Of a stretch of 64,000 bases of DNA, positions 1 to 64,000 are shown in pieces (position 1 is the stretch's first letter; each line of letters starts with the position of its first letter). The stretch covers positions 310,001 to 374,000 of the forward strand of contig NZ_CP089975.1 of NCBI RefSeq assembly GCF_029581575.1. Direction: 5' to 3'. A program made the translations under genes and the position numbers. The DNA is from Moraxella nasibovis (GTDB taxonomy: Bacteria > Pseudomonadota > Gammaproteobacteria > Pseudomonadales > Moraxellaceae). The notes beneath the pieces are model-generated. The model searched no databases. It was not told the DNA's origin and saw only the letters and a program-made list of their open reading frames with translations.

Positions 1-323
1 TAGTAGCCATCTTTGATGACGGTAACATCAATATTGATGATGTCGCCGTCTTTTAAGATGCGCTCATGGTCCGGCATACCGTGGCAGACGACATGGTTGA
101 TCGAAGTGCAAAGCGTGAATGGATAGCCTTGATAATTTAGGCAGGCAGGAATGGCGTTTTGTACTTCGGTGATGTGTTTGTATGCCAAATCGTCCAAAAA
201 TCCTGTGCTGACACCTGCTTTGACATGGGGGTCTAGCATTTGTAGTACTTCTGCCGCCAAGCGACCAGCGACTTTCATTTTTTCAATTTCGTCGTTATTC
301 AAGATGGGAATGTTTTTGCTCAT
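1..323 (-). CDS. map: Methionine aminopeptidase type I, N-terminal part only
   Basis: Removes the initiator methionine from nascent cytosolic proteins. The visible 107 residues match the start of MetAP-I: an N-terminal helix with IEKMKVAGRLAAEVL, then GVSTGFLDDL, NYQGYPFTLCTSINHVVCHG (its last His is the conserved active-site histidine) and LKDGDIINIDVT, the strand that leads to the first metal-binding aspartate. The reading frame runs off the left edge of the window, so the metal-binding residues further on cannot be seen. ATG start at 323. A terminator-like hairpin lies just upstream, so the gene is probably transcribed separately from the DUF442 gene. Confidence 0.95.
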   Translation of the reverse strand, partial: MSKNIPILNNDEIEKMKVAGRLAAEVLQMLDPHVKAGVSTGFLDDLAYKHITEVQNAIPACLNYQGYPFTLCTSINHVVCHGMPDHERILKDGDIINIDVTVIKDGY

Positions 324-361
324 GAGAAACCTAATGTATGGTGTAGAAATTAGTCAATAAA

Positions 362-384
362 AATGGGCGAATATGACGCCCATT
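362..384 (-). terminator. Rho-independent terminator behind the DUF442 gene
   Basis: On the minus strand an 8-bp perfect stem (AATGGGCG / CGCCCATT, 7-nt loop) is followed by TTTTATT. It sits between the stop of the DUF442 gene and the start of map. Confidence 0.7.
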
Positions 385-416
385 TTACTATTTTTTGCTC
401 AAATTTTCTATGAAAA

Positions 417-767
417 TTACTCTTCATCCAGCAAATCACGCTCACGAGCTGCCTGCAAAATGATGCTTGAGCGGTTGCCAGAACGACAAAAAATGTGCAA
501 TGGGCGTTCGGTGGCGTTGAAAAAATCAGCGAATTCTTGCACATGATTCATGTCCAGCATACCGCCAGCAAAGGCGATTTGCTTGTAGATGATGCCGTGT
601 TCGGTGCAGGCGTTTTTGATTTCATCAGAAGTTGGCTGTCCGATTTCTTCGCCATCTGGACGGTTATTGACGATGGTTTTTACGCCTTGCTTGGCAAGTT
701 CGGCGACATCGGCAGGCGTGATTTGACCTGAGATGGTGATGCGAAATTCTGGGGCTAGGTCAGTCAT
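417..767 (-). CDS. DUF442 / TIGR01244-type phosphatase-like protein
   Basis: A 116-residue protein of the beta-lactamase-hydrolase-like phosphatase family (DUF442), which adopts a dual-specificity-phosphatase/rhodanese-like fold. The start has FRITISGQITPADVAELA and VKTIVNNRPDGEE, typical of the family, and the active-site loop FCRSGNRS near residue 93 supplies the nucleophilic cysteine and phosphate-binding arginine. The substrate is not known; relatives occur alone or fused to sulfur-handling domains. ATG at 767 is preceded by AAGGAA. It lies upstream of map on the same strand but is separated from it by a terminator. Confidence 0.8.
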   Translation of the reverse strand: MTDLAPEFRITISGQITPADVAELAKQGVKTIVNNRPDGEEIGQPTSDEIKNACTEHGIIYKQIAFAGGMLDMNHVQEFADFFNATERPLHIFCRSGNRSSIILQAARERDLLDEE

Positions 768-900
768 AAAAATTCCTTAATGAAATATGGATAAAAACTG
801 TTCCTAGCTTACCTTGTTTTGCTGATTTTGGCAAATGCTTCTTGCGATGGGAAAGTATGACTGTTAGGTCAGAAAATAAAAAATCTGTCATTTTGATTGA

Positions 901-3120
<2,220 letters not shown>

Positions 3121-3428
3121 TGGCTTGGCTGAGTTTTTAATATCAAAATAACCAGTCTTATTTTTATTTATTGTATTTCATGTGCTGCGTCTGTGGCGGC
3201 TTGGCATGCTGTTACATTTATCTTATTTGGCTTATTGATTTATGTGGTATAATGGAACGATATGGCTGAACAAAAACCGTCTCATCTGACACGCCAATCC
3301 AGCCGCCAAGCGTGCCACTATTTTTATGGGCTTGAGTAGATTGGTCGTCTTTTTGGGCGATTTTTTTGTTCAGTGTTTAATCATGGTTAATCATACAAAT
3401 CACATAAAAACAACATAAGATAATCAAG
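3121..3428 (+). promoter_or_regulatory. Spacer upstream of the secretion operon, with a TATAAT candidate
   Basis: A 308-bp region without a gene. TATAAT at 3248-3253 is the best -10 candidate, but the -35 is weak (TTGGCT with only 15 bp spacing), so activator dependence is possible. It would give a leader of about 170 nt before the TolC-like gene. No terminator for fadH is visible. Confidence 0.35.
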
Positions 3429-5183
3429 ATGATAAAAGCATCTTTAAAGCGACTGCCTGTGGCGCTGTGCCTGTGTCTTTCGGCAGGTGTCTGGGCAAAC
3501 ATCAATCCCTTGCAGGTCAATGAGCTCATCACTCATGCGGTGCAAACACATCCTTTGGTGTCATCGGCGGTGGCGGATAAAGAAGCTGCCGCAGAGGGCG
3601 TGACGGCTGCTAAGCTTGGTTTTTTGCCAACGCCTACCGTCCAATCGACACACGACAGTGATGACGGGCAGGTGACGAGCATTGTCATTCGTCAGCCTTT
3701 ATGGACGGGTGGTCGTCTGACAGCCAGCGTCAATCAAGCCATCAATGACGACAAAGCGGCGGCGGCTTATGTGCTTGAACGCCAAAACGAGGTCGCCAAA
3801 AACACCATCGACATCTGGCGAGATTATATTTATGCGCTGTCTTTGCAGGATTTGTATCAAGGCAACATCAGGCAGCTTGGCGAATTTGAGGAAATGATGA
3901 ATCGCCGAGTGGCGCAAGGCATCTCAGCAAGAATCGAGCTGGATTTGGTGACCAACCGCATCTTACAAGACCAAAATGCCCTACAAGGCGCAATCGAGCA
4001 ACAAAAAATCGCCGAAGCACGCTTAGAGCAGCTCATCGGTCAGCCCATCGCTGCTCGTGTGGAGACTTTGCAGCTTGGCGATTTGGTACGACTTGCCAAA
4101 GAAGGTTCGGCGGATTTTGCGACTTTGGCTTTTGGTAGCGTCAGCCAGACACATCCAAGCGTGATTCGTCAGCATTATACGGTCGAGTCTGCCAAGCATG
4201 AGGTTAAGGCGCAGCGAGCGAGTCGTTATCCGACGGTGTTTGTACAATTTGAAAATGACTATTATCACAAAAGTCGCCGCCATGCCGATGATGTGATGTT
4301 TGGGCTAAGCTATGACCCAGGTGCAGGTTTTTCAAATTTGGCATTGGCACGAGCGTCTGAGGCACGAGTACAAAGCCTTACGCACAGCCAAGAGGCATCT
4401 CGGCGTACGGTGATGGAAAATATCCAGACCCAATATCAGCAGTTCGTCTCGGCTCGTGATCAAGAGCTGTCTTTGGCGGCGGCGGTGTCAGGGGCGCAGA
4501 TTGTACTAGATTCTTATCGCCGTCAGTTCATCGCTGGGCGAAAAAGCTGGCTTGAAGTGCTAAACGCCGTGCGTGATCAGTCGCAATACGAGCAGCAGCT
4601 GAGACAGACGCAAGCGCAGATGGTCGCCAGTTATTATAAATTGCAGGTGGATTTTGGGGTGATGCCGTGGCAGCAGATGCCATCGCAAGCCCTGCTTGAA
4701 CCAAGCGTTGATTTTAGCCCAGTACGCACGGCTCGTGAGTGGGTTGGCGAGCAGCAGACCTATTGGCAAAATCGCCTAAACCAGCCGCAAGAATCCATAA
4801 GCACCATCGCCAGTGAAGGGGCGATGATCAGCGATGTCGGCACGGGTGTGGCAGTGTGGCAGTATGATGGTGATGAGCCAGTGATCGCCATGCCTGACGA
4901 CACTGATTCAGACTTTGCCAATGATGGCGTATCAGACGAAGTGCCACCATCAGACCAAGCACTGCCACTGCCAAGCTTAGATCCGTACGACCAATTTCCA
5001 GAGATCTTACCTGAGCCGACAGCACAAGCGATGCCAGAGGTTTTTGAAACTGTCGCCACACAAGAGACGCAGCACGACCAAGGTGAGCAAAATATCAGCC
5101 AAGACGACATTTGGCATGATGACAGCGCTCACCAAGAAACACGACCAAAAAGCCATCTGCCAGTCGGCAGCTCTCAAAGATAG
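3429..5183 (+). CDS. TolC-family outer membrane efflux protein of a type I secretion system, with long C-terminal tail
   Basis: Outer-membrane channel that should complete the exporter with the next two genes. A signal peptide (MIKASLKRLPVALCLCLSAG) precedes two OEP repeats rich in coiled-coil segments, containing TVQSTHDSDDGQV near the start and VIVRQPLWTGGR-like barrel sequence (IVIRQPLWTGGRLT). The second repeat ends near residue 420 with FIAGRKSWLEVLNAVRDQSQ, a typical TolC signature. About 160 further residues form a low-complexity, acidic, proline- and glutamine-rich tail that ordinary TolC proteins do not have; it would lie in the periplasm. Total length is 584 aa against roughly 450-500 for the family. 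It resembles the LapE class by context. No -35/-10 of high quality was found upstream. Confidence 0.88.
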   Translation: MIKASLKRLPVALCLCLSAGVWANINPLQVNELITHAVQTHPLVSSAVADKEAAAEGVTAAKLGFLPTPTVQSTHDSDDGQVTSIVIRQPLWTGGRLTASVNQAINDDKAAAAYVLERQNEVAKNTIDIWRDYIYALSLQDLYQGNIRQLGEFEEMMNRRVAQGISARIELDLVTNRILQDQNALQGAIEQQKIAEARLEQLIGQPIAARVETLQLGDLVRLAKEGSADFATLAFGSVSQTHPSVIRQHYTVESAKHEVKAQRASRYPTVFVQFENDYYHKSRRHADDVMFGLSYDPGAGFSNLALARASEARVQSLTHSQEASRRTVMENIQTQYQQFVSARDQELSLAAAVSGAQIVLDSYRRQFIAGRKSWLEVLNAVRDQSQYEQQLRQTQAQMVASYYKLQVDFGVMPWQQMPSQALLEPSVDFSPVRTAREWVGEQQTYWQNRLNQPQESISTIASEGAMISDVGTGVAVWQYDGDEPVIAMPDDTDSDFANDGVSDEVPPSDQALPLPSLDPYDQFPEILPEPTAQAMPEVFETVATQETQHDQGEQNISQDDIWHDDSAHQETRPKSHLPVGSSQR

Positions 5184-5429
5184 TACTTTGGGTTTGTTGG
5201 TGTTAATTTAAAAGCGTTTTAGCACTTAACATTGATTATTTTATATGGTTGATAAAGTGAAGGGCGCTGATTCTTTTTAGTTTTATACCCAAAGTATGGA
5301 TGTATAGCAGTGATGTATTTTTGTGTAAATTTGCATCGGTTGTCATTTGCATCACAAGCGGCTGGGTGAGTATTCATACCAAATCGCCAATGGGTCACGG
5401 GTACGCCCGACCAGAAGGAAAAATGATTC

Positions 5430-7748
5430 ATGTCAGAGCAATCAGAACACAACTTAACACAAGCGGATAAGTCGCATGAGCTTGGCTTTGCGCTTGCCGC
5501 ACTGCTCAAAGAGCAAGGTTATCCTGTCGATAAAAACCGCCTAGAAAGTAGCCAAAGTCAGTCATCTAAGATTGAAGATGGCTTTTCTCGACTGTCGGTC
5601 ATGCTGCAAATCTTAGGCATCAATGATCCACCCAAAAAGCTTGACGCCCCTGATGCCGCCTACATGCCGCTCATCGCCGAGCATAAGCGTCTGGGCTTTG
5701 GGCGTATCGTGCAGCAGCCACAACAAAATCAGTGGTTGTTCATGCAGTCGTCTGGCAGTCATCGCATTGAGGCGGCGGATCTGACGATGGTGGCTAAGAT
5801 GGCGCTGGACACTTCTGGCAAAACCAAGCATACCGCATTTGCCCAACTGCTCAAAGAGAGCGTCTTAAAGCACAAGTCGGTCGTTTTTGAGGCGGTGATT
5901 GCGTCATTTTTGATCAGTTTGTTGGCGCTTGCGGTGTCTTTGTTTTCAATGCAGGTTTATGACAGAGTGATCCCGACCCGTAGTGAGCATACGCTGATCA
6001 TTTTGGCAAGTGGCGTGGGTTTGGTGATTTTGTTTGAGGCGTTCATGAAATTTGCCCGCTCCAAGGTGATGGATAGAATGGTGGTTGGCATGGACCAAGA
6101 CCTGTCCCGCTCCGTGTTTGAGCGCCTGCTCAAAGTGCGTGTCGATCAGATGCCTGGTTCGGTGGGGTCGTTGGCAGCTCAGCTGCGTGGCTATGAGCAG
6201 GTGCGTAGCTTTTTTACCGCCAGTACGCTGTTTACGCTGGTGGACATTCCGATGAGTATTTTGTTCATCATTGTGATTGGGGTGATTGGCTCGTTTTGGA
6301 TTTCTTTGGTACCGATTGTCGCAGCGATCATTGGCATCATTTTGGGTTGGACAAACCGCAAAAAAATCGACGCCATCGCCAAAGAAGGTGCGGCGGCAGG
6401 CTACCAAAAAACAGGCATCTTGGTCGAGGCGGTCGAGGGCATGGAGACCATCAAGGCAGGCTCGGGCAACTGGAAATTCTTATCTCGCTGGCTGAATGTG
6501 CTGAACACGACCACCACCAACGACTTAAATATGCGTCATGCCAATGACAATCTAAACTACAGCGTGCAAATGCTGCAACAAGTCAGCTATGTTGGCATCG
6601 TCATCGTCGGTGCGTTCATCGTGATGAATGGTGACATGACCATGGGTGGTCTGATTGCCAGTACCATCTTGGGTGGTCGTATTTTGGCGCCAATCATGAA
6701 TGTGCCAAACATGCTGGTGCAGTACTCGCACGCCAAAGCTGCTGTTGGCAACATTGAAAATCTTTATAAACTTAAATCAGACAATGATGGCGTGCAGTAT
6801 CCGCTGTCACCAAGTCTCATTCATGGTAATTATCAGTTGAGCAATGTCAGCTTTAACTATCTTGATAACGAAAGACCTGCCCTGCAAGTACCAAATCTGA
6901 ACATCAGAGCAGGCGAGCGTGTGGCGATTTTGGGTTCGATTGGCTCGGGCAAATCGACACTGCTAAAACTTCTATCTGGGCTGTATGCGCCGACCCAAGG
7001 TCATATCTTGGTCGATGGGCTGGACATCACGCATGTCAGCCGTGAAAGTCTGTCGGATCAGCTGGGCTATTTACAGCAGGATCATCGCCTGTTTCAAGGC
7101 ACTTTGCGTGACAATCTGCTCATCGGTATGCCGACACCAAATGATGATGTGCTGGCGAGCGCCTTGCATCGCACGGGTCTGATGCGTCTGGTGTCAAATC
7201 ACAGCTCAGGGCTTGATTTGATGATTTCAGAGGGTGGCAAGGGCTTGTCTGGTGGTCAAAAGCAGCTGGTGGCATTCACCCGCCTGGTGCTGACTCGCCC
7301 ATCTGTATGGCTGCTTGATGAGCCAACAGCGTCGATGGATAATAGCCAAGAGCAGCAGTGTCTACAAGTACTGGCACAAGAGCTACAAGACCCTAGAAAA
7401 ACTTTGATTGTCTCGACGCATAAGCTTGGTCTGCTGGCTTTGGTCAATCGCATCATCATCATGGAAAATGGTCGCATCGTCATGGACGGACCAAAACAAG
7501 CAGTACTAAACACCTTGCGTGAGCGTGAAGAGGCGGCACAAAAAGCACGAGCTGAGCAGATCGCCAAGCAGTCTAAGGCAAAAGCTGCGCCGACAGACCA
7601 AGCCACGCATGATCAAGATAAGCAGGATAAGACCAGCGATACATCAGAGTCGACCCAAATACAGCAGGCGGGCGGTGATGATAAGTCTGACGAGCTGACT
7701 TATCACATCGTAAAGCGATCAGAATCTAATTCTCAGGAAACAAAATGA
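5430..7748 (+). CDS. Type I secretion ABC permease/ATPase, LssB/LapB (HlyB-like) family
   Basis: Inner-membrane exporter that drives secretion of an RTX/adhesin-type protein through the TolC channel. The first ~140 residues form the C39-like domain of this family; it contains no cysteine, so it cannot be a peptidase and should only bind the substrate. Next come the transmembrane segments (from VFEAVIASFLISLLALAVSL), then the nucleotide-binding domain with Walker A GSIGSGKST near residue 503, signature LSGGQKQ and Walker B VWLLDEPTASMD. A hydrophilic tail of about 70 residues follows. Start ATG 5430 is preceded by AGAAGGA. Its stop overlaps the adaptor gene start by 4 bp, which indicates translational coupling. 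Confidence 0.92.
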   Translation: MSEQSEHNLTQADKSHELGFALAALLKEQGYPVDKNRLESSQSQSSKIEDGFSRLSVMLQILGINDPPKKLDAPDAAYMPLIAEHKRLGFGRIVQQPQQNQWLFMQSSGSHRIEAADLTMVAKMALDTSGKTKHTAFAQLLKESVLKHKSVVFEAVIASFLISLLALAVSLFSMQVYDRVIPTRSEHTLIILASGVGLVILFEAFMKFARSKVMDRMVVGMDQDLSRSVFERLLKVRVDQMPGSVGSLAAQLRGYEQVRSFFTASTLFTLVDIPMSILFIIVIGVIGSFWISLVPIVAAIIGIILGWTNRKKIDAIAKEGAAAGYQKTGILVEAVEGMETIKAGSGNWKFLSRWLNVLNTTTTNDLNMRHANDNLNYSVQMLQQVSYVGIVIVGAFIVMNGDMTMGGLIASTILGGRILAPIMNVPNMLVQYSHAKAAVGNIENLYKLKSDNDGVQYPLSPSLIHGNYQLSNVSFNYLDNERPALQVPNLNIRAGERVAILGSIGSGKSTLLKLLSGLYAPTQGHILVDGLDITHVSRESLSDQLGYLQQDHRLFQGTLRDNLLIGMPTPNDDVLASALHRTGLMRLVSNHSSGLDLMISEGGKGLSGGQKQLVAFTRLVLTRPSVWLLDEPTASMDNSQEQQCLQVLAQELQDPRKTLIVSTHKLGLLALVNRIIIMENGRIVMDGPKQAVLNTLREREEAAQKARAEQIAKQSKAKAAPTDQATHDQDKQDKTSDTSESTQIQQAGGDDKSDELTYHIVKRSESNSQETK

Positions 7749-8917
7749 CCAATAATTATCAATACCAACCGCACAAGCCCAACACCAGTCGGGCGAGAAT
7801 CAGTATTTGGGTGGCTTTGCTGACCATCATCGTGCTTTTGACTTGGGCGTATTTTGCTAAGATTGACCAAGTCACTCGTGCCACCGCCACCGTCATTGCC
7901 AGTAGCCGAACGCAAGAGATTCAGGCGTCAGAGGGCGGTGTGGTCTCTCAGCTGCTCGTGCGTGAAGGTGATGATGTCAAAAAAGGTCAGCTGCTCATCA
8001 TTTTAGAAGAGGAGCGTGCGCAGGCAGCGGTGGATAATTCGGCCGCCAAGGTCGCTGCTTTACAAGCCAAGGTGAGTCGTTTGGAAGCTGAAATTTTCAA
8101 TAAACCACTCAGTTTTCCTGAGTCGGTGCAGCGCTACCCAGAGTACATTCACAACCAAACCGAGCTTTATAATCGTCGCCGTCAAGCGATTCAGCAAGAT
8201 GTCTCATCGCTTGAAAAAATGCTTACTTTGGCAAGTGAGGAGCTTGCCATGAATGAGCCTTTGCTAGAATATGGCGATGTCAGTCAGGCGGATGTGATCA
8301 AGCTGCGTCGTCAAGTGGCGGACATTCAGGCGCAAATCACCAATAAGCGCAATAAGTATTTTGAAGAGGCGCAAAGTGAGCTGACTCGAGCCCAAGAGGA
8401 GCTACAATCAGAAAGCGAGCAGCTGCGTGATCGCAGTCAGGTACTGACCGAAAAACGCCTAGAAGCGCCAACCGATGGCAAGGTAAACAATATCCGAGTG
8501 ACGACCATCGGCGGCGTGGTGCGCTCAGGCGATGTGATCATGGAGCTTTTGCCGACCGATGGCGACTTGGTGGTGGAGGCGAAGGTACGCCCAGCCGACA
8601 TCGCTTATGTGCATGAAGGTCAAGAGGCGAGCGTCAAGCTAGATGCTTATGATTTTTCTATCTTTGGTGCGATGAGAGGCGAGGTAACTTACATCAGTCC
8701 AGACACCCTGATGGAAGAGACGCAGCGTGGCAAAGAGCCTTATTACCGTGTACAAATCCGCATCTCTGGGGCGGAGTTTGCAGGCAGAGCAGATGACATC
8801 GTCATTCGCCCAGGCATGACCGCAAGCGTGGACATCAAGGCGATGGAGCGAAGTGTGTTGTCATATCTGACCAAACCCATCACCAAAACCCTATCTCAAG
8901 GACTTGGTGAGCGATGA
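7745..8917 (+). CDS. HlyD-family periplasmic adaptor (membrane fusion) subunit of the type I exporter
   Basis: Bridges the ABC permease and the TolC channel. One N-terminal membrane helix (ISIWVALLTIIVLLTWAYF) is followed by half-lipoyl sequence (IQASEGGVVSQLLVREGD), a long periplasmic coiled-coil hairpin (about residues 85-240) and the second half with LEAPTDGKVNNIRVTTIGG, then a beta-barrel domain ending with VIRPGMTASVDIK. The 390-residue length fits LapC/HlyD proteins. It is the last gene of the unit, and a strong terminator follows. Confidence 0.92.
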   Translation: MTNNYQYQPHKPNTSRARISIWVALLTIIVLLTWAYFAKIDQVTRATATVIASSRTQEIQASEGGVVSQLLVREGDDVKKGQLLIILEEERAQAAVDNSAAKVAALQAKVSRLEAEIFNKPLSFPESVQRYPEYIHNQTELYNRRRQAIQQDVSSLEKMLTLASEELAMNEPLLEYGDVSQADVIKLRRQVADIQAQITNKRNKYFEEAQSELTRAQEELQSESEQLRDRSQVLTEKRLEAPTDGKVNNIRVTTIGGVVRSGDVIMELLPTDGDLVVEAKVRPADIAYVHEGQEASVKLDAYDFSIFGAMRGEVTYISPDTLMEETQRGKEPYYRVQIRISGAEFAGRADDIVIRPGMTASVDIKAMERSVLSYLTKPITKTLSQGLGER

Positions 8918-8960
8918 TGCTGCTTTAAATATCCAAATAATGTACAACACAATCATCTAA

Positions 8961-8984
8961 AAGAGAGGGCGACCTCTCTTTTTT
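8961..8984 (+). terminator. Rho-independent terminator of the secretion operon
   Basis: AAGAGAGG / CCTCTCTT perfect 8-bp stem with a GCGA tetraloop, followed by a run of T. Confidence 0.9.
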
Positions 8985-9171
8985 GTTTGGATTGTTCACA
9001 CTCATCATAAACCTGCCTTGTATTCGAGTATTAGGCTGGCAACTGTACGGTTGTTGTTGGTGATGAGTATTCATCTGTTTTTAAAGCCACGAAATAAAAT
9101 TAACCTATGGCATTATTCTAAGAGCAAAACATTTGCCCTATGGTATTGAATTGATATGAGCCAAAACAAAA

Positions 9172-9196
9172 CCCCATTACAAGAACTGCAATGGGG
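9172..9196 (-). terminator. Rho-independent terminator of the antiporter gene
   Basis: Read on the minus strand, CCCCATT / AATGGGG forms the stem and TTTTGTTTTGG follows. It lies directly behind the stop of the antiporter gene. Confidence 0.8.
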
Positions 9197-9214
9197 CTGA
9201 GTGAAGACCAGGGC

Positions 9215-10228
9215 TTAGGCGATCGCACTCATGGCAAGCCATGCGCTGTACGCCACAAACCAAGCGATGAAAGTGATGCCCACGCCACGCCCAAGCTTGC
9301 CGCCCATCTTTAAGGCACCAGCCGACAGCACAAATAAAGCAATGGTCACAGCACACATCACCAGCACATCACGGCTTAGGATCTCTGGAGCGACTGCCAT
9401 CGGCTGTATCAGTCCTGCGATGCCGACCACAGCGAGCGTATTAAAGACATTCGAGCCAAGTACATTGCCCAGTGCCAGATCGAATTCACCACGACGAGCG
9501 GCGATGATGGATGAGACCAGCTCAGGCAAGCTGGTGCCGATCGCGACGATGGTAAGACCGATAATAAGGTCGGACAGCCCCCAGATCTGCGCCAGCTCCA
9601 CCGCACCCCAGACGATGAGTCGTGAGCTCATGATCATCACAAACAAGCCTACGATCAGACGAAATAGCGATTTACCGACATTCACTTCATCAGGGTTTGG
9701 CAGTTCGTGGTCTTCTTCCGCCTCTTCTTCTGCTTCCTCATAAGCGGCGATGACGGCGCTCTCTTTGGCGGCTTTGGCATGCGTCTTGGCGATGTAGATT
9801 TGACCTATGATGTTGGCTATCAAAACCAGAATCAAAATGCCAGCATCGATGCGGCTGACCTCGCCATCAATGAGCAGCACGACAGTCAAGGCGGTGGCGC
9901 CTAGTAGCCAAGGAAAGTCAAGTTTTAAGGCGTCTTTTTGGATGGCGATGGGGGCGATGACGGCTGTCACACCCAGCACCAGCAAGATATTGACGATGTT
10001 TGAGCCATAGGCGTTGCCCAGTGCGATGCCGGGGCTGCCTGCAAGCGCAGATAATGCCGAGACCAGCATCTCTGGGGCTGAGGTGCCGATACCGATGATC
10101 AGTGCGCCGATGAGCATTTTTGGCATGTGGTATTTGGTGGCAATGGCGACTGCGCCATCGATGAATTGATCGGCGCTAAATACCAACAGCGCAAGTCCGA
10201 CCGCCACCGCCAACAGTGAGATTAACAT
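9215..10228 (-). CDS. Calcium/sodium antiporter, CaCA family (YrbG/CaxA-like)
   Basis: Inner-membrane cation exchanger. The protein has the two inverted alpha repeats of the CaCA superfamily: GTSAPEMLVSALSAL with GNAYGSN in the first half, and GTSLPELVSSIIAA with GNVLGSN in the second half; the acidic residues in these repeats bind the cations. About ten membrane segments are visible, divided by a cytoplasmic acidic loop (EEAEEEAEEDHE) around residue 165. Length 337 aa fits bacterial members. A single-gene unit with its own terminator. Which ions it carries cannot be told from the sequence. Confidence 0.9.
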   Translation of the reverse strand: MLISLLAVAVGLALLVFSADQFIDGAVAIATKYHMPKMLIGALIIGIGTSAPEMLVSALSALAGSPGIALGNAYGSNIVNILLVLGVTAVIAPIAIQKDALKLDFPWLLGATALTVVLLIDGEVSRIDAGILILVLIANIIGQIYIAKTHAKAAKESAVIAAYEEAEEEAEEDHELPNPDEVNVGKSLFRLIVGLFVMIMSSRLIVWGAVELAQIWGLSDLIIGLTIVAIGTSLPELVSSIIAARRGEFDLALGNVLGSNVFNTLAVVGIAGLIQPMAVAPEILSRDVLVMCAVTIALFVLSAGALKMGGKLGRGVGITFIAWFVAYSAWLAMSAIA

Positions 10229-10388
10229 ATAAATTCCTAAATTTGAAATAGTGAGTCAAGCCATCAAGCTCATCGTCAAGGCATATAATACTGTGCCAAT
10301 GCCTTGTAAGCGTTCGATGACTTGGGTCTTAAAATCTTAACTGGTCCATTGTCAGCCAGTTGTCAACCGCTTTATCAATCAGCATCCA

Positions 10389-10967
10389 TCAGCTCAATTT
10401 AAAGCCATTGATGCCGTTTCTGGCTCTATCAAGGTTGCCTGCCATGATGAGTTTGAGATGCTCGCCAACACAGTCGATGGCTTTGTCGATACTGGCAGCA
10501 TCATCGGCAGAAGGCTTTGAGAGTACCCAGCCGCTGACTTTACTGGCGTGTCCAGGGTGCCCGATGCCGATGCGCAAGCGATGAAAATCGGCGCCGATGT
10601 GTGGCACGATGTCTCTTAGCCCATTATGTCCGCCGTGTCCGCCGCCTGTTTTTAGGCGGATGGCGCCGGCAGGGATGTCCAGCTCGTCATGGGCGATCAA
10701 GATTTCGCTTGGCTGGATGTTATAAAACTTTGCCAATGGCACCACCGCAAGCCCAGAGCGGTTCATGAAAGTGTCGGGTTTTAATAGGCGTACTTCTTGC
10801 CCAAAAATCGTGCCACGACCGACATCGCCATGAAATTTTTTGTCATGGCTTAAAGTGATGCCAAACTGCTCGGCGATTTTGTCAATGAACCAAAAGCCGG
10901 CATTGTGGCGAGTGTGTTTGTATTCGTTGCCGGGGTTGCCCAGTCCGACGATGAGTTTGATGGTCAT
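10389..10967 (-). CDS. pth: Peptidyl-tRNA hydrolase
   Basis: Recycles peptidyl-tRNA that falls off the ribosome. Shows the family features: [20 protein letters not shown] with the catalytic histidine, FMNRSGLAV, and [17 protein letters not shown] with the catalytic aspartate, followed by [12 protein letters not shown]. Length 192 aa fits. I start at ATG 10967, which gives the conserved [13 protein letters not shown]; a longer frame reaching 11129 would add 54 unrelated residues across the rplY terminator. No clear ribosome binding site precedes this ATG. Sits downstream of rplY, as in many gammaproteobacteria, but a terminator separates them. Confidence 0.96.
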
Positions 10968-11087
10968 AGTTGTGATGTTGATGGTTATGTCAATATTTGT
11001 CAATAAACAGCGCTTATTATACGCATTAAACTCAAAAATCGCCACAAAATTTACATGGCTTATCGTTTTTGGTCGGTCCTGAAAACA

Positions 11088-11116
11088 AAAAAGCCAGTAA
11101 ATCATACTGGCTTTTT
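11088..11116 (-). terminator. Terminator between rplY and pth
   Basis: AAAAAGCCAGTA / TACTGGCTTTTT perfect 12-bp stem, AATCA loop; it can terminate on either strand and closes the rplY unit. Confidence 0.88.
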
Positions 11117-11139
11117 GAATGATGATCAATGATGATGGA

Positions 11140-11790
11140 TCATTCTTCTTCGCTGTCGGTAGCAGGTGCTTCGACTTCAGCAGCGTCAGTAGCAGTCTCT
11201 TCTTCGACTTTTTCTACGGTCGGTGCTTGCATGCTGACGATGGCGTTGTCAAGCTCGCTGTCGTCTTGAAGTACCAAAGTCAAGCCTTCTGGTAGTTTTA
11301 CATCGCCTAGGCGGATGTTGTCACCCACAGCAAGTTTGGTCACATCGACTTCGATGAATTCAGGTAGGTTGCGTGGTAGGCAGGTTACTTGGATGTCATT
11401 GACAAGCTGAGTCAATACACCACCAGCTTTTTTACCAGCTGATGCATCTTCATTTGCAACACGCACGGGCACATTGAAGTTCATTTCTTGACCACGAACG
11501 ATGCGCTGGAAGTCCACATGCAGCGGGAAGCCTTTTGATGGGTGGCGTTGTAGTGCCTTGATGACGACTTCGTGCTTAGCACCGTCTAGCTCAATGCTGA
11601 TGATGCTAGAGAAAAATGCGTCTTCTGAGATGGCTTTTACCAATTCGTTGGTCTTAACGCAGATAGAAACTGGTTCGCCTTCGCCGCCATAGATGATGGC
11701 TGGGATTAGGTTTTCTTTACGCAGGCGGCGGCTCGCACCTTTGCCCTGCTGCTCGGTAGCGCGCGCTACGGCATTTAGAGTATAGCTCAT
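11140..11790 (-). CDS. rplY: 50S ribosomal protein bL25, long CTC form
   Basis: Binds 5S rRNA in the large subunit. The N-terminal 5S-binding domain ([20 protein letters not shown], then [15 protein letters not shown]) is followed by the beta-rich TL5/CTC C-terminal domain ([22 protein letters not shown]) and an acidic tail. Length 216 aa shows the long form, unlike the 94-residue E. coli protein. Start ATG 11790 is preceded by AAGGAA. A consensus-like promoter lies about 110 bp upstream. Confidence 0.96.
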
Positions 11791-12192
11791 GATGATTCCT
11801 TAAATGGGAAATGAATGGATTCAGACTTGCGACCAGTCTGACAAACTCCCCAGTATCACAGCCAAGCCAAAGCCTGCTGGTTTTTCTGGAAAATTAGCCG
11901 ACTATTATACAAAAAAGTTCCTGTATTGGCAAAGGTTTTGTGAGCGTTTGTCAAAAATAATGCAAATACGCCGCCAAGACGGTGAGAATCGCCAATTTTA
12001 GACGAAATTTGGGCAGTGATTGAGAAAAAGTCTCATCTGTGCGGTGTAATTTTTGCCAATTTGTTATATAATGGACAGGTTTGTTACAAAAACATCACGC
12101 CGTGAATGAAGTTTGTAAGCTGAATAGAAAATTTTTTGGTGTTGAATGTTTGATTTGTAAGTCTTTTTAAAAATACCATGAAGGAGAATGCT
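11791..12192. other. Divergent spacer between rplY and putP
   Basis: A 402-bp region without a gene. It holds the strong rplY promoter (11904-11932, minus) and, for putP, a TATAAT at 12067-12072 whose -35 is poor. I see no further conserved element. Confidence 0.6.
11904..11932 (-). promoter_or_regulatory. Sigma-70 promoter of rplY
   Basis: On the minus strand TTGCCA, 17 bp, TATAAT: a near-consensus housekeeping promoter. Confidence 0.8.
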
Positions 12193-13686
12193 ATGAATGT
12201 GGCATCTGGCGTATGGATCTCGCTGGCGGTTTATTTTCTGTTGATGATCGCCATCGGTGTGTATGCGTATTTTAAACAAAAAAACGATGTCGAAGGCTAT
12301 ATGCTTGGCGGTCGCAATCTCGGTCCTGCGGTGACGGCACTGTCAGCGGGGGCATCTGACATGTCCGGTTGGCTGCTTTTGGGCTTGCCGGGCTATATGT
12401 ATGCGTCAGGCGTGGTGAGTATTTGGATTGCGCTTGGTTTGACCATTGGTGCATTTGCCAATTATCTGATCGTTGCGCCACGCCTTCGTGTCTTTACCGA
12501 GGTGGCGGACAATGCGATTACCTTGCCCGACTATTTTGCCAACCGTTTTCATGACACCTCACACCTTTTGCGCATCATGTCGGCAGTGGTGATCATCCTG
12601 TTTTTCACGGTTTATACTGCGGCAAGTTTGGTTGCAGGCGGTAAATTGTTTGAAAGCTCACTAGGGCTGTCGTACTCGATGGGTCTGTGGGTGACGGCAG
12701 GCGTGGTTGTGGCGTATACACTGTTTGGTGGCTTTTTGGCGGTGTCATTGACCGACTTTGTTCAAGGTGTCATTATGCTCATCGCCATGCTACTCGTGCC
12801 AATCGTTGCCTTTACTGAGATCGGCGGTGTGAGCGAAGGCTTGGCGGCGGCAGAGCTTGTCAATCCAGAAGTATTCAACTGGACCAATGGCGTAACTTTG
12901 GCAGGCATCATCTCGTTGATGGCGTGGGGCTTTGGTTATTTTGGTCAGCCGCACATCATCGTGCGCTTTATGGCGATCCGCTCGGTCAAAGATGTGCCAG
13001 TGGCAACCGCCATCGGCATGGGCTGGATGATTCTAAGTCTCATCGGTGCGCTCATGGTGGGCTTGGCGGGCATCGCTTATATTGCACGCACTGGCACGAC
13101 TTTGGACGATCCTGAGACCATTTTCTTGGTATTCTCACAAGTATTATTCCATCCATTGATTTCTGGTTTTTTGTTGGCGGCGATTTTGGCGGCGATCATG
13201 AGTACCATTTCAAGTCAGCTCTTGGTGGTATCAAGCTCGCTGACCCGTGATGTGTACAAGCTGTTCCTTGACCGTGAGGCATCAGAGTCTCGCCAAGTAC
13301 TTGTGGGTCGTATCTCGGTCATCATTGTGGCGGTGGTTGCCATCATCCTAGCTGGCGACAGCAACAGCTCGGTGCTAAAACTGGTCTCACACGCTTGGGC
13401 AGGCTTTGGTGCGGCATTTGGTCCGCTGGTCATCCTAAGTCTCATGTGGAAACGCATGAACCGCAACGGTGCTTTGGCTGGCATGATCGTCGGCGCTCTG
13501 ACCGTCATCGTGTGGGTGTATGGCGGCATTACCATTGGCGGTCAGCCTGCCAATGATGCGATTTATTCTATCTTGCCAGGTTTTGCGGCAAGCTTTATCA
13601 CCACCATCGTGGTGAGCCTGATGACAGCGCCACCAAAAGACTTCATCGTCGAGCGTTTTGAACAAATGGAAAAAATGCTAAAATAA
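12193..13686 (+). CDS. putP: Sodium/proline symporter
   Basis: Takes up proline with sodium ions across the inner membrane (SSS family, about 13 helices). The alignment with E. coli PutP is continuous: YMLGGRNLGPAVTALSAGAS DMSGW, TLPDYFANRF, GFLAVSLTDFVQG, GFGYFGQPHIIVRFMA and AWAGFGAAFGP are all present, including residues of the sodium-binding region in the second helix. The ATG at 12193 is preceded by AAGGAG; an ATG at 12178 lies before this site and is less likely. It stands alone on the plus strand inside an otherwise minus-strand conserved cluster, with its own promoter and terminator. Confidence 0.95.
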   Translation: MNVASGVWISLAVYFLLMIAIGVYAYFKQKNDVEGYMLGGRNLGPAVTALSAGASDMSGWLLLGLPGYMYASGVVSIWIALGLTIGAFANYLIVAPRLRVFTEVADNAITLPDYFANRFHDTSHLLRIMSAVVIILFFTVYTAASLVAGGKLFESSLGLSYSMGLWVTAGVVVAYTLFGGFLAVSLTDFVQGVIMLIAMLLVPIVAFTEIGGVSEGLAAAELVNPEVFNWTNGVTLAGIISLMAWGFGYFGQPHIIVRFMAIRSVKDVPVATAIGMGWMILSLIGALMVGLAGIAYIARTGTTLDDPETIFLVFSQVLFHPLISGFLLAAILAAIMSTISSQLLVVSSSLTRDVYKLFLDREASESRQVLVGRISVIIVAVVAIILAGDSNSSVLKLVSHAWAGFGAAFGPLVILSLMWKRMNRNGALAGMIVGALTVIVWVYGGITIGGQPANDAIYSILPGFAASFITTIVVSLMTAPPKDFIVERFEQMEKMLK

Positions 13687-13706
13687 TCTGCCAATAAGTC
13701 TGATTA

Positions 13707-13741
13707 ACACTCCAAGCCGTATGGTTTGGGGTGTTTTTTTT
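13707..13741 (+). terminator. Rho-independent terminator of putP
   Basis: ACACTCCAAGCC / GGTTTGGGGTGT stem with two G-U pairs and a GTAT loop, followed by nine or more T. Confidence 0.88.
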
Positions 13742-13903
13742 TGAATGTTTGATAGCCCAATGGCAATATTGTTACAAAATTGGGCGGTCATGTAGGGTGG
13801 GCTATACTCACCATTTTTGGTATAAGTCTTTAAATTTGTTGAGGTTTTTCTCACTTGGCTCAACCTGCGACTACTTGGTATGGCTGATGGGCTTGATGGC
13901 GCA

Positions 13904-13942
13904 AAAAAAAGCCCCGCCAAATGATTTGACAGGGCTTTTTTT
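13904..13942 (-). terminator. Terminator of prs
   Basis: AAAAAAAGCCC / GGGCTTTTTTT stem with T-runs on both sides; placed just behind the prs stop. Confidence 0.8.
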
Positions 13943-13952
13943 GTGATGCAAT

Positions 13953-14906
13953 TTAGATGCTGTATTCAAACAAAGCGCTGATGGATTCTTCGTTATTGAT
14001 ACGGCGTAGACTTTCTGCCAGTAGTGAGGCGATGCTCACTTGGCGAATCTTGGCGCAAGATTTGGCGGCGTCTGACAGCGGAATGGTGTCAGTGACGACG
14101 ATCTCATCTAGGGCAGATCCGCTGATGTTGTCGATTGCCTTGCCTGACAGCACAGGGTGGGTGATGTAGCCGACCACACGGCGAGCGCCATTGTCTTTTA
14201 GGGCTTGGGCGGCTTTACACAGCGTACCTGCGGTATCCACGATGTCGTCAATGATGACGCAATCACGACCATCGACATCGCCGATGATGTGCATGACTTG
14301 TGATTCATTGGCTTTTTGGCGGCGCTTATCGATGATGGCAAGGTCGGCATCGCCCAGAAGTTTTGCCATCGCACGCGCACGCACCACACCACCCACATCG
14401 GGAGAGACGACCATGAGGTTATCGTAGTTTTGTTGTTTTAGGTCACTTAGTAAGACTGGCGTGCCATACAGATTGTCCACTGGCACATCAAAGAAACCTT
14501 GGATTTGGTCGGCATGCAGATCCACGACCATCACACGGTCAATGCCTGAGATTGACAGCATGTCCGCCACGACTTTGGCAGAGATTGGCACACGCGCCGA
14601 GCGTGGTCTGCGGTCTTGGCGTGCATAGCCAAAATATGGAATCACTGCCGTGATACGACCGGCACTCGAACGGCGCAGAGCGTCTGCCAAAAGGACGACT
14701 TCCATCAAGTTGTCATTGGTTGGCACGCAGGTCGGTTGTAGGATGAATACATCTTTACCACGCACATTTTCTTTGATTTCGATGGCAATTTCACCATCAG
14801 AAAAGCGAGTGATGTCAGCTTTGCTTAAAGGAATGTGAAGATGGTCAGCGACGGTCTGGGCAAGCTCAGGATTGGCGCTGCCCGAGAAGATGGCCATGTA
14901 TGACAT
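13953..14906 (-). CDS. prs: Ribose-phosphate pyrophosphokinase (PRPP synthase)
   Basis: Makes PRPP from ribose 5-phosphate and ATP for nucleotide, histidine, tryptophan and NAD synthesis. Class I PRPP synthase features: [11 protein letters not shown] at the start, FQ-equivalent ATP region [37 protein letters not shown] flexible loop region, [15 protein letters not shown], and the PRPP-binding loop [13 protein letters not shown]. Length 317 aa is normal. Start ATG 14906 has AGGA upstream; a second in-frame ATG follows three codons later. Own promoter at 14971-14998. Confidence 0.97.
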
Positions 14907-14970
14907 ATGAGGATCCTATAAAAAGGCTAAAAGAAAAATCAGCGTTTATTTTACCATTTTTATACAAAAT

Positions 14971-14998
14971 TTTATACATAATTTGCACTCTTTGGCAA
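14971..14998 (-). promoter_or_regulatory. Promoter of prs
   Basis: Minus strand TTGCCA, 16 bp, TATAAA, with TG directly before the -10. Confidence 0.65.
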
Positions 14999-15105
14999 AT
15001 TTTCTTGTAACAGTAAGTACAATCTTTAAAATCTGGCTTGTCGGCAGTGTGTCTGTCATTGCGCACCGTGAGTTTACAGGTTTGTCACGCATCATCTGAT
15101 GGGAA

Positions 15106-15137
15106 AAACAAAAAAGCCAATTCCGAAGAACTGGCTT
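15106..15137 (-). terminator. Terminator of the tRNA-Gln transcript
   Basis: Minus strand AAGCCAGTTC, TTCG tetraloop, GAATTGGCTT, then TTTTTGTTTTT: a textbook terminator about 25 bp behind the second tRNA. Confidence 0.9.
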
Positions 15138-15161
15138 AATTGCTCAAGTCATGCTTGAATA

Positions 15162-15237
15162 TGGCAGAGGTAGCTGGACTCGAACCAACGAATGTCAGGA
15201 TCAAAACCTGATGCCTTACCAACTTGGCGATACCCCT
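15162..15237 (-). tRNA. tRNA-Gln (anticodon UUG), second of a tandem pair
   Basis: A 76-nt cloverleaf with encoded CCA. Acceptor arm AGGGGTA / TACCTCT, D arm GCC / GGC, anticodon stem TCAGG / CCTGA with loop TTTTGAT, T stem GTTGG / CCAGC with loop TTCGAGT, discriminator G73. Pair 1-72 is A:U and pair 3-70 is G:U. G3:U70 is the main identity element of tRNA-Ala and is unexpected here (see findings). It differs from its neighbour only in acceptor pairs 6-67 and 7-66 (U:A and A:U). Confidence 0.96.
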
Positions 15238-15265
15238 AGAAAAGTTTTTAAAAAACTTTCAAAAA

Positions 15266-15341
15266 TGGCAGAGGCGGCTGGACTCGAACCAACGAATGTC
15301 AGGATCAAAACCTGATGCCTTACCAACTTGGCGACGCCCCT
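15266..15341 (-). tRNA. tRNA-Gln (anticodon UUG), first of a tandem pair
   Basis: Same cloverleaf as the neighbouring gene about 30 bp downstream, with acceptor arm AGGGGCG / CGCCTCT: pairs 6-67 and 7-66 are C:G and G:C here, so the two copies differ by two compensated pairs and nothing else. It also has A1:U72, the G3:U70 wobble, G73 and an encoded CCA. A good promoter lies directly upstream. The 3' boundary may be off by one base. Confidence 0.95.
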
Positions 15342-15354
15342 ATATAGGCGCCTA

Positions 15355-15382
15355 ATTATACCGAAATTTTTTGATTATGCAA
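15355..15382 (-). promoter_or_regulatory. Promoter of the tRNA-Gln pair
   Basis: Minus strand TTGCAT, 16 bp, TATAAT; the -10 ends 14 bp before the first tRNA base. With the terminator at 15106-15137 this makes a self-contained tRNA unit between ispE and prs. Confidence 0.8.
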
Positions 15383-15457
15383 GCATTTTTTATAAAATTT
15401 TTAAAAAAAATTGCTAAATTTAAGCTAAATTAAAAAAACATTTTATTTATCAATAAC

Positions 15458-16372
15458 TTACAAGCCATTCAAGCTGTGACAAATCACCGCACGACAAGGC
15501 GCAGCGTCTCGCCAAGCTGCCGCCTGATCTATCATCTCAGCTTCTAACGGCAGAAAAACACAGCTGCCCGTGCCCGTCATGCGTGGCGTGGCGTGGCAGG
15601 GAAGTGCGTGCAGATAAGCCAGTGCATCTTTGACGGCAGGACTGTCTTGGCTTGCGATGGTCTCAAAGCAGTTGTGAAATGGTGGGGTGAGCGTCAAGTC
15701 AAACCAAGTAGCATATGATGATAAATCATTGATAAATAATGACTTTTTGTTAAGATCTGGGTGCTTGAAAAAGTGAGCGGTCGCAAGGTGCGCATCTGGC
15801 ATGAGTAGCAGATAGGCTCGCTTAGGTAGGTGAATGGGCGTTAAGATCTCGCCAATGCCTGTGGCGACGGCATCGCACTGGTGGGCGTGGGCAAAGATAA
15901 AAAACGGCACATCTGCCCCAAGCGTGGCAGCGATGTCAATGAGCGCCTGAGTGTCAAGATTTAAACCCCAAAGCTGATTTAGGGCGATGAGCGTGGTGGC
16001 GCAGTTGGATGAGCCACCACCAAGTCCTGCCCCTGTGGGAATGTGCTTGTCCAGATGGATATGCACGCCTTGTACTTGCTTGGGGGAGTGCTTGGCAAGG
16101 GCGTGCGCGGCTTTGATGATCAGATTGTCATCCAGGTTTTTGGTGAGATGACTTGCCCCTGTCAGGCTGATCGGCGGTATGCCATTTTCCGTGTCGCCAC
16201 CGCCTAAGCCAGCACTGTCCATGTCATCATACAGACGAAACGCCAACCAATCACCAAAATCAAGCGCTCGAAACACGCTTTGTAAGTCGTGATAGCCATC
16301 AAGGCGCTGGGCGGTGATGTGCAAAAACAGATTGATCTTGGCAGGGGAAAACAGGCGAAGTGTATGCATCAT
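15458..16372 (-). CDS. ispE: 4-diphosphocytidyl-2-C-methyl-D-erythritol kinase
   Basis: GHMP kinase of the MEP isoprenoid pathway. Shows the N-terminal FSPAKINLFLHITAQR with the catalytic lysine, DGYHDLQSVF, the ATP loop PTGAGLGGGSSNCATTL, the catalytic aspartate in LGADVPFF, and the C-terminal MTGTGSCVF loop. Starts at ATG 16372 or 16369 fit the family N-terminus and follow GAGGG; an in-frame ATG at 16390 would overlap the end of lolB by 11 bp. Translationally linked to lolB in the conserved lolB-ispE arrangement. Confidence 0.95.
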   Translation of the reverse strand: MMHTLRLFSPAKINLFLHITAQRLDGYHDLQSVFRALDFGDWLAFRLYDDMDSAGLGGGDTENGIPPISLTGASHLTKNLDDNLIIKAAHALAKHSPKQVQGVHIHLDKHIPTGAGLGGGSSNCATTLIALNQLWGLNLDTQALIDIAATLGADVPFFIFAHAHQCDAVATGIGEILTPIHLPKRAYLLLMPDAHLATAHFFKHPDLNKKSLFINDLSSYATWFDLTLTPPFHNCFETIASQDSPAVKDALAYLHALPCHATPRMTGTGSCVFLPLEAEMIDQAAAWRDAAPCRAVICHSLNGL

Positions 16373-16379
16373 GCCCTCA

Positions 16380-16958
16380 TCATTTGCCATGCACGATGGT
16401 CATGACGACACGATGACCGTCGGTATGGGTGATGCGCAGGCGATTTGGCAGTGTGGATTTGTATTCAAAGCTGGCTGTCCAGTCGCCATTGACAGCGTGG
16501 ATGAGCTTGCCTTGTTGGTCGTAGCCTTGCTGTGTGTCGCTTGGCGCACTGCGTCCGACGATCCAGTGTGGCAGCTGACTGATGGGTGCTTGCCAGCCTG
16601 TCGCTTGTAGTAAGAGCGCCTCTGGCGTGGTGGCGCTGATCGTGCCTGTGCGTTCGCTGCTTAGCATGGCGGTCTGTCCGTCAAAGCTGATGGCGGTGGC
16701 GCCGATGCCAAGTGCGCCTGTCAGATCGATGGCGAATCTGTCACCTTCTTGCGCCCATGTATAAAATGCCGTACCAGACTGGCTGCCGTCTGTCGACACG
16801 CTCGTTATGCCAATTTTGCCGCTGATGTTGAATTCGATAGGCGCATTAACAGTGTGGCTGACTGGGGTTGGTGTGGCGTGAGGTAGGGTTTGGCAGCCTG
16901 TCAAAAACAGCGCACCGACGCACAAAGACAGACAAGAATGGCGGAGGGTAAATTTCAT
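16380..16958 (-). CDS. lolB: Outer-membrane lipoprotein LolB
   Basis: Receives lipoproteins from LolA and inserts them in the outer membrane. A lipoprotein signal (SLCVGALFLTGC, cysteine at residue 22) is followed by the LolB fold: FNISGKIGITS, SGTAFYTWAQEGDRFAIDLTGALG and the hydrophobic-loop region, then LPHWIVGRSAPSD. Length 192 aa is typical. Placed directly before ispE, as in many gammaproteobacteria, which supports the assignment despite low sequence conservation of the family. Confidence 0.9.
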   Translation of the reverse strand: MKFTLRHSCLSLCVGALFLTGCQTLPHATPTPVSHTVNAPIEFNISGKIGITSVSTDGSQSGTAFYTWAQEGDRFAIDLTGALGIGATAISFDGQTAMLSSERTGTISATTPEALLLQATGWQAPISQLPHWIVGRSAPSDTQQGYDQQGKLIHAVNGDWTASFEYKSTLPNRLRITHTDGHRVVMTIVHGK

Positions 16959-16992
16959 GATATTTTCCTATGGGGTTTTGTGGTGTGGGGCG

Positions 16993-18891
16993 TCAGTAAA
17001 GCTGTGTGACATTGCTGTCTGGCGTGGTCGGTTGGTCAAAGCCGTATTTGGCTTGCAGCTGTGCTAAGATCTGCTGCACCATGTCGTCATCACCCAGACC
17101 TTGATATGCCCGAAGTAGCAAAATCCCTGCATTCAAATCAAGCGAGACCTCATAAGGTGCTTGCAAATATGCGATGACAGCCTCATAGTCAGACCGCTCT
17201 AAGGCATTGCCGCCCAGCAAAATGAGCGCATCTAAGTGCAGCTGCGTATCGTACAAAGGGTCGTCAGAGGGAATCTGGCTGATGGCTTTGGCGACCTCTT
17301 GTGCGTCTTGGTTGTTTGGATTTTGCTGTAAATCAAGTTTGGCTTGTGCCAGCTGATAGCTTGGGTTGTGTGCATCTATGCCAATCAGCCTGCCGATGAT
17401 GTCTTGTTTTTCGCTGTCGCCAAGCTCATTTTCAAGCAGCTGATAGCTGGCAAATAGCAGGCGATCGTCATCGGGATATTGGCGATTGGCGGTGCTTAGA
17501 ATGTCTTTGGCAGCCTCAATGTTGCCCTGACGCAGGCGAATCTCCGCCTGCAAGATATAGCTGTCGGCGGCGTAGATTTCGTATTCATCTCTGAGTCTCA
17601 CCAGCGTGCTCATGGCGGCCTCAACATTATTATCCAGCAGATAAAATCCCACCACCTTAGTGCGCGCGTCTAGCACATTTTCGCCGTCTTTCACCTTTTC
17701 GTAGTGCGTTCTGGCGTGCAGCGCATCGCCCAAGCGCTCATAGCCAATGCCCAGATAATAATGCGCCTGACTGGCAAATTCTGGGTTTTTCACCAGTGGT
17801 GTGAGCAGCTCTATCGACTGTCTGTACTCACCGATGTCAAGCCCAACAAGCCCCGCTAAGAGTAGTACATCGGCGTTGTGAGTGTTTTGATTGGCGCGCA
17901 AAAGCAGCTGCCATGCGTTTTGAAGATCGCCTTGATTGATAAAATGGCGAATCTCATACAAGTACAGCGAAGTCTCGTGTGGCAGGGCGGCACGCTTGGT
18001 GTGCAAAAAATGCCACAGTTCATCTTCATGCTGAGCTTGGCTTAAAATATCAAGTTTTAGATTGATGAAGGCGAGGTTGGCAGGCTCGGCTTGTAGGGCG
18101 CTATTGATGTGCACCAGCGATGACTCATAATCACCAAGACGCATGAGCAGACCCGCTCGCAGCGCCGCCACTGAGGTGTTTTTGCTGTCAATCTCACGCA
18201 GCGCCTCCAAGAGTGTTTCTTGATCTTTTGGGTCGGTGGGAAAAATGCTGTCAAAAATCTGCGAAAGATCAGCGTTGGGATCATAAGCCAAAATCATCGC
18301 CAGCATCTGCGAGGCTTGATTATAATCATGCGCTCGAAGTGCCAAATGCGTCACATAAAACCAAGCAGGAATGTGGTCTGGATATTTGGCTTGCCAAGCG
18401 GTGGCAAAAGACAGTGACTCTTTGGGGGTTTCATACTCGATGGACAGCGCCAACGCACGCTCAAAGATGGCGGTGGCATTGTCCTTAAAAGACTCAGCCT
18501 TATAGATGGTCAGCGCCTCATCGATGTTACCACGATCAGCAGAAAACTCCGCCAAAAGCAGCGCATACAAATCAGGCGCATCAAGCATCGGCGTGCTGTC
18601 CTCTGCCAGCAAAGTGTCATCTAATAAGTCGTTTGGCAGTTCAAGTCTGATGGGCTCATGCTCTGATTCATCATCAAGCTGAGCAGGGACTTGTGGCTCG
18701 TCGCTGTCTTTTTTATAAAACGGCAATAAAATTTTGAGCAAAGGGTCAAACACGCCAGCATGCGCATGAGTCTGAGGCAGCAGCATCGCCAAGCACAGCA
18801 TCGCCAAGGCGGATTTTTTGGCAAATGAGCCAGACGAGAAAAGCGCGTCTTTTGTGGTGGGGCGTGAGCGCTGCCAAATGGTTAATTTCAT
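16993..18891 (-). CDS. Exported TPR-repeat protein
   Basis: A 632-residue protein with an N-terminal export signal (about residues 25-45, ALAMLCLAMLLPQTHAHA) and tetratricopeptide repeats through most of the length, for example LYALLLAEFSADRGNIDEAL, HYYLGIGYERLGDALHA and RTHYEKVKDGE. Homologous proteins sit between hemA and lolB in Pseudomonas and Acinetobacter. The function is not established; a role as scaffold for envelope proteins is an inference from the repeats and the lolB neighbourhood. It has its own promoter and lies 34 bp upstream of lolB, so probably heads the lolB-ispE transcript. Confidence 0.85.
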   Translation of the reverse strand: MKLTIWQRSRPTTKDALFSSGSFAKKSALAMLCLAMLLPQTHAHAGVFDPLLKILLPFYKKDSDEPQVPAQLDDESEHEPIRLELPNDLLDDTLLAEDSTPMLDAPDLYALLLAEFSADRGNIDEALTIYKAESFKDNATAIFERALALSIEYETPKESLSFATAWQAKYPDHIPAWFYVTHLALRAHDYNQASQMLAMILAYDPNADLSQIFDSIFPTDPKDQETLLEALREIDSKNTSVAALRAGLLMRLGDYESSLVHINSALQAEPANLAFINLKLDILSQAQHEDELWHFLHTKRAALPHETSLYLYEIRHFINQGDLQNAWQLLLRANQNTHNADVLLLAGLVGLDIGEYRQSIELLTPLVKNPEFASQAHYYLGIGYERLGDALHARTHYEKVKDGENVLDARTKVVGFYLLDNNVEAAMSTLVRLRDEYEIYAADSYILQAEIRLRQGNIEAAKDILSTANRQYPDDDRLLFASYQLLENELGDSEKQDIIGRLIGIDAHNPSYQLAQAKLDLQQNPNNQDAQEVAKAISQIPSDDPLYDTQLHLDALILLGGNALERSDYEAVIAYLQAPYEVSLDLNAGILLLRAYQGLGDDDMVQQILAQLQAKYGFDQPTTPDSNVTQLY

Positions 18892-19091
18892 GAAATTTCA
18901 GTCATTAGTAAAAATATGCCGTCTCATCGGCAAGCGGCAAAAAAGGTGCGCAGCTTGACTCAAATGCGACCAGTCCTCAACATGATCAAAAACATGGTCA
19001 AAATCGCCCGACCGTTCTGGCTGCTCCGATGAGCGCTTGCTTGGTGCATCAGATTTGGGCAAGTGAGCCTAATCATTTGATTTAACTCCCT

Positions 19092-19119
19092 ATTATAAAA
19101 GGATTTTTGATAAGTGCAA
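19092..19119 (-). promoter_or_regulatory. Promoter of the TPR-lolB-ispE unit
   Basis: Minus strand TTGCAC, 16 bp, TATAAT. Confidence 0.7.
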
Positions 19120-19175
19120 GGATTTGTGCGTCATATCGGTGGATTTTTGCCAAGTTGATGTTTTTGGCGCCAGTT

Positions 19176-19206
19176 TTGTCACAAATGTCCCAAAAACTGT
19201 TATAAT
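19176..19206 (+). promoter_or_regulatory. Promoter of hemA
   Basis: TTGTCA and TATAAT, separated by 19 bp, which is longer than optimal; 75 bp before the hemA start. Confidence 0.6.
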
Positions 19207-19281
19207 AGCCAATTTATTGTCATTTTTTGATGTCTTTTTGCTGCCGTTTAAGTTGTCAGTGTTGTAAGTTAAGTTGATAAG

Positions 19282-20604
19282 ATGAAATTAGCCGTCGTTG
19301 GAGTCAATCACAAAACCGCCCCCGTCGAGCTTCGTGAGAAGCTGTCGTTTGGGGCGGATTTGCCTCGTGCCATCGATGAGCTAAAAGCGCTGACCGATGG
19401 TTCGGTGATCGTCTCCACCTGTAACCGTAGCGAGATTTATGTCAAGCTGCCCGATGAAGAGGCGGTACCCAAAGAGGATGTTGAGGAGGTGAGCGAGCCT
19501 GTGCAGAAGATTCAGGCTTGGTTTGCGTCTTTTAAAGGCTTTGGGCTGGATGAAATTGCGCCGTTTTTGTACATTTACGAAGACGATCATGCGCTCAACC
19601 ATTGGCTGCGTGTGGCGGCAGGGCTTGACTCGATGATCTTAGGCGAGCCGCAGATCTTGGGGCAGATTCGTCAGGCGGTGGCGCTGTCTCGTGAGCATGG
19701 CGGCATGGGGCGAGGCTTTGACTGGCTGACACAGCAAGTGTTTGCCGCTGCCAGAACGGTGCGACGAGACACCAAGGTGGGCGCTCAGGCGGTGACTTTG
19801 GGCTTTGCTGCTGCCAAGCTTGTGACGCAGATCTTTGCTGAGCCGAGCCGTCTGACCTTCATGCTGGTGGCGGCAGGCGAGATGAATCGCTTGGTGGCGC
19901 ATAATGTGGCGGCGCTTGGCATGGAGCGCATCATCATCGCCAATCGTAGCCGTGAGCGTGCCGAGGCTTTGGCATCTGAGCTGCATGAGATGGCAAACAA
20001 TGCCAATCGCATGGTGCAGATCGATCTTGTGCCTCTACATATGCTGGCAGAATATCTGCCGCAAGCGGATGTGGTGAGTAGTTGTAGCGGCAGCATGAAT
20101 GCGCTCATCACACACGACATGGTCAAATCTGCCCTAAAAACACGCCGTCACCGCCCAATCTTGATGGTGGATCTGGCAGTGCCAAGAGACATCGAGCCTT
20201 CGGTGGGTGAGTTTGATGATGTGTATCTGTACTCGGTGGATGATTTGCAACATGTCATCGCAGGCAATCTAGAAGAGCGTAAGCAAGCTGCGGTGGAGGC
20301 GGAGCTGTTGGTCAGCCAGCTTGTGCTAGACATTGAGCATCAGATGCAGGTGCAGACGGCTCGTACGCAGATCGCTCAGTATCGCCACACCGCCCATGCG
20401 CACAGAGATCGTCTGCTGAATGACGCTTTGCATCGTCTGGCTGAGGGTGATGAGGCGAGCAAAGTCGTCACAGAGCTTGCCCGAGCATTGACGCAGACGC
20501 TGACGCACGCACCTTCCAAACTCATCCGCCACACCGCCCAGACTGCTGAGCCTGAGGTGCTAGACATGGTGACGCACGCCCTAAATCATGCTTATCGCAA
20601 ATAG
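19282..20604 (+). CDS. hemA: Glutamyl-tRNA reductase
   Basis: First enzyme of tetrapyrrole synthesis by the C5 route: reduces glutamyl-tRNA to glutamate-1-semialdehyde. Shows GVNHKTAPVELREKLSF, the catalytic cysteine in VSTCNRSEIY, GLDSMILGEPQILGQIR, and the NADPH domain with MLVAAGEMNRLVAHN and IIIANRSRERA, followed by the dimerisation helix. Length 440 aa. An insertion between the catalytic motif and the next conserved block (DEEAVPKEDVEEVSEPVQK) is acidic and low in complexity. Divergent from the TPR-lolB-ispE unit, the usual order. Confidence 0.97.
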   Translation: MKLAVVGVNHKTAPVELREKLSFGADLPRAIDELKALTDGSVIVSTCNRSEIYVKLPDEEAVPKEDVEEVSEPVQKIQAWFASFKGFGLDEIAPFLYIYEDDHALNHWLRVAAGLDSMILGEPQILGQIRQAVALSREHGGMGRGFDWLTQQVFAAARTVRRDTKVGAQAVTLGFAAAKLVTQIFAEPSRLTFMLVAAGEMNRLVAHNVAALGMERIIIANRSRERAEALASELHEMANNANRMVQIDLVPLHMLAEYLPQADVVSSCSGSMNALITHDMVKSALKTRRHRPILMVDLAVPRDIEPSVGEFDDVYLYSVDDLQHVIAGNLEERKQAAVEAELLVSQLVLDIEHQMQVQTARTQIAQYRHTAHAHRDRLLNDALHRLAEGDEASKVVTELARALTQTLTHAPSKLIRHTAQTAEPEVLDMVTHALNHAYRK

Positions 20605-20725
20605 TCGTTTTAAGATGTCATTTGGGGCAGCATCGCTGCACAATGCGCCTGTCCAAAATCATTGATTTAAAATGATCAACCAAAATACCAACCCAAAACT
20701 TACGCCCAAAACTTATAGCCAAAAT

Positions 20726-20756
20726 AAAAATCCCTTTGTTGCCAAAGGGATTTTTT
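20726..20756. terminator. Bidirectional terminator between hemA and metQ
   Basis: AAAAATCCCTTT / AAAGGGATTTTT stem with T-runs on both strands; it lies between the convergent hemA and metQ genes. Confidence 0.9.
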
Positions 20757-20767
20757 GTGAGAGCGGA

Positions 20768-21607
20768 TTACCAGCCTTTCACAACGCCGTCTTTGAATTG
20801 TTTTTTCGCTTCGGCTTCTACTTCGTCAGTCTGATAGGCTTTGACGAAGTTTTGGATGGCTTCTGAGTCTTTATTGTCGCTGCGAGCCACGATGATGTTT
20901 ACATAAGGTGACTCTTTGGATTCAACAAACACGCCATCTTGTGCAGTCAGACCTGCTTGACCTGCGTAGTTGTTGTTTACCACTGCCAGATCCACATCAT
21001 CCAGCGCACGAGCCGCCACAGAAGTATCCACTTCTTTGATGACTAGATTTTTTGGGTTTTCCACGATGTCTAGTGAAGTTGAAAGTAGATTTTTGTTGTC
21101 TTTTAGCTTGATCAGACCTTGATTTTCAAGCAAAATCAATGCACGAGCCAAGTTTGATGGATCGTTTGGCACGGCGATGGTTGCGCCGTCTTTTAGCTCG
21201 TCAAGTGACTTGATTTTCTTTGAGTAGCCAGCCAATGGATAGACGAAAGTGTTGCCCACGACGACCAGATTGTCCAGACCTTTTTTGGCGCTGTCTTCAT
21301 CTAGGTAAGGCTTGTGCTGCATGGCATTAGCGTCTAGGTCGCCCTTAGAGACCGCTTCGTTTGGCAAGGCGTAGTCGTTGAATTCGACATACTCTACCGT
21401 CAAGCCATATTTTTCTTTGGCAACTTGGGCTGCCACTTCTGCCACAGCGTGCTCAGGACCGCTCATCACGCCTACTTTGATGGTTTGGGCGATCTTGTCG
21501 GTGTCAGCAGGGGCGGCGGTTTGCTCGGTTTTTTTGTCTGCGCCACAGCCAGCCAAAGCGATGCTAGATGCTAGGACGCACAGACCAAAAAATTTATTCA
21601 GTTTCAT
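20768..21607 (-). CDS. metQ: Methionine ABC transporter substrate-binding lipoprotein
   Basis: Binds methionine in the periplasm for MetNI. Lipoprotein signal with LAGCGADK (cysteine near residue 21), then VGVMSGPEHAVAEVAAQVAK, VEYVEFNDYALPNEAVSKGDLDANA-type sequence and QHKPYLDE, characteristic of the NlpA/MetQ family. 279 aa from ATG 21607; a frame from 21628 would add seven residues before a normal signal peptide. It is 184 bp away from metI and seems to have its own promoter-operator, so it may be expressed at a higher level than metNI. Confidence 0.93.
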   Translation of the reverse strand: MKLNKFFGLCVLASSIALAGCGADKKTEQTAAPADTDKIAQTIKVGVMSGPEHAVAEVAAQVAKEKYGLTVEYVEFNDYALPNEAVSKGDLDANAMQHKPYLDEDSAKKGLDNLVVVGNTFVYPLAGYSKKIKSLDELKDGATIAVPNDPSNLARALILLENQGLIKLKDNKNLLSTSLDIVENPKNLVIKEVDTSVAARALDDVDLAVVNNNYAGQAGLTAQDGVFVESKESPYVNIIVARSDNKDSEAIQNFVKAYQTDEVEAEAKKQFKDGVVKGW

Positions 21608-21669
21608 AACAAATGCTCTTTTAATCAAACCAAAATGGCGGGTTAATTGACAAAAAATTAACCAGTAAA

Positions 21670-21702
21670 TACAAAATGTTGCAAGATAGTAACATTTTTG
21701 TA
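21670..21702 (-). promoter_or_regulatory. Palindrome overlapping an extended -10 promoter of metQ
   Basis: Arms TACAAAATGTT and AACATTTTTGTA (one bulged base) flank 10 nt. On the minus strand TG-T-TACTAT (-10 at 21686-21691) lies in the middle, so a protein bound here would cover the -10 and start point. It could also fold as an RNA hairpin, but it is AT-rich and has no T-tract. Confidence 0.5.
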
Positions 21703-21791
21703 TATTAAACCATAAAGCCTTGTTGAATTCAATATCTTAAAGGCGTGATTTTGTGAAATTATATATGCCAAATAGGAATATTAAATCATGC

Positions 21792-22481
21792 TTAGCGATG
21801 ATCGGCTCGTGCAGCAAGGATGTCGCCAACCTTTTGGCAAATCATCACAATCGCCACGATGATGATGGTGGCGATCCATTTTACATAGACCATGCCACGA
21901 TGTTCGCCATAGCTGATGGCAAGATTGCCCAGACCGCCGCCACCGACCACGCCTGCCATCGCCGAATAACCAATGAGCGTGACCAGCGTCAAAGTGATGG
22001 CGTTGATGATCATCGGCAAGCTTTCTGGGAAATAGTATTTGCTGACGACTTGCCAGTTGGTCGCCCCCATGGACTGAGCCGCTTCGGTGAGTCCTGCTGG
22101 GATTTCCATCAAGGCGTTGGCGGTCAGGCGCGCCACAAAAGGAATGGCGGCAGCGCTTAGGGGTACGATGGCGGCTGTCGTGCCAAGTGTCGTCCCCACC
22201 AAAATGCGAGTAACGGGCATTAAGACGATGAGCAAGATGATAAAAGGCACGGAGCGACCGATGTTGATGATGGCATCAAGGATTTTAAATAAGGTAGTGT
22301 TTTCTAAGATTCGCCCCTTGCCTGTCAAAAACGCCACAAAGCCAAACGGCACGCCCACCAATACGGCAATGGCAGTGGCTGCCAGCCCCATATAGATGGT
22401 CTCGTAGGTGGATTGAGCGACCATTTGCCACATTTTTGGGTGTAGCTCGGTCATAAAGTCGGTATAAATTTTATCCCACAT
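21792..22481 (-). CDS. metI: Methionine ABC transporter permease
   Basis: Inner-membrane channel of the MetNIQ importer. Five membrane helices and the binding-protein-dependent permease signature region with [24 protein letters not shown], where the EAA loop contacts MetN. Family hallmarks [20 protein letters not shown] and [19 protein letters not shown] are present. 229 aa, close to E. coli MetI (217). Its start overlaps the end of metN by 11 bp. Confidence 0.95.
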
Positions 22482-23532
22482 GGCCCAAAACCTCCAAAGT
22501 TACGCCGTGATTTGCCAAAAATTCGTTCGCCTGCATGATGGCGGTGCGATCGCCCATCACTTCGGCGATGGTAAAGCCAAATTTGACACCGCCCACATAG
22601 TCCATTTGTGAAGTTAGAATGCTAAACTCCACGCCAAACTGTTTGCTTGCTTGTGAAAACAGCGGCAAATCCACCGAATTGCCCGTAAATTCGTATTTGA
22701 CCACGGGATAGGCGTGTGCGTGCGTGGCACTTGGGGTTAATTTTGCCAAAAATTCATCAGGCAGACCGATGTCAAAGGTGGAATTGATGAAGGCTTTTGC
22801 CATGTTGGTCTGCGGATTGGCAAAAATGTCGCTCACGATGCCTTGCTCAATCAGTACCCCCTTGTCAATGACTGCCACCTTATCGCAGATGCGTTTGACC
22901 ACATCCATCTCGTGCGTGATGAGCAAAATGGTGATGCCAAGTGTTTTGTTGATTTGTTTTAATAATGCCAAAATCGCCTGCGTCGTGGCAGGGTCTAGGG
23001 CGGAAGTGGCTTCATCGCACAGCAAGACTTTGGGGTCTGATGCCAAAGCTCGGGCGATGGCGACTCGCTGTTTTTGACCGCCAGACAAATTGGCAGGATA
23101 GACATCGTGCTTGTCGTCTAGCCCCACAAGATGGGTCAGCTCGCTCACTTTTTGTTTGATGACGGCTTTTGGCGTGCCTGACAATTCAAGCGGTAGGGCG
23201 ATGTTATCAAACACTGTGCGAGAATGTAGCAAATTAAAATGCTGAAAAATCATGCCAATGGCTCGGCGAGCTTTAATCAGCTCGTTTTGAGATAGGCTGG
23301 TCAATTCTAGCCCATCAACCGTCACCGTGCCTGTGGTGGGTCGCTCTAATAAATTCACGCAGCGAATGAGCGTGGATTTGCCTGCGCCTGATGAGCCAAT
23401 GATACCAAAAATCTCGCCTTGATTGACGGTAAGGTCAGTTGGTTCAACAGCAGTAAAAGCGACAGTTTTGCCGTCTTTTTGAGTGTGAAATACTTTGCTG
23501 ACTTGGTGCAGCTGTATCATGGGTGTTGTCAT
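22471..23532 (-). CDS. metN: Methionine ABC transporter ATP-binding protein
   Basis: ATPase of the methionine importer. Walker [11 protein letters not shown]-loop MIFQHFNLL, signature LSGGQKQR, Walker [12 protein letters not shown], then the C-terminal NIL (ACT-like) domain that binds methionine and gives trans-inhibition; this domain occupies about the last 85 residues. I start at ATG 23532 ([13 protein letters not shown]); the frame continues upstream to 23646 through the terminator and is not coding there. The promoter lies only about 30 nt upstream. Confidence 0.95.
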
Positions 23533-23546
23533 GGTTATAAAAATAA

Positions 23547-23583
23547 AAAAACTGTGCAAACCGCATAGTATAGCACAGTTTTT
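23547..23583 (-). terminator. Hairpin that ends the dehydrogenase transcript and encloses the metN promoter
   Basis: AAAAACTGTGC / GCACAGTTTTT, a perfect 11-bp inverted repeat around a 15-nt loop, with T-runs on either side. On the minus strand the loop contains TG-C-TATACT (-10 at 23567-23572), an extended -10 for metN with a predicted start near 23560. Confidence 0.7.
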
Positions 23584-23614
23584 GGGTGGATAATTTTTAA
23601 ATCTCAAACGCCAA

Positions 23615-24565
23615 TCAATCCGCTTGATAATTCTGAACAAACGCACTTACCTGCGAGCATAAGATTTGCCATAGGCGTGCTTGGGCGTGCAGACTGCCCC
23701 AAGCGTTGTGCGGGGTAAAAAACACGCGTGGATGGTCTTTTAATGTCAATAATGGGTCGTCATCGGCAAACGGCTCAGCTTCAAACACATCTGAACCATA
23801 GCCCAAAAGTCGCCCATCTAAAATACCACGCACCACCGCAGAGCCATCAACCACACCGCCACGAGCGACATTGATGATGGTAGGTTTTTTTTGCATTTGA
23901 CTGATGGTTTCATCGTTGATTAGGTGAGCGGTGTCATCAGTCAAAGGACAATGTAGGCTGATGACATCAGAGCGTGCCAGCACTTCATCAAAGGCGGTGT
24001 AGCTGTCATCTCGTGGGGCTTTGCCACGATGCTCAGCATACAGCACGGTCGTGCCAAAGGCTTGTGCAATGCGACCGACACTGCGACCAATATTGCCTGT
24101 GCCGATGATGCCTAGGGTCTTGCCTGACAAATCAAAAATTGGCTCACCAACCAAACAAAAACGCCCATCATCTTGCCAAGTGCCATCGGTCGCCTGACGA
24201 TGATAAAAAAGACCTGCTCGCATGACATTGAGCATGAGCATAAAAGTATGTTCTGGGACGCTGACGGTAGAATAGCCTGCGACATTTTGCCATGCCACGC
24301 CGTGCGTTTGGCAGGCATTGGTGTCGATGTTGTTGATGCCCGTGGCAGTTACATGAATCAGTTTTAATTTAGGTAAATGTGCGATGACATCGGCGGTCAG
24401 CTCGACTTTGTTGGTGATGATGATGTCAGCATCCTGACAACGCTCGATGATGATGTCGGTGTCGTTTGGCGTGCTGTCGTATTTGGTGTAATCAGTGATG
24501 ATGTCAGGCAAGGATAAGTCGGTTTGGGCAGAAAAAGTACTGGTGTCTAAAAATACGGCTTTCAT
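23615..24565 (-). CDS. D-2-hydroxyacid dehydrogenase, HprA/glycerate dehydrogenase-like
   Basis: NAD(P)-dependent reductase of 2-keto acids. Rossmann motif [20 protein letters not shown], substrate-binding arginine in [14 protein letters not shown], glutamate in DVFEAEPF and the catalytic histidine in FTPHNAWGS. Length 316 aa. ATG 24565 gives the family N-terminus [10 protein letters not shown]; the open frame to 24655 is upstream sequence. The substrate (hydroxypyruvate, glyoxylate or other) cannot be decided from sequence. Monocistronic, ended by the hairpin in front of metN. Confidence 0.88.
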
Positions 24566-24779
24566 AAGGCAATCCTGAAATAAATTTGGCAAATTAAATA
24601 ACAAATGATTTGGCAATATACCACATTTATGAATAAATGTTTGTATTTTTGTCATTGAGTGTATTAGGGCGGTGTAAAAATGCGAAAACTGATGATAAAT
24701 TTTGCTTTTTTTAGTAAAATAAGGGGTTTTGAATAATAAATCATGACAACATCTGTTGTAGATAAATGAAGAGTATTTT

Positions 24780-27641
24780 ATGAGTCAATTTGCCATTGGT
24801 CAGCGTTATCTGTCAGATTCTGAAAGCAATCTTGGGCTTGGGGTGGTCATCGATGTTGATGAGCGCTGTGTGTCGGTGCTGTTTCCGCAGTCTGAGGAGA
24901 CTCGTGTGTATGCCAAAGCGTCTGCACTGCTGTCTCGTGTGGTGTTCTTTGAGGGCGATACGGTGACAGACCAAGAGGGCAATCAGCACATCGTGGCTCG
25001 CTGTGAAGATGTTGCTGGCGTCATGCGTTATCATTTGACTTGTGGTAAATCGCTCATGGAGACTCGTTTGGCAGCGAACATCACGCTTGCCAAGCCACTT
25101 GAACGCCTATTGGCAGGTCGCATTGAGAATAATGAATGGTACGACTTACGCCAAGATGCCCTAAAACTACAAGCCATGCTGTCTCGCCATCCTTTGCGAG
25201 GCTTGATGGGGGCGAGGGTGGATGTCATTCGCCATCAGCTGTACATCGCTCATGAGGTCGGTAAGCGTCTGTCTCCCCGTGTGCTGTTGGCGGACGAAGT
25301 GGGGCTGGGTAAGACCATCGAGGCAGGACTCATCATTCATCAGCAAATCATCACGGGTAAGGCAAATCGGGTACTGATTTTGGTGCCAGATAGCCTTCAA
25401 TATCAATGGATGATTGAGCTAAAACGCCGTTTTAATTTGGATTTTTCTATTTTTGATTTGGTGCGAACGGCGTCCATCAAAGAACACAACCCTGACCAAA
25501 ATGTCTTTGCCACCGAGCAGTACATCATTGCAGGCATTGATTTATTATTAGACCATCATGATTTGTATGAGCAGGCATTCGCTGCTGGGTTTGATTTATT
25601 GGTTGTTGATGAAGCACATCATTTGCAATGGGATACTGAGCAAGGCGGTAATGACAAATACGACCTTGTGGCGGACTTTGCGGCGCATACCGCAGGCGTG
25701 CTACTTTTGACCGCCACGCCAGAACAGCTTGGCGTGGAGAGTCATTTTGCCAGATTAAGATTGCTTGATCCGCATCGTTTTGATGATTTGGACGATTTTA
25801 TTGCCAGTCAAGAGGCGTTCGGCGATGTGGCGATGGTGGCGACATTGCTGATTGAGGGTAAGGCGTTATCTGATAAGCAAATCACGGCAGTGGCAGGGCT
25901 ACTTGGCTTTGGTGTGGAGCAGGTGGCAGACATTAACGACAACGACAAACTGCGTACGCACATCATCAACGAGCTGCTTGACCGTCATGGTACAGGGCGT
26001 GTGCTGTTTCGTAATACTCGTGATAGCGTGCAGGGTTTTTATGGGCGTACCAGCATTCCATATCCACTGCCGTTACCGACCGCCTGGCAAGGCACGCACT
26101 ATACCAATGGTAAATTGCGTGAACAGCTGTGGGGTGAGGAAAATTATCCAGATGGTTCGTGGCTAGAATCTGATCCGCGTGTGAATTGGCTGATTAACCT
26201 TTTAAAAGAGCCACTGCGTCATAAAAAAGTTTTGCTCATTGCCAGAAGTGGGGCGACTGCCGAGAGTCTTGAAGCAGTGCTAAGACTGCACGCGGGCATT
26301 CGCACGGCAATCTTTACCGAGCAGATGAGTCTGCTTGAGCGAGATCAGGCGGCGGCGTATTTTGCTGATGTGAATGGAGCGCGGATTTTGCTGTGCAGTG
26401 AGATTGGCTCAGAGGGGCGTAATTTTCAGTTTGCACAGGATTTGGTGTTGTTTGATTTGCCTGCCAACCCAGACACCCTAGAACAGCGTATTGGTCGTCT
26501 TGATCGTATTGGACAGATTGCTAAGATCAATTTGCATGTGCCGTTTGTGGTGGGGACAGCCCAAGAACGCCTGTATAACTGGTATGATGGGGCGCTTAAT
26601 ATTTTTAACCAAATCAGTCCAACCGCCCAATCTGTCCAAGAGCATTTCATTGCTGAGCTAAAACCTTTGCTTGAAGGTGAAGATAGCGAAGACAATCGTG
26701 AGGCATTGGCTCATCTGATTGCCCAAGGATCAATGCTAAGAGCGGAGCTAGAAGCAGAGCTGCAAGCGGGGCGAGACAGATTGCTTGAGTATAATTCTTG
26801 TCGTCCAAATGTGGCAGGTCGCATTGCTCAGGCGATGATGGAGCTGGACAATGACAAGCTGCTGCCGATGTTCTTGGATCGCTATTTTGAGGCGGTGAAT
26901 ATTGATTATAGCATTCAGCGTGATAATTCGTGGATCGTTCATCCGATTGATGCCCAAGAGGTAGATATTGAGGGGATTGAGTCCCTGCCGTTTGGTGAAG
27001 ATGGCATGACTTTGACTTTTGATCGTAAGCAGGCATTGGCTCGTGAAGACATGGATTATATGACTTATGAGCATCCGCTGATTACCAGCATTCTTGAGAT
27101 GGTAACATCAGGGGCGTTTGGTAATACGCAGGTCGCCATGCTCAAATCTGCCGCCATGCCACAAGGTATGCTACTGGTTGAAAATCATTTTCGCATTGAG
27201 GCGATTGCCCCAAAACATTTCAACCTGACCGCTTATTTGCCACAGCAGGTGCTACGAGTATTTTTGACCGAGCGAGGCGATGATTTGAGCAAAGTTGCCA
27301 CCAGCGAAAAAATCCTACCGCTCATTGAACGCCTTGACAAATCACGAGCCAGACAAGTCATCAAAGCTCGTGCGTCTGTGATTGAGACGCAGGCGAGCCG
27401 TGCCAAAGAGCTGGCTTATGATCAGCTGGCTCAAATCAGCCGTGATGCCACCGCCCAGTACAGTGAGTATTTAAATAAGGAAATCAGCCGTCTAAAACGC
27501 CTACAGGCCATCAACCCAAATGTGCGAGATGGCGAAATCATTGAGCTTGAAAAAATGCTCGCTCAGGGCGTGGAGGCGTTGGCGAATTTATCGCTGGTAC
27601 CTGACAGCATTCGTGTGCTGGTGTGTGTTAAGCCGTCTTGA
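24780..27641 (+). CDS. rapA: RNA polymerase-associated SWI2/SNF2 ATPase RapA
   Basis: Recycles stalled or post-termination RNA polymerase. 953 residues against 968 in E. coli. An N-terminal Tudor-like region (IGQRYLSDSESNLGLGVVIDVD) is followed by helicase lobe 1 with Walker A ADEVGLGKT near residue 172 and DEAH near 276, then lobe 2 with CSEIGSEGRNFQFAQ and LDRIGQ, and the RapA-specific C-terminal domain. Start ATG has a poor ribosome binding site (GAAGAG). First gene of a plus-strand run with the next two genes. Confidence 0.96.
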   Translation: MSQFAIGQRYLSDSESNLGLGVVIDVDERCVSVLFPQSEETRVYAKASALLSRVVFFEGDTVTDQEGNQHIVARCEDVAGVMRYHLTCGKSLMETRLAANITLAKPLERLLAGRIENNEWYDLRQDALKLQAMLSRHPLRGLMGARVDVIRHQLYIAHEVGKRLSPRVLLADEVGLGKTIEAGLIIHQQIITGKANRVLILVPDSLQYQWMIELKRRFNLDFSIFDLVRTASIKEHNPDQNVFATEQYIIAGIDLLLDHHDLYEQAFAAGFDLLVVDEAHHLQWDTEQGGNDKYDLVADFAAHTAGVLLLTATPEQLGVESHFARLRLLDPHRFDDLDDFIASQEAFGDVAMVATLLIEGKALSDKQITAVAGLLGFGVEQVADINDNDKLRTHIINELLDRHGTGRVLFRNTRDSVQGFYGRTSIPYPLPLPTAWQGTHYTNGKLREQLWGEENYPDGSWLESDPRVNWLINLLKEPLRHKKVLLIARSGATAESLEAVLRLHAGIRTAIFTEQMSLLERDQAAAYFADVNGARILLCSEIGSEGRNFQFAQDLVLFDLPANPDTLEQRIGRLDRIGQIAKINLHVPFVVGTAQERLYNWYDGALNIFNQISPTAQSVQEHFIAELKPLLEGEDSEDNREALAHLIAQGSMLRAELEAELQAGRDRLLEYNSCRPNVAGRIAQAMMELDNDKLLPMFLDRYFEAVNIDYSIQRDNSWIVHPIDAQEVDIEGIESLPFGEDGMTLTFDRKQALAREDMDYMTYEHPLITSILEMVTSGAFGNTQVAMLKSAAMPQGMLLVENHFRIEAIAPKHFNLTAYLPQQVLRVFLTERGDDLSKVATSEKILPLIERLDKSRARQVIKARASVIETQASRAKELAYDQLAQISRDATAQYSEYLNKEISRLKRLQAINPNVRDGEIIELEKMLAQGVEALANLSLVPDSIRVLVCVKPS

Positions 27642-27692
27642 TGGTGGGTTGATTTTGCCGTTTTATTTTAACATGATCAAAAGGAAGTTGCC

Positions 27693-28082
27693 GTGCCACA
27701 TTTGATTTTAGAAGTCAGCCAAGGTGTACAAATTGACGAAAACGAGCTGTTGTCTGCCGCTAATCATGCTTTGTTTGCCACAGGGCAATTTAAAGAGGCT
27801 AAAGACATCAAAAGTCGCATTCATCGCACCCATGCCAGCTTGATTGGGCTTGGGGCGGACGATGGCGAGTTGTTCGTGTCGGCACGATTGCTCATCATGG
27901 CGGGGCGAGATGATGCGACCAAGCATGCTTTGGTTGAGACGGTGTTAAGTAGCTTGCAAGCCGTCATCGGTCAAGCTCACACTAATGTGCAGTATGCGGT
28001 GGATTTGCAAGAATTGTCGCCTTATTATCATTTAAACGAAAATGCCTGCCGATTGGCGTTAAAATTTACAAGGAACTGTTAA
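27693..28082 (+). CDS. 5-carboxymethyl-2-hydroxymuconate isomerase (CHMI) family tautomerase
   Basis: A 129-residue member of the CHMI branch of the tautomerase superfamily. The protein begins MPHLILEVSQGV; after removal of the methionine, Pro1 is the catalytic base of this fold. GTG start with AAGGAAG upstream; no ATG fits. The E. coli homologue HpcD works in homoprotocatechuate breakdown, but no other gene of that pathway is nearby, so the substrate here is open. It lies 9 bp before comM and is probably co-transcribed with it. Confidence 0.8.
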   Translation: MPHLILEVSQGVQIDENELLSAANHALFATGQFKEAKDIKSRIHRTHASLIGLGADDGELFVSARLLIMAGRDDATKHALVETVLSSLQAVIGQAHTNVQYAVDLQELSPYYHLNENACRLALKFTRNC

Positions 28083-28091
28083 GGAATTGTC

Positions 28092-29600
28092 ATGTCGTTT
28101 GCTCAGGTTTTGACTCGCTCGGTGGTGGGGCTACACGCTCCAGCCGTAACGGTGGAGGTGCATTTGTCGCAAGGCATGCCTGCTTTGACCATCGTGGGGC
28201 TGGCAGAGGCGGCGGTGCGAGAGAGTAAAGACCGTGTGCGTTCAGCACTCATTAACAGCGATTTTGACTTCCCAAGTCGTAGGCTTACCATCAATCTTGC
28301 CCCAGCGGATTTGCCCAAAGATGGCTCCCGCCTTGATTTGCCGATTGCAATGGGTATTTTGGCGGCGAGTGGTCAAGTAGATGAGCGTGTGCTTGATGGC
28401 TTTGAGTTTGTGGGCGAGCTTGCCCTAAATGGTGAACTTCGTCCCATCTCTGGGGCGTTGTCCGTGGCGTTGGCGATGAAAAATGCCCCACAAAAGCGAA
28501 CGCTGATTGTACCAAAAGCCAATGCGGACGAGGCGGCAAGGGTTGTAGGCGTTACCGTGCTTGGGGCAGATGATTTGCAGGCAGTATGTCGCCATTTAGA
28601 TGTGGTGAGTGGCATCAGCCAAAATCAAGCCGATTTGCTCACGCCTACCGTGAGTGCCACCGCCCAAGCAGAAGTGGCGTATCCTTTGGATTTGTCTGAC
28701 ATTAAAGGGCAACACCACGCTCGCCGTGCCTTAGAGATTGCGGCGGCAGGCGGGCATTCGCTGCTGTTTAAAGGTCCACCGGGTTCTGGTAAGACACTCA
28801 TGTCGTCTCGTTTGCCGAGTATTTTGCCGTCTTTGAGCGATGAAGAGGCATTAGAAGTGGCAAGCGTCTATTCGGTGGCAGGTGTGGCGTGTGATTATGG
28901 CGTGAGACCATTTCGTCAGGTGCATCATACGGTGTCTGGCGTGGCGTTGGTGGGTGGCGGTTCTCGCCCAAAACCGGGGGAGATTTCGCTAGCACATAAA
29001 GGCGTGCTGTTTTTGGACGAATTGCCAGAATTTGACAAAAAAGTCCTTGAAGTGCTCAGACAGCCCATTGAATCCAAAGAAATCGTCATCAGCCGTGCGA
29101 GCAGCCAAGTGGCATTTCCTGCTGATTTTCAGCTCATCGCCGCCATGAATCCGTGTCCGTGTGGCTACCATGGCGATGGTACGAATCGTTGCCATTGTAA
29201 GAGCGATCAGGTTCGCCGTTATCAAGACCGCATTTCAGGGCCGCTGATGGATCGCATTGACTTGCACATTCATGTGCCTGCACTGCCCTTGGATGATCTA
29301 CAAAATGCCCCACAAGGCGAGTCGTCTGCTCTCGTGCGTATTCGTGTGGCAAACGCTCGTCAGCTTGCCCTAGCTCGTCAAGGCAAAGCCAATAATGAGC
29401 TGACGCCCAGCGAAATTGACCAATTCATCAAACTTGGCGATAACGAAAAAAATCTCATCAAGACCGCCCAAGCTCGCCTAAATCTATCAGCTCGTAGTTA
29501 TCATCGCATTTTAAAAGTCGCTCGTACGATTGCAGATTTGGCAGGTGCGGACGAAGTTGGTACGGCTCATGTGGCAGAGGCGTTAAGTTATCGTGGCTGA
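28092..29600 (+). CDS. comM: Mg-chelatase-like AAA+ ATPase ComM (YifB family)
   Basis: Hexameric branch-migration helicase that extends recombination tracts during natural transformation in Haemophilus, Vibrio and Acinetobacter. The N-terminal ChlI-like domain (residues 1-180, AVTVEVHLSQGMPALTIVGL) is followed by the AAA+ core with Walker A KGPPGSGKT near residue 228, Walker B VLFLDELPEF, and the zinc-like cysteine motif NPCPCGYHGD, then the Mg-chelatase C-terminal domain. 502 aa, normal. Its presence agrees with the natural competence known in Moraxella. Confidence 0.95.
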   Translation: MSFAQVLTRSVVGLHAPAVTVEVHLSQGMPALTIVGLAEAAVRESKDRVRSALINSDFDFPSRRLTINLAPADLPKDGSRLDLPIAMGILAASGQVDERVLDGFEFVGELALNGELRPISGALSVALAMKNAPQKRTLIVPKANADEAARVVGVTVLGADDLQAVCRHLDVVSGISQNQADLLTPTVSATAQAEVAYPLDLSDIKGQHHARRALEIAAAGGHSLLFKGPPGSGKTLMSSRLPSILPSLSDEEALEVASVYSVAGVACDYGVRPFRQVHHTVSGVALVGGGSRPKPGEISLAHKGVLFLDELPEFDKKVLEVLRQPIESKEIVISRASSQVAFPADFQLIAAMNPCPCGYHGDGTNRCHCKSDQVRRYQDRISGPLMDRIDLHIHVPALPLDDLQNAPQGESSALVRIRVANARQLALARQGKANNELTPSEIDQFIKLGDNEKNLIKTAQARLNLSARSYHRILKVARTIADLAGADEVGTAHVAEALSYRG

Positions 29601-29662
29601 CGATGGGCGTTTTTATGATGTGGTTGAATTTATCATGACTTATGGGTCGTGTAGGAGATTTT

Positions 29663-30169
29663 ATGAAAAGTGTTAAATTGCTTACCTTTATCGGTGTATC
29701 CATTTTGTCTGTCGGCATTGCCCATGCCGCTGCCCAAGAATACATCAATGTCAAAAAGCACTGCGTCATCATCAAAAATGGCAAGGTCGTCAAACAGCAA
29801 GCTTGCACGGCGGATGGCTATGAACACGCTGCGGCTGGCTATGGCGGTGGTTTTGGTTGGGATTTTAAGCCCATCAAAGGCTATGGAGCGATTAGTGTGG
29901 AAGGTGGTGTTTCATTAAAAGAGGATAGCAGGGGCAATATTGTCACCGATCATGAGGGTAATAGCGTCATTGATAAAGAGTGGCTTGATTTAAATAACAA
30001 GCCTGCCATCAGTCGTTATCGCTTCCCTAAGACTTTTAAGGTATTTACCACAGCAGATGAACAAAAGTGGTACAACGGCACATTAAAAGACGCTAAGGGC
30101 AAAGAAATTGACCCTTATCAGTGCTATTATCACAAGAAAAACCCGCAATACGAATTTTGTCATCAATAG
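29663..30169 (+). CDS. Exported protein of unknown function
   Basis: I do not recognise a family. The 168 residues start with a clear signal peptide (KLLTFIGVSILSVGIAHA) and the mature part has four cysteines, two near the start (KKHCVIIKNG, QQACTADGY) and two near the end (YQCYYHKK, YEFCHQ), suggesting two disulfides or one conserved pair at each end. The middle is rich in glycine and charged residues. ATG 29663 has GTAGGAG upstream; an in-frame ATG at 29642 precedes that site. It follows comM by 62 bp without a visible terminator. Confidence 0.7.
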   Translation: MKSVKLLTFIGVSILSVGIAHAAAQEYINVKKHCVIIKNGKVVKQQACTADGYEHAAAGYGGGFGWDFKPIKGYGAISVEGGVSLKEDSRGNIVTDHEGNSVIDKEWLDLNNKPAISRYRFPKTFKVFTTADEQKWYNGTLKDAKGKEIDPYQCYYHKKNPQYEFCHQ

Positions 30170-30195
30170 TTCATGATAAAAAAACTCGCCTGAGT

Positions 30196-30282
30196 CTTAG
30201 GTTAGGTTGAGCTTGCGAAAACCCAACAGATTCAATAAGTTACATTACAAATGTTGGGTTTGGCTTTGCTCAACCCAACCTA
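30196..30282. repeat. Imperfect 32-bp inverted repeat (REP/MITE-like)
   Basis: Arms 30196-30227 and 30251-30282 match over most of 32 positions (core GGTTGAGC and AAACCCAACA) with a 23-nt centre. They occupy the spacer between two convergent genes and can form a long hairpin on either strand. Sequence of this style (GTAGGTTGGGTTGAGC) occurs as dispersed repeats in several proteobacteria; whether it is repeated in this genome cannot be seen from one window. Confidence 0.65.
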
Positions 30283-30321
30283 CAAAAGGTGTATTACCTT
30301 ATCAGTTTGATGGATGTCATC

Positions 30322-31017
30322 TTAGGCGAAATGACCTAAAATAAAATCCACCAACGCCCCAAATTCATCAAACACCGCATCAGGACGGCTGTCGCTGATG
30401 GGTTTGTCGTAGTTGTAGCCGTAGCTGAGTGCCAGCGTGGTCATGCCAGCATTTTTGCCTGCCAAGATGTCATTTTCTGAGTCGCCCACCATGACGGCGT
30501 GCGTATTTTCCACGCCAAGTGTCTGGCAAATGTGGTGCAGTGGGGCAGGGTCTGGCTTTTTGACGCTTAGGCTGTCGCCACCGATGACGCAGGCGAATGT
30601 GTCCGTCCAGCCCATATTTTTTAGAATCTCTGGCAAAAATTGCACAGGTTTATTGGTGCAGATGGCAAGCCTAAATCCTTGCTTGGCAAGTCGCTCCAAT
30701 CCTTCGCTGACGCCAGCGTATTCTACCGTTTTGTCATGACAATGTGCGTATTTTTGCAAAAAAATCTTATGAGCGGTTTCAAGTTCGGTCAAAGGCAGTC
30801 CTGCCCACACCAACGCACGCTCCACCAGCTTTAACGACCCATTACCCACCCAAGTGCGTACATGATCAACGCCTGCTGTCGGTGCATTTAGCGCTGTCAA
30901 AGTCGCATCTACCGCCGCCGCCAAATCAGGCACGCTGTCAATGAGTGTGCCGTCCAAATCAAAAATGATGAGCGATTTTTTTGATGAATGGGTTGATGAA
31001 TTGGTTGTTTTGGTCAT
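30322..31017 (-). CDS. gph: Phosphoglycolate phosphatase, HAD superfamily
   Basis: Removes phosphate from 2-phosphoglycolate produced in DNA repair. HAD motif I FDLDGTLIDSVPDLA with both aspartates, motif II ICTNKP, motif III lysine in VKKPDPAPL and motif IV VGDSENDILAGKNAG. The cap domain is of the Gph type. 231 aa from ATG 31017, which has GGGGG upstream; the longer frame to 31050 adds eleven residues without support. Other HAD phosphatases share these motifs, but LIDSVPDLAAAVD is the typical Gph signature. Confidence 0.88.
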   Translation of the reverse strand: MTKTTNSSTHSSKKSLIIFDLDGTLIDSVPDLAAAVDATLTALNAPTAGVDHVRTWVGNGSLKLVERALVWAGLPLTELETAHKIFLQKYAHCHDKTVEYAGVSEGLERLAKQGFRLAICTNKPVQFLPEILKNMGWTDTFACVIGGDSLSVKKPDPAPLHHICQTLGVENTHAVMVGDSENDILAGKNAGMTTLALSYGYNYDKPISDSRPDAVFDEFGALVDFILGHFA

Positions 31018-31530
31018 ATTTTCCCCCAAATTTGTCCCAAGTTTGTCCAAAATTTATCTAAATTTGCCAAAAAATGATAAAGATAGCCGTTTTTGGCATT
31101 GTAACATAAAATCTTTTTTCGCCAATGATTTTCAAAAATTGTAACAAATCATGACTTTTGGGTGGATTTTTGGCGAATGATGGCGGTATTTTTGGCAAAA
31201 TGTGATGTTGGTGCGTAATTTTTATAAATTTTCATGAGATGATTGAACAAATTTTTGGCAAATTTGCCCCAAAAATGTTGCAAAATTGGTCTTTTGAGAT
31301 AAAAAAAGCGGATTTTGTTGAAAATGATAACGAAAAATTGCAAAAAATGGGCGAATGTTGTCAAGTCGGTGCAAATGTTTGCAAAACTTTACATTTCACC
31401 CTACAAACACGCACAGTCATTAAGAAATATTTTGTTACTATGATTCCAACGCAAAGAGCAGTACAAAATACTCTTTGGTTAAAACAACAAACAAAGCAAG
31501 CGGTGCTTAACCGCATTTTAGGAGAAACAC
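31018..31530. other. Spacer upstream of the outer-membrane barrel gene
   Basis: A 513-bp AT-rich region. It contains an extended -10 (TG-T-TACTAT at 31433-31441) giving a start near 31448, and two hairpins in the resulting leader: 31452-31477 and 31500-31514. An overlapping plus-strand open frame (31239-31763) runs out of the barrel gene frame and is not supported. Confidence 0.5.
31452..31514 (+). promoter_or_regulatory. Two leader hairpins before the barrel protein gene
   Basis: CAAAGAG / CTCTTTG (31452-31458, 31471-31477) near the predicted mRNA 5' end, and GCGGT-GCTTA-ACCGC (31500-31514) just before the AGGAGA ribosome binding site. Such 5' hairpins often stabilise mRNAs of abundant outer-membrane proteins; this role is inferred. 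Confidence 0.45.
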
Positions 31531-32073
31531 ATGAAAACTCTAAACAAAGCAATCCTAGCACTAGGCGCATCATCAATCCTAGCCATGAGCGCAAACGCAG
31601 CCATCACTTATGGCTCAGCAGCGGCAGGTCAGCCTTATGTGGGCGTAAAAGTCGGTCAAATCGATGTGGATGGCTTGCCAAGCAAAGCAACTGCATACGG
31701 TGTGTATGGTGGCTACAACTTCGACCAAAACTTCGGTGCAGAAGTGGAGTATGTTGGTTCTGAAACTAAGGGTTATAGCGAAGGTTTGGCAAATTACGAA
31801 TACGATGCTAAGACCTATGGCGCATACGGTACTTACCGCTACCACTTCAACAACACACCAGTCTATGCCAAAGGCAAACTGGGTATCGCAAAAACCGAAG
31901 TGGAAGATAAAGGTGTGAATGTGAACTACACTTCATCATCTGACAAAACCAGCCTAGCAGGCGGTGTGGCAGTAGGCTTTAACGCTACGCCAAACTTCGG
32001 CATCGAAGCAGGCTATAACTACCTAAATGCAGACGCTTCTATGTGGGGCGTGGGCGCTCACCTAAAATTCTAA
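31531..32073 (+). CDS. Small outer-membrane beta-barrel protein (OmpA/porin-like)
   Basis: 180 residues with a signal peptide (cleavage likely after SANA, near residue 23) and alternating amphipathic strands ending in HLKF; the final phenylalanine is the signature for outer-membrane insertion. Strand segments such as YVGVKVGQIDV, YGVYGGYNF, NFGAEVEYVG and NFGIEAGYNYL indicate an eight-stranded barrel. It fits the Pfam outer-membrane barrel group that includes OmpA N-domains and Opa/OmpX-like proteins; the exact role is unknown. The AGGAGA site and codon choice suggest high expression, and a strong terminator follows. Confidence 0.82.
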   Translation: MKTLNKAILALGASSILAMSANAAITYGSAAAGQPYVGVKVGQIDVDGLPSKATAYGVYGGYNFDQNFGAEVEYVGSETKGYSEGLANYEYDAKTYGAYGTYRYHFNNTPVYAKGKLGIAKTEVEDKGVNVNYTSSSDKTSLAGGVAVGFNATPNFGIEAGYNYLNADASMWGVGAHLKF

Positions 32074-32094
32074 TCTGTTAACGATTAGAAATCT

Positions 32095-32128
32095 AAAAAA
32101 CAGCCGTCAATCTGATGGCTGTTTTTTT
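32095..32128 (+). terminator. Terminator of the barrel protein gene
   Basis: AAAAAACAGCCGTCA / TGATGGCTGTTTTTTT, 3-nt loop, long T-run. Confidence 0.92.
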
Positions 32129-32142
32129 GGGATTCATAAAAC

Positions 32143-32171
32143 AATAAAAACGCCCAAAAAATTTGAGCGTT
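32143..32171 (-). terminator. Terminator of the min genes
   Basis: Minus strand AACGCTC / GGGCGTT stem followed by TTTATTG, 28 bp behind the minE stop. Confidence 0.7.
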
Positions 32172-32198
32172 CTTACTGGTATCAATGCGTTAAAAGCA

Positions 32199-32474
32199 TC
32201 ATTTGCGATCAGGCAGGCTGATGCTCATCTCTAACATATCAATGTTGTCTTCGTGATGGTGATTGATGTTCACATCGCTGATTTGTACGCCATTGACATA
32301 TTTATTGACCACTTGCAAAATCTCTCGTTTCATCTGCTCGATGCGATCGGCAGTCAGGCGTGTGTTTAGACGATCGGAGCTTGCCACGATGACTTTTAAG
32401 CGATCCTTGGCGATGTCGGCGCTGCTTGGCGTGTCATTACCACCAAATAATGATGCCCAAAATCCTTTCTTCAT
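32199..32474 (-). CDS. minE: Cell division topological specificity factor MinE
   Basis: Drives pole-to-pole oscillation of MinD by stimulating its ATPase. 91 residues: N-terminal membrane-targeting FWASLFGG, then the MinD-interacting helix [14 protein letters not shown] and the topological domain with [16 protein letters not shown] 32474 has GGAGG six bases upstream; the frame extends eight codons further without need. Starts one base after the minD stop codon. Confidence 0.96.
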
Positions 32475-32475
32475 A

Positions 32476-33291
32476 TCAGCCTCCAAAAAGTTTTGCAAAG
32501 AAGCCTTTCTTCTTCACTTCTAGGTGGCGAAGTGGTCGTTCTTCACCCAAGAAGCGTGCGACGATGTCCTCATAGCATTGACCTGCGGCAGATTCTGGGT
32601 AATGAATGACAGGCTGACCATGGTTTGAGGCTTCAAGCACGGCGTTGCTTTCTGGAATCACGCCAATCAAAGGCACACGCAAGATCTCATTGGCGATGGT
32701 ATCGATGTCCATCATCTCGCCTTGGGCGGCACGCTCTGGGTTGTAACGAGTGATGATGAGATGCTCTTTGACGCTGCCACCTTCCTCGACACGCTTGGTG
32801 CGAGACTGCAAGATGCCGATGATGCGGTCTGAGTCTCGTACTGATGAGACTTCTGGGTTGGTCACGATCAGCGCCTCGTCAGCATGATACATGGCAAGCT
32901 GAGCGCCACGCTCAATACCTGCTGGGCTGTCACAGACAATGTAATCAAAGCCCAAGTCCTCTGACAGCTCTTTCATGACGGCAGCCACACCTTCGTCAGT
33001 CAGAGCGTCTTTATCACGAGTTTGTGACGCAGGTAAGATGTACAGGTTTTCCAATTGTTTGTCTTTGACCAGTGCTTGTGTCAGCTTGGCGTTGCCACTG
33101 ATGACATCGACAAAGTCATAGACGATGCGGTTTTCACAGCCCATGATGAGGTCTAGGTTGCGCAGGCCCACATCAAAGTCGATGATGACAGTTTTAAAGC
33201 CACGCTTGGCAAGACCTGCGCCAAATGATGCACTGGTGGTGGTTTTGCCAACGCCACCTTTACCTGAGGTTACTACGATGATTTTCGCCAC
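32476..33291 (-). CDS. minD: Septum site-determining ATPase MinD
   Basis: Membrane-bound ATPase that recruits MinC and MinE. Deviant Walker [15 protein letters not shown] at the N-terminus, [20 protein letters not shown], switch II region [15 protein letters not shown], and the amphipathic membrane-targeting helix at the C-terminus ([12 protein letters not shown]). 271 aa with a GTG start at 33291, chosen because AAGGAG lies seven bases upstream; the frame continues to 33309 without a ribosome binding site. Confidence 0.96.
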
Positions 33292-33387
33292 AATGGCACT
33301 CCTTAACATCTAAAAAATAATCGATCAGCCAAATCGGCTGAATTTGAAAAAAAATCGTTAAAATTTATTGATTTATGCACATTGTAT

Positions 33388-33405
33388 CATTGATTGTCAT
33401 CAATG
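33388..33405. promoter_or_regulatory. 18-bp palindrome between minC and minD
   Basis: CATTGAT-TGTC-ATCAATG, perfect 7-bp arms, about 100 bp before the minD start in a 220-bp spacer. Possible operator or structured leader; no regulator can be named. Confidence 0.4.
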
Positions 33406-33511
33406 ATGATGCAAAAATCTGTAATAGTTTGTTAGAATTTCTCACAAAAACATCACAGGGCTGGACTTTTGGGGCTTGGTGGCATCAATAAGCCGTCAGC
33501 CGCTCGCACCA

Positions 33512-34240
33512 TCAAGTCTTAATCAAAGAAAAAATAAGCCCTTTGTTTTCATCAAAGCTGACTTGCACGGCTTGATCGATCATCTGACTGGGAATGTCTT
33601 CGCTTAGGCAGTAAGTGCCTGCCACCGATACTAAGGTTGGGTTGAATTTTTGACAAAAAATGCGAGCATTCTTATCGCCCGTTGCGCCTGCCACCAAGCG
33701 ACCCAAGCCGTGTCCATAGATGTGTAGGCTGTGATCTGTGATGACTTCTGCGCCCTGATTGACACCGCCGATGATGGTCAGATCGCCACCGAAATGATGA
33801 ATGCTCTGCCCTGAGCGCACCATCTGCGTGTGCGTGCCAGAAGTGCCAGTGGGCGTGGTCACATCCTTTGATGACTGTGTCTCGGGCGGGGTTTGCTTGG
33901 GTTCTGCTTGGGTTTCTGGCGCTGTTTTGACTTCCAAGCGACCGATTCTCTTGCCGTCGGCAGGCAAGATTGCCAAACGCAAATCTTGTGCCTGCGCATC
34001 AAGCACACCCTCTGCCACACCGATTGGCTGTACGCCCATCGACCACAAAAGCTCAACCAATGCTGACAAATCAAGCATCACTTCACTGTCGATGATCGCA
34101 GGAATGCCAGTTGTCTCTGGATTGCTACCGATCAGCTGGGTCAATTCTGTCTGAATGTCGCCAAGATTGTCTGTACTAATTTTAATTCGGCTAAATGCCA
34201 GCATTTTGCCAAATAACTGAACGGCTTTACTCATAATCAT
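33512..34240 (-). CDS. minC: Septum site-determining protein MinC
   Basis: Inhibits FtsZ polymerisation away from mid-cell. N-terminal FtsZ-binding domain (about 1-105), a variable linker rich in T, P and Q (AEPKQTPPETQSS), and the C-terminal beta-helix with VRSGQSIHHFGGDLTIIGGV, GAEVITDHSLHIYGHGLGRL and GATGDKNARIFCQKF. The beta-helix is fully typical. The start is uncertain: ATG at 34240 or 34234, both with weak ribosome binding sites. Unlike many relatives, a 220-bp spacer separates it from minD. Confidence 0.94.
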   Translation of the reverse strand: MIMSKAVQLFGKMLAFSRIKISTDNLGDIQTELTQLIGSNPETTGIPAIIDSEVMLDLSALVELLWSMGVQPIGVAEGVLDAQAQDLRLAILPADGKRIGRLEVKTAPETQAEPKQTPPETQSSKDVTTPTGTSGTHTQMVRSGQSIHHFGGDLTIIGGVNQGAEVITDHSLHIYGHGLGRLVAGATGDKNARIFCQKFNPTLVSVAGTYCLSEDIPSQMIDQAVQVSFDENKGLIFSLIKT

Positions 34241-34243
34241 CAA

Positions 34244-34596
34244 CCATCACAAAAAATAAAAAATAAAAATGTAGGGCGTATCGAACTTTCTATGCGTCGC
34301 TGCCATGCTAAATCAGCATCCGTTATGCCAAATGCCAACCACCCAAGATTTGTAGTGGCAGGCGAAGGTTAAAATCGTCCTGTGCCGATGCAAAGTTTTA
34401 ACGCAAGGTTTCAATGCAAAGTGTCGATGCAAAATTTTACATCCGTCAGGCATTCTTGCTCCAACCACAATTTTTACTCGCCTTTGCTTGTCCAACATCC
34501 TTAAAAGTAAAAGTTAAGATTGTAGCATTTTTTTATTCATGAAAAAACAGCAAAACCAGTAATCATCGAAATTTTTGCCTTTTGCCTTTTGCTTTT
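34244..34596. other. Repeat-like spacer with a 61-codon open frame
   Basis: A 353-bp spacer between minC and the next gene. It starts with TGTAGGGCGTATCG, contains GATGCAAA-type direct repeats at about 34385-34440 and an ATGCT / AGCAT hairpin near 34303. A minus-strand frame (34313-34498) is open with ATG and stop, is rich in His, Cys, Arg and Lys, and has no ribosome binding site. I take it for a degenerate dispersed repeat rather than a gene. Confidence 0.45.
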
Positions 34597-35700
34597 TTAA
34601 TGATGCTCTGACACTACCGCCTTGATCTGCTCGGTGTGTCGCCACTGTTGAGCCTTGATTTGCGCTTCAAAGGCGCTAAGCGCATCTTCGGTGATGTCTG
34701 CCACCAGCTTTTGTAGGGCGGGGCGATTGATGTCAATGTGTGCAATGCCATGAGCGATCTGTGCCATGAGTGCATCCAGCGTCTTTTCATCAAATAAGTG
34801 AGCATTGACGGAGGTGGTAACATTCTTGCCAATGCGCTTGCCGATGGTGGTGATTTGATTTTCGATCAGCGAGCCTGCCACAGGAATGAGTTTTAGGTAT
34901 TTGCTAAATTCTGGCGTGTCAATGAGCGCCCGCTCCACCGCAAGCCCGATGTCGCTCGACAGTTGCTCGCCGACTTCATGTTCAAATGCGCCTTGTAGCC
35001 GTGGGGTTAGCTCAGTTTTTAGTAGCTCTAAGACTGCCTGCTCGATGGCGGGGCGATTTTTATTGAGCGTGTCTTGGATGAGTTTGTCGTGCGTCTTTGA
35101 GCGTCGGATTTGCGCACGCAGATTGTCCGTCGCTGTCAAGATGACTCGGTCGGACAGCTCTTCTAATAGCACGCCATAATAAAATTTGCCCGAAGTAATC
35201 CAGCGCTCTGGAATGATTTTGATGCCCACTTTATGCAGGCGCTTGATGATGATGCCAGCACGCAACAGTCTAAGCGCACGCAAGGCAGGAAAACACGCCA
35301 AAGTCTCGTACCAATGCACAAATGAAAAGAAAAACCAGCGATGATAGGTGTGATTGACGATGGCAAGCACCCAGCGCACACCAAGCTCCACCACCCAAAA
35401 CAGCGTAAATGCACCGCTAACAGTCGCCACCGAAGTGTGATGCTGCGTGTGATAGACCGCCAAGGCATCGCCAAGCCCCAGCCATCTGGCGGCGTATTCA
35501 GCAAGCACGCTCATCAAAATACCATCGATCAGCATCAGCAGCAAATCCACCACCAACAAGCCAAGCATTAAGATGTCGTAGGCGATTTTTAGGCGGCTGG
35601 GTCTGTCGTCGTGCTCACCACCATACAGCGGCACGACATCGGCAGGGATTTCGTGCGTTTGGGGAATGCTTAGGTCGTCAAGATCGGGGGTTTGTCGCAT
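34597..35700 (-). CDS. Membrane protein resembling a voltage-sensor domain without pore
   Basis: 367 residues. Four hydrophobic segments occupy about residues 40-160: LMLGLLVVDLLLMLIDGIL, VSGAFTLFWVVELGVRWVL, the segment around RWFFFSFVHWYETLACF, and ALRALRLLRAGIIIKRLHK. The last has arginines at every third position like an S4 helix of the ion-transport superfamily, and acidic residues lie in the earlier segments. No S5-pore-S6 follows; instead about 200 soluble, helical, charged residues form the C-terminal half. Homologues in Acinetobacter are, as far as I recall, annotated only as ion transporter or hypothetical. Transport has not been shown. It lies 43 bp downstream of the acyltransferase gene and is probably co-transcribed with it. 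Confidence 0.65.
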   Translation of the reverse strand: MRQTPDLDDLSIPQTHEIPADVVPLYGGEHDDRPSRLKIAYDILMLGLLVVDLLLMLIDGILMSVLAEYAARWLGLGDALAVYHTQHHTSVATVSGAFTLFWVVELGVRWVLAIVNHTYHRWFFFSFVHWYETLACFPALRALRLLRAGIIIKRLHKVGIKIIPERWITSGKFYYGVLLEELSDRVILTATDNLRAQIRRSKTHDKLIQDTLNKNRPAIEQAVLELLKTELTPRLQGAFEHEVGEQLSSDIGLAVERALIDTPEFSKYLKLIPVAGSLIENQITTIGKRIGKNVTTSVNAHLFDEKTLDALMAQIAHGIAHIDINRPALQKLVADITEDALSAFEAQIKAQQWRHTEQIKAVVSEHH

Positions 35701-35743
35701 GGGTGTCGGTCTTTTTTGTCTTTAAAAAAGTGAGTGTTTAAAA

Positions 35744-36727
35744 TTAAGATTGGGGTGTCTTAGCTGTGGTCACATTGCCAAAGCCTGACAGCATCGCATC
35801 AATGCGCTCATCTTTGGCTTGCCAGACTTCATCGAGCCAAGCGAACAGCTCGGCTTTTACTTGCTCGTTATGATCGTACTCGCCATTTTTTAGGGCGTCA
35901 AATAGCTTAGGCTCAAGCTCGATGTGGCGAATGTCCACGCCAAGCCTTGTCAGTTTGCCTTGCCACAGATCGCCATACTCAGGGGCGCCGTCAGGATAGA
36001 CCAAAGTCATGTCCAAAATGCCATCGATCTGCTCGCCAAGACTGCTGATGGCAAGCGCAAGCCCCCCTGCTTTGGGCTTTAATAGATGTCGATAGGGCGA
36101 GTTTTGCTTGGCGTGTTTGGCAGGCGTAAAGCGTGTGCCTTCTAGGTAGTTTAGCAGTACAAAGGGCTTGTCGGCGAGTAGCTGGCAGGCACGGCGAGCT
36201 TCATTGATGTCTCGGTTGGCAAGCGCAGGATTTTTGGCAATCTGCTCTTTGCTGTGGCGTTTCATCATCGGAAAGTCTAGAAAATAAAAGGTTTGACCGA
36301 CAACAGGAATGTACAAAAGCTCATGTTTGGCAAAAAAGCGTGTGATTGGCAAGATGCCTTCGCTGACATATTGAATGATGCTGGTGTCCACCCATGACTG
36401 ATGGTTGCAGATGAGCAGGTATTTGCCATTTGGGTTTAAGCCGTCAGGCAGGCTGATGCGCCAGTCTTTGGCGGGCAAGACCTTGTCAATCATGAAATTA
36501 TTCGAGCGAATCCAATAGTCAGTCATGCTGATGATGGCGTCGTCAGCGACTTTGGATTTGCCAAAAATCTTGGCAAGACCTGCTGCATAAATCGGCATGG
36601 ACAAGCCCAGACTGTTGGCGGCGATGCTACCTGTGCTGACGGCAAAAGAGAGCTTTTGGGCAAGTTTGGGCGATTTTTCGTGCAGCTTTTGAAAAAAGGG
36701 CAAGGTGCTGCGCTTGGGCTTGGTCAT
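35744..36727 (-). CDS. PlsC-family acyltransferase (YihG-like)
   Basis: Membrane-associated glycerolipid acyltransferase. Motif I NHQSWVD (HX4D catalytic pair), motif II region KHELLYIPVVGQTFYFLD, motif III LEGTRFT with the phosphate-binding glutamate-glycine, and a later proline region. 327 aa with an N-terminal hydrophobic segment. It resembles E. coli YihG, a lysophosphatidic acid acyltransferase, more closely than PlsC itself. The exact acyl acceptor is not decided by the sequence. Confidence 0.87.
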   Translation of the reverse strand: MTKPKRSTLPFFQKLHEKSPKLAQKLSFAVSTGSIAANSLGLSMPIYAAGLAKIFGKSKVADDAIISMTDYWIRSNNFMIDKVLPAKDWRISLPDGLNPNGKYLLICNHQSWVDTSIIQYVSEGILPITRFFAKHELLYIPVVGQTFYFLDFPMMKRHSKEQIAKNPALANRDINEARRACQLLADKPFVLLNYLEGTRFTPAKHAKQNSPYRHLLKPKAGGLALAISSLGEQIDGILDMTLVYPDGAPEYGDLWQGKLTRLGVDIRHIELEPKLFDALKNGEYDHNEQVKAELFAWLDEVWQAKDERIDAMLSGFGNVTTAKTPQS

Positions 36728-37336
36728 GATGTTGTCCTAAATCCTAAATGTGTGCATGAATCTGCGTCATTGAGATTGATTGGCACTGATTTTGATTTGC
36801 TTTTGCTTTGGTGTATCGCATGAATGTTACTGATAATGTAACAAGATATTAAAAATCAGTGCACAAATAAAAACTGTGGTCTATTTTAGCAAATTTTTCC
36901 CAAAAATCGGTAAATTTTCATCACTTGTTCCATAAAAAGCGATTTTTTGAAAAATTTTGATACAATATTTTTGTCAAATGCTCAATAATCATCAAGCATC
37001 CATCAAAAGCCGTGGCGAATAAAAGCGGGTGATGAGTGATTTTGCAAAACACCGTTTTATGCGTGATTTATCAAGAAAAATGATGCCATTTGTGAGTGTT
37101 TTTGGGCATCGCTTGGCGAGTATTGCATAAATAATCATAATGAAAACTCAACGGATGAGATACAGACTTACAACAGACAAGAAAGTTTTTTGGTTCATAA
37201 TGTACTCAACCAAGCATTGTTTGTGTTCAAAATGATTTTTGGCACGGCAGGCTTTTAGGGAGATTTTTAAAAATACATTTTTGTTTTGATTTGCCAAAAA
37301 AATCAAAACACACACGACTTAAAAAAGGAGTCTATC
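36728..37336. other. Long divergent spacer before the OmpA-like lipoprotein gene
   Basis: A 609-bp AT-rich spacer. It has a palindrome TGTTAC-TGATAAT-GTAACA at 36825-36843 close to the acyltransferase gene and a perfect 10-bp hairpin at 37283-37309 in the presumed leader of the lipoprotein gene. Promoter candidates such as TACAAT at 36961-36966 are weak. No small gene or RNA was recognised. Confidence 0.5.
37283..37309 (+). promoter_or_regulatory. Leader hairpin upstream of the OmpA-like lipoprotein
   Basis: GTTTTGATTT / AAATCAAAAC with a 7-nt loop, perfect, ending 15 bases before the AAGGAG site. AT-rich, so possibly temperature-labile or a stabiliser; function inferred. Confidence 0.5.
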
Positions 37337-37987
37337 ATGAGCAAAATGAAACTACTTGCCGCATCAGCATTGGCATCAAGCATGGTCATCACAGGTTGCG
37401 CAAGCACTGGTGGCGTACAGGTAAATGACACCACTAAGAAAGCAGGTCTGGGCGCATTGGCAGGCGCTTTGGGTGGTGCTGCCATCTCTAAGGCGACTGG
37501 CGGTGAGCAGACTGGTCGTGATGCTGCCATCGGTGCGGTATTGGGCGCAGGTGTTGGTGCATACATGAGCAAGCAAGAAGCTAAGCTAAAACAGCAAACT
37601 GCTGGTACTGGCATCGAGGTGACTCGTGACCCTGTGACAAACAACATCAACCTTGCCATTCCAGAGGCGATCACTTTTGACAAAGGTCAATACGCCATCA
37701 AATCAAGCTCATACAATGCCTTGAACCAAGTGGCAAGAACCTTGAACGAATACAACCAAACTCAGGTTGTTGTTAATGGCTATGCGTCAGTTGAAGGCAG
37801 CGCTGCATTCAACCAAACATTGTCACAAAACCGTGCTAACGCTGTTGCTCGCTACCTAGTGAACCAAAGCGTTGCTGGCTCTCGTATCAGTGCCATCGGT
37901 CACGGCGCTACTTCTAAATTTGGCGCAGCTTATGAGCCAAACCGCCGTGTAGAAATCACCATCATCGCACCACAAAGCGTGAACTGA
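37337..37987 (+). CDS. OmpA-family lipoprotein with glycine-zipper segment
   Basis: 216 residues. Lipobox MVITGCAS (cysteine near residue 21), a glycine-zipper segment (LGALAGALGGAAIS and AIGAVLGAGVGAYMS), and a C-terminal OmpA peptidoglycan-binding domain with ITFDKGQYAIKSSSYNAL, VVNGYASVEGSAAFNQTLSQ-type sequence and PNRRVEITI. It is built like E. coli YiaD and should tether the outer membrane to the cell wall. ATG 37337 has AAGGAG; the open frame to 37286 passes through the leader hairpin and is discarded. Strong terminator downstream. Confidence 0.9.
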   Translation: MSKMKLLAASALASSMVITGCASTGGVQVNDTTKKAGLGALAGALGGAAISKATGGEQTGRDAAIGAVLGAGVGAYMSKQEAKLKQQTAGTGIEVTRDPVTNNINLAIPEAITFDKGQYAIKSSSYNALNQVARTLNEYNQTQVVVNGYASVEGSAAFNQTLSQNRANAVARYLVNQSVAGSRISAIGHGATSKFGAAYEPNRRVEITIIAPQSVN

Positions 37988-38029
37988 TGCACGATGACTT
38001 GGCTAAAAAGAGCCAAAGCTTAAATGCAA

Positions 38030-38060
38030 ACACCCCAGAGCTTTGGGGTGTTTTTTTTTG
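38030..38060 (+). terminator. Terminator of the OmpA-like lipoprotein gene
   Basis: ACACCCCA / TGGGGTGT stem with a GAGCTT loop followed by nine T. Confidence 0.92.
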
Positions 38061-38134
38061 ATGGTTTGGTCTTTTGACAATTTGGTCTTTTGTCGATTTG
38101 ACTGTTGATATGATAATCTTGATAATCTAAAAGT

Positions 38135-39310
38135 CTAAATGCCTAATTTTATCATCGCCTTCGGTATGCCCAAATCTTGAGCGTCTTTTTGCCAATAAAA
38201 TTCGGCATGGACAGCGGTGAGGGCGTGGCTGATTTGCCGATATAAATCATCGTCAATATCAAGCTCAACAAGCGACAAATGCCAATGAAAATGCGTGAGC
38301 GTGTGTTTGATGGTTTTGCTTGCTTTTAAAGGCAGATTTGGCAAAATATCAAGCACTTGGCGTTCGGCAAGGCTGGGACTTTGGGGTTTTTTGGTGCGTT
38401 CGTGGGCGGTTTTGGCGTGCGTCAAATCATGGGGCAGGCGTGCCATATCGCCTGATTCATCGGCAATCATCAGCATGGGTAAGGCGTACAAACCGTCCCA
38501 AATACCCCCATCGCTTTGTCTTTTTATCCACAGCAATCGCTCGCCATGTCGCACGGCAAACACCAGTGAATGACGGTGGGGTTTGGCGGTCTTTTTGGCT
38601 TTGACAGGGTAGGCGGTGGGGTTGCCTTGTCGGTGAGCAGTGCAGTCGGCAGACAGTGGGCAGGCTTGGCAGTCTGGGCGGGTGCGAGTGCAAAGTGTCG
38701 CCCCCAAATCCATCATCGCTTGGGCAAATTTTCCGCTCTCATCGGTGGGTGTGAGCGTGTCGGCAAGCGCCCACAGGACTTTGTCGGTGGCGGACTTTGT
38801 GATGTCGCCATCAATGCCCGCCCAGCGTGTCAGCACTCGCTTGACATTGCCATCACAAATCACGCCATAAGAACGCACGCCCATCGCCACAATCGCCCCT
38901 GCGGTGGAACGCCCCACGCCTTTGATGGCTTGCCAATCATCAACACTCTGCGGAAATTCGCCATTTTTTTCAATAAAATCAGCCACTTGCTTTGCCCCTG
39001 CGTGCAGATTTCTGGCTCGTGCATAGTAGCCAAGCCCTGCCCAAAGGCTCGCCACTTCGTCCCAGTTGGCATTTGCCAAATCTTGCACGGTGGGGAATTT
39101 TTTGATGAATTTTTCAAAGTAGCCCAGCACGGTGGCGACCTGTGTCTGTTGTAGCATGATTTCAGACAGCCACACGGCATAAATGTCAGATGTGTCGGCA
39201 TGATGATATTGCCAAGGCAAATCGTGGCGACCGTGCGTGGCAAACCAAGTCAAAAGGCGTGGGGCGAAAGTGGCGTGATTATTTGCGTGGTTTGGGGTAG
39301 TGTGGTTCAT
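38135..39310 (-). CDS. mutY: Adenine DNA glycosylase
   Basis: Removes adenine mispaired with 8-oxoguanine. The HhH-GPD domain has LPWQ, WLSEIMLQQTQVATVLGYF with the catalytic glutamate, the hairpin WQAIKGVGRSTAGAI and the catalytic aspartate in VICDGNVKRVL. The 4Fe-4S cluster is bound by CTRTRPDCQACPLSADC (C-X6-C-X2-C-X5-C). A NUDIX-like C-terminal domain recognises 8-oxoG. 391 aa, somewhat longer than E. coli (350) because of linkers in the last third. Single gene. Confidence 0.95.
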   Translation of the reverse strand: MNHTTPNHANNHATFAPRLLTWFATHGRHDLPWQYHHADTSDIYAVWLSEIMLQQTQVATVLGYFEKFIKKFPTVQDLANANWDEVASLWAGLGYYARARNLHAGAKQVADFIEKNGEFPQSVDDWQAIKGVGRSTAGAIVAMGVRSYGVICDGNVKRVLTRWAGIDGDITKSATDKVLWALADTLTPTDESGKFAQAMMDLGATLCTRTRPDCQACPLSADCTAHRQGNPTAYPVKAKKTAKPHRHSLVFAVRHGERLLWIKRQSDGGIWDGLYALPMLMIADESGDMARLPHDLTHAKTAHERTKKPQSPSLAERQVLDILPNLPLKASKTIKHTLTHFHWHLSLVELDIDDDLYRQISHALTAVHAEFYWQKDAQDLGIPKAMIKLGI

Positions 39311-39477
39311 GGATGAGTTTTGATTAATGGCTTTTAAGGGTGATTTGATAAATAAGCTTTATGGGGGCGTGGGCAGAATTTTCATCATCGATGAGTAATT
39401 TTATAAAAAATTATCAAAAAATTTATCAAAAAATCTTGCATATTCAAAAAGATGGACCTGCCTTTTGTGGTGGATTT

Positions 39478-39486
39478 TGCTATAAT
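39478..39486 (+). promoter_or_regulatory. Extended -10 promoter at the nuclease gene start
   Basis: TG-C-TATAAT with no good -35. The expected start point (about 39492-39494) coincides with the A of the nuclease ATG, so the transcript would be leaderless. Confidence 0.5.
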
Positions 39487-39492
39487 GGCGGC

Positions 39493-40449
39493 ATGAAATC
39501 ATTTGCTTTATTGACGGTTTTGATTGGCTGGGTGCTGTGTCAGCCCCAGGCTTATGCTGCCAGTGCGACGGCTAGGGCGGATGGCTTTGTGCAGGGCTTT
39601 AATGACAGCTTTGCTGAGTGTCGCCAGCATTTTTATGAGGGCAATGCGCCAATGCTTGTCGGCACAAAGGGCAAAAAACTGAACCAAAAAGTCGATGCGC
39701 TGTGCTTTGATGGCTTTGCGGTGCTGCACTCTGGCGTGTCTCGCACGCCACTTTGGTCGGCAGAGCATTTGACTCGTTCACGCATTGAGCAGGCGAGGCG
39801 TTTGGTGCGTCAAGACAGCTTTCGTGTGGAGACCAGACTGCCGCATGACCACCGAGCACAGCTGTCTGATTACAGCCGCTCAGGCTTCGACCGTGGGCAT
39901 CTTGCGCCTAATGGCGACATGGCCGATGCCAACACTCAGTACGAAAGTTTTAGCCTTGCTAACATCGCCCCACAAAATGGTACGCATAATCGCAATGTTT
40001 GGCGATACATTGAATCTGCCACGCGCAAATTGACCGAAAAGTATGGTGAGGTTTATGTTGTAACGGGCGTGGTGTTTGATGGCAAGAGCGTCTCTCGCAT
40101 CGGCGGACGGGTGCTGGTGCCGAGCCATTTTTTTAAGGCGGTGTATGTGCCAAGCCTGAATCAAGCAGGTGTGTACTATTCGCCAAATATCGAAAATCCC
40201 AGCTATGAGATCATCAGCCTGAGCGAGTTTAAGCAGCGCACGGGCATCGCCGTCATGCCAACTTTGCCCACCCCTGTGCAAAATACCGCCTATAAGCTGC
40301 CAAGACCTGCCGCAGACGGCACACTCATGACCGATGAGCTTGGTGTCGATCTGGATAAAATCGACTTAAATAACATGGGCAGTATGCAGGGCTTGCTGCT
40401 TGTTTTGCTTGAAATTTTTAAATACTTCATCAATGTCATCAACAGGTGA
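39493..40449 (+). CDS. Exported DNA/RNA non-specific endonuclease (NucA/EndoG family)
   Basis: Sugar-nonspecific magnesium-dependent nuclease of the bba-metal fold. Signal peptide MKSFALLTVLIGWVLCQPQA, then the nuclease domain: YSRSGFDRGHLAPNGDM contains the general-base histidine of DRGH, and SLANIAPQNGTHNRNVW the metal-binding asparagine. VYVVTGVVF and RVLVPSHFFKAVY complete the fold. The C-terminal ~80 residues end in a hydrophobic helix. The frame opens at 39361 but the signal peptide and promoter position favour ATG 39493 (318 aa), although no ribosome binding site is present. Likely roles are nucleotide scavenging or breakdown of extracellular DNA; these are inferred. Confidence 0.88.
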   Translation: MKSFALLTVLIGWVLCQPQAYAASATARADGFVQGFNDSFAECRQHFYEGNAPMLVGTKGKKLNQKVDALCFDGFAVLHSGVSRTPLWSAEHLTRSRIEQARRLVRQDSFRVETRLPHDHRAQLSDYSRSGFDRGHLAPNGDMADANTQYESFSLANIAPQNGTHNRNVWRYIESATRKLTEKYGEVYVVTGVVFDGKSVSRIGGRVLVPSHFFKAVYVPSLNQAGVYYSPNIENPSYEIISLSEFKQRTGIAVMPTLPTPVQNTAYKLPRPAADGTLMTDELGVDLDKIDLNNMGSMQGLLLVLLEIFKYFINVINR

Positions 40450-40465
40450 GCGATAAGGAGTGCTC

Positions 40466-40702
40466 ATGCAAATTTTTCAAAACGATCACGAAGTGCTAAA
40501 TATTGGCAATTTAAGCTTTGAAAATCAGCAAGACAAAGTCATCATCCACGGCGAGGTGGAGATTGGCATGGATGAAACAGGTCGTGCGCAGGCGCAGGCT
40601 TTGCTTGATTTTGCCAAGTCGTTGGTTGCGGCGCAGACGCAGGCGAGCGTGGAGACTGAGTTGGACACTGTAAACGACAGCATTGACAATCCTTTTGCTT
40701 AA
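40466..40702 (+). CDS. Small acidic protein of unknown function, linked to the nuclease gene
   Basis: 78 residues, no signal peptide, 14 Asp/Glu against 3 Lys/Arg. The first 35 residues look like beta strands (VLNIGNLSFENQQDKVIIHG), the rest like a helix (RAQAQALLDFAKSLVAAQ) and an acidic end. It starts 17 bp after the nuclease stop, with AAGGAG at 40454-40459. I recognise no family. The linkage and acidity would suit a nuclease inhibitor, but this is only inference. The last three codons (TTT GCT TAA) are the first unit of a 9-bp tandem repeat. Confidence 0.65.
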   Translation: MQIFQNDHEVLNIGNLSFENQQDKVIIHGEVEIGMDETGRAQAQALLDFAKSLVAAQTQASVETELDTVNDSIDNPFA

Positions 40703-40738
40703 TTTGCTTAATTTGCTTAATTTGCTTAATTTGCTTAA
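40694..40738 (+). repeat. 9-bp tandem repeat (TTTGCTTAA)5 across a stop codon
   Basis: Five exact contiguous copies. Read in the frame of the preceding gene each unit is Phe-Ala-stop, so copy number changes do not alter the protein. A typical variable-number tandem repeat. Confidence 0.95.
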
Positions 40739-40906
40739 TTGTGGATAACAAAAAGCATACACATCTTGCATAGAGCCTTACAAAAAGGGCGATGGCTGAC
40801 AAATTTAATGTTTGCATTTGATTTTTGGCTTGGTTATAATGATTTGACAGTTCACAGTTGTAGGCTGTGAATTGCACATCTGGTTAAAAAAACATAGGGA
40901 GTAGTT

Positions 40907-41275
40907 ATGAAAAAATTAGCACAATTTGCCGCCATCGGTCTGGGCGTGGCGATCTCAACAGCCGCTTTGGCAAATAATGACGCCATCGTCGGCACTTGGA
41001 AAATGAGCGAAAAAGGCGAGGCAAAAGCCATCATCAAAATCAGCAAGTCAGGCGATGGCTACCAAGCAGTCATGACCAAAGGCTTGACTGAAAAAGCCAA
41101 AAAGCGTGAAGGCGCAACTGTCATCAGAGACATCAAAGCGCAAGGTGGCGGCAAGTACGCTGGCAAGGGCAAGCACCCAACATTGCCAATCTCTGGCACC
41201 GCCAACATCAGCCTAAATGGCAACAACCTTACCATCAGCAGCCGTGCAGGCACGCAGACTGGCGTAAGACAGTGA
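40907..41275 (+). CDS. DUF2147-family exported protein
   Basis: 122 residues with a signal peptide (IGLGVAISTAALA) and the DUF2147 core: IVGTWKMSEKGEAKAIIKI at the start of the mature part, a basic loop (LTEKAKKREG) and the C-terminal strand pattern SGTANISLNGNNLTIS. It is shorter than many relatives, which have a longer middle. Function unknown; the fold resembles lipocalin-like periplasmic proteins. AGGGAG precedes the ATG and a terminator follows. Confidence 0.75.
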   Translation: MKKLAQFAAIGLGVAISTAALANNDAIVGTWKMSEKGEAKAIIKISKSGDGYQAVMTKGLTEKAKKREGATVIRDIKAQGGGKYAGKGKHPTLPISGTANISLNGNNLTISSRAGTQTGVRQ

Positions 41276-41335
41276 TTTGATGGGTGGATATTTCAAGATG
41301 CTTTTCATCTTGACTTAATGATTTAAAATCAAAAT

Positions 41336-41371
41336 AAAAAACACCTTAGTATTTGTCTAAGGTGTTTTTTG
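41336..41371. terminator. Bidirectional terminator between DUF2147 gene and PII gene
   Basis: ACACCTTAG / CTAAGGTGT stem, 7-nt loop, with A-run before and T-run after, so it works for both convergent genes. Confidence 0.9.
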
Positions 41372-41390
41372 TCATATCAAGCGTCGATCA

Positions 41391-41765
<375 letters not shown>

Positions 41766-41813
41766 TTATACCGTCAATTCGCCTAAAAATTCAATGTTCA
41801 TTCTGCGAAATTC

Positions 41814-41822
41814 TGCTACAAT
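41814..41822 (+). promoter_or_regulatory. Extended -10 promoter candidate for murD
   Basis: TG-C-TACAAT; expected start near 41829, about 29 nt before the chosen murD ATG. No good -35. Confidence 0.45.
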
Positions 41823-41857
41823 AAGCCATGATTTTAACAACAAAAGCGAGTGATGTG

Positions 41858-43273
41858 ATGACGCAGGCGAACTTTTTGGATGTCGGTCATGTGGTGATTG
41901 GGCTTGGCGGCTCTGGGCTGTCGGCGGTGAATTTTCTGCTGTCTTGCGGGCATCGTGTGACGGTGGTCGATGAGCAGCCCGCCCCAAGCCTTGCCCCCAA
42001 GCTGCCACAGGGTGTGCAGACTTCATTTGGCGGTATCGATGAGCAGGTGCTGCTGTCAGCACAAAAAATCATCATCAGCCCTGGTGTGGATCCACGCCAT
42101 GCTGCCATCGTAGCGGCAAAGGCAGCAGGCATATCGGTGGTCAGTGATGTGCAGCTTTTTGTGGATGCGCTGCGTGAGCGTGATGCCGCCACAGGCAAAA
42201 CGACATCCATCGTCGCCATCACAGGCTCAAACGCCAAATCCACCGTCACCACGCTGGTGGGCGAGATGGCAAAAAAGGCAGGCAAGATTGTCGGTGTGGG
42301 TGGTAATATCGGCACGCCAGCGCTTGAACTACTTGCCATTGAAGGCATGGATTTGGCGGTGCTTGAATTGTCCAGTTTTCAGCTAGAACACATCAGCCAT
42401 CTGGGTGCGGCGGTCGCCACCATATTGAACATCTCGCCAGATCATTTGGATCGCCATGGCGACATGAAGGGGTATTTGGCGCAAAAACTGCGGATTTTTG
42501 ACGATGCTTGGGCGGCGGTCGTTTGCACGGACGATGCTGACTTACAAAGTGTTTGCCAAAGTGTGCTGAGCGATCAAGGTATGCCGGATGCCAAAGTCAT
42601 CACGACTTGCGGCACGATTGATACCGACTGCCGTGCTGATTTTTGTCTGGTGACAAGCCTTGATAAGATTTGGCTGTGTCATCAAGGCGAGCATCTGCTG
42701 TCTGCTGACGAATTATTCATCAAAGGCAAGCACAATCTGCTCAATGCACTGTCAGCATTGGCGCTTGGGCAGGCGGTGGGGCTTGATATGCCTAGTATGC
42801 TTGATGCACTTAAAGCCTTTAAGGGTTTGCCGCACCGCTGTGAATATGTCAAAGATGTGGCAAATCGAGCGTATTTTAATGACTCAAAAGGCACGAACAT
42901 CGGCTCGACTTTGGCGGCAATCGATGGTCTGGGTGCGGTCTATGGCAAGCGATCTTTGGCACTCATCTTGGGTGGTTTGGGTAAAGGGCAGGATTTTAGT
43001 GAGCTTGCCGAGGCTGTTGATACCTATGCTGATGGCGTGTATCTCATCGGTGCTGATGCCGCTGCCATTGAGCAGGGACTTGCCACCAAGCCTTCTTTGG
43101 TCTTGCGCCTGCACCATGTTGGCACCATGCAGGCTGCCATTGATGCTGCCAGCCAAAGTACGGCAAAAGCGGTACTACTGTCGCCTGCGTGCGCAAGCTT
43201 TGATCAGTTTGCCAGCTATGGCGATCGAGGCGATAAATTTGTGGCGATGGTCAATCAGTTGGCAGAAATTTAA
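41858..43273 (+). CDS. murD: UDP-N-acetylmuramoyl-L-alanine--D-glutamate ligase
   Basis: Adds D-glutamate to UDP-MurNAc-L-Ala in peptidoglycan synthesis. N-terminal nucleotide-binding HVVIGLGGSGLSAVNFLL, central ATP loop ITGSNAKSTVTTLVGEMA, NIGTPALELL, LDRHGDM, and C-terminal LGGLGKGQDFSEL and LLSPACASFDQF. 471 aa from ATG 41858, which gives the usual MurD N-terminus; ATG 41828 would make ten extra residues and a leaderless message. It lies outside a dcw cluster, as in Acinetobacter. Confidence 0.95.
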   Translation: MTQANFLDVGHVVIGLGGSGLSAVNFLLSCGHRVTVVDEQPAPSLAPKLPQGVQTSFGGIDEQVLLSAQKIIISPGVDPRHAAIVAAKAAGISVVSDVQLFVDALRERDAATGKTTSIVAITGSNAKSTVTTLVGEMAKKAGKIVGVGGNIGTPALELLAIEGMDLAVLELSSFQLEHISHLGAAVATILNISPDHLDRHGDMKGYLAQKLRIFDDAWAAVVCTDDADLQSVCQSVLSDQGMPDAKVITTCGTIDTDCRADFCLVTSLDKIWLCHQGEHLLSADELFIKGKHNLLNALSALALGQAVGLDMPSMLDALKAFKGLPHRCEYVKDVANRAYFNDSKGTNIGSTLAAIDGLGAVYGKRSLALILGGLGKGQDFSELAEAVDTYADGVYLIGADAAAIEQGLATKPSLVLRLHHVGTMQAAIDAASQSTAKAVLLSPACASFDQFASYGDRGDKFVAMVNQLAEI

Positions 43274-43426
43274 ACCCATTAAAAGCCACTTTCAGGGTGG
43301 CTTTATTTTTTGGAGTGAGGATTGATTTGGTGAATCAGGCTGGCTAACTGTCGGCTGGTTGTGGGCTAATTAACGGCTAAGTTTGAGCGGTTATCATGAG
43401 TCGCTTAATAATGAATGGTGAGGCGT

Positions 43427-44098
43427 ATGCGAATTTTATTGGTAGAAGATGATGCGATGATTCGGCGGGCGATGGTGGCTGCGCTTAAAGATCATGGCTT
43501 GACGGTCGATGCGCTTGGCGATGGCGCTCAGGTTTTGTCTGCGGTGCTGGCACAGCCTTATGATTTGCTGATTTTGGATTTGGGTTTGCCAAAAATGGAC
43601 GGTCTGGATGTGCTGGCGCAGATTCGTGCGGCTAAGGTGGATTTGCCAATCTTGATCGTGACGGCACGAGACGACATCAAAAGCCGCATCGGTGGGCTTG
43701 ATGGCGGTGCTGATGATTATGTGGTCAAGCCTTTTGACATGCAAGAGCTTTTGGCGAGGATTCGTGCGCTCGTTCGGCGGCATGGTGGCACGGCACAGCC
43801 CATGCTGAGCAATGGCAAATTGACACTAAATCCTGCCACTTTTGAGGTCAAAATCGTAGCGACGGGCGAATCGGTGCTGCTGAGCAATAAAGAATTTGCC
43901 ATTTTACAAGCCCTGATGATGCGTCCAGGGTCGATTTTATCACGCAGCCAGCTAGAAGATAAGCTGTATGGCTGGGAGGATGAGATCGAGAGTAATGCGC
44001 TTGACTATATGATTCATGCCTTGCGTAAGAAAGTTGGCAAAGAGTATGTTAAAAATGTGCGTGGCGTCGGCTGGCTTGTAGACAAAGAGGCTGTGTGA
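43427..44098 (+). CDS. OmpR-family response regulator (QseB/PmrA-like)
   Basis: 223 residues. Receiver domain with acidic pair EDD at 7-9, phosphorylation site Asp51 in LILDLGLPKMDG, threonine in IVTARDD and lysine in VVKPFD; then a winged-helix DNA-binding domain ending HALRKKVGKEYVKNVRGVGW. It groups by sequence style with QseB, PmrA and related regulators that respond to envelope or metal signals; the target genes cannot be named. ATG 43427 gives the usual start. Paired with the next gene. Confidence 0.9.
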   Translation: MRILLVEDDAMIRRAMVAALKDHGLTVDALGDGAQVLSAVLAQPYDLLILDLGLPKMDGLDVLAQIRAAKVDLPILIVTARDDIKSRIGGLDGGADDYVVKPFDMQELLARIRALVRRHGGTAQPMLSNGKLTLNPATFEVKIVATGESVLLSNKEFAILQALMMRPGSILSRSQLEDKLYGWEDEIESNALDYMIHALRKKVGKEYVKNVRGVGWLVDKEAV

Positions 44099-44151
44099 TG
44101 TGTGGCTAAGCGGTCGTGCTTTGTCTTGCAACTTTTTGATGGATGATAAAT

Positions 44152-45504
44152 ATGAAAGCATTTTCTCCCATCGGTGTTCTGCGCCATCTGTTTCATTCGC
44201 TGCAAGTGCGTCTGGGCGTGGCATTTGTCTTGGCTTTTTTGTTCAGTGCGCTTGTGGTGGCGCTCGTGGTGTTTTATGATAATTATCAACAAAGCCATCG
44301 CCTACAAGACCAGACGCTCTCGCAGATCGCTGTACACATCGACCCGACCAAGCCTGCCGTCTTGATGGATGATGACAATAATGATGCGCACATCTATGTG
44401 CAGACCAAAGTAGGCAAGCCTTCGCACGAGGTGCTTAAAGACATTGAGCGGCTGCCTTCTGGGTTTTCTACGCTGGGCAGCGTCGATGATGGTTACCGAA
44501 TTTTTGTGCTTGATAAGCATGATGGCAGGGTGGCGGTCATGCAAGAAAGTGAATATCGCATTGAGCTTGCCATGCGAGCGGTCGCAAGTAGCCTTGTGCC
44601 GCTATTGCTTTGGCTGTTTCCGCTGTTGTCTTTGCTGACTTTTGTCATCATCCGCAAAAATCTAAGCCCTATCAAAAAGCTGTCTGGGAGCCTTGAAAAT
44701 CGTGCCCCAAAAGACCTATCCGCCCTAGACACCAAAGGCGTGCCGAGCGAGTTTGTTGGCTTTGTGGTGGCGATGAATGGGCTGCTTGTGCGTGTGGATG
44801 ATGCCATGCGTCAGCAGCAGCGATTCATCGCCGATGCCGCACATGAGCTGCGTAGCCCGATGACGGCGCTGTCTTTGCAGATGGAGCGGCTCGCCAGTCG
44901 GCTAAAAAGCACTGATGATCGTGCGGAGGCTGATGAGGTCTTGGCGGTCATTCGTCGCAATCGCCACCTGTTGGAGCAGCTGTTGAGTCTGGCGAGGGCG
45001 CAGGCAGAAGGCGGGGTGAGGCACACGACTTTTACGGTGCAGCAGCTCTTGTCATCGGTGATCGAGTCGGTATATCCTTTGGCGCAGGATAAGTCCATTG
45101 ATCTGGGATTGGTTGGTGAATGCTCGACAAAGATCAAGGCAGATGAGATGTCTTTGTTTACTTTGGTGAAGGTTTTTGTGGATAATGCCATCAACCACAC
45201 ACCGTCAGGCGGTCAGATTGATGTGAGTGCCAAGGTGGCAGATGGCGTTTTGACCTTTTTTGTTGAGGATAGCGGGATTGGTATTGATGATGCACAAAAG
45301 GTGCGGGTGTTTGATCCTTTTTATCGAGTCTTGGGCAGCGAGGTGCATGGCACAGGGCTTGGGCTATCGATTGCCAAGTCGATAGCTGACAGATATGGCG
45401 GCAAAATCGTGCTGTCAGATGCCCAAAAATTTGCACAAGGCTTAAAAGTAAGTGTCCGTTTTGAATTGTCAAAGCTTGCAGATCAGACGACAGACTTTTT
45501 ATAA
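44152..45504 (+). CDS. Sensor histidine kinase (QseC/PmrB-like)
   Basis: About 450 residues. Two membrane helices (VAFVLAFLFSALVVALVVFY and SLVPLLLWLFPLLSLLTFVI) enclose a periplasmic sensor of about 110 residues containing acidic runs (MDDDNNDAHIY); then HAMP, the phosphorylated histidine in IADAAHELRSPM near residue 231, and the ATPase with N box VDNAINHTP, G1 VEDSGIGID and G2 HGTGLGLSIA. Partner of the preceding regulator, about 50 bp away. Start at 44152 or 44143 (nine bases earlier). Confidence 0.88.
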   Translation: MKAFSPIGVLRHLFHSLQVRLGVAFVLAFLFSALVVALVVFYDNYQQSHRLQDQTLSQIAVHIDPTKPAVLMDDDNNDAHIYVQTKVGKPSHEVLKDIERLPSGFSTLGSVDDGYRIFVLDKHDGRVAVMQESEYRIELAMRAVASSLVPLLLWLFPLLSLLTFVIIRKNLSPIKKLSGSLENRAPKDLSALDTKGVPSEFVGFVVAMNGLLVRVDDAMRQQQRFIADAAHELRSPMTALSLQMERLASRLKSTDDRAEADEVLAVIRRNRHLLEQLLSLARAQAEGGVRHTTFTVQQLLSSVIESVYPLAQDKSIDLGLVGECSTKIKADEMSLFTLVKVFVDNAINHTPSGGQIDVSAKVADGVLTFFVEDSGIGIDDAQKVRVFDPFYRVLGSEVHGTGLGLSIAKSIADRYGGKIVLSDAQKFAQGLKVSVRFELSKLADQTTDFL

Positions 45505-45634
45505 ATGAAGTGGCTGGCACGCTCGTTGGCACAGCGAGTGAAATTTTCATAAGAAAATGTCTGCGATTTGCCAAAAAGTCGTTTATAATAGAGTGTTTAA
45601 ATACATTTTTATTCATCATTTCAAAGTATCACTC

Positions 45635-46798
45635 ATGCCCGCATTTTTTCAAAAGCTATCCACTTTAAATCTGCCATCGGCACGCACGACGCTCATCGTC
45701 TGCTTAGGACTTTTGCTGTCATTGAGTTTGCTCATGATTGCATCAGCGTCCATTCCTTTTGCCTTAAATAAGGGGCTGTATCCCATGCGATTTTTTTGGT
45801 CGCAGCTGTTTTATATTGGTATCGGGCTTGTGGCGGCATTTGTGGTGTATCAGCTGCCGTTGAAGATTTATTGCAAATTAAGCAATATCTTGGTGCTGTG
45901 GCTTGGGGTGATGGTCTTATTGGCGCTGACGGCGATATTTGCTGTGCCCATCAATGGTTCAAGGCGCTGGCTGAGTGTCGCTGGATTTAGTTTGCAGGCG
46001 GCGGAGTTTGCCAAGATGGTGATGGTGATGGTGGCGGCAGAATATGTCGTGCGGCGTTCTGCGGACATGCGTGGCAGTATCTTTACAGGGTGGCGACTGT
46101 TTGCGTGGTATTTGCCGATATTGATGTTTTTGATTTTTCAGCCTGACTATGGGTCGAGCGCCGTGATTGTGGCGACTTTGCTGGTCATTGCTTGGGTTGG
46201 TGGCTCACCACTAAAAGATTACGCAGTGATTTTTACCATCGCTTTGACCATTGGGGTGCTTGGCATTTGGTTTGCAGGCTATCGCCGTGAGCGACTGCTG
46301 TCTTTTTGGGATCCGTTTGATGACATTCAAGACACCGACTTTCAGCTGTCTCGCAGTCTGATTGCTTTTGGGCGAGGGCAGCTGACGGGGGTGGGCTATG
46401 GCGACAGCGTCCAAAAACTGTCGCACTTGCCTGAGGCGCACACCGACTTTATCTTGGCGATTACAGGTGAGGAGCTGGGTTTTTTTGGCGTGGCGTTTGT
46501 GCTGCTGCTTGAAGCGCTGGTGGTGCTGTCTGTGCTTGTCATCAGCTATGCGGCGCTCAAACGCCGTCAGCTGCGTCTTAGCTACATGGTGATGGGCTTT
46601 GCGGCGGTGCTGTTTGGGCAGGTTTTCATCAATGCAGGCATGAACATGGGTATGCTACCCACCAAGGGTCTGACGCTGCCGTTTTATAGCTATGGTGGCT
46701 CGGCGCTGTTGGTGAGTATGATGATGATTGGGCTGATTTTGAAAGTTGATAAAGAAAGCGCCCACATCGAGCGCATGGGGCAAAGCCGCAATTACTAA
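45635..46798 (+). CDS. ftsW: SEDS-family peptidoglycan glycosyltransferase FtsW
   Basis: Polymerises lipid II at the division septum together with FtsI. About ten membrane helices; SEDS signatures include NGSRRWLSVAGFSLQAAEFAK, QPDYGSSAV with the essential aspartate, ERLLSFWDPF, HLPEAHTDFILAITGEELGF and the C-terminal GLTLPFYSYGGSALLV. Length 388 aa from ATG 45635; the frame opens at 45557 without support. RodA is the alternative member, but the adjacency to murD and the HTDFILA version favour FtsW. Confidence 0.9.
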   Translation: MPAFFQKLSTLNLPSARTTLIVCLGLLLSLSLLMIASASIPFALNKGLYPMRFFWSQLFYIGIGLVAAFVVYQLPLKIYCKLSNILVLWLGVMVLLALTAIFAVPINGSRRWLSVAGFSLQAAEFAKMVMVMVAAEYVVRRSADMRGSIFTGWRLFAWYLPILMFLIFQPDYGSSAVIVATLLVIAWVGGSPLKDYAVIFTIALTIGVLGIWFAGYRRERLLSFWDPFDDIQDTDFQLSRSLIAFGRGQLTGVGYGDSVQKLSHLPEAHTDFILAITGEELGFFGVAFVLLLEALVVLSVLVISYAALKRRQLRLSYMVMGFAAVLFGQVFINAGMNMGMLPTKGLTLPFYSYGGSALLVSMMMIGLILKVDKESAHIERMGQSRNY

Positions 46799-46896
46799 GA
46801 ATGAGCTACTAGAATAAGCTACTAAAAACGAGCGAAAATGCCAAATCATCTAAACCAAATTGCCTAAACCAAGCCAGCCCTTTCCCAAGCTGCCGA

Positions 46897-47877
46897 CTAC
46901 ACCACACCAAGACTGCCTTGATGAATGAGTGGCGCTGTATCCCAGTGCTTGATGGCAAATTGCAATATCTCACCGACCGTGCCATCTGCCATGTCATCTG
47001 CGATGGGCTGTTTTAGCAAAGTCAAAGCATGGACGAGCAGCTCACTTGGTCGAGCGTGCTTGATCGGCTGAGCAAGATTTTGTTTGGAGAGTTTTTGTCC
47101 GTCTGCATTGTGCAGTAGCGGCAGATGATAAAAATGATCCGCTGTGGGCAGGTGTGCGGCATGATTGATGGCAAGCTGGGCGACAGTCATGGGCATGATG
47201 TCGAGCCCCCGCATGATGTGGCTGATGTTTTGTAAGCCATCGTCAATGGCACAAGCAAGGATGTAGTTAATCATGCCGTTTTGGCGTTTGATGACCACAT
47301 CGCCAAGACTCTTGGCAGGATTGTCCCAAACGACCCCTTGAATGCCATCAAAAAATGCCGTCAGCGTGTCTGGCAGGCATAGGCGGATTTTGCTGTCTGG
47401 GTGCCCAATATCGTGATGACTGTGTAAGCACAATCTAGGATAGATGGGTGGTGTGTTTAAGCCTTCGGTGGCGTTCATCTGCCGCAGCACTTCACTAAAA
47501 ATCACAGGCGAGATGGCATCTTTGGGGTGCTGACGAAAATGCTCGCTCAGCTGTTTTCTTGAGCATTGGCACGCATAAGTTTGGGCGTGCAGTGCGTGAA
47601 TGTATTCTTCATAAATCGCCATGCGGTTTGACTGATAAACCGTCTCGCCGTCCCAGTGCAAGCCCAGATTTTGCAAATCTTCTAAGATGGATGCGCTGTA
47701 TTCTGCCTTGCACCGCTCAAAATCCACATCTTCTATGCGAAGTAGCCACCGACCACCAAGTGATTTGATATGACAAAAGCTCGCCACAGCAGTCGTGAGC
47801 GAGCCTAAGTGCAGATGTCCTGTCGGCGATGGGGCAAAACGCCCAATGACAGGACGAGCATTTGGTAAATTTACCAT
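46897..47877 (-). CDS. gluQ: Glutamyl-Q tRNA(Asp) synthetase
   Basis: A truncated GluRS paralogue that attaches glutamate to queuosine-34 of tRNA-Asp. Shows RFAPSPTGHLHLGSLTTAVA (HIGH-equivalent), the zinc-binding CQCSRKQL with a later Tyr/Cys pair (YPRLCLH), and the KMSKS-equivalent QKLSKQNLAQ, while the anticodon-binding domain is missing. 326 aa. Lies 61 bp behind dksA on the same strand, the conserved dksA-gluQ pairing. Confidence 0.94.
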   Translation of the reverse strand: MVNLPNARPVIGRFAPSPTGHLHLGSLTTAVASFCHIKSLGGRWLLRIEDVDFERCKAEYSASILEDLQNLGLHWDGETVYQSNRMAIYEEYIHALHAQTYACQCSRKQLSEHFRQHPKDAISPVIFSEVLRQMNATEGLNTPPIYPRLCLHSHHDIGHPDSKIRLCLPDTLTAFFDGIQGVVWDNPAKSLGDVVIKRQNGMINYILACAIDDGLQNISHIMRGLDIMPMTVAQLAINHAAHLPTADHFYHLPLLHNADGQKLSKQNLAQPIKHARPSELLVHALTLLKQPIADDMADGTVGEILQFAIKHWDTAPLIHQGSLGVV

Positions 47878-47938
47878 GAATCTGGTCTAACAAATTTGTC
47901 AATGAACGACGAAGTTAATTTATCAATTTAATGCGCAA

Positions 47939-48352
47939 TCAGCCCAGATTTTGCTTTTCTTTCATCTCAGAGAGCGTCTTGCAGTCGATGCACTGCGTGG
48001 CGGTTGGGCGGGCTTCTAGGCGTTTTAGACCGATTTCTGTGCCACAAGTTTCGCAGTAGCCATAGTCGCCAGTTTGGATTTCGGCAAGTGATTTGTCGAT
48101 TTTACGAATCAGTTTGCGCTCACGGTCTCGGGTGCGTAGTGCTAGGGCAAATTCTTCTTCTTGGGTGGCACGGTCGTTGATGTCTGCCATGGCGCCTGTT
48201 TCTTCGTTGATGTAGTCCTTGGTGCGCTCGGCTTCTGACATGAGTTCTTCTTTCCATGCAAGTAGCATCGCTTGGAAATGTGCCAGTTGTGCATCTGACA
48301 TATATTCTTCGTCTTTGGCTGGCTCGTACGGCGAGAAAGTCTTGGTGGTCAT
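47939..48352 (-). CDS. dksA: RNA polymerase-binding transcription factor DksA
   Basis: Enters the secondary channel of RNA polymerase and works with ppGpp. Coiled coil with the acidic tip (ADINDRATQEEEF; both aspartates conserved), then RDRERKLIRKIDKSL and the four-cysteine zinc finger CETCGTEIG and CIDCK. 137 aa from ATG 48352, which has AAGGA nine bases upstream. The frame continues to 48421 but the extra residues do not match DksA. Confidence 0.96.
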   Translation of the reverse strand: MTTKTFSPYEPAKDEEYMSDAQLAHFQAMLLAWKEELMSEAERTKDYINEETGAMADINDRATQEEEFALALRTRDRERKLIRKIDKSLAEIQTGDYGYCETCGTEIGLKRLEARPTATQCIDCKTLSEMKEKQNLG

Positions 48353-48598
48353 CGCTGTCTGTCCTTCAAAATGCACCTTTTTGGTGGCTTGGTGAATGGC
48401 GATACAAAAGCGCAGCAGCATCGCCGAAAATAAAAATCAACCCTACATGCTGATGAGTCCCAAATGCCCATAAGGCTAAACTTAACTCAGTGTAGGCTAA
48501 GTGTGTTTGCAAGTTTTTTAAGGCTTTGATGAGTTTGGATTTTGCCAATCAGTGTCTCTTTGGGCGAGTAAGTAAAAATGAAGCAAAAAATAAACCGC

Positions 48599-49408
48599 CT
48601 AATTTTGGACTCTTTTGACACAAGTTACCAGCGTTTTTTTGTTGCAAATTTGTATCAAACGAAAGCCTGCGGCAATATCATCGATGGCAAATTCATCTCG
48701 GTGCGGTGCAAACTGCCGAGAAGTGGCAGGGCAGGTGTCAAGCGCTACGCCCTGCACCATCAGGCTGTGCGTTTGGTGTACATGTCCGCACAGTATGGCT
48801 TTGGCATTGTCAAAAGTGGCAAGCGTCCGCCAGAATTCATCGGCATTTTTTAGTCGATATTCATCAATCCACGCCGAGCCGACAGGGTGGGGGTGGTGGT
48901 GCATGGCGATGATGGTAGGCAGATGGTTCGACAGATTTGTTTTTAAAAAATCCAAACTCTCATCGTCAAGCCGTCCATAAATCTGCCCATTGATGGCAGA
49001 ATTGACCACCAAAATTTGCCAAGTGGCGTGGGGAAGTTTTATGGTAAGGCGATGAGTGTCAATCAATCGCTCGTCTTTGGCGATGGGGCGAAAGGTTCGC
49101 TCATCAAAAGGCAAATCATGCCCAATTTCCTGCGTAACATCGTGATTGCCCGCCAAGCACAAAAAGGGAATGCCTGTATTTTTTAAAATGGCAAATAACC
49201 AATCATAAACTTCACTCACGCCATCATTGACCAAATCGCCAGTCAAAAGTAGCAAATCAGGCTGGTGCGTCAAAGCCAAATCCAGCACCGCCAAAAATTG
49301 CTCAAAACTTTTGGGGTTGTGTTCTGACAAATGCAAATCGCTGATCTGAGCGATGGCAAAGCTGTCTTTGTCGCTGTGCAATGTGTCGCTGTATGAAATG
49401 TGCTGCAT
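48599..49408 (-). CDS. cpdA: Metallophosphoesterase, probable 3',5'-cAMP phosphodiesterase CpdA
   Basis: Class III cyclic nucleotide phosphodiesterase fold with a two-metal site: QISDLHLSEHN, LTGDLVNDG, LAGNHDVTQE, AMHHHPHPVG and CGHVHQTHS are the five metal-binding blocks in order. 269 aa, as in E. coli CpdA. It starts 18 bp behind znuB and is likely the last gene of the zur-znuCB unit. cAMP as substrate is inferred from the family. Confidence 0.87.
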   Translation of the reverse strand: MQHISYSDTLHSDKDSFAIAQISDLHLSEHNPKSFEQFLAVLDLALTHQPDLLLLTGDLVNDGVSEVYDWLFAILKNTGIPFLCLAGNHDVTQEIGHDLPFDERTFRPIAKDERLIDTHRLTIKLPHATWQILVVNSAINGQIYGRLDDESLDFLKTNLSNHLPTIIAMHHHPHPVGSAWIDEYRLKNADEFWRTLATFDNAKAILCGHVHQTHSLMVQGVALDTCPATSRQFAPHRDEFAIDDIAAGFRLIQICNKKTLVTCVKRVQN

Positions 49409-49426
49409 GATTGATGGTTATTTTGG

Positions 49427-50233
49427 TTATTTGGCGGATTTTTTGGCAAGTTTTTGTGTGCCAAAGACAATGAAAAACCCTATCGCCAAAGTCAGAACAA
49501 TGGCAAGCCCTGTCTGCACATCAAGCCAAACACTGCCCCAGACGCCAGCAGTTACGCCAACTTGTGCCAAAATCATGGCGATGATGACCATTTGGCGTGG
49601 CGAGACGGCAAGCAGGCGTGCGGTCAGGGCAGGTAAAATGAGTAGCCCGCTGATGAGCAGGCTACCGACTGCTTGTAGGGCGATGGCACAAAAACCTGCC
49701 AACAAGCCCATGAAAAAAACCTGCTGCTGTAATGGGCTGATGCCTGCAATGCGAGCGAGTGCTTCAGAAGTGGCAAGTTTCACCTGAGCGTCCCAAATCC
49801 ACAGCAAAAATCCCCCACCTAAGACAATCAAGAAACCCAAGCGAGGCAAATCCGCCCAATCCACATCAAGCAGGCTACCAAACAAAAAACCAAGCACATT
49901 AGCTTGTTGCTGGGTCAGCTGGGTTAGTGTCAGTAGTCCTAGACACAGTAAAGTCGCTGCCATCACCGACAAAGTAGCATCGCTTGGTAGACGGCGTTCA
50001 TTTAAAAATACCAAAGTCGCCACCACCAGCAGACTGACCAAGCCAATGCCAAAGTCAGCAGGGAGGTGTAGCCAAGCGGCAAACGCCACGCCCAATAACG
50101 CGCCGTGTGCCAAAGTATCAGCAAAAAACGCCATGCGTCGCCACAGCACCAAACAGCCAAGCGGTGCGGACAATAGGGCAAGTAGTGAGCCTGCAATCCA
50201 CGCAGGGGCGATGATGGGGAGCCATTCGGTCAT
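49427..50233 (-). CDS. znuB: Zinc ABC transporter permease
   Basis: ABC-3 family inner-membrane permease with eight or nine helices. Starts WLPIIAPAWIAGSLLALLSAPLGCLVLWRRMAFFADTLAHG-type sequence (the part up to ALSAPLG is typical), with ISPLQQQVFFMGLLAGF later. ATG 50233 overlaps the znuC stop by 4 bp (ATGA), so the two are translationally coupled. 268 aa. Zinc rather than manganese is inferred from the linked Zur and ZnuC. Confidence 0.93.
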   Translation of the reverse strand: MTEWLPIIAPAWIAGSLLALLSAPLGCLVLWRRMAFFADTLAHGALLGVAFAAWLHLPADFGIGLVSLLVVATLVFLNERRLPSDATLSVMAATLLCLGLLTLTQLTQQQANVLGFLFGSLLDVDWADLPRLGFLIVLGGGFLLWIWDAQVKLATSEALARIAGISPLQQQVFFMGLLAGFCAIALQAVGSLLISGLLILPALTARLLAVSPRQMVIIAMILAQVGVTAGVWGSVWLDVQTGLAIVLTLAIGFFIVFGTQKLAKKSAK

Positions 50234-50994
50234 GATGTACCTGCGCTGTGTGTATGTGAATGATGATGGTGGCAATCGTCCGTGTGCTGGCAGTGGTCGT
50301 GATGATGAATGTATGGCTGATAATGCCCAAACAAGCGAGTAAATTCAGGGGCTAGGGCAATCTGACTGGGCACGCCTTGACAGCAGATGTGCTTATTTAG
50401 GCAAATCACTCGGCGTGAGCCTTTCATTACCCAGTGTAAATCATGCGACACGACCAGCATCGCACACGCCAAAAATTCTGGCAACTCATCAATAAAATGA
50501 TACAGCCAGTTTTCTGTATCAGGATCTAGCCCCTGCATGGGTTCGTCCAAGATGAGTAGCTCGGGCTTATCTAGTAACGCACGAGCCAATAGCACTCGCT
50601 GAGTTTCGCCGCCTGACAGATGGTGCATTTGCTTATTGATGAGTGGGGCGATGGCAAGTTTGTCCAAGATGAAAGCTTTTTGGTCGCCAGTCAAGCGTTT
50701 TTTATGGGCTTGAGCAAGCAAATCTTTGACCTGTAAAGGCAAAATCTCAGGCACGCCAAATCGCTGCGGTACATAGCTTAGGTGGGTGCTGCTGCGATGA
50801 ATGTGTCCAGAGGTTGGTTTTAATAAGCCTAAGATCAGCTTTACTAAGGTGGATTTGCCCGCCCCATTTGGACCAATGAGACTGACCATCTCGCCTTTGT
50901 ACAAATCGAGCGAGACTGCGTTTAGTAAGGTTGCATCCGCCACTTGGTAGCTGATGTTTTTTAGGCTTAATAGCACTTCACCCTTGGCAGTCAC
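50230..50994 (-). CDS. znuC: Zinc ABC transporter ATP-binding protein with His-rich tail
   Basis: ATPase of the zinc importer. Walker A GPNGAGKST, Q-loop VPQRFG, signature LSGGETQR, Walker B LLILDEPMQGLDP. The last ~30 residues are a striking His-rich tail (IHHHDHCQHTD, then DDCHHHHSHTHS) that probably binds zinc in the cytoplasm. 254 aa. The start overlaps the end of zur by 17 bp. Confidence 0.94.
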   Translation of the reverse strand: MTAKGEVLLSLKNISYQVADATLLNAVSLDLYKGEMVSLIGPNGAGKSTLVKLILGLLKPTSGHIHRSSTHLSYVPQRFGVPEILPLQVKDLLAQAHKKRLTGDQKAFILDKLAIAPLINKQMHHLSGGETQRVLLARALLDKPELLILDEPMQGLDPDTENWLYHFIDELPEFLACAMLVVSHDLHWVMKGSRRVICLNKHICCQGVPSQIALAPEFTRLFGHYQPYIHHHDHCQHTDDCHHHHSHTHSAGTS

Positions 50995-51487
50995 GGCACA
51001 CGCCTTTTAGCTCAATGACGGTATGGTCGACGGCAAATCTTGCGTCATCTTTGGCAAAGCTGATGATGCCATCAACAGGCAGATTGCTGCATTCTTCCAC
51101 TTTTTGACAAGACTGGCAGATCAAAAATGCCGCTGCGTGCTTGGAGCGTGGATGACAGCATGGCACATAGGCGTTGAGCGAGCTGAGCTGATGGATCAAG
51201 CCTTCATTCAACAAAAAATCCAGCGAGCGGTAGATGGTCGGCGGGGCGATATTTTTACTGGTAGCGCCACTTTCTTGGCGTGACAGCTGCAAGGCGCTGA
51301 TGAGATCATAAGCACCCACAGGCTTATCCGATGCCAAAATCAAGGCATACACCTCTTCACGCAGTGGTGTAAAACGCACGCCTTGAGCCTCGCAATGCGC
51401 CTTGGCTTCAAGCAGGCGTTCATTGACATCGTGATGATGGACATTGTGATGGTGGTCGCAAGCGCAGGCGTGATGTGATGTTGTCAT
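50978..51487 (-). CDS. zur: Zinc uptake regulator, Fur family
   Basis: Zinc-responsive repressor. 169 aa: a His/Cys-rich N-terminus (SHHACACDHHHNVHHHD), the winged helix with RFTPLREEVYALILASDKPV and PPTIYRSLDFLLNEGLIHQL, then the metal domain with ICQSCQKVEECS and a C-terminal CRDC that completes a four-cysteine structural zinc site. First gene of the zur-znuC-znuB(-cpdA) unit. Confidence 0.93.
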   Translation of the reverse strand: MTTSHHACACDHHHNVHHHDVNERLLEAKAHCEAQGVRFTPLREEVYALILASDKPVGAYDLISALQLSRQESGATSKNIAPPTIYRSLDFLLNEGLIHQLSSLNAYVPCCHPRSKHAAAFLICQSCQKVEECSNLPVDGIISFAKDDARFAVDHTVIELKGVCRDCQG

Positions 51488-51592
51488 GGTGTTTGTATTC
51501 TTTATTGACTAAAATTTACGATATGTGATGAGCTTGATGAGCTGCTGTCGAAGTTTGCACTAAAAATGATGAATCTTGAAAAATCATCAAAA

Positions 51593-51603
51593 GCTACATT
51601 ATA
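51593..51603 (-). promoter_or_regulatory. TATAATGTAGC element facing zur
   Basis: On the minus strand TATAATGTAGC, an exact 11-bp match to the copy facing znuA. TATAAT would act as -10, about 105 bp before zur. Candidate Zur-controlled promoter. Confidence 0.5.
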
Positions 51604-51713
51604 CCTTACGGATTGTGTTTTTCCCATGATTAAAACTTATTTTTATGTTTAAAAATTGTCAATAATGAAAGTAAAAATTAGTTATCATCTATGAATATCA
51701 TCAATAATTGAGT

Positions 51714-51724
51714 TATAATGTAGC
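51714..51724 (+). promoter_or_regulatory. TATAATGTAGC element facing znuA
   Basis: Plus-strand copy of the same 11-mer. TATAAT would be the znuA -10, with a leader of about 240 nt. Confidence 0.5.
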
Positions 51725-51965
51725 ATGTTTTTTTTTAGAATTTTTGCGATAAAATTGCCATTTACCAAAAAACAATTTTTGTAAAGTGCGTCTTTAAATG
51801 GTCTTTAAATATTGAATTGAAAGCTCGACTTTGCGTCATTTTTAGGTCATTTTAGTTCCAAGTCGCTTTGATGATTTTTAAAATAAAGCGTTTTTTAAAG
51901 CCTGTCAAAAGGTTAAAAGCCATTTAAAGCAAATAAAAGCAAATAAATAAAAGTGAGTATTAAAC

Positions 51966-52853
51966 ATGAAATCACAGTCAAACATTCATACCAACCCTAA
52001 GTCATCACGCCTTTTAAAGCTTGTCAAGGTCGCCGTCTCGTGCGCACTGACAGCAGCCATGACCGCTCAGGCAGGCATGGTGAGCGTGAGTAATTATCCG
52101 CTGCTGCTGCTGTCTAATGCCGTCACAGGCGAGAGCAATCCTGCGCAGCCACTGTTGGGGGCAGGCGATGTGGGGCATCATGGCGAGCTGAGCCCAAGTG
52201 CCAAGAAGCTGGTGAGCGACAGTGATTATGTGGTGTGGTTTGGCGGTGCGCTTGAACAAAATCTAATCAATACACTCAAAGATGCGCCCAATGCGATTTC
52301 TTTGTTTGATTTTAATGCGTTTCATCGCCTGCCTTTGCGTCACATCGATGGCACGGCTCAACCAGACAGTTTTGATGCGCACATTTGGCTTGATCCAGAA
52401 AATGCCAAAGCCATCGTGCGTGCGCTGGCGGTCATTCATAGCCATGCCAACCCAGACCAAGCCGCCCTCTATGCCCAAAATGCCAAAGATTTCGAGACAC
52501 GCATGGACGATGCGGTGTCGTCCATTTCGCTTAATGGCAAAACCGTGCCGTACTGGGCTTATCATGACGCTTTTCAATACCTTGAAGGCTCGGTGGGGCT
52601 TAGCTTTGCTGGTGCATTGACGCCCGACCATCATCTGTCGCCCAAGGCAAGCCAAATTTTACACCTGTCAAAGACCAGACCAAAGGCACACATGTGTATC
52701 GCTTCACAGGGCAAGGTCTCAGATGGCATCATCAATAAGCTGGGCAATGTCTCAACTGTGGTGCGTCAAGAAGACATGAGTGATGATGATGACTTTGTCG
52801 AAAGCTGGCTTGGGCTTGCCACCGAGATTCAGCGCTGTGCTGGGGCGTCGTGA
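51966..52853 (+). CDS. znuA: Zinc ABC transporter periplasmic binding protein
   Basis: Cluster A-I metal-binding protein. Export signal in an N-terminus of about 35 residues (KVAVSCALTAAMTAQA), then VGHHGELSPSAKKL with the first metal histidine, AHIWLDPENAKAIV with the second, and PDHHLSPKASQI with the third, in the order expected for ZnuA. It lacks the flexible His-rich loop that many ZnuA proteins have. 295 aa. Divergent from zur-znuCB, which supports zinc as the substrate. Confidence 0.9.
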   Translation: MKSQSNIHTNPKSSRLLKLVKVAVSCALTAAMTAQAGMVSVSNYPLLLLSNAVTGESNPAQPLLGAGDVGHHGELSPSAKKLVSDSDYVVWFGGALEQNLINTLKDAPNAISLFDFNAFHRLPLRHIDGTAQPDSFDAHIWLDPENAKAIVRALAVIHSHANPDQAALYAQNAKDFETRMDDAVSSISLNGKTVPYWAYHDAFQYLEGSVGLSFAGALTPDHHLSPKASQILHLSKTRPKAHMCIASQGKVSDGIINKLGNVSTVVRQEDMSDDDDFVESWLGLATEIQRCAGAS

Positions 52854-53155
52854 CTGGGCGAGCTGCCAGTTCATCGTATTGACATGAGTTCATCATGAGC
52901 CTACCAAGCCCGCATCTTAGCCTTTGACTATGCCCATTTGACTGGCATTTATTTAGAAAATAATGATAATTTTTTGCAAAATAAAGCGTTTTTGCTATTG
53001 CCATTATCACTAAAAATTTTTATAATACAGTCGCTTACGCACACATAAGTTTACAGTTTGGCTGTTGGTGTGCGTTTTGTTTATATGTTTTTTGTGTATT
53101 TTTGGCTTGTGGCTTGGCATTGCCGCCTTGGCTTAAATCAAACAAGAGTAAGCGG
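52854..53155 (+). other. Spacer upstream of the ATP synthase operon
   Basis: A 302-bp region. It contains the strong atpI promoter at 52998-53026 and, ahead of it, a GATAAT / ATTATC inverted repeat (about 52962-53008). No gene. Confidence 0.6.
52998..53026 (+). promoter_or_regulatory. Sigma-70 promoter of the atp operon
   Basis: TTGCCA, 17 bp, TATAAT; identical hexamers and spacing to the rplY promoter. Predicted leader to atpI about 120 nt. Confidence 0.82.
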
Positions 53156-53560
53156 ATGACAGCGCCAGCAAGACGCAGCCAAAAACAGCAGGTCTATCAA
53201 GCTCAAAAGCACGCCGTGTGGTGGCTGCTTGGCATGACAGCTTTGGCGGCTGCCATAGAGATGCTGATGAGTGGCGGGGCGGGCAGCTGGGTCATCACCA
53301 AAAGCGTGGCACTTGGTGCAGTGCTGAATTTTGTTGCCCACGGCACATTTACTTGGGTGGCTTATCGGACGACAGGCGCAAAAGCACGCCAGCAGGTCAT
53401 GCTGAATATGTATCTGGGTCAGATGCTAAAATGGCTCATTACTTTGGCAGGTTTTGCGCTGATTTTCATTTATGCTAAGCCCATCCATGCCGCTCTTGTC
53501 GCCGCCGCTTATTTTGTCATGCAGCTGTGCTGTTTGGTCGGCTTGATGAAGGTTCGCTGA
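53156..53560 (+). CDS. atpI: ATP synthase subunit I (assembly factor)
   Basis: Small membrane protein that helps to assemble the c-ring. 134 residues, four hydrophobic segments (VWWLLGMTALAAAIEMLM, VALGAVLNFVAHGTFTWVAY, MLKWLITLAGFALIFIYA, AALVAAAYFVMQLCCLVGL), and position before atpB. The sequence of AtpI is poorly conserved, so context carries weight. ATG 53156 preferred over the frame opening at 53102. Confidence 0.85.
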   Translation: MTAPARRSQKQQVYQAQKHAVWWLLGMTALAAAIEMLMSGGAGSWVITKSVALGAVLNFVAHGTFTWVAYRTTGAKARQQVMLNMYLGQMLKWLITLAGFALIFIYAKPIHAALVAAAYFVMQLCCLVGLMKVR

Positions 53561-54865
<1,305 letters not shown>

Positions 54866-54906
54866 TTCAAAAACCCTTTTTAAATTAACCCTTTGTATAG
54901 GTCTAA

Positions 54907-55161
<255 letters not shown>

Positions 55162-55191
55162 GCTGAAACCGTCAGTTTAACGCCCATTTCT

Positions 55192-55222
55192 GGTCGCAGA
55201 TTTGATCTTCAATGAAGCGACC
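55192..55222 (+). promoter_or_regulatory. First hairpin between atpE and atpF
   Basis: GGTCGC / GCGACC closes a loop that contains AGAT-TTG-ATCT. No T-run, so it is not a terminator; probable mRNA stability or processing element. Confidence 0.5.
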
Positions 55223-55233
55223 TAGAATTGGCT

Positions 55234-55264
55234 ATCACCTGACTTTCACTAACAACGAGGTGAT
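55234..55264 (+). promoter_or_regulatory. Hairpin that hides the atpF ribosome binding site
   Basis: ATCACCT (55234-55240) is complementary to AGGTGAT (55258-55264), which contains the GAGG-type ribosome binding site directly before the atpF ATG at 55268. This should reduce atpF translation relative to atpE. Confidence 0.6.
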
Positions 55265-55267
55265 TGG

Positions 55268-55738
55268 ATGAATATTAATGCTACACTTCTCGGTCAGTTG
55301 ATTAGCTTTGCGATTTTCGTGTTGTTTTGCATGAAATTCGTATGGCCGCCACTGATCGGCGCCATCAATGAGCGCCAAAGAAAAATCGAGGAAGGCTTAA
55401 ACGCCGCCGAGAAAGCCAAAGCAGACTTAGCTTCTGCCGAGCAGCAAGTAGAGCAAGAGTTTGCTGCTGCCAAGTTTGAAGCTGCTTCTATCATTGAGCG
55501 TGCGAATAAAACTGCCAATCAAATGATCGAAGATGCGAAGGCGCAAGCTCGCTTAGAAGGCGAGCGCATCATTGCACAGGCTCATGCAACCGTTGAGCAA
55601 GAAGCTGCTCAAACTCGTGAACAACTTCGTTCTCAGGTTGCTCACTTAGCAGTCCTTGGTGCAGAAAAGATTTTGCAAAGCAAAGTCAATGAACAAGAAC
55701 ATGCTGACATGCTAAACCAGCTTGCGGCTAAGCTGTAA
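55268..55738 (+). CDS. atpF: ATP synthase F0 subunit b
   Basis: Peripheral stalk: one N-terminal helix ([20 protein letters not shown]) and a long charged coiled coil ([20 protein letters not shown] and onward). 156 aa, the E. coli length. Start with GAGGTGATTGG upstream, inside a hairpin. Confidence 0.97.
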
Positions 55739-55750
55739 TTAGAGGAAATC

Positions 55751-56299
55751 ATGGCTGAACTATCTACCTTAGCAAGACCTTATGCCAAAGCGGCGTTCGA
55801 CTATGCTAAAGAGCATAATGTGATCAATGAATGGGAAAATTTCCTATTGGTTACAAGCAGTATTGTGCGTGATGAGTCTTTTTCTTCATTACTAAGCAAT
55901 CCAGCCATTTCTGCAGAGCAAAAGACTGCCGTTTTGAATGATGTCTATGGCTCACAAACGGCAGCTCAATCTTCTGACGCATTGGTGAATTTTACCAAGC
56001 AGTTATCAGAGCATGATAGACTGGCTTTATTGCCTGAAATCCATACTCATTACAGCAAACTAAAATCACAAGAGCTAAAACAGGTTGACGCTTACGTTAC
56101 TTCAGCCTATCCCCTAACTGAAGCCCAGCGTGAAACCTTGCAAGAGCGCCTTGCCATCTCAACAGGCTCGATCGTCATTCTGCATGAAGCAGTGGATCCA
56201 GCATTATTGGGCGGCGCAACTATTAAAGTGGGCGACAAGTTTACCGATGGCTCGGTGCGTGGTAAGTTACAACAATTAAAGACTCAACTGACCGCATGA
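55751..56299 (+). CDS. atpH: ATP synthase F1 subunit delta
   Basis: Links the peripheral stalk to the alpha subunits. 182 residues, with the family pattern [18 protein letters not shown] at the start and [21 protein letters not shown] at the end. AGAGGAA precedes the ATG, 12 bp behind atpF. Confidence 0.96.
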
Positions 56300-56332
56300 G
56301 CGGCAGCTTGACATTTTAAAGGAAACAAGGCA

Positions 56333-57877
56333 ATGCAACAATTGAATCCAGCTGAAATCAGCAATCTGATTAAGCAGCGTATTCAAGACCTTGACGTCAG
56401 CGCAACTGCAAAAACTGAAGGCGTAATCGTCAGTGTCTCGGATGGTATTGTGCAGATTCATGGCTTAGAAGAAGCCATGTATGGCGAGATGATTGAGTTT
56501 GAAGGCAATGTCTATGGTATGGCATTGAACCTTGAACAAGATTCAGTGGGTGCGGTTGTCCTAGGCGACTACCTAAGCCTACAAGAAGGTCAAAAAGCAT
56601 ATTGCACAGGTCGTATTTTGGAAGTTCCAGTAGGTCCTGAGCTACTGGGTCGTGTCGTTGATGCATTGGGCAACCCAATTGACGGCAAAGGTCCAATCAA
56701 CGCCAAACTGACTGACAAAGTCGAGAAGATCGCCCCAGGCGTTATCGCTCGTCAATCAGTTGATGAACCTGTAATGACTGGTTATAAAGCGGTTGATACC
56801 ATGATTCCTATTGGTCGTGGTCAGCGTGAGCTTATCATTGGCGACCGTCAAACTGGTAAAACAGCACTCGCCATCGACGCCATCATCGCTCAAAAAGATT
56901 CTGGCATCAAATGTGTGTATGTTGCCATCGGTCAAAAACGCTCTACCATCGCTAATGTGGTGCGTAAGCTAGAAGAGACTGGCGCATTGGCTTATACTAC
57001 TGTTGTTGTGGCGTCTGCTTCTGAGCCTGCGGCACTTCAATACATCGCACCTTACTCAGGCTGTACGATGGGTGAATACTTCCGTGATCGTGGTGAAGAT
57101 GCATTGATCGTTTATGATGATCTGTCTAAGCAAGCGGTTGCTTATCGTCAAATCTCGCTACTACTACGCCGTCCACCAGGGCGTGAAGCGTATCCGGGCG
57201 ATGTTTTCTATCTACATTCTCGCCTATTGGAGCGTGCCTCTCGTGTGAATGCTGACTATGTAGAAGCATTTACTAACGGCGAAGTAAAAGGTAAAACTGG
57301 TTCTTTGACTGCCTTGCCAATCATCGAAACGCAAGCAGGTGACGTATCAGCATTCGTACCTACCAATGTGATCTCTATTACTGACGGTCAGATTTTCCTT
57401 GAATCCAACCTATTCAACTCAGGTATCCGTCCTGCGGTGAACGCTGGTATCTCGGTATCTCGTGTTGGTGGTGCAGCTCAAACCAAGATCATCAAAAAGC
57501 TGTCAGGCGGTATCCGTACGGCTCTAGCTCAGTATCGTGAATTGGCAGCATTTGCTCAGTTTGCTTCTGACCTTGATGATGCAACCAAGCAGCAGCTTGA
57601 ACACGGTGAGCGTGTGACTGAGCTGATGAAACAAAAGCAGTATGCACCTATGTCTATCGCTGACCAAGCGGCTGTGATTTATGCATCAAACGAAGGCTAC
57701 TTGGCTGATGTACCTGTTGAGAAAGTAGGTGCTTTTGAAGAAGCGCTACTACGCCACTTGCGTGCAGAGCAAGGTGCATTGATGGATGAGATTGACCGCA
57801 CTGCAAACTACAACGATGACATCGAAGGTCGTCTAAAAGCAGCGATTGAGTCATTTAAAGCCTCAGCCAGCTACTAA
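56333..57877 (+). CDS. atpA: ATP synthase F1 subunit alpha
   Basis: Non-catalytic nucleotide-binding subunit. 514 aa with P-loop [13 protein letters not shown] near residue 170, VGQKRSTIA-like [23 protein letters not shown]-like [22 protein letters not shown] and the arginine finger in [14 protein letters not shown]. Confidence 0.98.
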
Positions 57878-57885
57878 GAAATAAC

Positions 57886-57908
57886 GGTGTGCTAAGATTT
57901 AGCACACC
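57886..57908 (+). promoter_or_regulatory. Hairpin between atpA and atpG
   Basis: GGTGTGCTAA-GAT-TTAGCACACC, a perfect 10-bp stem with a 3-nt loop and no T-run. It cannot be a standard terminator and is probably a stability or processing signal. Confidence 0.6.
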
Positions 57909-57945
57909 AAACCTTATTTAGAATAAGTCCAGTATTGGAACAACT

Positions 57946-58818
57946 ATGGCAAGCTTAAAAGAAATACGTGCAAAAGTAACCAGCATTAAAAGCACTCAAA
58001 AGATTACCCGTGCAATGCAAATGGTGGCTGCCAGTAAAATGCGCCGAGCTCAAGAGCGCATGGAAATGGGTCGTCCTTATGCCGAAAGTATGTCCCGAGT
58101 GATTACGCATTTGGTACAAGCACAATCGGATTATAAGCATCCGTATATGGTAAGCCGTCCAGTCAATCGTGTGGGCTTTATTGTGGTGACATCAGACCGT
58201 GGCTTGGCGGGTGGCTTGAACATCAACTTGTTCAAAAATCTGCTAAAATCGGTCAAGCAATATCAAGACCAGTCTGTCGAAGTTGAATTTGCAGCCATCG
58301 GTTCTAAGGGCGTGAGCTTCTTTAAGAACTTTGGCGGTAAAGTAAGTTCGGTATTGACAGATTATGGCGACAGCCCAAGCTATGAGAAGCTTAGCACCCC
58401 AGTGCAAGTCATGTTGGATGATTATAGCGAAGGTCGCCTAGATCGCATTTACTTGGTGTATAACCAGTTCATCAATGCCATGACGCAAAAACCGTCAGTA
58501 ACTCAGCTGGTGCCACTGCCAGAAGGCACATTTGATGACGACATGAATGCGTCGCATAGCTGGGATTATATTTATGAGCCAGACACCAAGACCTTGATTG
58601 ACAGCTTGATGGTTCGCTATATTGAGTCTATTGTTTATCAAGCGGTACTCGAAAACATCGCTTCTGAGCAATCAGCCCGTATGGTGGCAATGAAGGCTGC
58701 GACGGATAACGCTGGCAATTTAATTAAAGATTTACAGTTGGTTTATAACAAGCTGCGTCAAGCGGCGATTACCCGAGAGATTTCGGAAATCGTTGGCGGT
58801 GCTGCCGCTGTTTCTTAG
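57946..58818 (+). CDS. atpG: ATP synthase F1 subunit gamma
   Basis: Central stalk. 290 aa; N-terminal coiled coil ([20 protein letters not shown]), Rossmann-like middle with [13 protein letters not shown], and the C-terminal helix ending [18 protein letters not shown]. Confidence 0.97.
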
Positions 58819-58836
58819 CCGAACAATGAATTATAG

Positions 58837-60270
<1,434 letters not shown>

Positions 60271-60307
60271 GCTTAATGATGCTCAGCACTATTGTTTGAG
60301 TCAATCC

Positions 60308-60337
60308 ATGACAATCGCCCAGTGCGGCGGTTGTCAT
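60308..60337 (+). promoter_or_regulatory. Hairpin between atpD and atpC
   Basis: ATGACAATCGCC / GGCGGTTGTCAT, 12-bp stem with one G-U pair and a CAGTGC loop, no T-run. It lies about 25 bp before the atpC start. Confidence 0.6.
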
Positions 60338-60363
60338 CGTTAAGCTTAATTTAGGAGAGTATA

Positions 60364-60780
60364 ATGGCAACTTTTAAATGCCGAGTGGTAAGTGCTCGTG
60401 AAGAGTTGTACGCTGGCGACATCAACATGCTGGTGGCGGCTGGTCATGATGGCGAGCTAGGTATTCTTGCAGGGCACACGCCATTGATTACCTTATTAAA
60501 GCCGGGCACGCTGCACCTAAAAAATTCTGAGGGTGTGGATGAAGTGATTTATGTCTCTGGTGGTGTCTTAGAGGTGCAGCCACATTTGGTGACTGTATTG
60601 GCAGATTCTGCGGAGCGTGCTCACGACCTGGATGAGGCAAAAATCGCCGAAGCTCGTCGCAACGCAGAGCAGCTGCTTGCCAACCAAAGCAACACCGTTC
60701 AGACGAATGCAGCCTTGGCGGCGTTGGCTGAATCTGTGGCGCAGCTACAAACCATTCAAAAATACAAAAATCGTGCTTAA
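60364..60780 (+). CDS. atpC: ATP synthase F1 subunit epsilon
   Basis: Rotor foot and inhibitor of ATP hydrolysis. 138 aa; beta-sandwich with GELGILAGHTPLITLLKPG and YVSGGVLEVQPHLVTVLADSA, then two C-terminal helices. AGGAG precedes the ATG. No terminator is visible before bfmR. Confidence 0.97.
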   Translation: MATFKCRVVSAREELYAGDINMLVAAGHDGELGILAGHTPLITLLKPGTLHLKNSEGVDEVIYVSGGVLEVQPHLVTVLADSAERAHDLDEAKIAEARRNAEQLLANQSNTVQTNAALAALAESVAQLQTIQKYKNRA

Positions 60781-60826
60781 TCAGTGCCTATTTCCCAAGC
60801 CATCTTTTGATGCCTAAGGATGATTC

Positions 60827-61555
60827 ATGACAACAACGACACCAAATTTAGAAAAAGAAGACATTCCAAAAATCCTTATTGTCGAGGATGATGAGCGATT
60901 GGCTGTGCTGACGCAAGACTATCTGCGCCGTAATGGCTTGGATGTCGCCATCGAGATGGATGGCACTCGTGCGATTCGTCGCATCATCAGTGAGCAGCCA
61001 GATTTGGTGGTGCTTGATGTGATGTTGCCGGGTTCAGACGGCTTGACGGTTTGTCGTGAGGTGCGCCCACATTATCAAAACCCAATTTTGATGCTAACGG
61101 CTCGCACCGAAGACATGGATCAGGTTTTGGGACTTGAAATGGGCGCTGATGACTATGTGCCTAAGCCTGCACAGCCACGAGTGCTTTTGGCGCGTATTCG
61201 TGCGCTACTTCGCCGTTCAGAAACTGCACCGTCTGTGGACTCGCCTCAGCGTCTTGAATTTGGCGATTTGGTGATTGATAACGGCGGTCGTTCGGTGACT
61301 TTGAATGATGAGCTGGTGGACTTTACCAGTGCTGAGTATGATTTGCTTTGGCTGCTTGCCTCAAATTCAGGTCGTATTCTGTCTCGTGAAGACATCTTTG
61401 AGCGTCTGCGTGGTATTGAATATGACGGACAAGATCGCTCGATTGATGTGCGCATTTCTCGCATTCGTCCAAAGATTGGCGACGATCCTGAGAATCCAAA
61501 GCGCATCAAGACAGTGCGTAGTAAAGGCTACTTGTTCGTCAAAGAAGGCAACTGA
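60827..61555 (+). CDS. bfmR: OmpR-family response regulator BfmR (RstA-like)
   Basis: 242 residues that follow Acinetobacter BfmR almost without gaps: KILIVEDDERLAVLTQDYL, phosphorylation site Asp64 in VVLDVMLPGSDGLTVCREV, LTARTEDMDQVLGLEMGADD, and the winged helix with SREDIFERLRGIEYDGQDRS and KTVRSKGYLFVKE. In Acinetobacter this regulator controls biofilm pili, capsule and envelope stress; the same role here is inferred. AAGGAT precedes the ATG, 46 bp behind atpC without a visible terminator. Confidence 0.9.
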   Translation: MTTTTPNLEKEDIPKILIVEDDERLAVLTQDYLRRNGLDVAIEMDGTRAIRRIISEQPDLVVLDVMLPGSDGLTVCREVRPHYQNPILMLTARTEDMDQVLGLEMGADDYVPKPAQPRVLLARIRALLRRSETAPSVDSPQRLEFGDLVIDNGGRSVTLNDELVDFTSAEYDLLWLLASNSGRILSREDIFERLRGIEYDGQDRSIDVRISRIRPKIGDDPENPKRIKTVRSKGYLFVKEGN

Positions 61556-61614
61556 GTTGATTGAAAATAAAAGCTGGCGATCGCTGGCTTTTGTTTTATG
61601 GGGTAGAGTTTGTT

Positions 61615-63306
61615 ATGGCATTGACTTCTGTGGCTGAGCGTAGTATTTTTTTTCGCATTTATGCGGGTCTTTTGCTCGTTTGTTTGGCAGTCGCTTTTTT
61701 TACTTATTTGCTGGTTGGTGCGATCAACCAAGAGCGCTTACAATCCTATCGTGAGAAAATCTCCACAGGAGTATTTTATCTGATGAGTCAGGGTGTGGCG
61801 CATCAGCAGGACGAAGATCGCCGCCAGTACTGGCTGTCTGATGCCAGTCGCTTGTTTGGCGAGACTTTCAGCGTCACTCCCATGCATTTGGTGGACTTTC
61901 GTGGTCAGGAAATTCGCCGCATCAATGAAGACAAGACGGTCATTCGCTACGACCCTGCCACCAAAGAATCAACCATCTATCACCGCATTCCCAATGAAAA
62001 CAATCTCATTACCGTAAAAATCTCTCAGGTAAATGAGCGTCAGGTGCGCGCTTTGATGATTTTTTTGCTTGATGATTTGTCTTATTACCCCACCAGACAA
62101 GCCAAAGAAAAACGCTTGGAGTTTTTGAGTCAAAAATTCACCTATCCCATTCAAATTCAGCCTGTGGCGTCGCTTGGGCTTGATTCTAGCCAAATTGCAC
62201 GACTGCGCCGAGACGAGCCAGTGATCTTATACGAAGATGGCGATGGCGTGCAAAATTCGCTCATCACGCTGGTGGTGGCAACCGAGGTGGAAGGCGAGGC
62301 GATCGTGGTGGGACCTGTGGATCTGTTTAATTGGTTTCCGCTCAATCTCATCATTAGCATGGTTTTGATTTGTATTTTGCTCGTCAGTCTGGGCGTGTAC
62401 GGGCTGATTTTCCCGCTTGAGCGGCGCTTACAGCTTTTACAGGCTGGGGTCAATCGAGTGACGCAAGGTGATTTTAACACCAAAGTGCAGGTCGTCGGTC
62501 ATGATGACATTTCTCGCCTGTCATCGACATTCAATGCCATGACTCAGCACATCAAGCGGCTGATCGATGCGCAGCGAGAGCTGACTCGTGCGGTGTCGCA
62601 TGAATTACGCACACCAGTGGCACGCATCCGTTTTGCCGTGGATATGCTTGCCGATGATGATGATTATGAATCCAGACAGTTTCAAAAACAGTACATTGAT
62701 GAGGACATCGAGGCGCTTAACGAGCTGATTGACGAGATTTTGACTTATGCCAAGCTTGAAGAGGGCGCACCGAAGATGGATTGGGAGATGGTCAATTTGC
62801 AAGAACTCGTTGAGCAGATTGAGCGAGAGACCAATGCCTTGGGCAAAGACATTCGGGTGCAGATTCAGCTGTCATCCCCCAAAGCACAGGCGATGGCAGA
62901 TAGGCGCTATCTACACCGTGTGGTACAAAATCTGGCAGGCAATGCCATGCGCTATGCTGAAAGTACGATTTTAATCAGCGCAGGGGTGGTGAAAGGGCGA
63001 GCCTTTGTCAGCGTGGAAGATGATGGACACGGCATCAAAGAAGAAGACCGTGAAAAGGTGTTCGTACCTTTTGCTCGTCTTGATGACAGTCGCACCCGTG
63101 CCTCTGGCGGCTATGGCTTGGGCTTATCCATCGTCTCTCGCATTGCTTTTTGGTTTAATGCCAATTTAAAAGTGGACGAAAGCCCCACTCTAAAAGGCGC
63201 ACGATTTGTCATGGATTGGCCAGCCAAACAAGCGGGCGTCACCATCGCAGCTGATGAGATGACCCAAGCCAAAGCAGATAAAGTTGTGATTGGCGAAGAT
63301 AAGTAG
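61615..63306 (+). CDS. bfmS: Sensor histidine kinase BfmS (RstB-like)
   Basis: Partner kinase of BfmR. From ATG 61615, 563 aa: first membrane helix (IYAGLLLVCLAVAFFTYLLVG), periplasmic sensor of about 210 residues, second helix (FPLNLIISMVLICILLVSLG), HAMP, the phosphorylated histidine in RAVSHELRTPVARIRF near residue 329, and the ATPase with NLAGNAMRYA, DDGHGIKEEDREKVF and GGYGLGLSIVSRIA. A frame from TTG 61561 adds eighteen unsupported residues. Likely co-transcribed with bfmR. Confidence 0.9.
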   Translation: MALTSVAERSIFFRIYAGLLLVCLAVAFFTYLLVGAINQERLQSYREKISTGVFYLMSQGVAHQQDEDRRQYWLSDASRLFGETFSVTPMHLVDFRGQEIRRINEDKTVIRYDPATKESTIYHRIPNENNLITVKISQVNERQVRALMIFLLDDLSYYPTRQAKEKRLEFLSQKFTYPIQIQPVASLGLDSSQIARLRRDEPVILYEDGDGVQNSLITLVVATEVEGEAIVVGPVDLFNWFPLNLIISMVLICILLVSLGVYGLIFPLERRLQLLQAGVNRVTQGDFNTKVQVVGHDDISRLSSTFNAMTQHIKRLIDAQRELTRAVSHELRTPVARIRFAVDMLADDDDYESRQFQKQYIDEDIEALNELIDEILTYAKLEEGAPKMDWEMVNLQELVEQIERETNALGKDIRVQIQLSSPKAQAMADRRYLHRVVQNLAGNAMRYAESTILISAGVVKGRAFVSVEDDGHGIKEEDREKVFVPFARLDDSRTRASGGYGLGLSIVSRIAFWFNANLKVDESPTLKGARFVMDWPAKQAGVTIAADEMTQAKADKVVIGEDK

Positions 63307-63342
63307 ATAACTTGAGCAAAATCTGCGCAAAAATCTGAACAT

Positions 63343-63366
63343 AAAATGGGCATTTTTGCCCGTTTT
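63343..63366 (+). terminator. Terminator of bfmRS
   Basis: AAAATGGGC / GCCCGTTTT with one T-G pair and a 6-nt loop, continued by T; 36 bp behind the bfmS stop. Confidence 0.8.
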
Positions 63367-63530
63367 TTAATTTGCCACCGCCAACTTCCCAAAAAACTTC
63401 AAATTTAACGGAAAATCGACATAAAATTTGCCGCCGCATTCTTAGGCTTGATGGCGATTTATCCGACCTTTACAAGCCTTGCATTGCTGTAAGCTTGATG
63501 TGGTGAGCGGCGTGATTGTGACAGTTTGTC

Positions 63531-64000
63531 TCATTCCTCATCTTCGTGATCATTGACGATCTGGGTGATGAGTGGGATTTTAACGCAGACATACAGTCCG
63601 CCATCAGGATGATTCATCGCCTCAACCGTCCCTTGATGAAGGCGTGCGATGCGACTGACGATGGCAAGCCCCAGACCGCTGCCTTGAGTGGTGCGAGCCG
63701 TCTCGCCTCGCTCAAATGGCTGCATGATGCGTTCTAGTTGATCCTCTGCCACGCCATCGCCTTCGTCCTTGACATAAATGATGAGCATGGGGTATTTGGC
63801 GTGTGGCTGATCAAGGCTGAACTCGTCATCGACATCGCTGACGGGGGCGGCGATGCTTGCGCCAAGATGGATTGGCTCTCGACCATAGCGTATGGCGTTA
63901 TTGACCAGATTGATAATGAGGCGTTTGATGGATAAAGGGCGCACAGACACATCTTGGTCAATTTGACTTTCAAGAATGAAACGAGTGCCTGAAAACTGCA
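63531..64000 (-). CDS. envZ: EnvZ-like osmosensor histidine kinase, C-terminal part only
   Basis: The window shows about 156 C-terminal residues of a kinase of the EnvZ type; the frame remains open to the right edge. Visible blocks: RPLSIKRLIINLVNNAIRYG (N box), VKDEGDGVAEDQLERIMQPF (G1) and TQGSGLGLAIVSRIARLHQG (G2). The version PLSIKR and GETARTTQGSGLGLAIV matches EnvZ closely. Membrane part and histidine lie outside the window, so the assignment is tentative. Convergent with bfmS. Confidence 0.8.
   Translation of the reverse strand, partial: QFSGTRFILESQIDQDVSVRPLSIKRLIINLVNNAIRYGREPIHLGASIAAPVSDVDDEFSLDQPHAKYPMLIIYVKDEGDGVAEDQLERIMQPFERGETARTTQGSGLGLAIVSRIARLHQGTVEAMNHPDGGLYVCVKIPLITQIVNDHEDEE

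Follow-up and report, generated by a model that had tools for sequence, protein, structure and literature searches.

The G3:U70 pair of tRNA-Ala is the classic example of a single base pair that determines an amino acid, and its occurrence in the glutamine tRNA genes of Moraxella nasibovis raises the question of whether such tRNAs are read by alanyl-tRNA synthetase (AlaRS), by glutaminyl-tRNA synthetase (GlnRS) or by both. The pair is described as the main alanine determinant in the part of PMC9976931 available to us, and excerpts of PMC7302879 state that bacterial AlaRS charges only G3-U70 tRNAs. The stretch analysed here, referred to as the window, comprises 64 kb (positions 310001–374000) of the 2.23-Mb, single-contig genome, and ARAGORN places in it two tandem tRNA-Gln(UUG) genes, both on the minus strand, in the following setting:

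13953..14906, minus strand: open reading frame, downstream neighbour, which we take to be prs, ribose-phosphate pyrophosphokinase
15114..15137, minus strand: terminator-like hairpin with a T-rich tail, 3' of the tRNA pair (fold of 15090–15140, −15.2 kcal/mol, z −3.68)
15162..15237, minus strand: tRNA-Gln(UUG) copy 1, downstream, with A1:U72, G3:U70, U6:A67, A7:U66, G73 and encoded CCA (ARAGORN; Rfam RF00005, 59.5 bits)
Bases of copy 1, minus strand, from the sequence: base 1 at 15237, G3 at 15235, U70 at 15168, base 72 at 15166, base 73 at 15165
15266..15341, minus strand: tRNA-Gln(UUG) copy 2, upstream, with A1:U72, G3:U70, C6:G67, G7:C66, G73 and encoded CCA (ARAGORN; Rfam, 58.9 bits)
Bases of copy 2, minus strand, from the sequence: base 1 at 15341, G3 at 15339, U70 at 15272, base 72 at 15270, base 73 at 15269
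15355..15382, minus strand: possible promoter 5' of copy 2 (TTGCAT, 16 bases, TATAAT), read by eye
15458..16390, minus strand: open reading frame, upstream neighbour, presumably ispE

Both genes belong to tRNA-Gln by their UUG anticodon and their cloverleaf, which is recovered by ARAGORN and by Rfam RF00005. The acceptor stems share A1:U72, G2:C71, G3:U70, G4:C69 and G5:C68, followed by G73 and the encoded CCA, and the copies differ only at positions 6, 7, 66 and 67, that is, by two compensated pairs. A preliminary description of the locus had reported G3:U70, A1:U72 and G73 in both genes together with these compensated differences, and the sequence bears it out on each count. The weak first pair and the discriminator G73 of bacterial tRNA-Gln are present in both copies as A1:U72 and G73. 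E. coli tRNA-Gln has G3:C70 and U1:A72, and the G3:C70 of its identity set is replaced by G3:U70 in both Moraxella copies. Folded as single strands, both tRNAs are cloverleaf-like with a stability not above that of shuffled sequences (z −0.74 and −0.83). The scan for terminators found one against a shuffle mean of 0.9, a count that is itself no evidence, and the putative promoter is missing from the promoter scan because its −35 element fits at only three of six positions. The presumed prs and ispE genes are conserved neighbours, one or both lying near tRNA-Gln in 23 of the 27 loci of relatives tested.

Among the 49 tRNAs of the M. nasibovis genome, G3:U70 is found in all five tRNA-Ala, in both tRNA-Gln and in none of the 42 others. 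The 49 include no third tRNA-Gln and none with a CUG anticodon, so both glutamine codons must be served by these two genes. Each tRNA-Gln has the G3:U70 element of alanine identity, and its pairs 2 to 4 (G2:C71, G3:U70, G4:C69) are identical to those of the tRNA-Ala of the same genome. The ends of the stem are not of the alanine type, with G1:C72 and A73 in all five tRNA-Ala versus A1:U72 and G73 in tRNA-Gln. The U1:A72 pair that marks GatCAB substrates is likewise absent from tRNA-Gln, both copies having A1:U72 as opposed to U1:A72 in both tRNA-Asn. Amidotransferases rely on U1-A72 according to excerpts of PMC9976931, and A1:U72 may therefore keep tRNA-Gln out of the GatCAB route. Elsewhere in the genome, a tRNA-Phe (G000:C1:1779830-1779905) has a C5:A68 mismatch within its acceptor stem. 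An initiator-like tRNA-Met (G000:C1:2050697-2050773) has U1 opposite U72, the usual state of this tRNA being a C1:A72 mismatch.

The comparison of pairs 1-72 and 3-70 among relatives that the preliminary description proposed was made across the genus and three related genera. With a pattern covering the 3' half of tRNA-Gln, the gene could be read in 19 of the 22 Moraxella genomes; the three without a match (G211, G220 and G224) were left out, G220 giving a single weak DNA match and G211 having no alaS or glnS match either. U70 is present in both copies in 16 of the 19 readable genomes and C70 in both copies in three (G215, G219 and G223), so that the U70 of copy 1 (position 15168, A on the plus strand) corresponds to C in three genomes placed in Moraxella. 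All 16 loci from the three related genera have C70 and A1:U72. That U70 recurs in the two copies and across 16 of 19 readable genomes bears out the earlier statement that the pair is not a single error and rules out a sequencing or assembly error or a pair of tRNA pseudogenes; this reading, to which the cloverleaf found by two programs and the lack of any other tRNA-Gln among the 49 are also opposed, has in our estimate practically no chance of being correct.

The C70 tRNA-Gln of G215 and G223 differ from copy 1 of the window at position 70 and nowhere else. Among the 16 U70 genomes, six combine the two stem types, one in each copy, and in ten the two copies have identical letters at positions 66 and 67. 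In a tree built from joined GlnRS and AlaRS sequences (25 rows, with G219, G223 and G190 left out because of partial data), Moraxella forms one clade (99.9/100), with U70 in both branches of its deepest split (99.5/99). G215, the only C70 Moraxella in this tree, is nested within the genus at a position whose exact placement is weakly supported. G223 was placed from half the data in earlier trees, and G219, also represented by half the data, is placed within the genus in some trees and outside it in others. Hand parsimony on this pattern suggests a single gain of U70 at the base of Moraxella, with losses in G215 and G223.

The preliminary description had advised looking for glnS and gatCAB, and genes for glnS and gatB were both found in M. 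nasibovis. The cognate GlnRS is encoded by a 588-aa glnS frame (TIGR00440, 674 bits, above the cut-off), and alaS is present as an 889-aa frame. Two AlaRS residues were compared, those aligned to E. coli N303 and D400, which we take to be the readers of G3:U70; both are unchanged in 27 of 27 rows, including M. nasibovis, in an alignment that has no row for G223. An altered AlaRS that is blind to G3:U70 is thus not supported at these sites. GlnRS was compared at 44 distinct chosen sites, among which no change matching U70 was found; neighbouring residues vary. D235 is kept in all 15 U70 rows and, counting every row, in 26 of 28, the exceptions being G188 (E) and G227 (A). Because the C70 tRNA of G215 differs from the U70 form at position 70 alone and its GlnRS differs from that of M. 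nasibovis at one of the 44 sites, neither partner seems to have had to change. Judged from these alignments, neither AlaRS nor GlnRS changes along with U70 at the sites compared. Position 136 of GlnRS is F in 27 of 28 Moraxellaceae rows (the exception being G227, with L) and Leu in E. coli and P. aeruginosa; F136 occurs in species of both the C70 and the U70 type and so shows no association with U70, but it may go with A1:U72. A further 329-aa frame has a partial match to the glnS family (47542–47844, minus strand) and is probably GluQ-RS.

We consider it likely that the two genes encode normal, GlnRS-charged tRNA-Gln that tolerate a U70 acquired early in the history of Moraxella and undergo little alanylation at most. 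A C70-to-U70 transition would have made the wobble pair G3:U70 out of G3:C70, and GlnRS would charge the resulting tRNA directly, presumably reading G3 from the minor groove and accepting the wobble. AlaRS could see G3:U70 and would nevertheless charge tRNA-Gln poorly because of the A:U pair at 1:72, the G at 73 and competition from GlnRS. Given a small cost, U70 may have spread through drift and homogenisation of the copies, and the step would be reversible, as the apparent reversions in G215 and G223 suggest. The preliminary description had held that the wobble was kept by selection or gene conversion; the selective part of that claim gains no support from the C70 tRNAs of G215 and G223, which otherwise equal copy 1, or from the near-identity of the G215 GlnRS at the chosen sites, and the C70/U70 pattern fits what would be expected of near-neutral change with copy homogenisation.

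Several considerations count against this explanation. Excerpts of PMC9976931 list pairs 1-72 and 3-70 as important for glutamine identity, pair 3-70 belonging to that of E. coli, so U70 could weaken recognition by GlnRS, and the compared AlaRS residues are intact, so alanylation stays possible. We judge some alanylation of U70 tRNA-Gln in vitro to be likely; alanine at glutamine codons in cells is no more than possible. On the other side, the same excerpts describe a G1.U72 first pair as an antideterminant for E. coli AlaRS, and pair 1:72 can therefore matter; the low alanylation of a choanoflagellate tRNAGln with G4-U69 in vitro (4–7%, PMC7302879) also counts in favour. The earlier suggestion that G73 lowers alanylation is plausible as far as it goes, but G73 in E. 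coli tRNA-Ala is reported to modulate rather than block alanylation (PMC6451123, available in part), and the viral control described below has no significant G73 bias.

The intact AlaRS residues and the identity of pairs 2 to 4 with tRNA-Ala would also suit a tRNA of dual identity, in which AlaRS charges a measurable share of tRNA-Gln and glutamine codons are read as alanine at a low rate, constantly or under stress, in a manner that is tolerated or useful. Precedents can be cited for such a tRNA, as alanine can be wrongly attached to human tRNA variants that carry G3:U70 (PMC11415595, in the portion available) and a choanoflagellate tRNAGln(G4-U69) was 4–7% alanylated in vitro, compared with 30–40% for tRNAThr (excerpts of PMC7302879). 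We nevertheless regard it as unlikely, given that A1:U72 and G73 differ from tRNA-Ala and that the pair, present in 16 of 19 readable genomes, was lost in G215 and G223 with no other change in the tRNA, which does not suggest a maintained function.

A normal tRNA-Gln with a tolerated U70 resembles several known systems in part. With canonical, GlnRS-charged bacterial tRNA-Gln it shares the UUG anticodon, G2:C71, G73, the cloverleaf and a glnS gene in the genome, and it departs from them in having G3:U70 for G3:C70 and A1:U72 where A72 prevails. The choanoflagellate tRNAGln(G4-U69) and animal tRNAThr(G4-U69) likewise place an AlaRS-responsive G:U pair in the acceptor stem of a non-alanine tRNA, and the animal tRNAThr is mischarged by AlaRS and edited by ATD or ThrRS (PMC7302879, in excerpt); the Moraxella pair differs in lying at 3:70, the site read by bacterial AlaRS, in a bacterial host. 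The human variants, which comprise tRNA-Pro, -Cys, -Thr and -Gly (PMC11415595, in the portion available), have G3:U70 itself in non-alanine tRNAs; they are mutants, whereas the Moraxella pair is fixed in both tRNA-Gln genes in most readable genomes. Allo-tRNAs, which according to the accessible part of PMC7609411 insert mainly alanine and serine, are natural G3:U70 tRNAs besides ordinary tRNA-Ala, as in Moraxella, but have unusual 8/4 or 9/3 structures, while the Moraxella tRNA-Gln is ordinary and presumably essential. Our literature search, over sources available in part and with misses likely, returned no report of an ordinary bacterial tRNA-Gln with G3:U70.

To place the Moraxella tRNAs among other bacteria, GTDB species were scanned for the U70 form of tRNA-Gln. 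The scan gave at least 120 matching stretches, and all 120 listed were read; at least 107 stretches carry a G3:U70 tRNA-Gln (107 of the 120 matches listed), 11 have A3:U70 and two hold no tRNA-Gln. The listed G3:U70 matches include Moraxella, Methylotenera, Methylophilus, Methyloversatilis, Azonexus, Dechloromonas, Noviherbaspirillum, Rhodoferax, Variovorax, Limnobacter, Vogesella, Thalassolituus and Oceanobacter, as well as single MAGs of Desulfobacterales, Saccharibacteria and Clostridiales. The first pair of the 116 U70 tRNAs in the matches listed is U1:A72 in 77, A1:U72 in 38 and a mismatch in one. Stem bodies are unlike between the Moraxella, Methylotenera-like and Thalassolituus-like U70 tRNA-Gln, from which we infer that G3:U70 arose in tRNA-Gln several times independently. 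Across 369 genomes sampled evenly from the class, the complete G3:U70 pattern was found in one, M. nasibovis itself, and the G3:C70 pattern in 194, the strict pattern missing the remaining 174. Among 150 G3:C70 tRNA-Gln rows from this sample, taken from the matches listed and counted by hand, 143 have A72 and seven U72. The G3:U70 form of tRNA-Gln is thus rare across the class sample, yet recurrent.

This recurrence could be taken to mean that U70 is under positive selection for a reason unrelated to identity, such as stem flexibility, turnover of the GlnRS product, RNase P processing or rejection by another enzyme, and it is in keeping with such a benefit that six of the 16 U70 genomes retain U70 in copies that differ at 6:67 and 7:66. 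Copy homogenisation accounts for the latter equally well, however, as the two copies agree at 66 and 67 in ten of the 16, and with C70 in G215 and G223 and the pair in only one of the 369 class-sample genomes we judge positive selection very improbable. The recurrence also bears on a bolder claim: with the alanine signal present in tRNA-Gln of Moraxella and, separately, of several other lineages, and the G3:U70 reader kept in the Moraxella AlaRS, a detectable share of glutamine codons may be read as alanine in normal Moraxella cells. We think such decoding rather unlikely; if true, it would amount to a standing, lineage-wide ambiguity of the genetic code, one that a single transition is enough to abolish, G215 and G223 being examples.

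How strictly alanine's pair is reserved can be gauged from other tRNAs. None of the 119 tRNAs on the 120 listed GTDB stretches that are neither tRNA-Ala nor tRNA-Gln has G3:U70. Ten Moraxella genomes (nine with U70, and G215) were scanned for tRNA 3' ends with U70, the rows being mostly assigned by eye against M. nasibovis tRNAs, and ARAGORN called a tRNA or tmRNA at 12 of the 16 candidate places checked. Beyond tRNA-Ala, tRNA-Gln and tmRNA, these contained one confirmed G3:U70 tRNA, the tRNA-Leu(GAG) of G207. This tRNA has C2:G71 and A73 along with G3:U70; its M. nasibovis counterpart has G3:C70.

A larger set came from viral contigs retrieved with baits for the tRNAs of Gln, Trp and Lys. From 2787 tRNAs called, we removed 397 of the bait isotype, 345 duplicates, 23 that were poorly paired and nine that were unassigned; loci L340 and L343, found by two baits, were counted under the Gln bait only. 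G3:U70 is present in 82 of 83 viral tRNA-Ala and in 25 of 1930 non-alanine tRNAs across many isotypes, in a set of tRNAs that may face weaker constraint than those of hosts. The alanine mark thus appears, from these counts, to be strongly but not absolutely reserved. The preliminary description had called the pair avoided in other tRNAs, which is true of M. nasibovis (none of 42) and does not hold as a rule, given the tRNA-Leu(GAG) of G207 and the 25 viral exceptions. Comparing viral G3:U70 with G3:C70 tRNAs, A73 occurs in 12 versus 385 and G73 in six versus 118, with no significant excess of G73 among the G3:U70 tRNAs (p=0.40), and G73 alone does not explain the exceptions. Stretches matching the bait patterns numbered seven with U70 versus at least 120 with C70 for Gln, four versus 117 for Trp, and none versus at least 120 for Lys with A73. 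ARAGORN reports G3:U70 in six of the seven Gln U70 stretches, the start of the seventh being set one base early; all four Trp U70 matches are G3:U70, two of them with U1 opposite U72. G73 as a general permissive base, toward which these bait counts leaned, was rejected on the wider viral table, and a tolerance specific to Gln was also set aside, viral tRNA-Gln with G3:U70 (three of 40 with G3:Y70, bait excluded) being not clearly above other isotypes. The viral non-alanine G3:U70 tRNAs include L457, L480, L509, L517 and L533. L457 is a tRNA-Tyr whose G1:C72, G2:C71, G3:U70, G4:C69 and A73 equal M. nasibovis tRNA-Ala at those places.

The finding is real, and milder than its first framing. Living species carry alanine's pair in a presumably essential non-alanine tRNA, and some relatives have a tRNA-Gln one base away. 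Because the tRNA-Gln is otherwise normal-looking, it offers a natural test of the strictness of the alanine signal, and the U70 and C70 forms constitute a matched natural comparison for asking to what extent other bases, competition or EF-Tu keep AlaRS away, and if low glutamine-to-alanine decoding is tolerated. In annotation, identity calls that rest on G3:U70 alone would misjudge the Moraxella tRNA-Gln genes.

A tRNA-like element was seen alongside, outside the window. This 234-nt element (L312:33-266, minus strand, in G215, and near-identical in G222, L313) ends in a tRNA-like manner, with GGGCATG/CATGTCC, G3:U70, A73, CCA and a T-arm. It is not called as a gene by ARAGORN, its sole Rfam matches are weak ones to tmRNA that fall short of the gathering score, phage and plasmid records gave no match, and its fold has no unusual stability (z −0.57). 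It is flanked on one side by a divergent gene for an RtcR regulator and on the other by a gene whose product has an RNA_lig_T4_1 domain, and in view of these neighbours it may belong to an RNA-repair operon as a tRNA-like RNA.
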